Positions 1 to 51,733 of a stretch of DNA of 51,733 nucleotides are shown piece by piece. A model generated the notes under the pieces. That model saw nothing but the letters and a program-made list of their open reading frames with translations. It was not told the DNA's origin and searched no databases. The position numbers were made by a program, and so were the translations under genes. This stretch comes from Bacteroidota bacterium (GTDB taxonomy: Bacteria > Bacteroidota > Ignavibacteria > UBA10030 > SZUA-254): positions 1 to 51,733 of the forward strand of contig JASEHD010000005.1 in NCBI GenBank assembly GCA_030019075.1. Direction: 5' to 3'. Within the stretch, counting starts at the first letter, position 1. Every line of letters starts with the position of its first letter.

Positions 1-293
1 GGCGTGTTGAGCAGGCATTTCGTATTGCCAAAAGCGACCTACAGATGCGTCCGATTTACCACTTCAAACACGAAATGATAAAAGCACATATCCTGATTTG
101 TTTTATGGCGTTGGCTGTTTGTAAATACATGGAATTGAAAACCGGACTATCAACCAAAAACATCGTCAATGTATTAAAATCAGTTACCGATGCCAGAATG
201 ACCAACGAATTCACTAACGAAGAGACTACTGTGCGCTCGCAGATCAATAAGAACACAAAACAACTTCTTACTCAATTAGGTCGGTGGTACTAA
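1..293 (+). mobile_element. IS4/IS1634-type transposase, C-terminal fragment (5-prime end outside window)
   Basis: The reading frame is open from base 3 and ends with TAA at 291-293. It reads VEQAFRIAKSDLQMRPIYHF and continues with a hydrophobic AHILICFMALAVCKYMEL segment. This resembles the C-terminal end of IS4-superfamily (IS1634-like) DDE transposases, where a YREK-like region with the last catalytic glutamate (here the E of VEQAF) precedes an RPIYH block. Only about the last 97 residues are in the window, so integrity of the element cannot be judged. I could not identify the terminal inverted repeat, expected just after 293. The family call is by motif recognition only. Confidence 0.7.
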
Positions 294-312
294 AAGGAAC
301 AAGTCGGGGAAA

Positions 313-609
313 TTGATAGATGCTGTAAGAGACGCTTTGGATAAAAAGGTTCCCGAAATAAGAGACTACGCAGAATCAGAAGGCAAAAAGCTTGGCGAAT
401 GTATCATTACAATCGAAAAAATGTACATAGAAGGAAAAATCTCCCAAGAACAAGCTCAACTATTACTAGACATCCAGAAGAATGCAATGCGTACTGTTTT
501 ATTAACTGTCGAAGGAATCGGCATTCTTGCTGCTGAGCAGGCAATCAATGCTGCACTGAACGTCGTTAAAGATACAGTAAATACAGCACTTGGATTTACA
601 TTGATATAA
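313..609 (+). CDS. Small protein of unknown function (98 aa), possibly truncated by the adjacent IS
   Basis: I do not recognise this protein. The only in-frame start is TTG at 313, preceded closely by a GGGGA run at 306-310, and the frame stays open back to a TAG at 277-279. The first 60 residues are charged and predicted helical (DKKVPEIRDYAESEGKKLGE). The last 35 are alanine- and valine-rich (GILAAEQAINAALNVVKDTV), which could be a weak membrane helix or an amphipathic packing helix. It begins 20 bases after the transposase stop, so it may be the 3-prime part of a gene interrupted by the IS. The poor start codon fits that reading. A hairpin at 751-768 follows it. Confidence 0.4.
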   Translation: MIDAVRDALDKKVPEIRDYAESEGKKLGECIITIEKMYIEGKISQEQAQLLLDIQKNAMRTVLLTVEGIGILAAEQAINAALNVVKDTVNTALGFTLI

Positions 610-704
610 TAAATTCACTTCTCTCTGAAGCTTAAAACTTTGTAGCTATTAGGAGAATAGTACTAATTATTAGCAAAATGGAGATGTCTCGTCTCCTTTC
701 TGAC

Positions 705-768
705 CGCCTCTGGGATCCCCCTTGTGGAGTGTTGTCCTCCCAACGCTCGCAAACCCGGAGGCGGGTTT
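705..768 (+). terminator. Structured intergenic element ending in a terminator-like hairpin
   Basis: The 610-962 stretch has no gene. It contains a nested inverted repeat: CGCCTCTGGG (705-714) pairs with CCCGGAGGCG (754-763) with one wobble or mismatch, and GTTG (731-734) pairs with CAAC (741-744) inside. An alternative hairpin AAACCC (751-756) with GGGTTT (763-768) is followed by TATATTTAT, which resembles a Rho-independent terminator for the upstream small ORF. The outer and 3-prime stems use overlapping bases and are mutually exclusive. Confidence 0.4.
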
Positions 769-962
769 TATATTTATGAGTAAGCGATTTTTAAATTGCA
801 ACCTTGACTTTTATTAGTGCGACAGGTATATTTCAGCACGCCGATCACGGTGATATTATTAATACCTGATGGGGATTGAGATGTTATACTTACAGTATGA
901 AAGAAAAGAGTGTTGTATTGAAACCATATAATAATAGTTAGCAGCTTGATGAAGGAGAACAA

Positions 963-2747
963 ATGACATACACGGATAGAATTTTTCCTACCAACAAAGG
1001 TTTGACAACTTACCTGGATGAGCTTCTGAATAAGAACTATCAGATTCCTACCTTTCAGAGAGAAGTCGTGTGGGAAAAGGAAAATGTAAAAAAGCTGTGG
1101 GATAGTATATACAAATTCTATCCTTTGGGCAGTGTCTTGATTTGGAAAACCGATCTGATGTTGCAAAACCATAGACAAGTTGGCGGTCATCAGATCACTG
1201 ACCCCAACTTTAATAGAACTGAATATCAATACATTCTTGATGGTCAACAAAGGACTACCTCATTGCTCACCTCATTGCATGGAGGCAGCATAGAAAATAG
1301 GCCGGGATTTGATCCAACCATTTATGTCGATTTGACAGTCCAAAGTGATAATGAAACCGACGATGAAAGCTATAGAAGCCGGTTCCTGTTTTGGGACGAA
1401 ATCGACGATAGAAATGGTGAAATACGGCAGAATGTTCAAAAGAGAAAGAGATACGATGCTGGCCTAATTGTGAAATTAATAGATATCAAGAACGGCTTTG
1501 GTACCGTTGAAAGGAATCTGGTATTAAGTCCGGACGGTGATTACAAGGACTATGATAATCCAGCCCGTCAAGAACTTCGAAGATTAAAGGAAATTCTCGA
1601 TAACTACCGCATATCTTTTATTGAAGTGAAAGGTATTCAAGTCGCCGAAGTTTGCCAGATTTTTGAGCGTATCAACCAAGCAGGTAAGCCTCTCAATATT
1701 TTCGATATTGTTGTGGCTAAGACATTCAAGCCCGCGAACAAAGAGGACACTGGTTTCTACTTGCGTGACCTGATCGACAATTTCCGGGCCACCAACCGCA
1801 GCACATTCTTAAGCATAGGTGATTTGGATTACCTGCAAACACTCGCTATCTTGATAAGCCGTTACGTAGATGGCTCGGGAGTGCGCAACATAACCGACCG
1901 GTATCTAAATGAAATAAAGACGGAACAAATACTGGCGATTTGGGAAGAAGCAAAGAATGCGATTCTTAGAACCTTCGATTTTTTTGAGAATCATCTCCAT
2001 CTCAAGACGCCATACCTCATACCCTTTCGGTATTTTTATTTTACTGTTGCAAACTACTTCTTCAAGAATGATACTCCGAACTACGATTTCCTAAAGCAGT
2101 ATTTCTGGCACTACAGCTTTCATAATGATGACCTACTGAGCAATACCACCCATCTATTTCAGCACATAGATTTCTTAGACAAGGAAAGGAAAAAACAGCC
2201 GTATCAATTCGGGCGATTTCTAATAGACAAAGAAAAGCTCCGTTCCTCGTCATATAGTTCAAAAGGGCGCCTCAGCCGTGCAATTCTCTCCCTTTATGCT
2301 AGTAAGCAACCAAAAGACTGGGAGCACTGTGATAGAGACATCTTAGTGCAGAATTACTTTTTCTCGACGGATAATCCGAACTTGCATCATGTCTTCCCTA
2401 CCAATTCTGAGTATGCCCTGAATAACAAGCACAATAACCAGATCGACAGCAACAGCTTGATGAACATCGTCTACATAACGCAAATCACGAACCTGAACAT
2501 AACAAATCGTAACCCGCTCGAATACATCAGGGACTATGATAAGCCAGAATTTGAATCGATAATTCCAAGCCATCTATTGCCGAAAGAGATACTGGAGTGG
2601 GCAAGAGCTAATGATATACCATCTAATGCTCTTGATATTTTTATCGAAAAACGTGTTGATGCTATTATTGAAGACCTGAAAAACAAATTACAGGGATTGA
2701 CATTTGATGTCATTGATACAAAGCAGCCAACAAGTCAAGGACTATAA
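963..2747 (+). CDS. DUF262 / GmrSD-like nuclease (anti-phage or type IV restriction family)
   Basis: The 594 aa product starts at an ATG with a strong AAGGAG ribosome site (about 951-956). The N-terminal DUF262 domain shows the family's QIPTFQREVVW block (residues 27-37) and the DGQQR motif (93-97), which in GmrS/DndB-like proteins forms the nucleotide-binding and hydrolysis site. Near residue 473 there is NLHHVFPTNSEY followed by asparagine-rich sequence, resembling the His-Asn nuclease motif of DUF1524. A single chain with both parts is expected to cleave modified or invading DNA, but the target is unknown. The gene stands alone between an IS remnant and an attC-like site, so horizontal acquisition as a cassette is likely. 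The domain calls are from motifs I can see; the defence role is inferred. Confidence 0.8.
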   Translation: MTYTDRIFPTNKGLTTYLDELLNKNYQIPTFQREVVWEKENVKKLWDSIYKFYPLGSVLIWKTDLMLQNHRQVGGHQITDPNFNRTEYQYILDGQQRTTSLLTSLHGGSIENRPGFDPTIYVDLTVQSDNETDDESYRSRFLFWDEIDDRNGEIRQNVQKRKRYDAGLIVKLIDIKNGFGTVERNLVLSPDGDYKDYDNPARQELRRLKEILDNYRISFIEVKGIQVAEVCQIFERINQAGKPLNIFDIVVAKTFKPANKEDTGFYLRDLIDNFRATNRSTFLSIGDLDYLQTLAILISRYVDGSGVRNITDRYLNEIKTEQILAIWEEAKNAILRTFDFFENHLHLKTPYLIPFRYFYFTVANYFFKNDTPNYDFLKQYFWHYSFHNDDLLSNTTHLFQHIDFLDKERKKQPYQFGRFLIDKEKLRSSSYSSKGRLSRAILSLYASKQPKDWEHCDRDILVQNYFFSTDNPNLHHVFPTNSEYALNNKHNNQIDSNSLMNIVYITQITNLNITNRNPLEYIRDYDKPEFESIIPSHLLPKEILEWARANDIPSNALDIFIEKRVDAIIEDLKNKLQGLTFDVIDTKQPTSQGL

Positions 2748-2750
2748 GGC

Positions 2751-2825
2751 TGCTAACAACCGCATCAACTCGGACTGGCAATTCCGCTGCGCTCCATTGC
2801 CAGCCGGTTATGCGGAGCGTTATGC
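2751..2825 (+). other. Integron attC-like recombination site
   Basis: A 75-base imperfect inverted repeat directly follows the DUF262 stop. Its ends are TGCTAAC (2751-2757) and GTTATGC (2819-2825), matching the R-double-prime (RYYYAAC) and R-prime (GTTRRRY) core boxes with minor deviations. Inside, CCGCAT-C-AAC (2760-2769) pairs with GTT-ATGCGG (2807-2815), leaving C2766 unpaired as an extrahelical base. The inner arms CTGGCAAT (2775-2782) and ATTGCCAG (2796-2803) close a 13-base loop. This is the architecture of integron cassette sites. No intI integrase is in the window. Confidence 0.7.
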
Positions 2826-2844
2826 GTTTAAAAGGAAGTTTCCA

Positions 2845-3264
2845 ATGAAGAGATTATTGATAGGTCTGCTTCTCTTACTACCTATACTATACCTGACATC
2901 TTGCAAAGAAAAAGCGACTGAGCCAAAGTCATCTTATGATATTTACGGAAGCTGGGTCTTTAAAGGGCACCATGATAGTATTACTGTGATGCAAAAAACT
3001 TCTGGTCTTGATTCTAACAATTATGGTTTTATCATTTATCCAGATGGCAACTTTCTTGAGCGAAAGAATGCCGGATGGTGTGGAACCCCACCAATATCCT
3101 ATGCAAATTATTCGGGACATTGGAAATCTAAAGAAACAAATACTCTAAAAATAGATGTGGGTTATTGGGGTGGACAAACCAGTTATATTATGCAAATAAC
3201 AACTCAGAATATCCGTTTTGATAATACAACTATTGACCGTATTGTAAAAAATATAGAATGGTGA
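2845..3264 (+). CDS. Small lipoprotein of unknown function (139 aa)
   Basis: The ATG at 2845 is chosen because AAAGGAAG lies just upstream (2831-2838) and a proper lipoprotein signal follows: MKRLLIGLLLLLPILYLTSC, with lipobox LTSC and Cys20 as the likely lipidated residue. A longer in-frame start at 2704 would run through the attC-like site and is rejected. The mature part contains YDIYGSWVFKGHHDSITVM and later a GHWKSKETNTLKIDVG stretch, which resembles small lipocalin-like or META-like beta-barrel lipoproteins, but I cannot assign a family. It probably sits on the periplasmic side of a membrane. Its place right after an attC-like site suggests a captured cassette or a gene next to a cassette insertion point. 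Confidence 0.6.
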   Translation: MKRLLIGLLLLLPILYLTSCKEKATEPKSSYDIYGSWVFKGHHDSITVMQKTSGLDSNNYGFIIYPDGNFLERKNAGWCGTPPISYANYSGHWKSKETNTLKIDVGYWGGQTSYIMQITTQNIRFDNTTIDRIVKNIEW

Positions 3265-3406
3265 TCCTCTCCAATCACTATTTTACTCACCACTCACCAA
3301 CTCAGCACTCACGTTCCTGCACTGTAATCATCCATGTACTTCTTCTGCTCGGCAGTCAGCTTGTCGATTTTCAAGTCCGCCTAAGGCAGATTGCCAATTT
3401 AACACC
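3257..3406. repeat. Direct repeat copy A (duplicated ahcY 3-prime end plus flank)
   Basis: This stretch repeats about 150 bases found at 4100-4250. Positions 3293-3356 are identical to 4151-4214 over 64 bases. Identity continues with scattered changes to about 3374, and a short block TTGCCAATTTA reappears at 3391-3401. To the left, homology reaches the ATGGTG just at the lipoprotein stop, with a 14-base gap. Together with copy B it brackets the toxin-antitoxin pair. Confidence 0.85.
3309..3406 (-). pseudogene. Remnant of a second ahcY 3-prime end
   Basis: Read on the minus strand this encodes GLKIDKLTAEQKKYMDDYSAGT and a TGA stop, the same C-terminus as the intact ahcY. The differences from the intact gene are synonymous (AAG/AAA, CTA/CTG, GGC/GGA), so this copy diverged while still under selection. 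A palindrome TCCGCCTAAGGCAGA (3376-3390) replaces about seven bases and shifts the frame. Upstream of it a short diverged NINGVKLA stretch remains, after which homology fades. Confidence 0.75.
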
Positions 3407-3504
3407 GTTGATATTACTAACCATTCTACTCTCGCTTTCTTTTAGAATTTGCAGTCATTTATATTTTTCTTAAATTGATTATATGAATGGTGGAAAGGAA
3501 TTAT

Positions 3505-3735
3505 ATGCAAATTTTTGATCGAATTACTTTTGACCCTCAGGTCATGGGTGGACAAGCATGTGTTCGTGGTTTACGTATCCCTGTCTCATTAGTTATCAAT
3601 CTCATAGCCAACAAGATGTCGATGAAGGACATATTGAAGGAATATCCGGATTTAGAAGAAGGAGATATCCAGCAATGTCTTCAATATGTAGCGTGGTTAG
3701 CGAAAGAAGAAACTCATTTATTGGCGAACGTGTGA
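3505..3735 (+). CDS. DUF433 family antitoxin
   Basis: The 76 aa product MQIFDRITFDPQVMGGQACVRG... matches the DUF433 (VapB54-like) family: a short winged-helix protein with the ITFDPxVMGGxxCVRGLRIPV signature that pairs with DUF5615 PIN-like toxins. The ATG at 3505 is preferred over the in-frame ATG at 3487 because AAAGGAA (3494-3500) sits five bases upstream. Its TGA stop at 3733-3735 is followed immediately by the toxin ATG at 3736, typical of translational coupling. Such antitoxins usually bind their own promoter, but no operator is obvious here. The pair is bracketed by the two ahcY 3-prime repeats. Confidence 0.85.
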   Translation: MQIFDRITFDPQVMGGQACVRGLRIPVSLVINLIANKMSMKDILKEYPDLEEGDIQQCLQYVAWLAKEETHLLANV

Positions 3736-4100
3736 ATGAAGTTCCTTGCCGACATGGGCATTTCCAATACGACTATTGCATGGCTGAAACAATTTGCCAT
3801 GACGCTCTCCACGTTCGCGAAGTCGGTATGAGCAGTTCTCCCGATAGTTTAATCCTCGAAAAAGCAAAAAAAGAAAATCGGATCGTTCTCACATGCGATC
3901 TAGATTTTGGAGCTTTGATGGCATCCTCAAAGGACAAGCTGCCAAGTGTTATAATATTCCGACTTGATGATGAAACCCCACAGAATATTAATATTCGTCT
4001 AAATGAGGTACTCAGCACCGCTTCAAAAAAAATAGATGAAGGGGCAATAATTAGTATTGAACAAAATAAATATCGCATTCGGCAACTCCCGATAAAATAA
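3736..4100 (+). pseudogene. DUF5615 PIN-like toxin, frameshifted
   Basis: The first frame reads MKFLADMGISNTTIAWLKQF, the conserved start of DUF5615 toxins with its early Asp. The continuation CHDALHVREVGMSSSPD...ILEKAKKENRIVLTCDLDFGALMA lies one base back in another frame. The switch falls at about 3792-3800 (CAATTTGCC) and equals one missing base; 365 bases span the gene, one short of 366. Without repair, translation ends after about 31 residues at a TGA. Both halves remain well conserved, so the lesion is recent, a sequencing error, or a programmed -1 shift; the short T-run is a poor slippery site. The family is a putative ribonuclease related to PIN domains. Confidence 0.75.
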
Positions 4101-4250
4101 ATGGTGCCCATCTCTGATCACCATTTTACTCACCAATCACTAACTCACCGCTCACCAACTCAGCACTCACGTTCCTGCACTGTAATCATCCATGTACTTC
4201 TTCTGCTCGGCAGTTAGCTTGTCGATCTTCAAGCCCATCGTTGCCAATTT
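4100..4250. repeat. Direct repeat copy B (native ahcY 3-prime end plus flank)
   Basis: This is the partner of the repeat at 3257-3406. It starts right after the toxin stop and runs into the last 28 or so codons of the intact ahcY. The non-coding part is rich in CTCACCAACTCA-type units (4125-4166), which recur at four other intergenic spots of the window. Confidence 0.8.
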
Positions 4251-5447
4251 AAGAGCGGCGATTTCCTGATCTTGCTCAACCGGAATATCGTACACTTTAT
4301 TCTCAAGTCGCTTGCCATGTTTGTGCAGCTCGGCTAATTTTAATTGTGACATGAACTGATTTGCAAACGACATATCCATTACTTCCGATGGATGACCTTC
4401 AGCCGCCGCAAGATTCACGAGCCGTCCCTTCGCAAGAACATAAATTTGCTTACTGTTTCTCAGAGTATATAATTCATTGTTCGGCCGAATTTCTTTGACT
4501 GACTTCGCAAGCTTACCGAGATGATTGAGATTTACTTCGCAATCGTAATGTCCCGTGTTGCAAACGATCGCTCCCTCTTTCATCGTCTTGAAATGACGTT
4601 CAACGACGACATCTTTAACACCGGTTGCTGTAATAAAAACATCACCGATCTTAGCGGCATCGTCCATCTTCATCACACGCATTCCATCGAGTGTTGCTTT
4701 GAGCGCTGCTGTTGCTTTCACTTCTGTTACAATAACGTTAGCACCGAGGCCTTTTGCACGCATTGCCACACCTTTACCACAATGTCCATAACCAGCGATA
4801 ACAATATTCTTCCCAGCAAATAAAATACTTGTTGCACGAAGAATGCCATCCAAAGTCGATTGTCCCGTTCCATAAACGTTATCGAAATCCCATTTTGTCT
4901 CAGCATCATTCACAGCTACAACGGGATATTTTAGAGCACCATCTCTTGCCATTGCACGCAGACGATGAACGCCGGTTGTTGTTTCTTCCGTACCACCTAT
5001 GACATATTTCTTTGCAAACTCAGGATGCTTGTTGTGGATTGTGAAAATCAGATCGGCGCCATCGTCAAGCGTTAGGTTCGGATGAATCTTCAATGTCTCT
5101 TCGATGCACCAATAAAATTCTTTAACCGACATACCGTGCCATGCGAAGATTGAAATTCCATCTGCAGCTAGTGCAGCGGCGGCGGCATCGTTCGTTGAAA
5201 GAGGATTGCATCCGCTCCAGCTTACCTGCGCACCTGCTTCGACAAATGTTTTCACAAGCACTGCCGTTTCTTTTGTTACATGTAGACATCCTGCAATTCG
5301 ATAACCTTTGAGTGGTTTAGTCTTGCGGTATTTCTCTCTTAATGCCATCAATACCGGCATTCTTGATTCTGCCCAAGCGATAAGTTTGCGTCCCTCGGCA
5401 GCTAATTTTAAATCTTTTACTTTGTAGTGACCTTTTTTGTAATCCAT
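4167..5447 (-). CDS. ahcY: Adenosylhomocysteinase (S-adenosyl-L-homocysteine hydrolase)
   Basis: The 426 aa enzyme hydrolyses S-adenosylhomocysteine to adenosine and homocysteine in the cytoplasm, relieving product inhibition of methyltransferases. Visible hallmarks are DDGADL near residue 130, the NDAETKWDFDNVYGTGQS substrate/NAD segment, and the Rossmann motif GYGHCGKGVAMRAKG that holds tightly bound NAD. It is the shorter form of the family, lacking the roughly 40-residue insertion of many proteobacterial enzymes. It lies downstream of metK on the same strand with a four-helix-bundle gene between, so SAM synthesis and SAH removal are probably co-expressed. I saw no SAM or SAH riboswitch in front of it. 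Its 3-prime end is duplicated beyond the toxin-antitoxin pair. Confidence 0.96.
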   Translation of the reverse strand: MDYKKGHYKVKDLKLAAEGRKLIAWAESRMPVLMALREKYRKTKPLKGYRIAGCLHVTKETAVLVKTFVEAGAQVSWSGCNPLSTNDAAAAALAADGISIFAWHGMSVKEFYWCIEETLKIHPNLTLDDGADLIFTIHNKHPEFAKKYVIGGTEETTTGVHRLRAMARDGALKYPVVAVNDAETKWDFDNVYGTGQSTLDGILRATSILFAGKNIVIAGYGHCGKGVAMRAKGLGANVIVTEVKATAALKATLDGMRVMKMDDAAKIGDVFITATGVKDVVVERHFKTMKEGAIVCNTGHYDCEVNLNHLGKLAKSVKEIRPNNELYTLRNSKQIYVLAKGRLVNLAAAEGHPSEVMDMSFANQFMSQLKLAELHKHGKRLENKVYDIPVEQDQEIAALKLATMGLKIDKLTAEQKKYMDDYSAGT

Positions 5448-5521
5448 AGTTTTGTGATTGGTGAGTAGTGAGTAGTCAGTTGTTAGTAGTTATTTATTAA
5501 TTGTTATAATGCTTGGTATAG
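5448..5521. repeat. GTGAGT-rich intergenic repeat
   Basis: Between ahcY and the four-helix-bundle gene the sequence reads GTGATTGGTGAGTAGTGAG and continues with more TAGT units (about 5456-5490). Similar units occur, mostly in the opposite orientation, at 3284-3310, 4125-4166, 5966-6008 and 30514-30545. It is a degenerate repeat family with no coding content. Confidence 0.6.
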
Positions 5522-5914
5522 TTAAATTATTTCCCGGTTTTTCTTGTCGCGTAAATAGGCAATGTAACCATTTATCTTCTTGAGTAAGGAGAATGCATCA
5601 TCCTTGAGGGGTAATGCAACCTCTTCTGATAAATATCTTTCGTCTAAACAAGTATTTAAATCATCAATTAATTCTTGGAGCGATCCTCGCGTTTGCCTCA
5701 AAAATTGTATATTTTCTTGATAATGAAATCTTCCATGACCTTCTGCAATGTTATTTGTAAGTGAAACTGAAGCTCTTCTAATCTGTTGGATGAGATTAAA
5801 TTTTTCAACATCAGGGAGACGGTTAGTTAGTGTGTACATCTTCTTTCTGAACTCTCGAGCAGTTTTATAAACTTCTAACTCTTCAAAATTATAAAAGTGG
5901 CGTTCCGCAATCAT
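5522..5914 (-). CDS. Four helix bundle protein (S23/IVP family)
   Basis: The 130 aa product shows FEELEVYKTAREFRKKMYTL at the start, then IRRASVSLTNNIAEGHGR and FLRQTRGSLQELIDDL. This is the signature of the S23-type four helix bundle proteins, first noted as ORFs inside 23S rRNA intervening sequences and now found widely in Bacteroidota as stand-alone genes. They form pentameric helical bundles; the molecular role is unknown. Here the gene sits between metK and ahcY and is flanked on both sides by GTGAGT-type repeats in opposite orientation, which suggests it is an inserted cassette in the SAM-cycle locus. Confidence 0.85.
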   Translation of the reverse strand: MIAERHFYNFEELEVYKTAREFRKKMYTLTNRLPDVEKFNLIQQIRRASVSLTNNIAEGHGRFHYQENIQFLRQTRGSLQELIDDLNTCLDERYLSEEVALPLKDDAFSLLKKINGYIAYLRDKKNREII

Positions 5915-5965
5915 TAATTTCCTCTCCTATCTTATAAATAATTTCAATCGTGACTAAACAATCCA

Positions 5966-6008
5966 TATTCACCACTCACTAACTCACCACTCACCAACTC
6001 ACCACTTC
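5966..6008. repeat. GTGAGT-type repeat between metK and the four-helix-bundle gene
   Basis: The sequence is made of CTCACTAACTCACCACTCACC-like units and reaches the metK stop codon at 5999, so the repeat overlaps the last codons of metK. It has opposite orientation to the repeat at 5456-5490 on the other side of the four-helix-bundle gene. Confidence 0.6.
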
Positions 6009-7162
6009 ACCGCTTTCTTCAGCAACTTTACAATATCCAATTTCTCCCAAGTGAATTCCTTTTCAGCTCTTCCGAAATGTCCGTAAGCGGCCGTTCGTGT
6101 GTAAATCGGTCGGCGAAGATCGAGACGTTTGATGATACCACGTGGTGTGAGGTCGATTGGTCCACTTTCAGCGGCATATCGCTTGATAATTTTTCCCAGC
6201 TCCACATCAGGAATGACTCCGGTTCCGAACGTCTGGGCATGAATTGAAACTGGTTCCTTTATGCCAATAGCATATGCCACCTGAATCAAGCACTCACTTG
6301 CCAAGCCGGCTGCGACAATATTCTTTGCAAGATGACGAGCAGCATAAGCAGCGCTTCGATCTACTTTTGTGGGATCTTTTCCGGAAAAAGCACCACCGCC
6401 GTGAGGCGCACGTCCACCATAGGTATCTACGACAATCTTTCTACCTGTCAAACCACTGTCACCGTGCGGTCCGCCAATTTCGAACATACCGGTCGGGTTG
6501 ACAAAATAGCGTGTTTTCTTGTCGAGCATATCTTCGGGGACAACATGCTTCACAACATGTTCAATAACATCATCTTTAATTCTTTTCTGCGATACTTTCG
6601 GTGAGTGTTGCGTGGATACAACAATTGTATGAACACGAATTGGTTTCTTCCCTTCATACTCAATTGTTACTTGAGATTTTGCATCCGGGCGAATGTACGG
6701 CATTAAACCGTTTTCAAGTTTCCGTATATCGGCTAATCGCTTTACAAGTTTGTGGGCATACATGATAGGCATAGGCATTAATTCGGGTGTTTCAGTACAA
6801 GCATAACCGAACATCATTCCCTGATCGCCGGCGCCCCCTGTATCAACACCCTGTGCGATATCAGGTGATTGTGAATGGAGCGTCGACAACACAGCACATG
6901 AATCGGCATCGAAACCAACACCGGCTTCCGTGTAACCGATCCCCTTTATAACTTCACGAACAACTTTTTGTACATCGACATAACCTTTCGTTGTAACTTC
7001 ACCGCCGACTAATACAAGTCCTGTGGTTACAAAACATTCGCACGCAACCCGCGACGCGGGGTCTTGTGAAAAAAGAGAATCAAGAACAGCATCCGAAAGT
7101 TGATCACATACTTTATCCGGATGCCCCTCAGATACTGATTCAGAAGTAAAAAGATACGACAT
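5999..7162 (-). CDS. metK: S-adenosylmethionine synthetase
   Basis: The 387 aa enzyme makes SAM from methionine and ATP. Visible motifs are GHPDKVCDQ (ATP/methionine site near the N-terminus), [12 protein letters not shown] (the signature hexapeptide region) and the glycine-rich [19 protein letters not shown] near the C-terminal third. Length is normal for bacterial MetK. It lies 15 bases downstream of the nucleotidyltransferase gene and upstream of the four-helix-bundle gene and ahcY, all on the minus strand, so a single transcript is possible. The C-terminal codons run into a GTGAGT-type repeat (LKKAVKW then stop), so the last few residues may have been remodelled by the repeat. Confidence 0.97.
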
Positions 7163-7177
7163 GAAATTTTCCTATGA

Positions 7178-8152
7178 TTAATGAAATTCTATTTCGGACG
7201 AATCGCCGATATTGATACGCCTAAAATTACCATTGATAACAGCATTGTTACCGATGAGAGAGTTTTCGAGCAATGCCATTGATATTTGTGCATCATCGCT
7301 CACAATCGAATTACGGATGATCGAATCATTAACTTTTGCACCATCTGCAATTGTTGCATACGGACCTATAATTGAATGGGTTACTGTAGCATGTGGAGAA
7401 ATAAATACAGGCGGATTGATTATCACACCGTCTAAAGCTGTTCTATCCGAAATTTTATCCAACAGATGCCGATTCGTTGCCAAAAGAGTTTCGGGTTTCC
7501 CACAATCGTACCAGCCCTGAACATCAAACGTTTTCATCCTTTCTCCTTTTTGTATCATTAGTTGGAGCGCATCTGTAAGCTGAAACTCACCCTTTGTTTT
7601 TTGATCTTTCTTAAATAAATCCGTAATACATTGAAGAAGAAGCTGAGGATTTTGGATCCAGTAAAGACCAACGAGGACAAGATTGCTTGAAGGATGTTCG
7701 GGTTTTTCTATCAATTGTTTAACATAACCACCCTCCAATTCAACAACACCGAAACGACGTGGATCCTCAACTTGCTTTACACCAACAGAGGAATATGATT
7801 GTTTAATAACCGGTTTCAGATCAACGTCAAAAATCGTATCACCAAGAATTATGAGAATTGGAGCGGAAGAAAATGTTTCCCTTGAAAGAAACACGGCGTG
7901 TGCTATTCCTTTTGGTTCTAACTGTTCAATAAATGTGCATTTTATGTCGTAATTGTTCTGAATATATTCACGAATTTTTTCTCCCATGTTACCAACAATT
8001 ATTGTAGCTTCATCGAATCCATCCTTAATTATTTTATCGAGAATATGTCCAATAATTGGTTTACCCCCAACGTTCAAAAGAACCTTAGGTAGTGTATATG
8101 TATGTGGCCGAAGTCTAGTACCAAAACCAGCAACGGGAATAATTGCTCTCAT
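7178..8152 (-). CDS. Sugar-phosphate nucleotidyltransferase with left-handed beta-helix tail
   Basis: The 324 aa protein opens with MRAIIPVAGFGTRLRPHTYTLPK, the NTP-binding GxGTRLRP loop of the RmlA/GlmU/ManC superfamily, and carries GDTIFDVDL as the metal-binding Asp region. Residues from about 240 on show hexapeptide-repeat character (isoleucine or valine every six positions: VFISPHATVTHSIIGPYATIADGAKV), a left-handed beta-helix. It should transfer a nucleotide to a sugar 1-phosphate; dTDP-glucose or UDP-glucose type activity is plausible but the sugar and nucleotide cannot be told from sequence alone. It is first in a possible operon with metK and starts just upstream of tRNA-Glu. Confidence 0.85.
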   Translation of the reverse strand: MRAIIPVAGFGTRLRPHTYTLPKVLLNVGGKPIIGHILDKIIKDGFDEATIIVGNMGEKIREYIQNNYDIKCTFIEQLEPKGIAHAVFLSRETFSSAPILIILGDTIFDVDLKPVIKQSYSSVGVKQVEDPRRFGVVELEGGYVKQLIEKPEHPSSNLVLVGLYWIQNPQLLLQCITDLFKKDQKTKGEFQLTDALQLMIQKGERMKTFDVQGWYDCGKPETLLATNRHLLDKISDRTALDGVIINPPVFISPHATVTHSIIGPYATIADGAKVNDSIIRNSIVSDDAQISMALLENSLIGNNAVINGNFRRINIGDSSEIEFH

Positions 8153-8181
8153 ATGAATAGAATATTAATAGGCACGTTTCG

Positions 8182-8254
8182 TGCCCCCAACGAGATTCGA
8201 ACTCGTGTTACAAGCTTGAAAAGCTCGTGTCCTAGGCCTCTAGACGATGGGGGC
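8182..8254 (-). tRNA. tRNA-Glu (anticodon TTC)
   Basis: The reverse complement folds as a cloverleaf: acceptor GCCCCCA pairs with TGGGGGC, the anticodon loop is in CGAGC-TTTTCAA-GCTTG with TTC at 34-36, and the T-arm has GTTCGAATC. The discriminator is A and the CCA end is not encoded. Confidence 0.93.
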
Positions 8255-8258
8255 AAAC

Positions 8259-8338
8259 CTGATTTCGGATTGAGAATTTATGATTACGGATTTACAATTG
8301 GAAAAAAGAAATCCGAAATCCGAAATCCGCAATCGCGA
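8259..8338. repeat. GAAATCC-type repeat and inverted repeat in the tRNA spacer
   Basis: Between tRNA-Glu and tRNA-His the spacer holds TGATTTCGGATT (8259-8270) and, about 45 bases on, tandem AAATCCG units (about 8309-8328). The two halves are complementary and can form a long hairpin, which would bring the two tRNAs close in a precursor. The same kind of AATCGAAAATC repeat forms the start of ddl at 20446-20484. Confidence 0.5.
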
Positions 8339-8341
8339 TTG

Positions 8342-8417
8342 GGTGTCCAGTGGGACTTGAACCCACGACCTCCAGGGCCACAACCTGGCGTTCTAACCAA
8401 ACTGAACTATGGACACC
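8342..8417 (-). tRNA. tRNA-His (anticodon GTG)
   Basis: The reverse complement starts GGTGTCCATAGTTCAG and has the anticodon stem CCAGG/CCTGG with loop TTGTGGC, giving GTG. G-1 faces C73, as expected for tRNA-His with an encoded extra 5-prime G. The T-arm reads GTTCAAGTC. Confidence 0.93.
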
Positions 8418-8550
8418 ATGTGAATTGCTTACAAAGATACTCAAAATCCATACGATAATCAAGGATTTTTCAGTTTGTGGATAAAAAAATGCAGCACTAC
8501 TACCGCATTATTCTAATGATTTTAAAACCTTTGAATTATTCAATTCATTG

Positions 8551-8624
8551 TAGGCCCGACGCGAATCGAACGCGTAACCTACAGCTTAGAAGGCTGTTGC
8601 TCTATCCAATTGAGCTACGGGCCC
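8551..8624 (-). tRNA. tRNA-Arg (anticodon TCT)
   Basis: The reverse complement is GGGCCCGTAGCTCAATTGGA and onward, with anticodon stem ACAGC/GCTGT and loop CTTCTAA, giving TCT. The T-arm is ACGCG-TTCGAAT-CGCGT. The acceptor closes with a G1-T72 wobble and discriminator A. A damaged second copy lies 1.1 kb away at 9716-9811. Confidence 0.92.
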
Positions 8625-8789
8625 CCAATCTCTGTTCTTTCAAATATAAAAATTTTATTCTTGCAGAACAACCTTAAGTACCAGACAAGATAAGAAATGC
8701 AGTAACACCTTAGGAATGTCAATAATTTATTGGGAAGTTTTTATATATAAAGTTTACGGGTCTATCAATCTGAATGGAAAAAAATAATA

Positions 8790-8882
8790 AAACCCCAACA
8801 TCACCTCCTAAAAAAAAGAGCACTGATAGGTTAGTATCTAACTCGGGAGAGAAGTTAGAAACCGGGGTTCCTGTCAGTACTC
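8790..8882. other. Conserved-looking multi-stem structure, possible small RNA or attenuator
   Basis: The 8625-9139 stretch has no gene. Within it, GAG-C-ACTGATAGG (8818-8830) pairs with CCTGTCAGT-A-CTC (8870-8882), and CTAACT (8838-8843) pairs with AGTTAG (8853-8858) inside, giving a two-level stem. A competing pairing AACCCC (8790-8795) with GGGGTT (8864-8869) would break the base of the outer stem. Mutually exclusive stems are typical of regulatory RNA, but there is no match to a family I know, and the sequence is close to symmetric so the strand is undetermined. Confidence 0.35.
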
Positions 8883-9139
8883 ATTTAGACCCTTACCATA
8901 ATTATAACAGAATATACTTGAAAATCGTTGCATCTGAGAAATAAAAAATCCCAACCGTTTCAGGTCGAGACTTAACCCATATCCATCAATAAACTAACTA
9001 TACTCAAATTAATACTATGATCATCTCAATCGGAATGAAAGTCCCAAGCATCTTAACCAATCTCAACATTCAAGCATCTTGTTTTTATCTGTTCATTTTA
9101 CTACATTTTATCATTTGAACAATTAGCATGAGGTAAAAG

Positions 9140-9508
9140 ATGGATGGAAAAGTATCTATTCTTATTGCTGAAGATAATGAACAAGTCGGTACAACTTTAT
9201 TGGAACATCTTACCAACAAGCAGTACGATGCCACTCTCGCTCTTGATGGAGAGCAGGCATTAAATCAAATGATTAATAAGAAATTCGATGTCGTTATTCT
9301 CGATTTGAAAATGCCTAAAATCAGTGGCTACGGAATTCTGAAATACATTAAATCGAGTGTCCCTGCCACGAAGGTCATTGTTTTGACTGCTTACAGTGAC
9401 TTTAAAAACATCGAAGAGTGCAAAAGACTCGGCGCCGACCATGTCATAGGCAACCCCTACGACATGGAAATACTATTTTGGACGATAGAATTAGTGACGG
9501 CGAAGTAA
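9140..9508 (+). CDS. Stand-alone receiver (CheY-like) response regulator
   Basis: The 122 aa product is a single receiver domain: acidic pair EDN (residues 11-13), phospho-acceptor Asp in VVILDLKMP (about residue 54), and the Thr in VIVLTAYSD. A GAGGT ribosome site precedes the ATG. The normally invariant Lys of the KP motif is replaced: the segment reads GADHVIGNPYD where GADDFIxKPF is usual. Loss of this Lys commonly abolishes or alters phosphorylation-induced signalling, so this may be a pseudo-receiver. It has no output domain. It lies between tRNA-Arg and a broken second tRNA-Arg copy. Confidence 0.9.
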   Translation: MDGKVSILIAEDNEQVGTTLLEHLTNKQYDATLALDGEQALNQMINKKFDVVILDLKMPKISGYGILKYIKSSVPATKVIVLTAYSDFKNIEECKRLGADHVIGNPYDMEILFWTIELVTAK

Positions 9509-9573
9509 ATGTCTCTGCGAAGGAGTTTCAGTTCAGCGGTAATGATATCCGATTAACCGTTGAATGTAACGTT

Positions 9574-9657
9574 TCAGGTTGCAAATGAGAGTAAACTTCG
9601 GTAACCTTCACTCTTGAATATTTCTACATCTCGTAGAGTGTATGCTGAAATTGCCAT
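9574..9657 (-). CDS. Possible 27-residue peptide with a strong ribosome binding site
   Basis: On the minus strand AAGGAGATTTTTT precedes an ATG, giving MAISAYTLRDVEIFKSEGYR and seven more residues to TGA at 9574. The ribosome site is among the best in the window while the frame is very short. It may be a real small protein, or the 5-prime stump of a gene whose remainder was lost next to the damaged tRNA. No family recognised. Confidence 0.25.
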   Translation of the reverse strand: MAISAYTLRDVEIFKSEGYRSLLSFAT

Positions 9658-9715
9658 AAAAAATCTCCTTTTTAATTAGCAATTCCATTAGCAGAAGTGA
9701 AAAAAAACTTGAAAA

Positions 9716-9811
9716 GACGCGAATCGAACGCGTAACCTACAGCTTAGAAGGCTGATGCTCCCCGCCCGAACGCCATTCAAGCGGGCGGGTATCCAATTGA
9801 GCTACGGGCCT
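9716..9811 (-). pseudogene. tRNA-Arg(TCT) pseudogene split by a GC-rich palindrome
   Basis: This repeats the tRNA-Arg at 8551-8624 from its 5-prime end through the T-arm with one substitution, but the 3-prime acceptor strand (CGGGCCT) is gone and replaced by A-rich sequence. In the D-arm, exactly before the GAGC strand of the D-stem, a 29-base palindrome is inserted (9761-9789): arms CCCGCCCG and CGGGCGGG around a 13-base loop. It cannot form a normal tRNA. No other gene lies in 9658-9859. Confidence 0.88.
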
Positions 9812-9859
9812 CTATCTAACGTTATAAATTTACAAATTTTTTAACGGAAACTCAAGATA

Positions 9860-10171
9860 TTATTTCAACCGTAAATTAATCGTATCGAGATTCGTTGTTT
9901 GACTGGCAAGAACTTCTATGTTTGTAAGTATTGTATCTTGATACAATGTGTTACTTGGTACTATCTTGACGGAATATATTGACGGTGGAAGATATATTAG
10001 TTTGAATTGTCCCGACGTATCGGTGAAGGTTGATATTGTATCGTCCGTCGAAAATCCCCAAACCTCAGAATGAGAAATGGGTGGAGAAACCACGCCGGCA
10101 ATCAAGCCCGTTATCCCTGTTGTGATTATCCGAATAGTATTAAATCTTTTAATTATCAATCTAACAATCAA
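9860..10171 (-). pseudogene. Fragment of a carboxypeptidase-regulatory-like (beta-sandwich) protein
   Basis: The 103-codon frame contains ITGLIAGVVSPPISHSEVWG, then TFTDTSGQFKLIYLPPSIYSVKIVP, the GxV...D..G.F.....L.P..Y.V pattern of carboxypeptidase regulatory-like or CnaB-like domains used in secreted proteins of Bacteroidota. No signal peptide is present; the first dozen residues (MIVRLIIKRFNTIR) look like random read-through upstream of the domain. I read this as the C-terminal remainder of a larger exported protein whose front was lost, next to the broken tRNA. A short intact protein cannot be excluded. Confidence 0.45.
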
Positions 10172-10245
10172 CTTTATTTACCATTTTGGCTTGCTTTTGC
10201 ATATAAACAATGGTATATTAAAACGAATTTTTTAAAGGATAAGCT

Positions 10246-10614
10246 ATGCCAGATAAATCTAAACTCCTCCTCGTTGATGATGAGGATACTTTACGACTAT
10301 TAATACGAAGTGAGCTCGAAGACCGGGGTTTCGATGTTGAAGAAGCCGAAAACGGTGAAATAGCTCTTCAAAAACTCCATGACAATACATACAATCTTGT
10401 TATTTTAGATATTCGGATGCCAGGAATAGATGGTATGGAAGTCCTGAAAAAAATTCGGGAAGATAATCTTGCCGATAAGGTAATTATGCTTACAGGAGTT
10501 GATGAATTAAAAATCGCTCGAGACAGCTTACATTTAGGAGCCAATGATTTTCTTACAAAGCCGTACGAGATAAAAACACTTCTTGCATGTATCGCCCGTG
10601 TTCTGAATGAATAA
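10246..10614 (+). CDS. Stand-alone receiver (CheY-like) response regulator
   Basis: The 122 aa product is one receiver domain with all key residues: VDDED acidic pocket (residues 10-14), phospho-acceptor Asp in LVILDIRMPGIDG (about residue 55), Thr in VIMLTG, and Lys in FLTKPYE. An AAAGGA ribosome site lies just upstream. There is no output domain, so it probably acts by protein contact in a phosphorelay. It is not next to a kinase; the hybrid kinase at 35137-40212 is the only histidine kinase in the window. Contrast with the receiver at 9140-9508, which lacks the Lys. Confidence 0.92.
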   Translation: MPDKSKLLLVDDEDTLRLLIRSELEDRGFDVEEAENGEIALQKLHDNTYNLVILDIRMPGIDGMEVLKKIREDNLADKVIMLTGVDELKIARDSLHLGANDFLTKPYEIKTLLACIARVLNE

Positions 10615-10712
10615 TCGGTATTCCGCCACATTTCGCAAAACGAACCTACATTGTTGAAGTTCCCTTGAAAAAGCCGTATATTATTATTGCTTTTACTATA
10701 AAATAGAACTCT

Positions 10713-10795
10713 GGGTAAGTGGCGGAATTGGCATACGCGCTAGACTTAGGATCTAGTGGGGAATACCCGTGGGGGTTCAAGTCCCCCCTTACCCA
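10713..10795 (+). tRNA. tRNA-Leu (anticodon TAG)
   Basis: A class II tRNA of 83 bases with a variable arm (TGGGGAATACCCGT). Acceptor GGGTAAG pairs with CTTACCC, the anticodon arm is CTAGA-CTTAGGA-TCTAG with TAG, and the T-loop is GTTCAAGTC. It lies just upstream of tig. Confidence 0.94.
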
Positions 10796-10861
10796 CGATA
10801 TTTTTTTTAGTGATAGGGAAATAATTTAAATTTCAATTAACAAAATGAAAATGTAACGATC

Positions 10862-12133
10862 ATGGAAGTTTCAATCACTGATATTAGTGACATAGAAAAA
10901 GAAATTCAGATTCAAACAACAGCAGAGGAGCTTGTACCTCTCATCGAAGAAGCTTACAAACGAAACCAACAAAAAATCGAGATAAAAGGTTTTCGTAAAG
11001 GAAAAGCACCACTTGACCTCATACGGCGTATATATGGTGAATCTATAGAATACAGCGAGCTTGATGCTATCGCCTCTGATGTATATCGACAAATAATCAA
11101 AGAGCGAGGTATTCAGCCAATCGGTGAGCCGGTATTGACAGATATCGATTATAAACGTGGTGAATCATTATTCTTCAAGGTAAAGTATGAAATCAAACCT
11201 ATAATTGAATTGAGAGAATATAAAGGTATCGCCGTTGAAAAAATTATTCACAAGATAACAGATCAAGAAATCGAGGATGAAATACTTCATATCCGTAAAT
11301 CTAATAGTACAATGCAAGAAGCCGAAACTGCAATAGATGATGAACATATTGTTACCGCCGATTTACAGCAGCTCGATGAAAGCGGGATCCCACTGATCGG
11401 CAGAAGAAATAATGATGCTCGCATTTATCTATCGAGTGAAACGATTTATCCTGAAATCAAAGAAGCATTACAAAATGTAAAAATTGGAGAGACCAGAAAA
11501 GTTAGAATTAAACGCGACAATGAAGAACATCAGCATAATGAAAATCTGGAAATTACTGCCAAAAAAATTGAAAGAGTCATTCTTCCTGATTTTACGGATG
11601 ACTTCATCAATAAAATAACAAAAGAGAAAACAAAAACCGTCTCAGAATTTCAAACCCAGCTTAAAAGTGATATCGAAGAATTTTGGAGCGATAAAACTGA
11701 ACGTAGATTTATAGACACTTTGATAAATGAAATCGTTCAGCGGCACGATTTTAACGTCCCTGATACACTCGTAAAGAGCATCCTCGATTCTTTCGTTGAA
11801 GATATTAAAAATCGGAATCCGAACAAAAAACTTCCGCAGGATTTTGAAGAAGATAAGTTCAGGGAAAACAACCGAACTTATGCAATCTTCCAGGCGAAAT
11901 GGTTCTTGATTAGAGAACGTATAATTGAAGCTGAAAAAATAAGTGTTGAAGAAATTGATTTAGAACGACTTGCTGAAACAGAAGCATCGAAAGTTGGGAT
12001 TGAAAAAGACCGCCTTTACCAATTTTATAAATCGTCAAACTCTGTTAAAGAAAAAATAATAACAGACAAACTGCTGAGATTTCTAAAGGAGCATGCAGTA
12101 ATATCTGAAAAGGTTACAGAAGACTTTTTTTAG
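10862..12133 (+). CDS. tig: Trigger factor (ribosome-associated chaperone)
   Basis: The 423 aa protein has the ribosome-docking signature GFRKGKAP at about residues 43-50 in the N-terminal domain (EEAYKRNQQKIEIKGFRKGK). A middle FKBP-type domain follows (about 150-240) and is divergent, reading TADLQQLDESGIPLIGR, so peptidyl-prolyl isomerase activity may be weak. The rest is the helical C-terminal chaperone cradle. It binds the ribosome exit tunnel and shields nascent chains. It is followed by clpP (37 bases) and clpX (10 bases), the classic tig-clpP-clpX order, implying one operon downstream of tRNA-Leu. Confidence 0.93.
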   Translation: MEVSITDISDIEKEIQIQTTAEELVPLIEEAYKRNQQKIEIKGFRKGKAPLDLIRRIYGESIEYSELDAIASDVYRQIIKERGIQPIGEPVLTDIDYKRGESLFFKVKYEIKPIIELREYKGIAVEKIIHKITDQEIEDEILHIRKSNSTMQEAETAIDDEHIVTADLQQLDESGIPLIGRRNNDARIYLSSETIYPEIKEALQNVKIGETRKVRIKRDNEEHQHNENLEITAKKIERVILPDFTDDFINKITKEKTKTVSEFQTQLKSDIEEFWSDKTERRFIDTLINEIVQRHDFNVPDTLVKSILDSFVEDIKNRNPNKKLPQDFEEDKFRENNRTYAIFQAKWFLIRERIIEAEKISVEEIDLERLAETEASKVGIEKDRLYQFYKSSNSVKEKIITDKLLRFLKEHAVISEKVTEDFF

Positions 12134-12170
12134 AATAGACAATCATTAACAACGAAAGTATAAAAAGAAT

Positions 12171-12791
12171 ATGGAAAAGAAAATAATCAATCAATTAGTC
12201 CCAATAGTCGTCGAACAAACCGGGCGTGGGGAAAGAGCATACGATATTTTCTCGCGACTTCTGAAAGAACGTATTGTTTTCATCGGTACTCCTATAGACG
12301 ATACAATAGCCAGTCTCGTTATCGCACAATTACTTTTTTTAGAATCAGAAGACCCTGACAAAGATATAAATCTGTACATCAACAGTCCGGGCGGTACCGT
12401 TTCATCAGGATTGGCAATTTATGATACGATGCAATATATACGACCGAATATATCAACAATCTGCATAGGTATGGCAGCGAGCATGTCGGCGGTACTTTTA
12501 GCAGGCGGCACGAAAGGAAAACGTACTTCGCTCCCGAACTCCCGCATCATGATTCATCAACCATGGGGTGGTGTGCAGGGAACAGCGACAGACATCAGTA
12601 TTCAAGCGGAAGAAATTCTGAGAATGAAGAAGCGGATAAATGAAATTCTTGCAAACCACTGTGACAAAACGAGGGAACAGGTTGAAAAAGATACAGACAG
12701 AGATTATTATATGTCCTCCGAGGAGGCAAAATCATACGGTTTGATTGATATTATTCTTTTTAAAAAACCAAAAATAGAACCAAAAAAATAG
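12171..12791 (+). CDS. clpP: ATP-dependent Clp protease proteolytic subunit
   Basis: The 206 aa serine protease shows the whole catalytic triad: Ser104 in [14 protein letters not shown], His129 in MIHQPWGG and Asp178 in [17 protein letters not shown] forms the substrate-binding strand. It assembles as a tetradecameric chamber and degrades proteins threaded in by ClpX, encoded 10 bases downstream. The length matches typical ClpP, and the N-terminal propeptide is short. Confidence 0.97.
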
Positions 12792-12801
12792 AAGAGAAAA
12801 A

Positions 12802-14061
12802 ATGGCACAAAAGTCAAAGGTAGAAGACCCTATTAAATGTTCGTTTTGCGGACGAACGGCTGACCAAGTTCTAAGTATAATTGCTGGTCCCGGAGCTTTC
12901 ATCTGCGATTCTTGCGTTGCAAGCTCAGTCGATATTCTCCGAAATAATCTCTCTACTATCTCTACGCGTCGAGGATCGCGGAGTCTTTTAACACCGGTCG
13001 AGATCAAAAAAGCATTAGATGATTACGTCATCGGTCAGGAACATGCAAAAAAAACGCTTGCAGTCGCAGTGTATAATCATTATAAACGGATTGATGCGAA
13101 AGCTAATTTTCATCCGTTGGATGATGTTGAAATTGAGAAAAGCAATATCCTCCTTCTTGGTCCAACGGGAACGGGAAAAACATTACTCGCCCAAACACTT
13201 GCAAAAATTCTCGATGTTCCTTTCGCAATTGCTGATGCAACTACGCTCACTGAAGCCGGTTACGTCGGCGACGATGTGGAAACAGTCCTTGTGCATCTTT
13301 TACAAAATGCTGACTACAACGTAGAACGAGCGGAGCGTGGAATTGTGTACATAGATGAGATTGATAAAATCGCACGTAAGAGCGACAGCACATCCATCAC
13401 TCGCGATGTTTCTGGTGAAGGGGTTCAGCAAGCACTTTTAAAAATATTGGAAGGAACAATAGCCGGAGTTCCCCCAAAAGGGGGCCGCAAACATCCTGAA
13501 CAAGCCCTTATTAACATTAATACAAAAAATATCTTATTCATCTGCGGCGGGGCTTTTGAAGGATTGGAAAAAATCATCGCACGCCGTGTGAGCCAAAATC
13601 CGATCGGATTCGGAGCGAACATCAGAGGGAAAAAAGAACATACTGTAGACGAGTATCTACCTAAGGTTGAACCGCATGATCTTTTGAAGTTTGGGTTGAT
13701 ACCTGAATTCATCGGACGGCTTCATGTAGTTGCCGCTCTTCATTCACTTGACGATAAAGCCCTTTTAAATATCCTAACAATTCCGAGGAATGCTCTCGTG
13801 AAGCAGTATCAGAAATTGTTCCGGTTGGAGGGTGTCGATTTAGAATTTGAAGAAGAGGCGCTTAAGGCAATGGTACAAAAAGCAATCGAGCGCGGAACAG
13901 GTGCACGTGCCCTCCGTTCTATTTTGGAAGAAACCATGCTGGATATTATGTATCATCTCCCGACACGCGAGAATGTTGTAAAATGTGTAATTTCAAAAGA
14001 AACGATCTTAAAAAAGAAAGAACCTAATTATTTTTACAAGGAACGAAAAGCTTCAGCGTGA
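12802..14061 (+). CDS. clpX: ATP-dependent Clp protease ATP-binding subunit ClpX
   Basis: The 419 aa AAA+ unfoldase begins with the four-Cys zinc-binding domain (C13, C16, C35, C38) that dimerises and recruits adaptors. Walker A is GPTGTGKT (120-127), the pore loop GYVGDD follows in [13 protein letters not shown], and Walker B is [10 protein letters not shown]. The RALRSILE segment is the sensor-2 arginine region. It feeds unfolded substrates to ClpP. Its stop lies only nine bases from the stop of the convergent lptD gene, with no visible terminator between them. Confidence 0.97.
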
Positions 14062-14070
14062 GATAAATCC

Positions 14071-16590
14071 TCAATAAATCCCGCTCGAACTCCCCGTCTT
14101 CGTAACTTTGATGTCCTGAAGCTGTGAAGCTTTCAAACGTATTTCAAATTGATAAAAACGATAAGCACCTACCGGCACCCATGTAAAATTCATAATCCAG
14201 CAGTGCAGGTCGCGGCTTACATTTATCTGTGGTACTACAAATTCCTTGTTAGTGATATCATACCCACCATTAACAGTAAATTTCCAATTATCAGTAAGAT
14301 TGAAATCAAGATTTCCGCGCAAACTCGATGATCGCGATCTCCCCGGTGGGACCTTATTTTCAAAGTAATCCCACGAAACCGATAATCGCCAAGGGATACT
14401 AAAATCTGGCTCTTCCTCTATCTCACCAAGAGCGTAATATCCAATTTTCTGCCTTTGTTGTTGCGTTGTATCTATTTCTTCTCCTCCTTTGCCGCCGCTT
14501 TTTTTCTCTCCGGAAAGAGAAGTTGATAGATTGATAGAAAAATTCGTCATTCGTGCCAGGCGTCCTTCTTCGCTGATAAGAAATTTATTGATTTTATTAA
14601 AAATATTGGGGCGAACCTGTTCGAGCTTGTATAAATCGAAACTTGCGCCGCCGCCAACATCGAGAAAGCTTCCAACACTTGTCCGATAATTCAGATTAAT
14701 CGGAGAGAAGTTCAAACTGTCAGCAGTAAAGTTATATGAGATACCTCCACTCAGATTCAATAATTGATATTTCTTGCCTTCCTCCTCATCTCCTGTAGGG
14801 AGGGTTTTCATCTCAAAATTATTACCGACATTAAAATTCATCGTCATCTGTTTGGGTGGTAATGGTTTTCCAATCAATTGCTTTTGGTATCCAAAAGATA
14901 AATTTGGAGTAATCGTATGGCGGAGAGCTGCAACTCCTAATGCATTCGGCTGAATGATCCCAAATAATTTCGTAGATGCTGCAACTCCTGAGGAAAATGA
15001 CCCCCTCCGCCCCCATTGTTGATCTTTTTTAAAAATCATTAAACTATCGGATACCGCAGGTATATCATTGTTCGAATATGATCGCTCATCCTGATAACTC
15101 ATTGATGGTGAGATTGTAAAATATCCGAGCTTCGGAGCGATGCTCAAACTAACTCCTTGCGAGAGACGATAATTACGATCAAATCTATTTTCTTCGACAG
15201 TAATCAACGTGTCCCGTTCATCAATTGTTGCCTTCACACCGGCAATATTTTGTTTTGTCTTCGCTCTATTATTTGAAAAATTTGAATTATACGATATCCC
15301 GATCATCTCATACCATGCAAGGTTTGCCAAATCCATATTTTTCCCTTTACCAAACCGAAAGGGATAACTCTGGCTGTGGTTAAAACTCAATGAGGGTAAT
15401 GTTTCGTTGACGTTTCCACTTATTAGATTTTGCCGCCGCGAAATATTCAAGCTGACACTATTTGGTGTTCCTTCCCAATATTTTGAATACGTTGCATTTG
15501 ATGTAATATCTTGCTGCAACGCTTGATTCAAATTGATCGTATTGCGGTAAGAGTTATTACTGGCAAACGTGAAATTAACATCGAAACGTGAAGTCGGATT
15601 TATTTCTTGACGATGTGAGATATGAACATTATAGGAAATATCTTTTTTCCTTTCCCGATCCGACGTTTCACCTTCCAGCATTTTACGATATTCTCCGGAT
15701 AATCCGCCAGAGAAATAGTAACGAAGATTATATTGATAGTTGGAAAAAAACGCCCAGCTTCCTTTAGTATAAAGATCGGCTCTGACACTGTAATCCATAT
15801 AATCATCTATTGCCCAATAGTAACCGAGGTGCCGCAATAATCTCCCATGTGTGGCGTCTTCAGCTATAGCCGGAGCAATTATTCCCGATCGCCTTCCACC
15901 CCGACTGGGAAATACGGCAACTGGAAACCAAAAGATCGGAACATCCGCAATATACATGTAAATAGGTTCGGCTATTACCTTATCCTGAAGTGTTACTTTC
16001 ATCTTTGGACTAAAAAAATAATAATGTGGATCAGATTTATCGCAGGTTGTATATCGCCCATCCGCCACAAAAAGAATATCTTTCCCCATTTTCTTTAATC
16101 TATCGCCGTGATAAAAACCTTCATCAAGCTTTGTATCAACCACAATAATCCTTCCCCGTTTTGTTTTGAAATTGTATCCAAGCTCTTTCCCATTGTAAAC
16201 CTCACCGCGATCTTTCATAACGGGTGTGCCGTATTCTTTTTTTGCGGTCGTGTCCGAACTATCAGGGAAACCAAACGCTGTAAGTGTTGCAGTATTCCAA
16301 TTGATGTCAATTCTATCTGCCCGCAGTTCCATACTTTGATGTTTAATCTCTCCCTGAGAATACAGAGACATGATTTTTGTATTAAGATCATATACAATGG
16401 AATCTGCACTGGTATAATACACAACAGTATCAACTCCTGAAACACTGGAGGTCGTATCTTTAATTATCGATGTTGTGTCCAGCCGAGCGACGTTAGACGG
16501 TAGATTTAAAGTATCTTCCCGAATAGTCTCTTGACCATAAGCATAGGAAATAAAAAAAGAAATTAAGATGATAATAAAAAATAAACGCAT
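14071..16590 (-). CDS. lptD: LptD-like LPS-assembly outer-membrane protein
   Basis: The 839 aa protein has a signal peptide (MRLFFIIILISFFISYAYGQ), an OstA/LptA-like beta-jellyroll in about residues 60-200 (SADSIVYDLNTKIMSLYSQG) and a long beta-barrel with alternating aromatic strands. The block IADVPIFWFPVAVFPSRGGRRSGIIAP is the conserved entry to the LptD barrel. It should insert LPS into the outer leaflet of the outer membrane, receiving it from the LptB-LptC-LptA path encoded at 44556-47264. The Cys pairs that form the LptD disulfides in proteobacteria are not apparent. It is convergent with clpX and ends one short gap from the ROK kinase start. Confidence 0.88.
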   Translation of the reverse strand: MRLFFIIILISFFISYAYGQETIREDTLNLPSNVARLDTTSIIKDTTSSVSGVDTVVYYTSADSIVYDLNTKIMSLYSQGEIKHQSMELRADRIDINWNTATLTAFGFPDSSDTTAKKEYGTPVMKDRGEVYNGKELGYNFKTKRGRIIVVDTKLDEGFYHGDRLKKMGKDILFVADGRYTTCDKSDPHYYFFSPKMKVTLQDKVIAEPIYMYIADVPIFWFPVAVFPSRGGRRSGIIAPAIAEDATHGRLLRHLGYYWAIDDYMDYSVRADLYTKGSWAFFSNYQYNLRYYFSGGLSGEYRKMLEGETSDRERKKDISYNVHISHRQEINPTSRFDVNFTFASNNSYRNTINLNQALQQDITSNATYSKYWEGTPNSVSLNISRRQNLISGNVNETLPSLSFNHSQSYPFRFGKGKNMDLANLAWYEMIGISYNSNFSNNRAKTKQNIAGVKATIDERDTLITVEENRFDRNYRLSQGVSLSIAPKLGYFTISPSMSYQDERSYSNNDIPAVSDSLMIFKKDQQWGRRGSFSSGVAASTKLFGIIQPNALGVAALRHTITPNLSFGYQKQLIGKPLPPKQMTMNFNVGNNFEMKTLPTGDEEEGKKYQLLNLSGGISYNFTADSLNFSPINLNYRTSVGSFLDVGGGASFDLYKLEQVRPNIFNKINKFLISEEGRLARMTNFSINLSTSLSGEKKSGGKGGEEIDTTQQQRQKIGYYALGEIEEEPDFSIPWRLSVSWDYFENKVPPGRSRSSSLRGNLDFNLTDNWKFTVNGGYDITNKEFVVPQINVSRDLHCWIMNFTWVPVGAYRFYQFEIRLKASQLQDIKVTKTGSSSGIY

Positions 16591-16593
16591 CGT

Positions 16594-17565
16594 TCATTTC
16601 ATAACTAAACTTGCAGCCCCGATGATGCCGGCTGTATTACCTAATTTCGTACGAATCACACGGATGCCATCTTTGTGCGATTTCAGCACGCGTGAGCGTA
16701 AGCTTGTGATGATTGCTTCGTAAACAAACGCAGGTGCGGCAGAAATTCCACCACCAATTACAACAACCCGCAGATCAAGAACATTCAGAATGGAGGCAAG
16801 AGCATACCCTAATAACTCACCCGCTTCCTCTAACACACCTGTGGCAATCGGATCGCCTGCCTCGGCAGCTTGTGAAATTATTGACGGTTCAAGCTTGCTG
16901 AAATCTCCGTCAATGAGTTCTTCCAGTTTCGTTTTAACACTATTCTTAGGTGTGGAGATAAGAAGGTCTTTTGTACGCTGTGAGAGATAGCGCTGTCCTA
17001 TATAACTTTCGATACAACCATAATTACCGCAATTACATAACCGCCCATTGTAATCGATAGAAACATGCCCAACCTCACCAGCTCCACCATGAGGACCTCG
17101 GAATATTTTTCGATCAATAATCACACCGCCCCCAATACCGGTACCCCAAATAATAAAAAGAAAGTTCTTGAATTCAATACCCGCTCCATGGGTTGCTTCC
17201 GCAATCGCTGCACAGTTAGCATCATTTTCAACAATAACAGGAAGATTAAATTTGCTTTTTATTTCATTTGCCAGATTTACTTTTGTCCAATTTGCAAAAT
17301 TCGGTGGATGCTGGACAGTGCCCTCAACTGTGGATACAATTCCCGGCGCACCTATGCCGATGCCAAAGCATTCTGAAGGTTTATAACGTCCAAAAAGTTC
17401 CTGAATACTAAACACAATCTGCTGTATAACAGCCGAAGGTCCGTACTTAGCACGTGCATCAATAGAAATTTGATCTAACAACCCGCCACTTTTTGTTACT
17501 ATACCGACCTTCACTGTCGTCGCTCCTAAATCTACGCCAACCACAAAAGCTTTTTTTGTATTCAT
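16594..17565 (-). CDS. ROK family sugar kinase (glucokinase-like)
   Basis: The 323 aa protein starts with VGVDLGATTVKVGIV (phosphate-binding loop), carries the catalytic Asp in VIVENDANCAAIAEA, and has the ROK zinc cluster GRLCNCGNYGCIES with the preceding GHVSID histidine. These features mark ROK hexokinases; glucose is the commonest substrate but others such as N-acetylmannosamine fit equally. The start overlaps the stop of rarA by four bases, so the two are translationally coupled. The stop lies three bases before the lptD start region. Confidence 0.88.
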   Translation of the reverse strand: MNTKKAFVVGVDLGATTVKVGIVTKSGGLLDQISIDARAKYGPSAVIQQIVFSIQELFGRYKPSECFGIGIGAPGIVSTVEGTVQHPPNFANWTKVNLANEIKSKFNLPVIVENDANCAAIAEATHGAGIEFKNFLFIIWGTGIGGGVIIDRKIFRGPHGGAGEVGHVSIDYNGRLCNCGNYGCIESYIGQRYLSQRTKDLLISTPKNSVKTKLEELIDGDFSKLEPSIISQAAEAGDPIATGVLEEAGELLGYALASILNVLDLRVVVIGGGISAAPAFVYEAIITSLRSRVLKSHKDGIRVIRTKLGNTAGIIGAASLVMK

Positions 17566-18899
17566 CGTTTTTTATTTCTCCACCATTTGTTTAATCGTTC
17601 GTGAATTATTTGTTCTGCACCTTGATCTGAGGGCTTGTAATAAATTTTATCCTTTAATTTTTCAGGTAGATATTGTTGTTCAATAAAATGCTCGGGATAA
17701 CTATGACCGTATCGGTAATCCTTACCATAATTAAGGTCTTTCATTAATTTTGTGGGCGCATTGCGAATATGGAATGGAACATCATAGTGATCTAAAGTTT
17801 TAACATCGGAAAGTGCATCTTCGATTGCCATATATGATGCATTACTCTTTGGCGCTGAAGCGAGGTACGTCGCCGTTTGTGCCAAAATAATCCGCGCCTC
17901 GGGCATTCCAACGTAATCAACAGCGGTAAAACAACTTGTAGCTAATGGCAGCGCAAACGGATCAGCATTACCGATATCTTCAGATGCTAAAATAATCATT
18001 CGGCGCGCGATAAATTTTGGATCTTCTCCTCCCTCAAGCATCCGAGCTAACCAGTATACGGCTCCATCAGGATCGCAGCCGCGCATACTTTTAATGAATG
18101 CAGATATTATGTTGTAATGTTCTTCACCCTCCTTATCATACTTCAAATGACGGCCCTGAAATGTTTCCTCTATGGCTGCGAGAGTAATCACGTGTTCTCC
18201 CTTTTTGTTCGATTTCACTAAACGCAGCGATGTTTCTAAACCATTTAATACGATCCGCGCATCACCACTTGCTAAGAGCATCAATAATTCACGTTCTTCT
18301 TTCCCAACTTGAATCTTTTGAGATTTTAGTAAATGATCAGATCGAAGAGCGTGGTCTATGATGCTATTGAGCTCTGCCGCACCAAGTGGTTCTAAAACAT
18401 AAACAAAACATCGTGAAAGAAGCGGTGAGATAACCTCGAATGATGGATTTTCTGTTGTCGCTCCGATGAGAATGATTACTCCATCCTCTACGCTGTGCAA
18501 GAGGGCATCCTGCTGAGCTTTATTGAAGCGATGAATTTCATCAATAAAGAGAATTGATTTTTTGTTGAGTCGGGATCGGTTAATCTCAGCACGTTCAATT
18601 ATTTTCCTGACTTCCTGGACTCCTGAAGACACCGCACTAAGCTGAAAATAATCTGCCTTGGTTTGATTAGCAATTATTCGTGCGAGTGTAGTTTTACCAC
18701 AACCTGGTGGTCCCCAAAAAACCATTGAGGGTAATTCGTCTTTTTCAATCAGAATTCTTACAGGTTTTCCATCCCCAATCAGATGCTGCTGCCCAACAAA
18801 CTCATCGAGCGTCTTCGGTCGAATCCGCTCAGCCAATGGTACTGAAGGAGCAATATCTGATGTTCGTTTTATAGTTTTTTGTTGATCGAACAACTCCAT
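17562..18899 (-). CDS. rarA: Replication-associated recombination protein A (RarA/MgsA)
   Basis: The 445 aa AAA+ ATPase has AERIRPKTLDEFVGQQHLIG at the start, Walker A GPPGCGKTTLARI, Walker B ILFIDEIHRFNKAQQDALL and sensor 1 GATTENPSFEV. The C-terminal half contains MRGCDPDGAVYWLARMLEGG, the RarA-specific tetramerisation region. It works at stalled replication forks and resembles clamp-loader subunits. The gene is upstream of and overlaps the ROK kinase gene. Confidence 0.95.
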   Translation of the reverse strand: MELFDQQKTIKRTSDIAPSVPLAERIRPKTLDEFVGQQHLIGDGKPVRILIEKDELPSMVFWGPPGCGKTTLARIIANQTKADYFQLSAVSSGVQEVRKIIERAEINRSRLNKKSILFIDEIHRFNKAQQDALLHSVEDGVIILIGATTENPSFEVISPLLSRCFVYVLEPLGAAELNSIIDHALRSDHLLKSQKIQVGKEERELLMLLASGDARIVLNGLETSLRLVKSNKKGEHVITLAAIEETFQGRHLKYDKEGEEHYNIISAFIKSMRGCDPDGAVYWLARMLEGGEDPKFIARRMIILASEDIGNADPFALPLATSCFTAVDYVGMPEARIILAQTATYLASAPKSNASYMAIEDALSDVKTLDHYDVPFHIRNAPTKLMKDLNYGKDYRYGHSYPEHFIEQQYLPEKLKDKIYYKPSDQGAEQIIHERLNKWWRNKKR

Positions 18900-18958
18900 C
18901 GAATTTTTTCAGTGTGCAGTGTGTAATGATGCAGGCATCTCAACTTACAACTCAATTC

Positions 18959-19300
18959 CTACTCTGTTTCCTTCCTTACTTTATAAACTGTCTCACCATC
19001 TCTTATCATTCCATACTTTTCACGTGCTACTTTTTCAATCGCTTTCGGATCGGAGTCTAATGCCTTCGACTGCTGCTGTAGTTTCTGTTGTTCTTGGAGT
19101 GTTTGATTAATTTTAATTCGCATTGCCTCCTTCTCTCTTTCGAGCGTGAGCCGTTGTATAATTCCTTTATTGCTGAACATCATAAAAGAAATTGTCGGAA
19201 GTGCGATTAGCAATGTGAGGAGAACGAATTTTTTCCTCAAAGTCCTGTTTAACCAACTTTTTAATTTTGGTCTGGTTTTACGATAATATTGGTTGTCCAT
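18959..19300 (-). CDS. Septum formation initiator, DivIC/FtsB-like
   Basis: The 113 aa protein is a bitopic membrane protein: a basic N-terminus (RTLRKKF), one transmembrane segment (VLLTLLIALPTISFMMFSN), then a coiled coil (LTLEREKEAMRIKINQTLQE, about residues 52-85) and the EKVAREKYGMIRDGETVYKV tail, which is the hallmark of the FtsB/DivIC family. It acts in the divisome with FtsL and FtsQ. Between it and rarA (18900-18958) lies a short CAGTGTGCAGTGTG repeat stretch. Confidence 0.88.
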   Translation of the reverse strand: MDNQYYRKTRPKLKSWLNRTLRKKFVLLTLLIALPTISFMMFSNKGIIQRLTLEREKEAMRIKINQTLQEQQKLQQQSKALDSDPKAIEKVAREKYGMIRDGETVYKVRKETE

Positions 19301-19344
19301 GCAAAAAAAATGTAAGGTTTATTTATGTAGAAATCAAATTTTTC

Positions 19345-20484
19345 TTATTTGGATTTATGCCAATCTTTCTTCGGATGGAATCTCCGTTGAAGTTTTAGCT
19401 TTTCTCGATGTTGTTGAAGAGCTAATTGAATAAGAATATCCAACAATTCTGGATATGTAATCCCCGATGCTTCCCACAATTTTGGGTACATACTTATCGA
19501 GGTAAAACCCGGAATAGTGTTTATTTCGTTGAAGTAAATCTTATTTGTCCTTCGGGGTGCCAGAAAATCGACACGTGCCATACCGGCACAATCTATCGCC
19601 TTGAAACTCCTGATTGCAACCTCTCTTACTTTTTTGGTTATTGATGGTGGTAGATTAGCAGGAATAACCGCCTCTGATTTTCCATCTATATATTTTGCAT
19701 CATAATCGTAAAACTCATTTGATGAAATGATTTCTCCGGGTACAGAAGCAATTGGATTGTCATTCCCCAGAATACTGACCTCTATCTCCCGAGCGTCTTC
19801 TATACTTTTCTCAACGAGAATTTTCCGATCATATTTAAAAGCAAGTTTAATTGCTGCGATTAGCTGTTTCCAATTATGAGCTTTCGAGATGCCTACACTT
19901 GAACCTAAGTTAGCCGGCTTGATAAAACATGGATAGCCAAGTTTATTTTCAATTGCCATGAGAATCTTTTTCGAGTTCCGGGAATATTCATTCGTTATGA
20001 ACCAGACATAAGGAGCCACCGAAATACCTGCCTGCTCACATAATTGTTTTGTTGTAATTTTATCCATCCCAATTGACGATCCCAACACGCCGGCACCAAC
20101 AAAAGCTATGTTTGCGAGTTCAATTAATCCCTGGATGGTTCCATCTTCACCAAAGCTACCATGAAGCACGGGAAATATAACATCTAAAGGTATGATTTTC
20201 CCATCGTATCGAATCAACCCTTGTATTGATGGGTCTGGTAACAAGCAAACTTCATCTTTCTTAAGATTATATTTTCTTTTTTTGAATGCGTCGAGAACGT
20301 TTGTTGAACTGAACCATCTCCCATCGGGGGAAATACCAATCGGAATAACCTGATATTTGTTTTTATCAAGGAAGTTTATTATTGAAGTCGTCGAGACAAG
20401 TGAAACTTCATGCTCGGCAGAACGACCACCGAAAATCACGCCAACTCTGATTTTCGATTTTCGATTTTTGATTTTCGATTTCAT
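19345..20484 (-). CDS. ddl: D-alanine--D-alanine ligase
   Basis: The 379 aa ATP-grasp enzyme joins two D-alanines for peptidoglycan. [18 protein letters not shown] is the family N-terminal signature, [14 protein letters not shown] and [17 protein letters not shown] are substrate and ATP sites, and [20 protein letters not shown] closes the active site. The first 12 residues ([12 protein letters not shown]) are encoded by a tandem ATCGAAA-type DNA repeat at 20446-20484, unlike usual Ddl starts, so the true start could be remodelled by the repeat. A position near a DivIC gene fits a cell-wall and division cluster. Confidence 0.95.
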
Positions 20485-20541
20485 ATATATGATGTTCGTT
20501 CCATAATAAATTAATTATCTCTACACACTATGCTCTCTGCT

Positions 20542-21324
20542 CTACACTCTTAGCATTTTTCTAACAAGCTCTCGGATATCTTCATCGGAAGATGAATTTA
20601 CGGATTTTTCTTCACTTGAACAACTCGTCTCACAAGCTATTCTTTCAGAAAAATCTTTTCCCCACGATTGCTGACTGATTGCTTTGAGTTTTTCGATATC
20701 TTCGGGAGACAATGACTTCTCGCCCCCCAACATCCGGGCAACAAAAGTGATATGTGCTGCATGTTCAACCTTTTCCATCTTGAAATAAGCATCCCACAAA
20801 TCTTTACCGTACGTTACCACGCCATGATTAGCAAGAAGAATTGCGTCTGCGATTTTCACGTATGGCTCAAGCGATTTTGATACTTCCTCTGTAGAAGGTG
20901 TGGCATACTCAGCAAGTGGTATTGCTCCCAACCCAACAATAACTTCCGGGAATAAACATTCGTTCAGCGGTTGGCGTGCGGTTGCGAAGCCGGTAGCATA
21001 AGGTGGATGTGCATGAACAACAGCATGAACATCAGTGCGTTGTGAGTAAATGTAAAGGTGCATGCCGATCTCAGTCGAGGGACTACATACATCTGATATC
21101 TGATATCTGATATCAGATTTTAGTATTGGTTCCCCTTGCATATCTACCTCAACCAAATCTTCTGCGGTCACCATGCCTTTGTTGATATTGGTTCGGGTTG
21201 TGAGAATGTTCCCATTCTCAAGCCGGACGCTTACGTTGCCATCGGTTGCAGTAACAAATCGGTTTGCATAAAGGCGGTGGCAGATTTCGATAATTAATGC
21301 AGTATATTTTGTTGAATAAATCAT
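20542..21324 (-). CDS. Class II aldolase/adducin family protein
   Basis: The 260 aa protein matches the fuculose-phosphate aldolase fold: DGNVSVRL near residue 28, Zn-binding His104 and His106 in AVVHAHPPYATG, and a further His in ANHGVVTYG. Possible activities are sugar-phosphate aldol cleavage or methylthioribulose-phosphate dehydration; the substrate cannot be told. Residues 69-78 (KSDIRYQISD) come from a 28-base TGATATC palindromic repeat at 21091-21118 placed just before the PSTEIGMHL segment. The last 40 residues are a charged, Ser-rich tail. Confidence 0.85.
   Translation of the reverse strand: MIYSTKYTALIIEICHRLYANRFVTATDGNVSVRLENGNILTTRTNINKGMVTAEDLVEVDMQGEPILKSDIRYQISDVCSPSTEIGMHLYIYSQRTDVHAVVHAHPPYATGFATARQPLNECLFPEVIVGLGAIPLAEYATPSTEEVSKSLEPYVKIADAILLANHGVVTYGKDLWDAYFKMEKVEHAAHITFVARMLGGEKSLSPEDIEKLKAISQQSWGKDFSERIACETSCSSEEKSVNSSSDEDIRELVRKMLRV
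21091..21118. repeat. TGATATC palindromic repeat inside the aldolase gene
   Basis: ATCTGATATCTGATATC continues to TATCAGAT; the unit reads the same on both strands and encodes the KSDIRYQISD segment. Similar segments occur in many unrelated Bacteroidota ORFs, from general knowledge. Confidence 0.7.
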
Positions 21325-21397
21325 GCTTTTAGTAAGAAATTATGGACTTTTATCCTCATATATAGACTTTTGTCTATAAAAATAATTGATGATTGCT

Positions 21398-23599
21398 TCA
21401 TACTTCCCTCACTTCTAACACCTCTTCTCCAAGCATATCAATAATTTTCACTGCTACCTTTGTTTTATCTCTGGGTGCAGGAATCTCGTAATTGCCAACT
21501 ACCAAATCAGTCTTCTTTTCAGGAACGTCTGAGAGAACAACGTTGAATACTTCCCCGTTGTAGTTTGTATCTATCATAACGCAATCCACCATACTTCGCC
21601 AATCGTCTATCTTCGGCTGGAGAATACCGACTTGCTGATTTAAACGCTCGATGATGCTCGGTGATATAAAATCTTCGATAACGACCCGAATGTAGGTCGA
21701 CGAGTCTCGTCGACCTACCCGAGAAACTTTCACTCTTACCTTCGCCGACTCGTGCTTGATAAATTTGCCGTACTTTGGATCAGTCCGCAACTCAATTACT
21801 TCAATTTTGTTTGGAACATCTCCCTTTTTCCGTAAACGATTCCATTCCTCAATCCAAGCATCGGTGGCAAGTTCTTTACCGAGACAAACGACTTTAATAT
21901 CTCTATCCTCGCTCGGACGTGCTTTGAGTTCTTTCTTGATTTCCTCAAGGTCAACGGGACTTAAGGGATGATTGAATGGCACAATCTTAACCAAGCGTTT
22001 GCCAAGTGTTCCATCGAAGAAGGCATCGTTGTGTGTGCGGCTTATGCCGATATGCTCGCACGCAAGATTGACTGCCTCGTTGTGCTGTATTTGTAAATCG
22101 TAATCGTTGACACGATAAACGGCAAATGACAACTGAGATGCCGTCACACTGAGCGAAGTCGAAGTGTGTTCTAAGCCCAACTCGCCCTGCATCCCCTTCT
22201 TTTTCTTTTCTTCTACTTGCTCATTGATAATTGTTTGCAGACGCTTGCTCGTTGTTTGGATTGCGCCTTTGTTTATATCGCAGCCGATCCACCTCCGACC
22301 AAGCTTTTGTGCGACTGCTGCGGTTGTGCCTGAGCCGATGAACGGATCGAGAACGAGATCGCCGGGATTGGAAGATGAAAGTAATATCCTTTCAAGAAGT
22401 TCTTCTGGTTTTTCAGTTGGATAATCCGTCTCAGAACCAGCTACATCGGTCCAAATGGATTGTATTTCGACACCTTCAAAATCGTCCTCATATTGTTTAA
22501 AGTTTGGAATTCCTTTTCCATCTTTCGACCAAACTATTCGACCCATCGCTTCTAACTCATCTAGTGCCTTCAATGTATCTAATTTTGCGCTAGAACTTAG
22601 GTTAGGACTAATAAAACCCGGAATTGCCCAATGTCGTCCAAAACCTATAAGTGCGGGATTTATTCCCTTCCATATTTTTCCAGATTTACCAGAAGATGTA
22701 CCCGGTGCGGTCAATGGTGATTCACGCCATCTTCTTCCATCGACATCAATTTTACGAAACATAGTCTCAAGGTAACTCTCAGTATACTGTGTGTATATCT
22801 GATTCCAGATTGACTTTTCTCCTTTGGTATAGAAAAGAATATTATCATGTATATGATTGTAATATTTGCTTCCCCCTCGAGAGGTTGTTCTCTTCCAGAT
22901 GATTTCGTTTTGGAAATTATTTGATCCAAAAATTTCATCAAGTAATGCTCGCAGGTGATGACTTTTCCTCCGATCACAATGAAGATATAAACTTCCATCT
23001 TCCGAGAGAAGTTCCTTCAACAACAATAATCTCTCATACATAAACTGCAAGTAATTATCATTCGTCCAGATGTCGGTGTATTGGATTTGCTCACCGAGCG
23101 TGTAGGTTTCGCCGTCTAACTTTGTTGTACCTTTTGCCCCACGTAGAGAAACTTTGCGCACGTAATCTGCGCCGCTATCAAACGGCGGGTCGGTGGTAAT
23201 TAGCTTCACTTTACCGCGAAACCCGTTGGCAAGCAAATGTGCAAGCACTTCTTTATTGTCGCCGTGGAAGAGAAGTCCGGCTTTGGGGTAAGTTCTGGGC
23301 CAGTCACTCCAAGACTTTCCCGTCATTCCGAAATGCTTTTGTTCGGAATCTGAACTTAGCAAACTCGGTTTAGATGCTGAAACTAGTTCAGCATGACGGA
23401 TTAAGGAGGTGGGGTCAAATGTTTCCGCCAACTGTGCAGGAAATGCCGTCACTTGCGTGAGCGGTCGCTTGCCAACCCAAGTAAGCATAGGTCTGCCTTT
23501 AGCGGCGGTGATATTCACCGAAGTGGCAGCCACAGGCTTCATGTCTGCGTTCTGAGCTTTTTTCGAGATACCTTGCTTCATTTTCTTCGTTTTCTTCAT
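21398..23599 (-). CDS. Type III-like DNA adenine methyltransferase (Mod)
   Basis: The 733 aa protein is a beta-class N6-adenine methyltransferase: the catalytic motif TDPPF (136-140) precedes the SAM-binding motif DPFIGSGTTAAVAQKLGRRW (about 416-435), the order expected for Mod subunits. The middle (about 220-390) should hold target recognition. It forms an operon with fic and res upstream. Three unrelated palindromes lie in frame: residues 68-93 (RHAELVSAS...HFGMT, 78 bases), about 477-485 (HTSTSLSV) and about 628-636 (VGRRDSSTY). None interrupts a catalytic motif, so activity may persist. Specificity is unknown. Confidence 0.88.
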   Translation of the reverse strand: MKKTKKMKQGISKKAQNADMKPVAATSVNITAAKGRPMLTWVGKRPLTQVTAFPAQLAETFDPTSLIRHAELVSASKPSLLSSDSEQKHFGMTGKSWSDWPRTYPKAGLLFHGDNKEVLAHLLANGFRGKVKLITTDPPFDSGADYVRKVSLRGAKGTTKLDGETYTLGEQIQYTDIWTNDNYLQFMYERLLLLKELLSEDGSLYLHCDRRKSHHLRALLDEIFGSNNFQNEIIWKRTTSRGGSKYYNHIHDNILFYTKGEKSIWNQIYTQYTESYLETMFRKIDVDGRRWRESPLTAPGTSSGKSGKIWKGINPALIGFGRHWAIPGFISPNLSSSAKLDTLKALDELEAMGRIVWSKDGKGIPNFKQYEDDFEGVEIQSIWTDVAGSETDYPTEKPEELLERILLSSSNPGDLVLDPFIGSGTTAAVAQKLGRRWIGCDINKGAIQTTSKRLQTIINEQVEEKKKKGMQGELGLEHTSTSLSVTASQLSFAVYRVNDYDLQIQHNEAVNLACEHIGISRTHNDAFFDGTLGKRLVKIVPFNHPLSPVDLEEIKKELKARPSEDRDIKVVCLGKELATDAWIEEWNRLRKKGDVPNKIEVIELRTDPKYGKFIKHESAKVRVKVSRVGRRDSSTYIRVVIEDFISPSIIERLNQQVGILQPKIDDWRSMVDCVMIDTNYNGEVFNVVLSDVPEKKTDLVVGNYEIPAPRDKTKVAVKIIDMLGEEVLEVREV
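21692..21718. repeat. Perfect 27-base palindrome in mod (VGRRDSSTY element)
   Basis: The arms GTAGGTCGACGAG and CTCGTCGACCTAC flank a single central T. Twenty-seven bases equals nine codons, so the frame is kept. Confidence 0.85.
22145..22168. repeat. 24-base palindrome in mod (HTSTSLSV element)
   Basis: CACACTGAGCGAAGTCGAAG plus TGTG forms a hairpin with arms CACACT and AGTGTG. Twenty-four bases equals eight codons. It resembles the widespread CACTTCGACTTCGCTCAGTG repeat. Confidence 0.75.
23321..23398. repeat. 78-base cruciform repeat in mod (RHAELVSAS element)
   Basis: The outer arms CGTCAT (23321-23326) and ATGACG (23393-23398) enclose two hairpins: ATTCCGAA/TTCGGAAT (23325-23349) and ATGCTGAA/TTCAGCAT (23374-23394). 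Seventy-eight bases is exactly 26 codons. The RHAELVSAS translation is well known from repeat-derived insertions in bacterial ORFs. Confidence 0.85.
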
Positions 23600-23737
23600 G
23601 TTTTTTATTTAAAATTTCTTTATGATACTTCAGTAACATTCGGAACAGGCAATGTAAATTTTTTCACGTTTCCTTACATTGGAGGAATCAACTGAAAGTT
23701 CACTTACATTGTAGTATTGGTATCGTTCATTTTGAGC

Positions 23738-24898
23738 TTATTCAACAATTTTGAGGATTTCTTGAGCTATAAAATGTTGTGGGCGTTGTGTTCTGCCTGA
23801 TTCTTGTACAATTCCTTTTTTTGTAAGCTGTTTGAGTGCCTGCATTGCAGTCGGGTGTGTTACCTTGAACTTACTCTGAATTTTTGTGGCTGTTACTATC
23901 GGTTGAATAAAAAGATAATCAGCTATTCCCAACATTAACGGTGTACTTCGGGCGCTTTGTAGGGAATCACGCCATCGAAGTTGTAAGTCCTGCAACTGTT
24001 TTGCTCTGACCACAGCGTCTTTCGATTGTTCATTAACACCTTTTAGAAAAAACAACAACCAATCATGCCAGGAACCTTTTTTGCTGATCGATTGCAAATG
24101 ATTGTAATACTCATCTCGGTGGTTCTCAAAAAATGCGCTCAAATAAAGAAGCGGTAACGGTAATAATTTCCAATGAACGAGTAGAAGCGTTAGAAGCAAT
24201 CTGCCTATCCGCCCATTTCCATCGAGGAACGGATGAATCGCTTCAAATTGGTAGTGAATAAGAGCCAGACGAACCAATGGCGGATATTCATTAACTGAAT
24301 GCAGATAATTCTCGAAAGCATCAAGAGAATCTTTCATCTCATCGACGGGCGGAGGAACGAAATGAGCTTCATTGAGAGTGCATCCGGGAGGACCGATCCA
24401 ATTCTGACTTTTTCTGAATTCACCTGGTGTTGCATATTCACCACGAATATTTTTCATAAGATGCTCATGAAGTTCTCTTATAAACCTCAGACTAATGGGT
24501 AACGATTCAACTCGCTTAAGTCCGTACTCCATAGCTCTGACATAATTTAAGACTTCTCTTACATCATTTTTTAATTTAACATTCGTCTGAGTCTGTTCAC
24601 CTGCACCAAAGGCATAGATGTCGGATATATCAGCCTGAGTTCCTTCAATTTTAGATGACAAAACTGCTTCGCGATTCATGAAGGGGCGTATAAGAAGCGA
24701 AGGATTTGCCATCGTACGCCCAAGTCCTGCAAGTTCACCAAGTGCGCGATCCGCTTCGGAGAGTGTGCGAATAAGTTCTGTATCAAGATCAATTTGTGGT
24801 GGTAAAGTATTCGGTATAAAGGCATTATAGGATACATCACCTGAACCTACTTTAATCAGTTTTCCTGTGGTACTATGTTTAAAATCTTCCGGATTCAT
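23738..24898 (-). CDS. Fic family protein (AMPylase-like) with HTH tail
   Basis: The 386 aa protein has the full Fic motif HPFLDGNGRIGR (222-233), with catalytic His222, and an N-terminal inhibitory helix SSKIEG (81-86) of the (S/T)xxxE(G/N) type, so it is a class II self-inhibited Fic. Its N-terminal part matches Fic_N/DUF4172-like sequence. The C-terminus (about 330-386) has a winged-helix pattern FKVTHPTAMQALKQLTKKGIVQE, suggesting DNA binding. The start overlaps the res stop by four bases (ATGA), so it is translationally coupled and lies between res and mod of the type III locus. Target unknown. Confidence 0.9.
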   Translation of the reverse strand: MNPEDFKHSTTGKLIKVGSGDVSYNAFIPNTLPPQIDLDTELIRTLSEADRALGELAGLGRTMANPSLLIRPFMNREAVLSSKIEGTQADISDIYAFGAGEQTQTNVKLKNDVREVLNYVRAMEYGLKRVESLPISLRFIRELHEHLMKNIRGEYATPGEFRKSQNWIGPPGCTLNEAHFVPPPVDEMKDSLDAFENYLHSVNEYPPLVRLALIHYQFEAIHPFLDGNGRIGRLLLTLLLVHWKLLPLPLLYLSAFFENHRDEYYNHLQSISKKGSWHDWLLFFLKGVNEQSKDAVVRAKQLQDLQLRWRDSLQSARSTPLMLGIADYLFIQPIVTATKIQSKFKVTHPTAMQALKQLTKKGIVQESGRTQRPQHFIAQEILKIVE

Positions 24899-27531
24899 CC
24901 TCTCTCCTTTTCCTTGATAAATTCCAGGCTCTTGCTTAATTGATCATCGGCAATCACATCCGTTTTTGTATAAAGAATATGATACTTCAGACGATCTGGA
25001 TTTAACTTTTCGTACTTCGTAAGCGCAATCGCCTTCCTTCCCTCAATGGTGATCGGCTCCTGTCCGTTCTTCTCACGTTGAAGGTCTTGCTCTGTCGTGT
25101 TTTCCCAGCGTGCGTCTTTAATTTCCACTATCAAACATTTGCCGTTCTTATTTCTGATAATGAAATCGGGAGTGTAACGATGCCAGTTTCCATCTTCACC
25201 TTTGTACTCGACGTAGAAATCTGTTTTCCTTGGGTCGGTTAATGCACCTGTGAAATAGATGTCCTCGATTTCTTCGGGCATCAACCGTATCTGAGCGAGC
25301 ATCCGCTCAAAGAAATTCAACTCAGGATTCGAGTCAAAGTTATAAGGATCGTAATGGAAACCAAATCCATTAACACGGTCTTGCCAATCCTTCAAAGGCT
25401 GAATCAACTTCCCTCTATCAACAGGATAAGAGATTTCAGCCGTGTACACGTCGCTTCCATCGGCATCAAGCTCTTTCATGAATCCTCCAAGCTTTACCAG
25501 TGCTAACGCCTTCTCTATCGTCTCTTCTTTGACTTCATACGTTGAAGTCTGATTTTCAATTTGTTTTCTAAGATCGGCGATATGGAGAAGAGGTATTTCA
25601 TCTTCAGGATAGATGCGTTTCAACTCATCGTACACCCGCCAAAAGTCAATATAATAATTTTGTGAGATATCAATTGCAGCCGTATATACATCAACCATTG
25701 ATGGTGTTGTTTCAATGACGGTAGCTTCATCGACTTGCTGAAGAACGGAATAAGTTGACTGCTGCTCGGCTACGGTGTAACGCACTTCTGTAAATGTTTC
25801 TGTTTCTGAAAGTGTCGGTCGAACAAACTGGAATTGTATATTCCCAGCATCTTTTTTCACAACCGTTTTGATAATCTGGCGAACGACAAGTTTTGGAATA
25901 TTATGTTTGATAATCTTAATGTAGTCGTTTTTACTTTTGCTGTTAGTTCGATTAATGTCATCCAACGAAACACCATATGTTTCTCGCAATGCGTTGTCAA
26001 GAATCGAACGATTATCCATCGAGAGAAAGATGCTTGCCTTCTTTGAATTACCGGGAACTTGCCTCAAGCATCGGCATGCCGCCTGTAACACAAAGCTGCT
26101 GCTTGTAAGTCGGCGGGCAAGAGCACAAGAAAATAATGCTGGGACATCCCAACCTTCTACCCCTCGATCAACAAGCAACGCAATACGATGCTGTGAATCT
26201 TTTAACCGAAAACGGTCGAAGTTCGCTTTGTCTTCTTTCTTTGTGTGATGTTCAAGAATTAGAGTCGTAGATAGATTCAGCTCAAGAAGCTTTGCTTCGA
26301 TGAACGGACGCAGTTCTTCCACATCATCGGTTTGCGGAAAATACATCGCAAGTTTAGCTGGCGTTCCATCGGGAAGTGTAACGTTGCCATATTCTTTAAA
26401 GAAATCTTCTATAACTTTTGCAACGTAAGCTTTCACATTATCTTTAAAATCGAAGGCGTGAATGTTTCCTGAAATATCTTTCAGGATTCCCTGCTGAATC
26501 CCTTCTGATAGACCGTACCACACAACAACGTCACGCAGAAGCTGCTTCTTGTAGTAAGGAGTGCCGGTTGTGTTGACAACACAAATTAGATTTGGACTTT
26601 GATGATGGAGATAGTCAACAGTCTTTCTGACTTTCTTCAACTCCGTATCAAGCGTCTGACCGTAAGTATGGTGTGCTTCATCAGAAAACACAGCGAGATG
26701 AGGTAGTGAGGCAAGTTTTCTCAACCGTCTATTTGCAACTTCTGTTCTCGCCTCGTCTTCTTTTTGTGCTGAGACAAAGAATCCACCTATATCGGATTTT
26801 CGTATTGTCTCTTTTTGTATTCTTATTTTTTCGGTGTTCGTTACAACAACATTGAAAATACTTTTTTCAATGATCGGAATATCCGGATCACCATCTCTCG
26901 TAAATGTTATCTTGACCGATGCGGCAAATTGTTTGTAGAGTCGTTGTGGTAGAATTCTATCGTATGGCAGGGCAGCTAATTCACGTAACGACTCGATGAT
27001 TGTTTTGCCTGGAGCAAATACCAATGCGTTTTGGACAAATGGTCCTTGTGGATAATCAAACGCCATCCCAAATTCAGTTGCAATGATTGCACCAATCAAT
27101 GCAGTCTTTCCGGAACCCATCGTAAGAGCGAGGATGTAACTTGAATAATCTAAATTCAGAGTTTCTCGCAAAGCATGAAGTCGGAATTCACGTACAAAAT
27201 CGTCATCACTTTTTATTTTGTTCAAGAGAGCATTTAAATCGAAGTCAACTTTTTCGAAAGCAGTCGAAGGTATCCCAAGTGCTTTTAACAAATCAGATTT
27301 GTTTGGGAAAAGTATTTTGTAAAGGTCTAATATATGAGGTGTGTCTTCGATCAGTCGGAGATACCAATAAGTTTCGAGCGCACGAATTTGTGGTGGCCGA
27401 AGCTTGAAGCCACTGCCGTCAGGATTAGAAGCCCACTCAAGTATCTCAGCAATGGTTGAGTATTCAGAGTTGTAATTGGCTTTCCGCCAATCAGAAACTT
27501 TTAATGCTAACTCTTGGTATAGCTGTTTCAT
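24895..27531 (-). CDS. Type III-like restriction enzyme, Res helicase-nuclease subunit
   Basis: The 878 aa SF2 protein has Walker A in LTMGSGKTALIGA (about 136-148), the DEAH box in FSDEAHHTYGQ (about 283), and motif VI-like ALARRLTSSSFVLQAACRCLR further on. Near the C-terminus, TPDFIIRNKNGKCLIVEIKDA (about 783-803) is a PD-(D/E)xK nuclease motif. This is the Res layout: ATP-driven translocation plus cleavage. It is first in the operon res-fic-mod. Together with Mod it should restrict unmodified DNA. The 27532-27764 gap upstream holds only repeats and no clear promoter. Confidence 0.9.
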   Translation of the reverse strand: MKQLYQELALKVSDWRKANYNSEYSTIAEILEWASNPDGSGFKLRPPQIRALETYWYLRLIEDTPHILDLYKILFPNKSDLLKALGIPSTAFEKVDFDLNALLNKIKSDDDFVREFRLHALRETLNLDYSSYILALTMGSGKTALIGAIIATEFGMAFDYPQGPFVQNALVFAPGKTIIESLRELAALPYDRILPQRLYKQFAASVKITFTRDGDPDIPIIEKSIFNVVVTNTEKIRIQKETIRKSDIGGFFVSAQKEDEARTEVANRRLRKLASLPHLAVFSDEAHHTYGQTLDTELKKVRKTVDYLHHQSPNLICVVNTTGTPYYKKQLLRDVVVWYGLSEGIQQGILKDISGNIHAFDFKDNVKAYVAKVIEDFFKEYGNVTLPDGTPAKLAMYFPQTDDVEELRPFIEAKLLELNLSTTLILEHHTKKEDKANFDRFRLKDSQHRIALLVDRGVEGWDVPALFSCALARRLTSSSFVLQAACRCLRQVPGNSKKASIFLSMDNRSILDNALRETYGVSLDDINRTNSKSKNDYIKIIKHNIPKLVVRQIIKTVVKKDAGNIQFQFVRPTLSETETFTEVRYTVAEQQSTYSVLQQVDEATVIETTPSMVDVYTAAIDISQNYYIDFWRVYDELKRIYPEDEIPLLHIADLRKQIENQTSTYEVKEETIEKALALVKLGGFMKELDADGSDVYTAEISYPVDRGKLIQPLKDWQDRVNGFGFHYDPYNFDSNPELNFFERMLAQIRLMPEEIEDIYFTGALTDPRKTDFYVEYKGEDGNWHRYTPDFIIRNKNGKCLIVEIKDARWENTTEQDLQREKNGQEPITIEGRKAIALTKYEKLNPDRLKYHILYTKTDVIADDQLSKSLEFIKEKERG

Positions 27532-27627
27532 ATCATAATGAATTTAATGAACCTTAAATGAAATCATCGGTTTAAAATACCAAAACATGGTAAGAGATGC
27601 AAACATCTTTGGATCATTATTGTATAT

Positions 27628-27701
27628 GGCTGAAGCCAAATCAATTTTTATTACTTTAATCAGTTCACTTGGCAAAGCCATTCCTTCGGAAGAAGTGAAC
27701 T
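27628..27701. repeat. Intergenic inverted-repeat region upstream of res
   Basis: GGCTGAAGCC (27628-27637) is a small palindrome. AGTTCACTT (27662-27670) pairs with AAGTGAACT (27693-27701) around a 22-base loop. It looks like a decayed palindromic repeat rather than a terminator, because no U-run follows on either strand. Confidence 0.45.
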
Positions 27702-27758
27702 TCAATAAATGCTCGTCCTTTTTTACTTTTTACTTTTGATTTTTGCGCCAAAGGCACA

Positions 27759-27773
27759 TCCGCCTCAGGCGGA
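27759..27773. repeat. TCCGCCTCAGGCGGA palindrome supplying the asd stop codon
   Basis: A perfect 15-base palindrome covers the last codons (TCC GCC TGA on the minus strand) of the DUF1611-Asd gene. Related units occur at 28782-28797 and, degenerate, at 3376-3390 and 51538-51559. Confidence 0.8.
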
Positions 27774-29840
27774 GAATTGTTTTAGCCATTCCTCCGCTAT
27801 CTGAACCGCATTTGTCGCCGCGCCTTTGCGGAGATTATCGGAAACAATCCAGAGGTTCAATCCGTTTTTAATCGTTTCATCGCGGCGGATACGACCCACG
27901 AAGACATTATCTTTTTCATGCGACCAGATTGGCATAGGATAGATACTTTTTGCAACATCATCCTGCAATGTAATTCCCGGTGCCTTGCGTAACAAATCAA
28001 ATACTTCTTCAATCTTGAATTGTTTTCCAAATTTAACATTCACCGATTCGCTGTGTCCGCCTGTTACAGGCACACGAACACAAGTGGCAGTTACTTTAAT
28101 CGAATCATCTCCCATAATCTTCTTTGTCTCGTTGCCCATTTTAATTTCTTCCTTTGTATAACCTCCGTCAACAAAGATATCAATCTGTGGTAAAACATTA
28201 TAAGCAATTGGGTGAGGAAATTTCTTTTCCACGTTTGGTTTCCTTGCAAGTTCACCTTCAAGCTGATCAACGGCTTTCTTGCCGGCGCCTGTAACTCCTT
28301 GATACGTTGACACTACGACACGTTTCACCCGCCACTTTTCATGGAGCGGTTTTAACACAACCACCAGTTGAATTGCCGAACAGTTCGGATTAGCGATAAT
28401 TCCTTTATGCTTGAAGATATCTTTAGGATTAACCTCCGGTACAACAAGCGGAACATCCGGCTCCATCCGCCATGCACTGCTGTTATCGATGACAAGCGCT
28501 CCGGCTTTAACCGCATGAGGTGCAAAATCTTTGCTGATTGCCCCACCCGCGGAAAATAATGCTATATCTATTCCTTTAAAACTTTCCTTTGTCAGTTCGT
28601 CAACATCAACCGACCGACCGTTAAAAACGATTGTTGTCCCTGCCGACTTTGCTGAAGCAAGTAGCCGAAGTTTTTCTACAGGAAATTTTCTTTCTTCGAG
28701 TACTTGAATCATCTTGCTTCCAACAAGTCCGGTGGCGCCAACTACGGCTACATTAAATTTTTTCATTGTATCATTTATTAGCCCGCCTGAGGCGGCTGAA
28801 TTAAAATATTTTAGGATTGCGTCGGCAAGTAACCGAACATCCGAAGTGAGTACATCAGCGGTTGGTAATCCGGTTTGCCGCTTAAGTGAAATCTTCGCTT
28901 CCTGAATTTGTTCCTGCGTCATCTTTACTGTGTTCAAGGCAATACCAACAACTTTCGATTGCTTGAATGGTTTCAAAATCATTTCATGCAGTTCTATCAG
29001 ATGTTTAACATCCTCCAGAGAAAATCCATAGTCATCCACTTTGCGGATTGGATGATGAACGAGGATCATTGCATCGGGCATTACCCCGTGCATCAATCCA
29101 AGTGTTACACTTGAGTAACCCTGATGTGTTAGCGAACCTTGCCCTTCGATATGTATAAATTCATTTCCTGTTTGTACAGATTTCTCAACCTCCATTTCAA
29201 TCGAGCCAGCAATGAAATCGCCGGCGAGCGAATCTACACAAACACCTTTACCTGAAAGTAAAATGCCCGTTTGTCCGGTTGCAACAAAGTCCGATTTTAA
29301 TCCGCGCCTGATAAATTCTCGATGGAGTTCCAACGATGCGGTCATCTTACCAACATTACAGTCAGTTCCAACCGTCAGAATTGTTTTCGCTTTCCGATTT
29401 TTCCAATATCCTTCAGCAACAACTTCATATTCTTGTGGAACCTTCCGTAAATCAATTAACTGTATACTTTTTAACTTAGCCCGCTGGGCTAAGTCTTTAT
29501 CGTCAGAAAGAAAAGTGTGAAGTCCACTGATGATGTTTAATTTATTTTCAATTGCATCAATAATTATCGGACGCCATATATCTGACAATCTTCCACCCGT
29601 TGGTGCGATTCCAATAAGAAGTGTATCCGGATTCTTATCGAGTGCATCTATAAGATTCCGAAAAATTGGAATGGGGCCGCCAAATCCAAGAATTTCCTGA
29701 GCGGTTCTTCCTGCACATTGACTATCTATTACACCAACAACTTCATCAGGGATATAACGAATCACCTGATTGGCAGTCTTCGACGTTAATAGTCCGAACC
29801 TCCCTTCAGCAAGAATAGTCATTCGCCGTTTCGTTGCCAT
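27765..29840 (-). CDS. asd: DUF1611 protein fused to aspartate-semialdehyde dehydrogenase
   Basis: One 691-codon frame joins two normally separate proteins. Residues 1-346 are a DUF1611 (DgcN-like) protein with an N-terminal Rossmann-like half and a P-loop-like TVGTDCNVGKMTASLELHREF near 156. Residues 359-691, from MKKFNVAVVGATGLVGSKM, form a complete Asd: catalytic Cys in ANPNCSAIQ and His in VTGGHSESV. Asd reduces aspartyl-phosphate for lysine, diaminopimelate, threonine and methionine. The joint SAASGGLINDT is encoded by a GCCGCCTCAGGCGG palindrome (28782-28797). Asd could also be made separately from the ATG at 28766, though no ribosome site is evident. Residues 116-122 derive from another palindrome (29474-29494). 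Confidence 0.88.
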   Translation of the reverse strand: MATKRRMTILAEGRFGLLTSKTANQVIRYIPDEVVGVIDSQCAGRTAQEILGFGGPIPIFRNLIDALDKNPDTLLIGIAPTGGRLSDIWRPIIIDAIENKLNIISGLHTFLSDDKDLAQRAKLKSIQLIDLRKVPQEYEVVAEGYWKNRKAKTILTVGTDCNVGKMTASLELHREFIRRGLKSDFVATGQTGILLSGKGVCVDSLAGDFIAGSIEMEVEKSVQTGNEFIHIEGQGSLTHQGYSSVTLGLMHGVMPDAMILVHHPIRKVDDYGFSLEDVKHLIELHEMILKPFKQSKVVGIALNTVKMTQEQIQEAKISLKRQTGLPTADVLTSDVRLLADAILKYFNSAASGGLINDTMKKFNVAVVGATGLVGSKMIQVLEERKFPVEKLRLLASAKSAGTTIVFNGRSVDVDELTKESFKGIDIALFSAGGAISKDFAPHAVKAGALVIDNSSAWRMEPDVPLVVPEVNPKDIFKHKGIIANPNCSAIQLVVVLKPLHEKWRVKRVVVSTYQGVTGAGKKAVDQLEGELARKPNVEKKFPHPIAYNVLPQIDIFVDGGYTKEEIKMGNETKKIMGDDSIKVTATCVRVPVTGGHSESVNVKFGKQFKIEEVFDLLRKAPGITLQDDVAKSIYPMPIWSHEKDNVFVGRIRRDETIKNGLNLWIVSDNLRKGAATNAVQIAEEWLKQFSA
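28782..28797. repeat. GCCGCCTCAGGCGG palindrome at the DUF1611-Asd junction
   Basis: It is the same core as the palindrome at the asd stop codon, 1 kb away. Here it encodes part of SAASGGL, with no stop codon in the reading frame. Confidence 0.8.
29474..29494. repeat. Palindrome ACTTAGCCC/GGGCTAAGT inside DUF1611
   Basis: Nine-base perfect arms flank a GCT loop; 21 bases equals seven codons, in frame. It encodes the LAQRAKL part of a loop segment in the DUF1611 half. Confidence 0.65.
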
Positions 29841-29841
29841 T

Positions 29842-30510
29842 TCAACCTATAAATAAATTGATCAATATTCGAAAGGGGGTTGTAAGCGCTCCAATAATAC
29901 TGCTGAAAAGAAAATAGAACGGCTGCCACCGCAAAAGAAGGATTATAATAAAAATTCCAAAGAAACCGATGCTTTGATATTTCTCACTCAACTCATCCGG
30001 CAATAATGAAGCAACGACATGCGAGCCATCGAGTGGTGGAATTGGGATCATATTGAACACACCCAGCACAACGTTCAGAGTAATACCGCCAGCGAACATT
30101 TTGAGAAAGAACTCAACACCATCCTGAACAACTGAACCTGGCGATTGGATAAACTGAGCGATAATCGCAGTTAAGATGAAAAGTATTGTACAGATAAATG
30201 CCATGACAAAATTTGACGACGGACCAACGATTGAAACTAAGATATTATCACGCTTGTAATTTGAGAAGTTCATCGGATTCACAGGAACGGGTTTAGCCCA
30301 CGCAATAAAAACCTGTCCAGCAACAATTATCGAAAATAACGGGACAAGTATTGACCCGACAGGATCTATGTGGGGAATTGGGTTAAGCGTCAATCTCCCC
30401 ATCATCTTCGCAGTTGGATCGCCAAGCTTTAGTGCCATCCAGCCGTGAGCAAGTTCGTGTATTACGACCGAGAAAAGAAGAATAGGAAGAATGTATATAT
30501 GTTCAAACAT
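29842..30510 (-). CDS. Site-2 protease family (M50) membrane metalloprotease
   Basis: The 222 aa polytopic membrane protein has the zinc motif HELAH (His18, Glu19, His22) inside the first helix and a distal NMIPIPPLDGSH motif (about 155-166) that supplies the third ligand Asp. It is the short form without PDZ or CBS domains, similar to YwhC/Rip-type proteases. Members cleave substrates within the membrane, but the substrate here is unknown. Its stop is one base from the start of the DUF1611-Asd frame, so co-translation is likely. Upstream lies a GTGAGT-type repeat at 30514-30545. Confidence 0.88.
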   Translation of the reverse strand: MFEHIYILPILLFSVVIHELAHGWMALKLGDPTAKMMGRLTLNPIPHIDPVGSILVPLFSIIVAGQVFIAWAKPVPVNPMNFSNYKRDNILVSIVGPSSNFVMAFICTILFILTAIIAQFIQSPGSVVQDGVEFFLKMFAGGITLNVVLGVFNMIPIPPLDGSHVVASLLPDELSEKYQSIGFFGIFIIILLLRWQPFYFLFSSIIGALTTPFRILINLFIG

Positions 30511-30513
30511 GAA

Positions 30514-30545
30514 TTTGTGAGGTAGTGAGTTGTGAGTAGTTGATT
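30514..30545. repeat. GTGAGT-type intergenic repeat
   Basis: TGTGAGGTAGTGAGTTGTGA and following TAGTTGATTAGTTAATCGG belong to the same degenerate family seen around ahcY and the four-helix-bundle gene. Confidence 0.5.
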
Positions 30546-30555
30546 AGTTAATCGG

Positions 30556-31650
30556 TTAATAGTTATTTGTTGTTATTTTTTGGGTACAGTCGTAAAGATC
30601 GCAGCAGACACGACAAACACGCTTATATGACTGGAAATATTTTAACTCGATTTCAGGAGTATAATAACCATCCTTAACCGGCTCTACTTTAAGCAGGTCG
30701 GTGCTTAAATATTTTTTATTGTCGTCCGAAAAAACCGTTACTACAACCGCATTATCACCGAGATCATTTTGTACCATCAATGCACCGATGAAGTTAGCCC
30801 CGGATGAGATTCCAACAGCAAGCCCAAGTTGTGAGGCGAGTTTTTGCGCCATTAGAATAGAATCGCCATCGTGAACTTTTATTACTTTATCAAGTTTATC
30901 AAGTTTAACAATCTCGGGAATAAACTCATCTGATATACCCTGAATTCTATGATAGCCAACCTTATGTCCTGTCGATAGTGTTGGCGATTCAGCCGGCTCC
31001 AGAGGATGAATCCGTACTGTAGGATTCTGTGAGCGGAGAAATTTCCCAACACCCATAACAGTTCCACCTGTTCCCACGCCAGCGATAAAAGCATCAGGTA
31101 CGAGTGAGCTGAAACGAAGCTGCCACCAAATTTCCGGTCCGGTTGTTTGTTCATGCGCTTCCACATTCGCACTATTTGCAAATTGGCAAGGTAAAAAAAC
31201 ATTAGGATTTTCGTTCGCAAATTTTTCCGTCATCCGGATGCTTCCTACGAAACCCCCTTGCTCACGACTTACCGGAACAATTTTCGCACCGAAGCTTCGA
31301 ATTAGCTCGATTCTTTCCCGACTCATCCAATCAGGCATAAAAATCGTAACAGGATGCCCCAGAGCACGTCCAAGTGCAGAGAATGCGATGCCCGTATTCC
31401 CGCTCGTCGCTTCAACAATAGTATCCCCTTCCTTGATGCGTCCTTCTTCGTACGCGTTCTCTAAGATGTGCAATGCCATCATGTCTTTAATGCTGCCGGT
31501 CATGTTAAAATTTTCTGCCTTAGCATAAATTACTCTGTCTTTTCCCCTGAAGGTAAAATGGATACCAAGCAGAGGTGTGTTTCCGATTAGATGTTTAAGG
31601 TGATTGAACCGGATCATGTGGGTTGGGCTTGTTCCCTCAAATATTTTCAT
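30556..31650 (-). CDS. Cysteine-synthase-like PLP enzyme with a Cys-rich tail
   Basis: The 364 aa fold-type II PLP enzyme carries the Schiff-base Lys55 in [11 protein letters not shown], the substrate loop [15 protein letters not shown], and the phosphate-binding [12 protein letters not shown]. It most resembles CysK/CysM, forming cysteine from O-acetylserine or O-phosphoserine. The usual RGD/GGSIKDR details differ (TGSIKD). A C-terminal extension adds four cysteines at 346, 349, 350 and 355 ([10 protein letters not shown]), which could bind a metal or sulfur. It is upstream of the site-2 protease gene on the same strand. Confidence 0.87.
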
Positions 31651-31692
31651 TTTTCTTTTTTTTAATTTTGCATTTTAAATTTTTAATTGAGT

Positions 31693-32601
31693 TCATCCTC
31701 TTGGATGAAACGTTTTATGAACTTCTTTTAAATACTCACGGTCGATGTGAGTATAAATTTGTGTTGTTGAAATATCTGAATGGCCTAACATTTCCTGAAC
31801 TGCACGTAGGTCTGCACCGCCTTCAAGCAAGTGGGTTGCAAACGAATGTCGGAACGTATGCGGATGTACTTCTTTCTTTATTCCTGATATTGTCGTATAT
31901 ATTTTCACGATATTCCACACTGCCATGCGGGACATCGGTTTGCCGCGAGCGTTTAAAAATAAAACGTCCTGCCCTCGTCCTTTAATAGCTAACCGACATC
32001 TGACTTCCTGAACATATTTATCAATCCAACTTAATGCCGATCTGCCTATCGGTATCAATCGCTCCTTAGATCCCTTTCCAAACACCCGAACAATTTCTTC
32101 CTCACGAAAAACGCTTGATTGTTTTAATGTAATAAGCTCTGTTACACGCATTCCTGTTGCGTACAATGTTTCCAATATTGCTTTATCACGAATACCCAAA
32201 TGCTCAATGGTATTAGGTTGATTGAGGATTATTTCAATCTCATCCTGATTTAAAACATCAGGTAATTCTCTTGGTAATTTCGGCGGTTCGAGATTTTCAG
32301 CGGGATTGTGTTTTAAAATCCCTTCACCGACCATGAATTTATGAAACATTTTTATTGATGATAAATTCCGTGTTATCGTTCGCGGTGAGAGATCAAATTC
32401 TCGGAGCATAGATAAATATTTTGCCACGTGCTTTTCTTGAACTTTCCCGATAGCAGAAATCCCTTGGATGTCGAGAGACTCGAGATAACGTTTAAGATCA
32501 AGTTTATACGAAGCAACCGTATTCGGAGAAGCATCCTTCTCAAGCTCAAGAAAATGAATATAGGAACGAAGATGTTCTTTCATCGGACTAATTTGAAACA
32601 T
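31693..32601 (-). CDS. XerC/XerD-type tyrosine recombinase
   Basis: The protein has a SAM-like N-terminal core-binding domain (about 1-95) and a catalytic domain with Arg in YATGMRVTELITL, Lys near GKGSKERLIPIG, HTFRHSFATHLLEGG (HxxR), LGHSDISTTQIYTH (His) and the final Tyr in IYTHIDREYL. The ATG at 32601 follows GGAAAG; a GTG at 32619 and an ATG at 32583 are alternatives. The 3-prime end of the PgpH-like gene is overlapped slightly. The length and motifs fit chromosome-dimer resolution recombinases. It is far from the repeat-bounded cargo, so it is not an obvious dedicated island integrase. Confidence 0.92.
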   Translation of the reverse strand: MFQISPMKEHLRSYIHFLELEKDASPNTVASYKLDLKRYLESLDIQGISAIGKVQEKHVAKYLSMLREFDLSPRTITRNLSSIKMFHKFMVGEGILKHNPAENLEPPKLPRELPDVLNQDEIEIILNQPNTIEHLGIRDKAILETLYATGMRVTELITLKQSSVFREEEIVRVFGKGSKERLIPIGRSALSWIDKYVQEVRCRLAIKGRGQDVLFLNARGKPMSRMAVWNIVKIYTTISGIKKEVHPHTFRHSFATHLLEGGADLRAVQEMLGHSDISTTQIYTHIDREYLKEVHKTFHPRG

Positions 32602-35020
32602 TTTCTTTCCGCTCACCACTGGTTTTATTGGATAAGTGTTCTGAAGCAGTGAGATTTTCAGTCATTAAAGGCGGAGCCGCTGATTCGCTTTCTTTCATCT
32701 CGGCTGGCATCTCGACACCTGATTGTGTTGCAGAAACGATTTCTTCAACTTTATTCTCGAGACTATCGGATACTTTGATTTCCTGTCCGGGATACTGAAT
32801 TCGTTGATGATGGATCCCCATTAAAATCTTGAGGAACGCTTCTTTGATTTTTGTCAGATCACGTAAAGTTAATTCACATTCATCAAGCTGACCTTCCATG
32901 AATCGATGCTTAATTAAATTTTCTATTATCGACTCTAATTTCTGAGGTGTAAGATTGGGCAATGTTCGGACAATTGCTTCAACGGAATCCGCGAGCATAA
33001 CAATGCCTGTTTCTTTTGTTTGAGGTTTTGGTCCTGGATAAAGAAAGTCATCCTCTTGTATTACATCCTTTGGCGGTTTCTTTGCAGCTTGTTTCAGTGC
33101 TTTATCGTAGAAAAACGATATTCTCGTTGTCCCATGGTGCTGAGGAATAAAATCTATTACAGTTTCAGGAATACCGCGTTCACGACCAAGCTCCATGCCT
33201 TCTCGAACATGGGATGAAATAATGAGCGCACTCATCCGAGGTTTCAAGCGTGTATGTCGGTTGTGAGGACCTACCTGATTTTCAACAAAATATTCAGGTT
33301 TTAATATTTTACCGATATCATGATAGTATCCACCGACTCGGGCAAGAATTGTGTTCGCCCCAATGGCATCTGCGGCAGATTCAGCAAGATTTCCGATTGC
33401 CAGACTGTGGTGAAATGTGCCCGGTGCCTTTTCTGAAAGTTCCATCAGGAGGGGATGATTAAAATCTGCAAGCTCAACGTAAGTGAGATCAGTTGTAACT
33501 TTAAAGAAACGTTCAAAAAATATTAACAATGCATACGTCAGAACAGGAGAGAAAACAGCGTTTGCAAGTGCGAAAGTTATTTTAGTTAAAATTACCTGTA
33601 TGCTGTCTAACTCTTCTAACGACAGAGCAATGATGGAAACTAAATAACCCAGGAAAATAAATACCAACGAGCGGAAAATCTGTGTACGGCTGCGAACATC
33701 TCGCACGGTGTACGCCCCCAACGTACCAGCCATGATTGATGAAAGAGCAAGTGAGTAATCATTCCCCCTCATACCTGCAATGAGTAATGCAATAGCGATC
33801 GTTCCGAAAAATGCGACCCTCGAATCGAAAATTATCGCCAATAACATCGATGCCGCTGGCACAAGAATAAGATATTGTAAAGGCAACTGGATGTTTATCA
33901 GCAGAGATACATAAGTGAAGAACAGCTGCATTAATATTAGAACTGCAACCAGAAGCAGTCTTCCATTCTCGTTGAAAATTTCTTTACGAAATAAGAATAA
34001 ATACAAGCCAAACAATATAATGATAATCGCTACATGTAAGATTGTCCCGACCCAATGCTTCCAGCCACTATAACCAGCACCTTGTTCGGATTTTATTCTC
34101 CGAAAAGAATCAAGCTTTAATTTAAGCTCTTCCGTAATTCGTTCATACTTACTAATGATCAGTTCATTCGCTTGCACATAACCGATCGTCCGTGGAACAT
34201 TTTCGATCGCAATCTGAATAGCTTTATTTGTTTCAGTTTGATTATATATGAGATTCGGTTGTAAAACAGTATGAACAATTTTCTGTACAATCTCAGCTTC
34301 AACAGTCTCGCCAAAAAGAGATCCCGCTTGCACGGTTAGAGCATTGATTGCTTGTTGCTGATCATATATTTTATCGTACGGTATAAGCTCTTCCATTATC
34401 CCTGATCGAACTGCAATGTGTGAATGAAGATGCCTTACCTTGGGTTGATCTACGATGCCAGCCCGAATAATCTCTCTGATTAGCGGAACAAGGATTTGTT
34501 CGAACCACCTATACACGAGTACCGGCGATTTCTTCTCACCGAGTAGGAGGAACGGCTTATCGAAAGCAGCTTCATCTATTGGGAAAGGAAAAGAATGAAC
34601 TTTTTGTTTATAATTAATTGAGTCGCTGGGAGCTCTCGTCTTCATCCACCGGTTGCGTGCTTCAATAACACTTACGAGGGATTCAAGAACGTTTGTCAGA
34701 CTATCAATACTTTTCTTTATTATTTTTTCATCACGCTCAAAAACAGGCGATACCAAACGCACAGCTTCTCGCTTCTGATGCTCATATTGATGAAGCTCTT
34801 TATAGATCGGGAACGAAAATGGAGCAATTAAATCTTTTTCCATCCATACACTACCCACATTGTAACTATATTCAACCATCTCGGCGTGGGGGAACATTAT
34901 GACCGCGAAAAGGATAAGGAAAAGTCCAAGGACAATTTTGATAACAAAATTGTGTCTCAAATTCTCAATGCTAAAGAATTTGATTAACCTGTCTTTAATA
35001 TTTTCAGATGGAAAATCCAT
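32588..35020 (-). CDS. PgpH-like 7TM HD-domain hydrolase (HDIG family)
   Basis: The product is about 810 aa from the ATG at 35020, chosen because AAAGGAA sits just upstream; an in-frame TTG at 35071 is less likely. After one N-terminal membrane helix (VLGLFLILFAVIMF) comes a large periplasmic domain (about 50-280), then seven or so transmembrane segments (about 320-520), then a cytoplasmic HD domain: HHSLAIGNLAESAADAIG, VGGYYHDIGKI (HD) and FIPQHHGT. This is the 7TMR-HDED/PgpH architecture that hydrolyses cyclic di-AMP in some bacteria; the substrate here is inferred. A charged tail follows. The Xer gene begins within its last codons. Confidence 0.9.
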   Translation of the reverse strand: MDFPSENIKDRLIKFFSIENLRHNFVIKIVLGLFLILFAVIMFPHAEMVEYSYNVGSVWMEKDLIAPFSFPIYKELHQYEHQKREAVRLVSPVFERDEKIIKKSIDSLTNVLESLVSVIEARNRWMKTRAPSDSINYKQKVHSFPFPIDEAAFDKPFLLLGEKKSPVLVYRWFEQILVPLIREIIRAGIVDQPKVRHLHSHIAVRSGIMEELIPYDKIYDQQQAINALTVQAGSLFGETVEAEIVQKIVHTVLQPNLIYNQTETNKAIQIAIENVPRTIGYVQANELIISKYERITEELKLKLDSFRRIKSEQGAGYSGWKHWVGTILHVAIIIILFGLYLFLFRKEIFNENGRLLLVAVLILMQLFFTYVSLLINIQLPLQYLILVPAASMLLAIIFDSRVAFFGTIAIALLIAGMRGNDYSLALSSIMAGTLGAYTVRDVRSRTQIFRSLVFIFLGYLVSIIALSLEELDSIQVILTKITFALANAVFSPVLTYALLIFFERFFKVTTDLTYVELADFNHPLLMELSEKAPGTFHHSLAIGNLAESAADAIGANTILARVGGYYHDIGKILKPEYFVENQVGPHNRHTRLKPRMSALIISSHVREGMELGRERGIPETVIDFIPQHHGTTRISFFYDKALKQAAKKPPKDVIQEDDFLYPGPKPQTKETGIVMLADSVEAIVRTLPNLTPQKLESIIENLIKHRFMEGQLDECELTLRDLTKIKEAFLKILMGIHHQRIQYPGQEIKVSDSLENKVEEIVSATQSGVEMPAEMKESESAAPPLMTENLTASEHLSNKTSGERKENVSN

Positions 35021-35136
35021 AAATTCCTTTAAATATCCGAAGAAAGTGAATGAGAAGCAAGAAGAAATCAAATATATTGTTTTTAAACGTGATTTATATT
35101 AACTTTCATATCAATTAAACATGTTTAAAAAACAAA

Positions 35137-38100
35137 GTGATAAAACAGATCATGAATGATGTCTCTAACCGCACGCGGAATAAAGAAATATTAAATAATC
35201 CAGAAATATTTTTCAGACAAGTGATTGAAAATGCAGGAGGTGTTCCCTTTCAACTCATTTTTGGACCAAAGTTTGGTACAGGTTACTACAAATACGTTGG
35301 AATTGGAATAAAAGATCTCTTAGGTATTCCACCCAGTGAATTGACAGAAAAGCTTTTTAATAGCTTGGTGGAAGAAGTCAATCCCCTTTTAACTGAGATA
35401 CCTATCGATCCTGAAGAGTGTCGTCTCAAAATGGTAAAAGGAGATATCCCTCGCTACAAAGCTGATGTACGAATTCGAACTAAAAATGGCGAGGTGAAAT
35501 GGATCAATGATAGCTCGCTTCCTATCCGCGACGAAAAAACAGGGAAGATAATCGGCGCACAAGGTATTTTAATTGACATCAACGAGCGTAAAAGAATTGA
35601 GAAAGATTCAGAACAAAACATTTCATTATTAAGGGCAACTTTAGACTCAACGGCTGATGGTATTTTGGTGGTTGATAGTTCTGGAAAAATATCAGACTTC
35701 AATGACCGCTTTGCTCAAATGTGGCGTATCCCGGATACCATTCTTGCAACCCACGCCGACAATCAAGTTATTCAATTTGTTTTAAGCCAAATCAAAGATC
35801 CGGAAGGTTTTCTCTCCAAAGTAAAAGGCTTGTATGGTAATCCTGAAGTTGATAGTTATGATATACTTGAATTCAAGGATGGGAGATACTTTGAGTGTTT
35901 CTCACAACCACAAAGAATTAAAGGAAAACCGGTAGGTAGAGTATGGAGTTTCAGGGATGTTACCGACCGTAAACACTCAGAGAAATCATTAAAAGAATCA
36001 GAAGAACAGTTCAGAACACTTGCAGATCAATCACCAAATATGATATTCATTAATCACAAGGGTAAAGTCGTATATGCAAATAAAAAGTGTGAAGAAATCA
36101 TGGGTTACAGTGTTAGTGAATTTTTATCCCCCGATTTCAACTTTCGAAAGTTAATAGCACCGGAATCATTGCCGATAATTGAAACAGCTTTTGCTGCACA
36201 TTCACAGGGAAAAGATGTCCCCCCTTACGAGTATCATTTATTAACCAAGGAAGGAAAAAATATATATGCAATAATTACAACGAAACTGATTAAATATCAA
36301 AACGAGAATGCCATACCTGGCATAGTCACAGATATTACAGAAAGAAAGAGAGCAGAGGAAGCTTTAAAAGAAAGTGAAAAACGTTTCCGCCTGTTCGAAG
36401 AAGTTACCTCGGAAGGCATTGTAATTCATGAAAAAGGTATCATCCTAGATGTAAATCAATCTTTCGCCGCCATGTCCGGCTATGAGTTGAGGGAAATAAT
36501 CGGCAAGAACATTTTGCAATTTGCAGCACCCGAATCTAAAGAGATTGTGAAACACAATGCCTCTATTGGCTATGATAAACCGTACGAAGTAATTGGTATC
36601 AAGAAAAATGGAACAAAATTTCCCGTAGAACTGCTGGGTCGAAACTTTCAGTTTGAAGGCAGAACTCTTCGAGTTACTGCCGTACGCGACCTCACCGAGC
36701 GGAAGCGGATAGAAGAAAAACTCCGAAATAGCGAAATCACCTATAGAGGAATCCTTAATAGCGTAGAGGAAGCTATTTATATTCACGACAAAGATGGTCG
36801 TTTCATTTATGTCAATGATGGAGCCGTAAAAATGTATGGGTACGACCGTGAATTCTTTATCGGTAAAACACCGGCAGACCTTAGTGCACCGGGCAAGAAC
36901 GATATGGCAGCAATAGCGAAACTAATTGAAAAAGCATTCAAAGGTGAACCCCAAACACTTGAGTTCTGGGGTATGCATAAAAACGGCAGAGTGTTCCCAA
37001 AAGAAGTTCACCTGTATCCGGGTAAATACTTTGGTGAAAACGTTCTCGTCGCTATCGCCTATGATATCACCGATCGTAAGCGTGCAGAAGAATTGCTTGT
37101 TTCCTCCGAACGAAGCTACAAGGGTCTTTTCAACTCTCTTGGTGACGCAATCTACGTACAAGACAATGAGGGAAAATTTCTCGATGTGAATGATGGAGCA
37201 GTTGAAATGTACGGTTATCCACGTGAATACTTTATCGGGAAAATACCGGAGTTCCTCTCAGCTCCCGGGAAAAATGATTTGAATGCAACTATGGAAACCA
37301 TACAACGAGCATTTGCAGGTGAGCCGCAACAATTTGAATGGTGGGGGATCCGCAAGAATGGCGAAATATTTCCCAAAGATGTTCGACTCACGAAGGGCTT
37401 CTACCTCGGCAAGGATGCCATAATCGCGATTGCAAGAGATATCACTGAGCGCAAACGGGCGGAAATAGTATTGCAAGAAAATGAAAAAAGGTATCGCATC
37501 CTTTTCGAAGGTGCAAACGACGCTATCTTTATCATGGGCGAGGATAAGTTTATAGAATGCAATGATATGACACTTAGAATGTTTGGCTGTGACAAGAAAG
37601 AAGATATCATCGGTCATAGCCCATGGGATTTTAGTCCATTTCAGCAGCCCGATGGTATCGACTCAAGAAAAAAGGCGCTCAAAGTGATTCAAGCTGCAAT
37701 GGAGGGAATTCCCCAACGCTTTTATTGGAAACATAATCGAAAAGATAAGTCTCTCTTCGATGCCGAAGTTTCATTGAATCGAATTGAATTAGGAGGGAAG
37801 ATATTTCTTCAAGCTTTGGTTAGAGATATGACTGAACGTTTCCAGGCAGAGAAAGCCCTTGCCGAGTCGGAAGAACGTTACCACTCACTATTCGATAGGA
37901 TGATGGATGGTGTGTATCGAAGTACACACGATGGAAAATTTGCGGATGTAAATGATGCTATGGTGAAAATGTTCGGCTTTTCGAGCAAAGAAGATATGCT
38001 GAATGTTGACATTAAAAAAGAACTTTATTTTTCACCCTCAGAAAGAGATAGTTTATTCCTGGATACAGGAGAAGAAAGGATTGAAGTTTTCCGGATGCGT

Positions 38101-40212
38101 CGGATAGATGGATCTGAGATTTGGGTTGAAGATCACGGACACTATGTAAAGGACGAAAAAGGGAACATTATTTCCCACGAAGGTATTTTACGCAATATTA
38201 CTGAAAGGATGCGTAACGAAGTTTTACAAAATGCTATATACCAAATTTCCCAAAGTCCAGAGAAAACTTTTACCCTCGATGATCTCTATAAATCTGTACA
38301 CCAAATAATTAGCACAGTAATGCCTGCCAAAAATTTCTATATATCATTATATGATGAGGAACGAGACCTTCTGACTTTTCCATATTTTGTGGATGAGGTT
38401 GATATAACTCCACCACCAATTAACCCTGGAAAAGGATTGACTGCATATGTTCTTCGTACCGGGAGACCTCTACTCTGCGACGAAGCCACTGATATGAAAT
38501 TGCGACAACAAGGAGAAGTCGAACTTATAGGAGCGCCCTCATCGATTTGGCTCGGAGTCCCGTTGATTGTTGCTAATAAAACAATCGGAGTAATGGTTGT
38601 TCAACATTATTCTGATCCCCACGCTTATAATGAACAAGATTTACACATGCTTGAATATGTTTCTTCACAGGTGGCAAAAGCAATAGAGCACAAACGTTCT
38701 GAAGATAAACTTCGGCAAAGTGAAGAACAATTCCGTCTAATTTCAGAAAACGTTGCCGATCTAATTGCAGTACTTGATCTCAACGGAAAACGATTATATT
38801 CAAGCCCATCATATAATGAGATACTTGGTGATCCAAAATCTCTATACGGTACAGATTCATTTCAAGAAATTCATCCTGAAGACCGGGAACGGATAAAACA
38901 AATTTTTCAGGAAACAGTTAAGACTGGAGTTGGCCAACGCGCAGAGTACCGCTTCTTGCTCAAAGATGGAAGAATTCGTCACATTGAATCACAGGGAAGT
39001 ATAATTAAAGATAAAGATGGTAAAATATCGCAAGTTGTGGTTGTCTCCCGCGATGTAACCGAAAAGAAAATACTCGAACAACAATTCTTGCGGTCGCAGC
39101 GTATGGAAAGCATCGGCACGCTGGCAGGAGGAATTGCTCACGATCTTAATAATGTGTTAGCTCCTATTGTAATGGCAATTGATATCCTGAAAAAGAAAGC
39201 CACTGATAAAACAAGCCTGCACATACTGGATACACTCGAAGCTAGCGCTCAGCGTGGAGCAGATATTGTTAAACAAGTCCTTGCATTTGCTCGGGGTATT
39301 GAAGGTGAGCGAATTCTTTTACAACCAAAACATATCATTGGTGACATTGTTAAAATAATAAAAGAAACCTTTCCAAGATTGATTGATATACAGACGGAAG
39401 TACCAAAAACCTTATGGACAATATCTGCCGATCCAACTCAAATTCATCAGGTATTATTGAATGTATGTGTTAATGCGCGCGATGCCATGACTGATGGTGG
39501 TAAACTGACAATTACAGCCGAAAATATTTTTATTGATGAAAATTATTCTAAAATGCATGCTGAGGCAAAAGCTGGACCCACCATAATGATAACAATTTCC
39601 GATACAGGGATGGGAATTCCACCAAAGATACTTGACAAGATTTTTGAACCGTTCTTTACAACAAAAGAGATTGGAAAAGGAACCGGCCTTGGACTTTCAA
39701 CTGTTCATGCAATTATGAAAAGTCATGGTGGATTTACCAATGTGTACAGCGAAGTAGCTAAGGGAACTACATTTAAAATCTACTTTCCTGCTTCAATGAA
39801 AGATCAAGCCAGTTCAGCAGAATTGCTTCAACCGATCTTGCCTCAAGGAAATGGTGAACTTATTCTCATCGTTGATGATGAAGCATCTATTCGTGATATC
39901 ACAAAATCAACTCTGGAAGCCAACGGGTATTATGTTATGACTGCAAACGATGGAACAGAAGCAATATCACTTTATGCACAAAATAGAGAGATAATTAAAG
40001 TTGTTATTTCAGATATCATGATGCCCGTAATGGATGGTATGGTAACAATTCGCGCCTTGCAGAAGATGAATCCCAATATCAAAATTATTGCAGCAAGTGG
40101 TTTAATAACCAGCGACGTTAAAAATTTAGGTGCTCAAGTTCAGGCATCTCTGACAAAACCATTTTCGGCAGAGAAATTGCTTACGACACTGCATAAAGTT
40201 CTAAGCTCATGA
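35137..40212 (+). CDS. Hybrid histidine kinase with nine PAS domains, GAF and receiver
   Basis: The 1,691 aa soluble protein (no membrane segment) has eight PAS domains, each ending in a D(I/V/L)TERK-type linker, in residues 1-1028; then GAF (about 1028-1190), a ninth PAS (about 1195-1315), HisKA with His1335 in [11 protein letters not shown], a HATPase with [15 protein letters not shown] and GTGLGLSTV, and a C-terminal receiver with LIVDDE and phospho-acceptor Asp near 1625. PAS5 and PAS6 are near duplicates (both have VNDGAV.MYGY and SAPGKND). It probably integrates several cytosolic cues. The start is GTG 35137 or ATG 35152. No partner regulator is adjacent. Confidence 0.93.
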
Positions 40213-40244
40213 TGAAATAATTATAACAATCAAGGAGAATTAAA

Positions 40245-40745
40245 ATGTACAAAACCATCAACGATTTCACCACCGACTGGAAGAACGAGAGTGAATCTAC
40301 ACTTAAAATCCTTAAAGCTCTCACCGATACGTCGCTTCCACAAAAAGTGACCGCCGAAGGCAGAACGCTTGGTTTTCTCGCATGGCACATCGCATTAACA
40401 TTGGGAGAGATGGGTGGAAAAGCGGGATTGACAATCAACGCACCTGCCGAGAATACACCCGAACCGACATCGGCAGCAGTAATCGCCACGGCATACGAGA
40501 AAGCAGCCAAATCTATTGGCGATGAGGTACAAAAGAAATGGAGCGATGCGATGCTCAAAGAGGAAATCGAGATGTACGGAGAGAAGTGGACACGGTCAGG
40601 AACTCTCGCAGCACTTATTAAACACGAAATCCATCACCGCGCTCAGATGACTGTGCTTATGCGTCAGGCAGGATTGAAAGTTCCGGGTGTATATGGTCCA
40701 TCGAAGGAAGAATGGGCGCAGTACGGCATACCGCCGATGAAGTGA
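40245..40745 (+). CDS. DinB-fold protein
   Basis: The 166 aa four-helix protein has the DinB metal-site histidines: His49 in FLAWHIALT and the pair in KHEIHHRAQM (about 127-132). A strong AAGGAG ribosome site precedes the ATG. Members include thiol transferases and damage-induced proteins of unknown function; I cannot choose. Its last 13 codons (KEEWAQYGIPPMK) are repeated 2.25 kb downstream at 42953-42994, on the far side of the methyltransferase-endonuclease pair. Confidence 0.88.
   Translation: MYKTINDFTTDWKNESESTLKILKALTDTSLPQKVTAEGRTLGFLAWHIALTLGEMGGKAGLTINAPAENTPEPTSAAVIATAYEKAAKSIGDEVQKKWSDAMLKEEIEMYGEKWTRSGTLAALIKHEIHHRAQMTVLMRQAGLKVPGVYGPSKEEWAQYGIPPMK
40704..40745 (+). repeat. Direct repeat, intact copy (dinB 3-prime end)
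   Basis: These 42 bases match 42953-42994 with only three substitutions. The first 26 bases are identical. Confidence 0.88.
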
Positions 40746-40807
40746 CGCAAAGCGGTATTCCTATTCATCTTTGGATTCGTAGATAGATTTTGTATTTTAT
40801 GTTTATT

Positions 40808-42121
40808 ATGCAGAATATTTTGGAAATAGAAAACTCGGTTCGAAATCAAACCCAGACGGGCGACAAATCGTTTCATTCCTGGTATAAATTTGTTTTGGGA
40901 TATCCACCCCACCTTGTACGCCATTATATTTACAAGTTTGGCATAACTCCTGGGCACTTTGTTCTCGATCCTTTTTGTGGCACTGGAACCACTAATGTTG
41001 AATGCAAAAAATTAAATATTCATTCGCTTGGCTTAGAGGCGAATCCCGTTGTTTACTTTGCTTCCCGGGTGAAAACCAACTGGCAGACTCCACCTTCAGA
41101 AGTACGTCTATCATTCAAAGAGGTGATTTCTTCGGCATCTGCTTCTCTGGATAAGTTTGGCCTTTCCGAAGATGTTTCCCTGTTTGTTCAGCCGCATCGT
41201 GGCACTCCGCTTGCGGTCGAGCCAGTATTAACTGAAGACCAACTTGTTGTTTTGCCCAAGGACTTCATAAGTCCGAAGCCATTGCGTCGAGTACTCATTC
41301 TGAAAGAATGCATTGAGCAAGCCGCAACCGAGCAAGCTCGGGACTTGTTTCTTCTCGCCCTTGCAAACCTAGTCGTTAATCACGCAGGCAACGTCGCTTT
41401 TGGTCCGGAAGTCTACAGCACCAAACCAAAGAAAGATGCGTACGTTCTCGACTTCTTCTATCAACTCGTGGATCGAATGATATGCGATCTTGATTCACAA
41501 CCAACAATCGCCGGTAGAACTGAGATCGTCCACGGAGATGCAAGGCGTGTTTCCGATTTTTTCCCCTCACATCATGCTGATGTAAACTTTATCATCACAT
41601 CTCCACCATATCCGAACGAGAAGGACTATACACGCACAACTCGGCTTGAAAGTGTTATCCTCGGACTGATTTCCAGTAAAAAAGGTCTGCGTACACTCAA
41701 AGAACAACTCCTCCGCAGCAATTCTCGCAACATCTTCGTTGCCGACAACGACCAAGACAATGTAAAGTCGTTCGATTCCATAAATCGGATAGCTAGAGAA
41801 ATTGAAGAAAAGCGGATTCATCTGAAGAAAACATCGGGCTTTGAGAAGCTCTACCACAAGATCGTCAAACACTATTTTGGCGGTATGTACCGCCATTTTG
41901 AAAGCTTAAAACCAATGTTGGACCTCGATGCTCGTCTTGCTTATGTCGTAGGCGATCAAATGTCATTCTTCCGTACTCACATTCCCACCGCCAAAATTCT
42001 CGCTGAAATAGCTGAGAGTCTTAGCTACAAAGTTGAAGAAATTGAACTATGGCGAACGAGGCTTGCCACCGCCACTAAGATTCAAATAGAAGAAAATGTT
42101 CTTATACTCCGTAACAAGTGA
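40808..42121 (+). CDS. DNA methyltransferase of a type II-like R-M pair
   Basis: The product is about 437 aa from the ATG at 40808; an ATG at 40799 and a TTG at 40790 are also in frame. The SAM-binding motif VLDPFCGTGTTNVECKK (about residue 53) comes first and the catalytic ITSPPYPNEKDYT (about 262-274) later, with the specificity region between. SPPY is typical of cytosine-N4 methyltransferases, though adenine-N6 cannot be excluded. It is 15 bases upstream of a PD-(D/E)xK-like endonuclease gene, forming an R-M pair. The first codons overlap the region just after dinB, and the pair is bounded by a second copy of the dinB 3-prime end. Confidence 0.85.
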   Translation: MQNILEIENSVRNQTQTGDKSFHSWYKFVLGYPPHLVRHYIYKFGITPGHFVLDPFCGTGTTNVECKKLNIHSLGLEANPVVYFASRVKTNWQTPPSEVRLSFKEVISSASASLDKFGLSEDVSLFVQPHRGTPLAVEPVLTEDQLVVLPKDFISPKPLRRVLILKECIEQAATEQARDLFLLALANLVVNHAGNVAFGPEVYSTKPKKDAYVLDFFYQLVDRMICDLDSQPTIAGRTEIVHGDARRVSDFFPSHHADVNFIITSPPYPNEKDYTRTTRLESVILGLISSKKGLRTLKEQLLRSNSRNIFVADNDQDNVKSFDSINRIAREIEEKRIHLKKTSGFEKLYHKIVKHYFGGMYRHFESLKPMLDLDARLAYVVGDQMSFFRTHIPTAKILAEIAESLSYKVEEIELWRTRLATATKIQIEENVLILRNK

Positions 42122-42136
42122 AAGGAAAACCGATAA

Positions 42137-42916
42137 ATGCCATCTAACGCACCTCAGAAAGACTATGATCGAATCATAACTAATCTATTCTTTTCCAAAT
42201 TCAAAGAAGGTTCCTCCGAAATCGCTTTCACTAAGGATGAACTTGTAGCCGTTGCAAGGAAGCTCAAAATTACACTACGCAACCCGCCCGACGTTGTTTA
42301 TACATATCGCTCCCGTTCAAATCTTCCGCAAGCTATTCTTGATAAAGGCAGCTGGGTCATCAAGCCAAAGGGTAAGGGTCGTTTTTCATTTCTCAAATCC
42401 AAGCGTAAGCCTTTCGTGGACATCCAAGAAGGCTTGCATGCAATTGAAATTCCTAACGCTCTTCCTGAAATTGTTGAGAAACACGCTTCCGAAGACGAAC
42501 AGGCGTTGCTCGCATCTATCCGCTACAATCGCCTTGTCGACATCTTTACTGAGATTACTTGCTTTCATCTCCAGTCTCACATCAGAACTACGATCGAAGG
42601 CGAAGGTCAGATTGAGATTGACGATCTCTATGTTGGCATCGACAGGGATGGTACAGAATATATTCTTCCCCTTGAAGCCAAGAGTCCAGATGACAGAGAT
42701 AAGCTTGGCTGGATTCAGATTTCCAATATGGTTAGTTTCGCACTCCAGAATTTTCCCAAATTGAAATGTCGCCCGATTGCAGCTAAGCCGGCTGGTCACA
42801 ACAAAATCTATCTGATAGAATTTGACAACAATCCAAATTCAGAAGATGTCAGCATTGTCCAGGTCAAGCTATACAAACTCAAACGGGAGAAGGGAAAAGG
42901 GGCGCACTCAACATAA
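42137..42916 (+). CDS. Probable restriction endonuclease partner (PD-(D/E)xK-like)
   Basis: The 259 aa protein contains IEIDDLYVGIDRDGTEYILP followed by LEAKSPDD (about 158-185). The spacing of the acidic D-D and the ExK within strand-rich sequence is the PD-(D/E)xK nuclease core, as in several type II enzymes. The AAAGGAAAA ribosome site overlaps the end of the upstream methyltransferase gene, so both are coupled. It should cut DNA lacking the partner methylation. I do not know the recognition site. An alternative is a nuclease-like regulator of the methyltransferase. Confidence 0.7.
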   Translation: MPSNAPQKDYDRIITNLFFSKFKEGSSEIAFTKDELVAVARKLKITLRNPPDVVYTYRSRSNLPQAILDKGSWVIKPKGKGRFSFLKSKRKPFVDIQEGLHAIEIPNALPEIVEKHASEDEQALLASIRYNRLVDIFTEITCFHLQSHIRTTIEGEGQIEIDDLYVGIDRDGTEYILPLEAKSPDDRDKLGWIQISNMVSFALQNFPKLKCRPIAAKPAGHNKIYLIEFDNNPNSEDVSIVQVKLYKLKREKGKGAHST

Positions 42917-42952
42917 TAGAACCCATATTGATCCAAAGGAATACCTTGAGCA

Positions 42953-42994
42953 AAGGAAGAATGGGCGCAGTACGGCATGCCACCGATGAAATGA
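42953..42994 (+). pseudogene. Second copy of the dinB 3-prime end
   Basis: It encodes KEEWAQYGMPPMK plus TGA in the same orientation as dinB. The three differences from the intact end are all at third codon positions: ATA to ATG (Ile to Met), CCG to CCA, AAG to AAA. It lies 36 bases after the endonuclease stop. Confidence 0.87.
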
Positions 42995-43032
42995 TAAAAA
43001 CAAATCCCAAATAAAATGAGAGATCATTGTAG

Positions 43033-44559
43033 ATGAATCTTAAGTTATTCGGTTTCATCGCGGGCTTATTTTTATTTTTCCTAATAATTTTATTGCCGAC
43101 ATTTGAGCAATTCAGCTCTACCGCTCAACCTCATGTCGCAAGGTCTATGCAGCTTGTTCTTGCTGTACTGGCGCTCATGGCAATCTGGTGGATAACTGAA
43201 GCGATTCCTATTCCGGCAACCGCTCTGCTACCTGCTATTTTATTTCCTTTATTGAAAGTCATCGGGACACAGGGTGGCGTTCTATACGAATTCAATTTTA
43301 AGAACACGCTGCTTAGCTACGCTAACCCGGTTATTTTTTTATTCCTTGGCGGTTTTTTAATCGCTGGTGCAATGCAAAAATGGAAATTGGATCGGCGCCT
43401 AACACTTTGGATTCTTACAAGAGGAAATATTGCAAGTAATTCACACACTATTCTTCTCGGCATCATGGCAATGACCGCATTTCTCTCGATGTGGATTTCA
43501 AATACTGCAACAGCCGCAATGATGCTTCCATTGGGGATAGGTATCATTTCGTTGATCGGTGCAGAGCCTGGGAAATCTCGTTTCGGCACGGCAATGATGT
43601 TAGGTATCGCATGGGCAGCATCAATTGGAGGTGTTGGAACAATTATAGGTTCGCCGCCAAACGGGATTGCACTCGGTATCCTGAATTCGACTTTTGCGAA
43701 CGACTCCACATATCGGCAAATTTCTTTTTTAGACTGGATGAAATTCGGTGTTCCTTACGTCTGCCTCTTTGTTCCGGTCGCTTGGTATGTACTTAAAAAA
43801 ACTTTCCCCCCAGAAGTGAAAAGTATACCGGGCGGAAAAGAACAGCTTATTGCTGAAAAAAATAAACTTGGCTCACTATCCCCCGGTGAAAAACGAACGA
43901 TCATAGTAGTTTCCCTTGCAGTAATATTGTGGATAACAAACCCGTTCTGGGATTTTCTACTCCCATCAATTATTGCGGAACAATTGCAATGGATTGATGA
44001 ATATACAATCGGTTTGTTCTGCGGTGTACTCCTGTTTATTATCCCTGTGAATTTCAGGGAAAACGCATTTGTACTTCATTGGCGTGATACAAAAATTATT
44101 GACTGGGGAACATTAATCCTATTTGGAGGTGGAATCGCCCTCTCGGAGGGAATGTTCAAAACGGGGCTTGCCTCGTGGATTGCCACATCGTTTGTTGGTT
44201 TGTTCGGGATTCCGTCAATATTCCTTTTTGTGGTCATCATTATCCTGCTTGTTGATTTCCTCACTGAGGTTACATCTAATACTGCCGTTACATCCATGAT
44301 GGTACCGATTATTATCTCGATTGCAATAAGCACAGGTAGTAATCCCATAACACCCGCGATAGCGGCTGCTGTAGCGGCATCAATGGCTTTCATGTTACCT
44401 GTTGCAACACCACCGAATGCTCTTGTTTATGGGACTGGTTATGTAAAACTAAAGGATATGATTCGAGCCGGCTTTATATTGGATATCTTAGGATGGCTGT
44501 TCACAACATTTGTGCTTGTGGTAATTGGCGGCTGGATTTTTGGGGTTATTAGTTTTTAG
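43033..44559 (+). CDS. SLC13/DASS family anion:sodium symporter
   Basis: The 508 aa membrane protein has about 11-13 hydrophobic segments and both DASS signature repeats: [17 protein letters not shown] in the first half and [16 protein letters not shown] in the second, each with the SNT sodium/substrate tip. [20 protein letters not shown] is the usual N-terminal block. Substrates in the family are dicarboxylates, citrate or sulfate; none can be chosen here. Its TAG stop overlaps the convergent lptB stop by four bases. Confidence 0.9.
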
Positions 44560-45362
44560 TCATACCTGTCTAACTTAAATTTTTCGCCCAAATACAAACG
44601 CTTCGCATCAGGGTCGTTGGCAAGATATTCTGCGGTACCCGATTTGATAATTCTTCCCTCGAAGAGTAAATACGATCTATCTGTAATTGACAATGTTTCA
44701 TGGACATTATGATCGGTAACAAGAACACCTATTCCACGGTTTTTTAAATTTCTAACAATCTTCATGATATCTTCAACAGCGATTGGATCAATACCCGCGA
44801 ATGGTTCGTCGAGGAGAATAAATTTTGGCTGAGTTGCAAGAGCTCGAGCTATCTCAGTCCGACGCCTTTCACCTCCCGACAGCATATAACCTTTACTCTT
44901 TGCAACATGGGTAATACCAAAATCTTCAAGTAATTGTTGACACCGTTCATCACGTTCGCCCTTAGGAATTCCTATTAGCTCCAACACCGCTGTGATGTTA
45001 TCTTTTACTGTGAGCTTCCTAAAAACAGATGCTTCTTGTGAGAGGTAGCCAATTCCCATTCTCGCCCGCTTGTACATCGGCTCCTTTGTAATCTCAACAT
45101 CATTATAAAATACTTTCCCGTTTGTTGGTTTTATCATACCAACGATCATATAAAATGTTGTTGTTTTGCCTGCACCGTTTGGACCAAGTAAGCCAACAAC
45201 TTCACCCTGTCGAACCTCAACACTTACATCGTTAACTACTAAACGCTTTTTATATTTTTTATCTAATCCGTATGAACGAAGTGTATTACCATTTGAAATA
45301 GGTTGACCAGCGCTTATATCTGGTTGGTGATCGGTCGAATTATTTTCTTTCTGCACGTTCAT
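44556..45362 (-). CDS. lptB: LPS export ABC transporter ATP-binding protein LptB
   Basis: The product is 268 aa from the ATG at 45362; an in-frame TTG at 45371 is an alternative. Walker A GPNGAGKT is at about 60-67, the signature is [16 protein letters not shown] and Walker B is [13 protein letters not shown]. The [18 protein letters not shown] and [13 protein letters not shown] segments are characteristic of LptB. An N-terminal polar extension of about 25 residues is longer than in typical LptB. It drives LPS extraction with LptFG, which are not in the window. It is the last gene of the Kdo/LPS operon. Confidence 0.94.
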
Positions 45363-45415
45363 TGTTCTCAATATACAATTTCTTAACTGATGATAAAAAT
45401 ATTAATTGCTGAAAG

Positions 45416-46705
45416 CTAATATTTTATCTCCGGTCGATTTATTCTCCAATTGAATTCAGGTAAATTGTAATCATTTTCGTTACCTTTGATCATCTTTTCA
45501 GGATAGTACTTCCCCTCGACACCTGAGATAGCCATGATTTTATCAATTTTTCCATCCCTGAATGTAATCTCGATTTGATCGCCGGTCGTGATGTTCATTC
45601 CGTTTGGTTTTCGGTCTTCAAAAAGATAATACAGACTCGTTGCGGTACTAATGACAGTGATTTTATTTATTTTATCATCAACGAATTGAAGGATCATTTG
45701 CTGCCCGGTCATTTGATTAAATCTGTTTACCAGAACAGTGTCTGCTCGTGATATCGCCACAGCCCTCCCGTGAATATAAACAGTTTCCAACCGTCTATTT
45801 TTAAGTTTGATAAAGATTGATTCACCTGAAACCTGATTATCTTCGTGTTTTCCAGTCTCATACCAAACGAATGGAGACTTTTTTAATATAATACTGTCAG
45901 TATCAGTAAAATAAATGCAAACACCTGCTTCGGCAGCTAAACCATCACGTGTAATTTTGACGCTGTCTGTTGCAATAAGTTGTTCTAACGAATCTCTGTA
46001 TGATTCCAGCACTGCGGCTGTAACGATTAATGTGTCCTTTTCACCTATTGAATTTGTGTCAATCTGAACGATTTTCGGTTTATTAGTGACCTTGCTGTAA
46101 TTCTTTTTTTTGTAGTCCTCAAAATGATTTCCAAAAATTGTGATGCCGTTTTTCATATTGACAATTTTAACGTTTCCATCAGCTATGGATTTTTGTTCAT
46201 CCCGAAAGTATGTCAATTCATCCGCCGTTAAAACCGATGCCGTATCTTCAACAACAACGTTACCGTTGAAGTATGCTTTTTTATCGTTCATAAAATATTT
46301 TCCATACGCTGCACGCAAAGTCGTATGCGGATCTTCAAGCAAAACACGCTCAAACGCTTCGGCAACTCTTTCATTAGCGTAATACATTCCACGCATACCT
46401 ACCATCCTCAGGGTATCATCGTGTATCTCGACAACTCCCTCCATTGAAATTCTATTGCTTTTCCGAAATTGAATAGCGCGATCACAGGTTATGATTGTAT
46501 TACCATGCCGAAGCTTGACGTTACCGATAAGCTGCCGGGCTTCTTCACCATCAATTATATCCCCAATTAAACTATCGGCGTGTTCAAGAATTACAACGTT
46601 GTTTTCATTTTGAGCGAACAGAAAGTTAGAATTTATTAGATAAGTAAAAATAATAGCTGTTAGAAACTCAGCCAACCTGAATTTTGAAGACTTATTTCTT
46701 TGCAT
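45416..46705 (-). CDS. OstA/LptA-like periplasmic LPS-transport protein
   Basis: The 429 aa protein has a signal peptide (AIIFTYLINSNFLFAQ) and then OstA-type beta-jellyroll strands repeated along its length (LIGNVKLRHGNTIITCDRAI, AYFNGNVVVEDTASVLTADEL, YSKVTNKPKI). It is roughly twice the size of E. coli LptA, as usual in Bacteroidota, so it may provide a longer jellyroll bridge between the membranes. The start overlaps the end of lptC by 14 bases. It should pass LPS from LptC to the LptD at 14071-16590. Confidence 0.85.
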   Translation of the reverse strand: MQRNKSSKFRLAEFLTAIIFTYLINSNFLFAQNENNVVILEHADSLIGDIIDGEEARQLIGNVKLRHGNTIITCDRAIQFRKSNRISMEGVVEIHDDTLRMVGMRGMYYANERVAEAFERVLLEDPHTTLRAAYGKYFMNDKKAYFNGNVVVEDTASVLTADELTYFRDEQKSIADGNVKIVNMKNGITIFGNHFEDYKKKNYSKVTNKPKIVQIDTNSIGEKDTLIVTAAVLESYRDSLEQLIATDSVKITRDGLAAEAGVCIYFTDTDSIILKKSPFVWYETGKHEDNQVSGESIFIKLKNRRLETVYIHGRAVAISRADTVLVNRFNQMTGQQMILQFVDDKINKITVISTATSLYYLFEDRKPNGMNITTGDQIEITFRDGKIDKIMAISGVEGKYYPEKMIKGNENDYNLPEFNWRINRPEIKY

Positions 46706-47264
46706 TCGTCTTTGCTTTCCCGGTCACCTTTGGGATTGTGTAATACTTCAAACTTTGATCAGATTCCAATCCATGACCTTGGATTTGCTCGGTTGGTGAT
46801 GTTATTTCTACAAATGCAGGTGTGTGAATTTTTTGAGTTTTATTCATCCAGTAAAGTTCTTCTGTCCGCAATGTTGTACCGCTATCGTTTACGACGATAA
46901 CATTTTCACGTGCTTCTAAATCATGCGTAAGATCATGAACAATCCCTTTTTTTGCAGTTAGAGTAGATGTGTGATTGGAATTTTCATCAAAAAAATCTAC
47001 CGTGATATTTGAATCCATGAGGGTCTTTTTCTGTTCAGAAAATACAGCAATATGACCCGCTCTGAGGACCGCTGTTATTCTACCAGAATCAGTAAATGTT
47101 ATTACGGCATTCCAGCTTTCTTGTGTCGGAACATCCTGCCCAATTCCAAGTGAGGAGATAGGAGGTTTGACTTTTGATTCGCATCCGAGAAGGAGCAAAG
47201 AGCAAAGAGCAAAGAGCAATATGATAATTATAGTAGGGCAACTCGGATTTTTTGAATTTTTCAT
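46692..47264 (-). CDS. lptC: LptC, LPS export periplasmic protein (lipoprotein form)
   Basis: The 190 aa protein has a signal segment IIIILLFALCSLLLLGC with a lipobox LLGC (Cys28), then the LptC beta-jellyroll: VLRAGHIAVFSEQ, DSNITVDFFDENSNHTSTLTA and GIVHDLTHDLEARENVIVV. Lipid anchoring replaces the transmembrane anchor of E. coli LptC, as in many Bacteroidota. Part of the signal segment is encoded by an AGCAAAG heptamer repeated about 3.5 times (47194-47218). The start overlaps the kdsD stop by four bases. Confidence 0.88.
   Translation of the reverse strand: MKNSKNPSCPTIIIILLFALCSLLLLGCESKVKPPISSLGIGQDVPTQESWNAVITFTDSGRITAVLRAGHIAVFSEQKKTLMDSNITVDFFDENSNHTSTLTAKKGIVHDLTHDLEARENVIVVNDSGTTLRTEELYWMNKTQKIHTPAFVEITSPTEQIQGHGLESDQSLKYYTIPKVTGKAKTNAKK
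47194..47218. repeat. Heptanucleotide tandem repeat (AGCAAAG) in the lptC signal sequence
   Basis: Three full units and a partial fourth lie head to tail. Seven is not a multiple of three, so gain or loss of one unit shifts the lptC frame after about 25 codons. Confidence 0.8.
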
Positions 47265-48253
47265 TGATTACTGTTCTCTTCTCCAAATCCAGCTTCTAAA
47301 ACTTCATGAAGGTGAATCATACCGATTGGCTGATGGTTATTATCGACAACTACGAGTTGGGTTATTTTATGTGCTTCCATTTCTTGTAAAGCAACGGCTG
47401 CCAACATTTCCTTTGAAATAGTTTTTGGATGATGCGTCATCACCATTTCTGCTGTGAGATTAGTTAGATCGGTTGTTTTTTGCAGCGAGCGGCGGAGATC
47501 ACCATCTGTAATAATTCCAACAAGCGTATTCTGTTCATTTACGACACACGTTGCACCGAGTCGTTTTGAAGTTATCTCTAATATAGCATCGCGAAGCGGA
47601 ACTTTCTGCTTTACCTTTGGAACTGCATCACCGGTAACCATCAGCTCTTCGATTTTTAGTAAGAGTCGTTTACCAAGATTACCACCTGGATGATAGATGG
47701 CAAAATCTTCTGCTGTGAAGTTGCGCTTATTGAGCAGTGCCATAGCAATAGCATCTCCCATCACAAGTGTTGCTGTTGTCGAAGATGTCGGAGCGAGATC
47801 GAACGGACATGCTTCTTCTTTCACGCTGATATCCAATACAATATCCGATTCATGGGCAAGTTTCGAGTTGATGTTTCCTACCATACTGATAATCGGAACT
47901 TCTATCCGTTTGAAAAGCGGCAGAAGCTGATTTAACTCTACAGTATTTCCACTTTTCGAAATACAAACTACTACATCTTCTTTCCGTACCATCCCGAAAT
48001 CACCATGTACAGCATCTGAAGGATGGAGAAACATCGCCGGGGTTCCAGTAGAGTTAAGTGTCGCAACAATTTTTCGTGCAACGATACCTGATTTACCCAT
48101 GCCCGCGATCACGACACGCCCCTTTGAGCTGCAAATTAGTTCAACCGCCGCTGCAAAATTATCATCAATGCGATTCTCTAAATCTGCAATTGCATCCGAT
48201 TCTATACGGATGACTTGTTTTCCTTTTTCGATTATTGTTTTCTTATCTGACAT
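47261..48253 (-). CDS. kdsD: Arabinose-5-phosphate isomerase (KdsD-like)
   Basis: The 330 aa enzyme converts ribulose-5-phosphate to arabinose-5-phosphate, the first Kdo precursor. An SIS domain is visible (VVIAGMGKSGIVARKIVATL, then FLHPSDAVHGDFGMV, about 40-90) and two CBS domains follow (about 205-330; ITSKRLGATCVVNEQNTLVG). It lies between kdsC and lptC in the same operon, which supports the Kdo role over other SIS isomerases. Confidence 0.94.
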   Translation of the reverse strand: MSDKKTIIEKGKQVIRIESDAIADLENRIDDNFAAAVELICSSKGRVVIAGMGKSGIVARKIVATLNSTGTPAMFLHPSDAVHGDFGMVRKEDVVVCISKSGNTVELNQLLPLFKRIEVPIISMVGNINSKLAHESDIVLDISVKEEACPFDLAPTSSTTATLVMGDAIAMALLNKRNFTAEDFAIYHPGGNLGKRLLLKIEELMVTGDAVPKVKQKVPLRDAILEITSKRLGATCVVNEQNTLVGIITDGDLRRSLQKTTDLTNLTAEMVMTHHPKTISKEMLAAVALQEMEAHKITQLVVVDNNHQPIGMIHLHEVLEAGFGEENSNQ

Positions 48254-48272
48254 AGATTAAAAATTAAATAAA

Positions 48273-48791
48273 TCACAACAATTCCTTTGCTTCTAAAATC
48301 AAATCCAGTATTTCCCTCACAGCACCGCGACCGCCTTCAGCTTTTGTAACGTAGTCAACCTCGTCGCGGACTTTCTTGATTGCATCTCGTGGGGCTGCAC
48401 TGAAACCAACTTTGTGAAGCAGCGGTAAATCAAATTCATCATCACCGATGAAACAAACGTCGCGGTAACCGAGTTTGTATTTTGATTTGATTTTCTCAAA
48501 CACTGCTGCCTTATCGGGATCGCCTTGAAATACATCTGTAATCTCCAACCGCTTTGCACGGATAGTTGTTACCTTTGATGTTCTGCCCGAGATGATTGCA
48601 AACATCAATCCTTTATCACGCGCACGAAAGATTCCGTAACCATCATGAACGTGGAATCGTTTAAACTCCTTCCCATCTGAGCTATAAATTATCGAACCGT
48701 CGGTCAGTACCCCATCAACATCCATCACAACCATTCGAATGTGTCGGAGTTTATTCTTCAATCCTTTAATCGGTTCCTGTTTAAATGCCAA
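48273..48791 (-). CDS. kdsC: 3-deoxy-D-manno-octulosonate-8-phosphate phosphatase
   Basis: The 172 aa HAD phosphatase has the nucleophile motif VVMDVDGVLTDG (about 18-29), the Ser/Thr motif in IISGRTS, and the distal metal motif CFIGDDEFDLPLL. It lacks a cap domain and so works as the KdsC tetramer. It removes the phosphate from Kdo-8-phosphate. The start overlaps the kdsA stop by 11 bases. Confidence 0.94.
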   Translation of the reverse strand: MAFKQEPIKGLKNKLRHIRMVVMDVDGVLTDGSIIYSSDGKEFKRFHVHDGYGIFRARDKGLMFAIISGRTSKVTTIRAKRLEITDVFQGDPDKAAVFEKIKSKYKLGYRDVCFIGDDEFDLPLLHKVGFSAAPRDAIKKVRDEVDYVTKAEGGRGAVREILDLILEAKELL

Positions 48792-49608
48792 ATTTTTCTT
48801 TCACGATACTATCTATTACATTAACTTGTTTCAATAACTCTTCCAAATAGTCTAATTTCAATTGGCTCGCTGCATCGCTCAAGGCACGCTTTGGATTAGG
48901 ATGCGTTTCAATGAACAAGCAATCAATTCCGACTGCAGCACCTGCGCGCGCAATCGGGAAAATAAATTCTGGCTGCCCTCCTGTTTCTTTCTTCGCGCTC
49001 CCAGGTAATTGCACCGAGTGTGTTGCATCTAAAATAACCGGATACCCTAACGCCCGCATAATATGTAGTGAACGCATATCGACAATAAGATTATGATAAC
49101 CAAACGTTGCACCGCGTTCGGTAAGCATGATTTTTTTATTACCTGTCATCTCAACTTTTACCGCCTGATGCTTCATATCCTCGGGCGCCATGAACTGACC
49201 TTTTTTGATGTTCACAATCTTTCCCGTTTTTCCTGCCGCTTGTAAAAGTTCCGTTTGCCGGCAAAGGAAAGCGGGTATCTGGAGTATATCTGCAACACTC
49301 GCAGCTAACAATGCTTCAGACTCAATATGAATATCCGTGAGAATCGGGACTCCGAAATTTTTTTTTACCTCTTCGAGGATCTTTAGTGCTTCATCTATCC
49401 CCAAACTTGAAAACGATTTAGCACTGGTCCGGTTCGCTTTTTTGTATGAAGATTTAAAAATAAAAGGAACCCGAAGCTTTCTTGTAATCTTCTGAATACA
49501 CTCAGCAATTCGAAGTGTTATTTCTCGTCCTTCAATCACACATGGTCCGGCGATAAGCACAAATGGCTTGCCACCGCCGATTTTTATATTTCCAATTTCA
49601 ATAATCAT
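48781..49608 (-). CDS. kdsA: 3-deoxy-D-manno-octulosonate-8-phosphate synthase
   Basis: The 275 aa aldolase condenses arabinose-5-phosphate and phosphoenolpyruvate. Typical segments are FVLIAGPCVIEG, FKSSYKKANRTS, PAFLCRQTELLQAAGKTG, IVNIKKGQFMAPEDM and DATHSVQLPG. The active-site segment reads LTERGATFGYHNLIVDMRSL. Its ATG overlaps the TAA of the upstream symporter gene by one base, so the symporter leads the Kdo operon. Confidence 0.96.
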   Translation of the reverse strand: MIIEIGNIKIGGGKPFVLIAGPCVIEGREITLRIAECIQKITRKLRVPFIFKSSYKKANRTSAKSFSSLGIDEALKILEEVKKNFGVPILTDIHIESEALLAASVADILQIPAFLCRQTELLQAAGKTGKIVNIKKGQFMAPEDMKHQAVKVEMTGNKKIMLTERGATFGYHNLIVDMRSLHIMRALGYPVILDATHSVQLPGSAKKETGGQPEFIFPIARAGAAVGIDCLFIETHPNPKRALSDAASQLKLDYLEELLKQVNVIDSIVKEKFGI

Positions 49609-51161
49609 TACACAGATTGTACAACTTCTTTATTCAAAACTCCTTCTGATTTTGCGATACATGTTGCAACAGCCGCATCACCCGAAGTATTAACAACCGT
49701 TCGGCACATGTCGAGGAAACGGTCGATTCCAAGTATGAGAGCAATTCCTTCTTCAGGGATGTTTACCGACCTCAAAACGATAATCAACATAATAATTCCA
49801 ACACCCGGTACCGGTGCCGTACCGATAGATGCTAATAAAGCCGTTAATAAAATAACTAATTGCTCTGAGAGGTGCAATTCAACACCATACACCTGAGCGA
49901 TAAATACTGCCGCAACTGCCTGGTACATAGATGTACCGTCCATATTAATAGTTGCACCTAATGGGAGAACGAAACTCGTTATTTTTTTCGGAACACCTAA
50001 ATTAACTTCACAAGCTTTCATGTTTACAGGTAAGGTGGCTGCACTCGAGCTTGATGTGAATGATATCAGCATGACGTCTCGTATCCCACGGAAGAATTTC
50101 AATGGATTCATTCCGGAAAATATTTTTACAACCGAACCAAGAATGATAAACTGGTGGATAGTAAGTCCGATGATGAGCGTGAGGGCATACCAGAATAATG
50201 TTTGTAAGATATCGAATCCAAACTCGCTTACTGTTGCCGCGATTAGCGCAAACACACCCAGGGGCGCCAGCTTCATAATTATCTCCACCATGCGAATCAT
50301 CATGTCGCTAAAACCATCGAAGAAGCGTATAACCGGTTCAGATTTTTCTTTCCTGATCATCGTCAATGTTATACCTACAATCAATGCAAAGAAAACGATT
50401 TGCAGCATCTCCGCATTTGCCATAGCTGCGATTGGATTTGTGGGAACAATGTTCACAATCGTGTTGATGACATTCAGCTCGACGCTTTCAGCAATTTTAG
50501 CTTGAATGTTAGGAGAGAATTCCACGAGCAGCTTCTCCCTTGCTTCAGTTGATAATTTTTCTCCCGGTCTAATCGTATTTGCAAGTGTCAATCCGATTGT
50601 GATGGCTATTGCGATGAGACAAAAGTAAAACAGTATCATCTTGGCACCGATTTTTCCTACTGTGCGAATGTTTCCTAAACTCGATGCACCTACAATTAAC
50701 GAAGCGAGAACAAGCGGAATGGCGATGAATGTTAAAAGTCGGATGAAGAGTGTCCCGATTGGTTTGATGTAAAGAGGAATTGTTTTGATTTTCTCAATCT
50801 TATTTACATCATGAAATTCCTGGACTCTTACTTTAGCTGAATCATCTGCTAATTTTAGCGTAACAATAAAAACAAGCTTCGACTTATCCGCCTTACTTAA
50901 ACTTTGGAAATAATTTAAGAGTTTTAGTTGGTCATCCTTCCCAAATGTTCGTATTACGGTTCGGTCTTGAATCTCAATAATTTCAATTTTTTCCCAATTT
51001 TCTATTCTTTCTGTTTTTTCTTTCCCATCAACTGTGTATTGAAGCATTATCTCATACTTGCTCACATTTAGCAGAGCGCCAAACAATGCACCGAGTAAAA
51101 GTCCAAGCAATATTTTATTGTGTAACTTGATATTCCAGAGCCAAGATAGTATATATTTCAT
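49608..51161 (-). CDS. Dicarboxylate/amino acid:cation symporter (GltP-like)
   Basis: The 517 aa membrane protein has the re-entrant SFTSSSSAATLPVNMKACE loop, the TINMDGTSMYQ sodium site and GTAPVPGVGIIMLIIVLRSV, all signatures of the DAACS family (glutamate/aspartate or C4-dicarboxylate uptake). It is about 90 residues longer than usual: residues about 35-130, between the first membrane helix and PIGTLFIRLLTFIAIPLVL, form a charged soluble insertion (IEIIEIQDRTVIRTFGKDDQ) likely outside the membrane. It heads the Kdo/LPS operon. Confidence 0.92.
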   Translation of the reverse strand: MKYILSWLWNIKLHNKILLGLLLGALFGALLNVSKYEIMLQYTVDGKEKTERIENWEKIEIIEIQDRTVIRTFGKDDQLKLLNYFQSLSKADKSKLVFIVTLKLADDSAKVRVQEFHDVNKIEKIKTIPLYIKPIGTLFIRLLTFIAIPLVLASLIVGASSLGNIRTVGKIGAKMILFYFCLIAIAITIGLTLANTIRPGEKLSTEAREKLLVEFSPNIQAKIAESVELNVINTIVNIVPTNPIAAMANAEMLQIVFFALIVGITLTMIRKEKSEPVIRFFDGFSDMMIRMVEIIMKLAPLGVFALIAATVSEFGFDILQTLFWYALTLIIGLTIHQFIILGSVVKIFSGMNPLKFFRGIRDVMLISFTSSSSAATLPVNMKACEVNLGVPKKITSFVLPLGATINMDGTSMYQAVAAVFIAQVYGVELHLSEQLVILLTALLASIGTAPVPGVGIIMLIIVLRSVNIPEEGIALILGIDRFLDMCRTVVNTSGDAAVATCIAKSEGVLNKEVVQSV

Positions 51162-51381
51162 TCAGAATCTCAATTATATTAATCGAATTGGCTCAAAGTA
51201 CAAAAAAAATGAGTGAGAGGCAAAAGATAGGAAAGTGAAAAATGAGTGGATTATTGGATGGGTGGTCGATGACTCGACTCGTCGAGAGTGATGGAAGGTC
51301 GAGAAGTTAAGAAGATAAGAAGTTTGGAATGTTGGAATGTCGGAGTGATGGCAACGGATGACTGATGTTCCAAGATTCAAA
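51162..51381. other. Repeat-rich gap with no gene
   Basis: I see only low-complexity purine-rich sequence here (GAAGTTAAGAAGATAAGAAG, TTGGAATGTTGGAATG) and a decayed GTCGA-rich inverted patch around 51267-51300. Any promoter for the symporter-kds-lpt operon should lie in the lower part of it, but I could not identify one with confidence. Confidence 0.5.
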
Positions 51382-51385
51382 GAAA

Positions 51386-51436
51386 AGAACTCCGACTTTT
51401 TTCCAAGCATCTATCAAAGTTGAAAGTCGGAGTTCT
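51386..51436 (-). terminator. Rho-independent-like terminator of the T9SS-protein gene
   Basis: AGAACTCCGACTTT (51386-51399) and AAAGTCGGAGTTCT (51423-51436) form a perfect 14-base stem with a 23-base loop. On the minus strand the stem is followed by a U-rich tract (TTTCTTTG). It starts 34 bases after the stop codon at 51471. Confidence 0.75.
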
Positions 51437-51470
51437 AATTGGCGTTTCCCACTTGCATCCATTGAAAATA

Positions 51471-51733
51471 TTATCTCAACAGCAACGCCTTTTTCATCTC
51501 AATAATGCTGCCTGCTTTCAGTCGATAGAAATATACGCCAGAGGCGTATCCGCCTTTGGAGGAAATACCGCTGGGTAAATCTCCAGCGTCAAAACTCACC
51601 GACTTGTATCCTGCTTCTTGCACTTCGTTCACAAGAGTTGCGACTTCCCGACCTAAAACATCAAACACCTTCAACTCAACATGTACATTTTCAGGTGTTT
51701 GATTTCTTCTGGTTTTCCGTCGGCTAAGATTTG
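51471..51733 (-). CDS. T9SS-exported protein, C-terminal sorting domain (5-prime part outside window)
   Basis: The minus-strand frame is open to the window edge. It reads ENVHVELKVFDVLGREVATL and then NEVQEAGYKSVSFDAGDLPSG, and finishes with VYFYRLKAGSIIEMKKALLLR. This is the type A T9SS C-terminal domain, which targets secreted proteins for type IX export and surface attachment. Between PSG and VYFYRL there is an extra ISSKGGYASG segment absent from the usual DLPSGVYFYRL motif; it is encoded by a stem-loop at 51538-51559. The exported part of the protein is not in the window. Confidence 0.88.
   Translation of the reverse strand, partial: NLSRRKTRRNQTPENVHVELKVFDVLGREVATLVNEVQEAGYKSVSFDAGDLPSGISSKGGYASGVYFYRLKAGSIIEMKKALLLR
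51538..51559. repeat. Stem-loop repeat inserted in the T9SS sorting domain
   Basis: CCAGAGGCGTATCCGCCTTT plus GG pairs AGGCG with CGCCT around a TATC loop. It is related in core sequence (CCGCCT/AGGCGG) to the units at 27759, 28782 and 3376. Confidence 0.65.

Follow-up and report, generated by a model that had tools for sequence, protein, structure and literature searches.

A predicted restriction-modification pair between direct repeats of a DinB-family gene end, with toxin-antitoxin modules bracketed likewise in the same genome

We examined a window of 51,733 bp, a complete contig from the metagenome-assembled genome of an uncultured Ignavibacteria-type bacterium, in which a putative type II restriction-modification (R-M) unit lies between two direct repeats of the 3' end of a DinB-family gene. 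Our preferred explanation, to which we assign a probability of roughly 0.7, is that the unit entered the 3' end of this gene by insertion with long target duplication. The strongest support for this reading of the dinB site comes from elsewhere in the same genome, where toxin-antitoxin modules are bracketed in the same way at ahcY, at glmM and at a gene of outer-membrane type.

The resident gene (40,245 to 40,745, forward strand) encodes a member of the DinB family (Pfam PF05163, E = 2.5e-25), with orthologues at 65-83% identity in members of its family. The name dinB, used in the preliminary description, stands here for a protein of this four-helix-bundle family and does not mean DNA polymerase IV. 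The duplicated 3' end is the gene's own: copy 1 of the repeat (40,704 to 40,745, forward strand) consists of its final 13 codons and stop. As had been noted previously, these 42 bp recur in the same orientation behind the endonuclease gene, with 39 of 42 positions identical (93%); this second copy (42,953 to 42,994, forward strand) is a non-coding remnant. We measured a start-to-start distance of 2,249 bp, which bears out the earlier figure of about 2.25 kb, and the resident gene is intact, so the insertion left it whole, as proposed. Ungapped pairs matching at 39 of 42 positions would be expected by chance about 9e-11 times (of the order of 1e-10) in a window of 51.7 kb. When the resident dinB was searched against the genome (3.18 Mb, 98% complete), it matched at only two places, both of them the repeat copies, with no third copy present. 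The three differences between the copies do all fall at third codon positions, as reported; however, the first of them (ATA/ATG) exchanges Ile for Met, and just two are synonymous. We do not take the restriction of the differences to third positions as demonstrating coding constraint: with three sites, three out of three is expected by chance one time in 27, and the amino-acid change weakens the argument further.

Between the repeats we found a methyltransferase gene and a nuclease gene and nothing else coding, in agreement with the first account of the interval. The methyltransferase gene, M, runs from 40,808 to 42,121 on the forward strand (with an alternative TTG start at 40,790) and matches the PADLOC model MTase_II (E = 1e-33). 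Pfam PF01555 matched it as two permuted pieces (E = 1e-12), the motif DPFCGTG preceding TSPPY. The endonuclease gene, R, follows on the same strand at 42,137 to 42,916 and matches PADLOC REase_II (PDLC03404, E = 1.3e-67); a Pfam search returned zero matches for it, and its candidate PD-(D/E)XK residues lie in IDDLYVG...LEAKS, the catalytic residues being picked by eye. Gene families and adjacency predict that M and R together form a type II R-M system. The inserted unit would span 40,746 to 42,952 on the forward strand, and M and R are its sole genes; no transposase or integrase is present. A gapped alignment of the unit ends yields an imperfect inverted repeat, with a left arm (GGTATTCC...TTTGGAT) at 40,754 to 40,776 on the forward strand and a right arm (GATCCAAAGGAATACC), also found by repeat search, at 42,930 to 42,945 on the reverse strand. 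This inverted repeat is weak (nominal P = 0.003, for one of six units tested). We also considered an integron cassette with an attC hairpin at the unit ends, and rejected it, as the ends gave no significant fold.

The same two genes occur in the same order in another genome of the family (G003), in one Bacteroidetes MAG, in three Planctomycetes MAGs and in one archaeal MAG, always among unrelated neighbours, and their adjacency is conserved in seven loci. M and R make up a self-contained unit, present in several phyla (Bacteroidota, Planctomycetota and an archaeon) at locations unrelated to one another. The M and R proteins of G003 are 83% and 90% identical to those of the window, and blastn aligned the window to the G003 locus (L070) at 76.7% over 2,152 bp. 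The core shared with G003 begins at 40,764, 19 bp past the dinB stop, and ends at 42,908, 7 bp short of the R stop. Because this conserved DNA fits between the repeats, the bracketed DNA is the foreign part. Direct repeats bracketing M-R were found in none of the six other loci of the unit, nor in five distant members of the phylum. Relatives of R were absent from phages and viral contigs, and plasmids yielded distant ones only (<60%); the dinB tail was not found in viral contigs either. Two further features were seen near the pair in other genomes. In G003 (L078), a 49-bp direct repeat of 82% identity (7,399-7,447 and 8,519-8,566) brackets a hydrolase gene just upstream of M-R, and in the Bacteroidetes MAG (L079; 5,298-5,561, minus strand) an N-terminal fragment of an integron-type/phage integrase lies directly upstream of M-R in divergent orientation.

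Copy 2 adjoins a gene for an SLC13/DASS anion symporter (43,033 to 44,559, forward strand; TIGR00785, E = 1e-100). Positions 4,170-40,742 of the window are collinear with 1,069-34,271 of contig 51 of a related genome, G004, the only informative relative, in which the SLC13 gene is found behind ahcY, at the block's other end. Behind dinB in G004, G007 and G013 we found an MgtC-like gene and/or a sigma factor, named by eye from their translations; the source genome contains no close homologue of the sigma factor that is usual downstream of dinB in relatives. Since other genes stand behind the relatives' dinB and SLC13 lies elsewhere, the R-M unit sits at a rearrangement breakpoint. On gene order, the dinB-SLC13 junction is a rearrangement junction, most simply explained by an inversion of the 36-kb block in either the lineage of G004 or that of the source genome. 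R-M systems at rearrangement junctions have precedents (PMC4615327, PMC3031569). The preliminary description had looked to relatives for an empty dinB-SLC13 junction with a single 42-base copy. No relative has one, the dinB neighbours in G004, G007 and G013 being different. It had also named a complete ancestral second dinB as the competing history, and a tandem dinB of the same orthologous group is absent from 14 genomes of the family. The idea of an inserted unit thus holds up as regards a foreign, self-contained M-R pair and a whole dinB, but it lacks the empty site and is complicated by the breakpoint location.

We then compared both repeat copies with the dinB tails of relatives. In G004 and G013 the gene ends in AKEEWAQYGMPPMK. 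Copy 2 translates as exactly this tail followed by a stop, and the agreement extends to the GCA codon ahead of the 42 bp, while the resident tail reads SKEEWAQYGIPPMK. The GCA codon (Ala) at 42,950, where the similarity of copy 2 to the relatives' dinB starts, is common to copy 2, G004, G013 and G007; the resident gene has TCG (Ser) there. Copy 2 exceeds copy 1 by three or four in base matches to relatives, and over 45 bp there are five differences between the two copies, six between copy 1 and G004, and five between copy 2 and G004. These comparisons indicate that non-coding copy 2 keeps the older protein tail and that the resident gene is the diverged one. They fit a target duplication that is old and whose two copies have both drifted, and they also fit the tail of another dinB copy. 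The repeat copies of the sister cases in this genome have drifted apart by 5-13%.

A repeat-pair scan covered 1.37 Mb of the source genome, in which the bracketed addiction modules comprise one R-M pair and at least four toxin-antitoxin modules. One of these sister cases lies in the window itself, at the other end of the same collinear block as the R-M unit. There, a toxin-antitoxin-like module of a DUF433 gene (3,487-3,735; PF04255, E = 5e-22) and a DUF5615 gene (to 4,100; PF18480, E = 1e-17), on the forward strand at 3,487 to 4,100, stands between two copies of the ahcY 3' tail on the reverse strand. The inner copy (4,129 to 4,236, reaching about 4,100) includes terminator-like sequence downstream of ahcY, and the outer copy (3,267 to 3,378, extending to about 3,257-3,402) is a tail remnant; the copies share a 94-nt core that is 96% identical. 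The frame of the DUF5615 gene is broken near its start. By blastn, the ahcY loci of 19 relatives have one tail apiece. At the 5' end of glmM (L145 10,397-11,155, on contig C149), an antitoxin-like ORF and a ParE/RelE toxin gene are bracketed by a 59-bp target repeat; G004 and G009 have a single copy at this site, and the DNA upstream of it in these two genomes corresponds to what adjoins the outer copy here. At the gene of outer-membrane type on contig C151, a DUF4258 plus YgiT/MqsA-type module lies between 53-bp direct repeats (L147 3,224-4,028), and G004, G003, G008 and others have one copy there, joined to the same leader. On contig C147 (L143 7,243-8,732), a PIN-domain toxin gene lies between 198-bp direct repeats of 87% identity. 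The target repeats at ahcY, glmM and the outer-membrane-type gene are 53-150 bp long, with relatives single-copy at these sites. At glmM and C151, insertion with target duplication would leave just the pattern observed, one copy in G004 and other relatives and a native flank there that runs on from what is here the outer copy, and cases with repeats in gene 5' ends and single-copy relatives are target duplications. As a control, 0.5 Mb of G007 was scanned, which yielded two repeat pairs but zero bracketed toxin-antitoxin modules; this sample is too small to say that the process is limited to the source genome. Near the glmM insert we noticed a second small toxin-like gene (L145 11,854-12,117, by eye) in a region that is also missing from G004.

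Under insertion with long target duplication, a complete type II R-M unit of about 2.2 kb would have inserted at the 3' end of the DinB-family gene and duplicated about 42-46 bp of target. An intact dinB would then border the unit at one end and a non-coding copy of the dinB tail at the other, the repeats at the dinB site being the target duplication. Opposite strands may have been nicked at points separated by some tens of bp; a linear piece of DNA with the module would then have been captured, and fill-in would have produced the direct repeats. With the G004 tail as the ancestral state, copy 1 would since have acquired three changes and copy 2 two. Inserts bracketed by repeats should be easily deleted again by recombination, and cells losing R-M or toxin-antitoxin modules would be killed, so persisting inserts would tend to be addiction modules; selection may be the reason why such modules predominate. 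We found no ends shared among the R-M, toxin-antitoxin and insertion sequence (IS) inserts, and no match to Ku (PF02735) in the genome at 98% completeness. Unrelated insert ends and a genome lacking Ku give no support to a shared transposase site or to classical end joining. A broader proposal, which we offer tentatively and at less than even odds, is that this genome generally captures kilobase-size DNA without a transposase and with target duplications of 40-200 bp, that the survivors are mostly addiction modules, and that some of the events mark rearrangement breakpoints.

In favour of target duplication at dinB we count repeats beyond chance, a conserved core between them, the lack of a transposase or integrase in the unit, the occurrence of M-R at unrelated sites, and like-built inserts elsewhere in this genome at sites that are single-copy in relatives. 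Against it we count the missing single-copy dinB-SLC13 junction in relatives, which leaves the pre-insertion state unseen, the lack of flanking repeats around M-R in other genomes, the repeat's stopping exactly at the stop codon, which would be mere luck if the target were random, and the purely synonymous differences of copy 2 from relatives, as though it were the recently coding tail of another dinB. In an unlikely alternative, copy 2 is the leftover of another dinB copy, brought there without target duplication by rearrangement or by gene replacement, for example through imported DNA that recombined by homology within dinB at one end and was joined illegitimately at its other end. The insert's location exactly where gene order departs from that of relatives, with SLC13 at the opposite block end in G004 and no close homologue of the usual sigma factor here, would suit such a history, as would a copy 2 that encodes the family consensus tail, is equidistant from copy 1 and G004, and loses similarity at the stop codon. 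Yet the family's genomes have no tandem dinB of the same orthologous group, there is no dinB trace upstream of copy 2, and the other bracketed modules with single-copy relatives include repeats in gene 5' ends, which are target duplications.

Site-specific integration, in which attL and attR sites would flank a small element with a dinB tail of its own, moved by an integrase acting in trans, and would now be seen as the repeats, seems to us improbable. The gene 3'-end position, the gene kept intact and a repeat length resembling an att core would be in keeping with it; this genome does hold a tRNA-targeted integrative element that encodes an integrase and has 67-bp repeats (L138), and the integrase fragment in L079 adjoins the same M-R unit. 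But the unit has no integrase, relatives carry no other element at dinB, viral contigs lack the dinB tail, the copies differ by 7-11%, M-R occupies unrelated sites elsewhere, and sister cases lie in gene 5' ends. We give still less credence to transposition by an IS1634-like insertion sequence, even though the genome has an IS1634 transposase (E = 1e-82) with a 223-bp repeat (L178) and this family is known for long and variable target duplications, of 8-514 bp in two of its members (PMC2266710). At their ends, the R-M and toxin-antitoxin inserts resemble neither the IS ends (AGTTTGACAC) nor one another. That the arrangement is an assembly artefact is scarcely credible. The window is one whole contig among the 226 of a metagenome-assembled genome, but a short repeat with non-identical copies argues against an artefact, as does the fact that M and R find their nearest relatives within the same family.

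Insertion with long target duplication is already known for R-M systems (Nobusato 2000 and Furuta 2010, as reviewed in PMC3874152), including long, variable duplications without a linked mobile element (PMC3874152). Published accounts of R-M units describe duplicated targets of about 100 bp, an association with rearrangements, and terminal inverted repeats that are imperfect (PMC3874152, PMC3031569). The unit described here is likewise type II and free of a transposase, with putative direct target repeats in the range of tens to about 100 bp, a rearrangement link and imperfect inverted repeats at its ends. It differs in that the one-copy empty site was not seen at dinB, in its host, an uncultured Ignavibacteria-type bacterium, and in that toxin-antitoxin modules of the host genome have the same structure. 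The IS1634/IS1549 family (PMC2266710) resembles the present cases in its long, variable direct repeats, and one such element is in the genome, but its ends are not those of the R-M unit, which lacks a transposase. Integrative elements with att sites at gene 3' ends also insert right behind a stop codon and duplicate the gene tail; here, in contrast, the integrase is absent, the repeats have diverged and the unit occurs at unrelated sites. What is unusual is the set of toxin-antitoxin inserts built alike in one genome of an uncultured lineage. The route by which R-M and toxin-antitoxin modules get into chromosomes when no transposase is involved is poorly understood, and this genome offers multiple examples. 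With repeat identities of 87-96%, its inserts differ in age, and at some of the sites relatives have a single copy; they constitute a natural series for the insertion reaction, which could also be used to ask whether addiction explains the persistence of excisable inserts.

Other bracketed items were recorded as well. At L178 4,927-7,256 (C181), an IS1634-family element lies between 223-bp direct repeats, 100% identical and containing part of a neighbouring gene, which fit the long target duplications of that family. At L195 8,590-9,401 (C199), a REP-associated tyrosine transposase gene stands between 53-bp direct repeats. The contig is rich in defence genes: type III-like R-M genes, mod- and res-like, that enclose a Fic-family-like gene (21,398-27,531; absent from the G004 block and assigned by eye), and a DUF262-like gene at 963-2,747, assigned by eye from its translation. 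Finally, a tRNA-Arg (TCT) in the window is duplicated (8,550-8,624 and 9,708-9,811) around a receiver-domain gene (9,140-9,508); a 29-bp palindrome (CCCGCCCGAACGCCATTCAAGCGGGCGGG) is inserted in the second tRNA copy.
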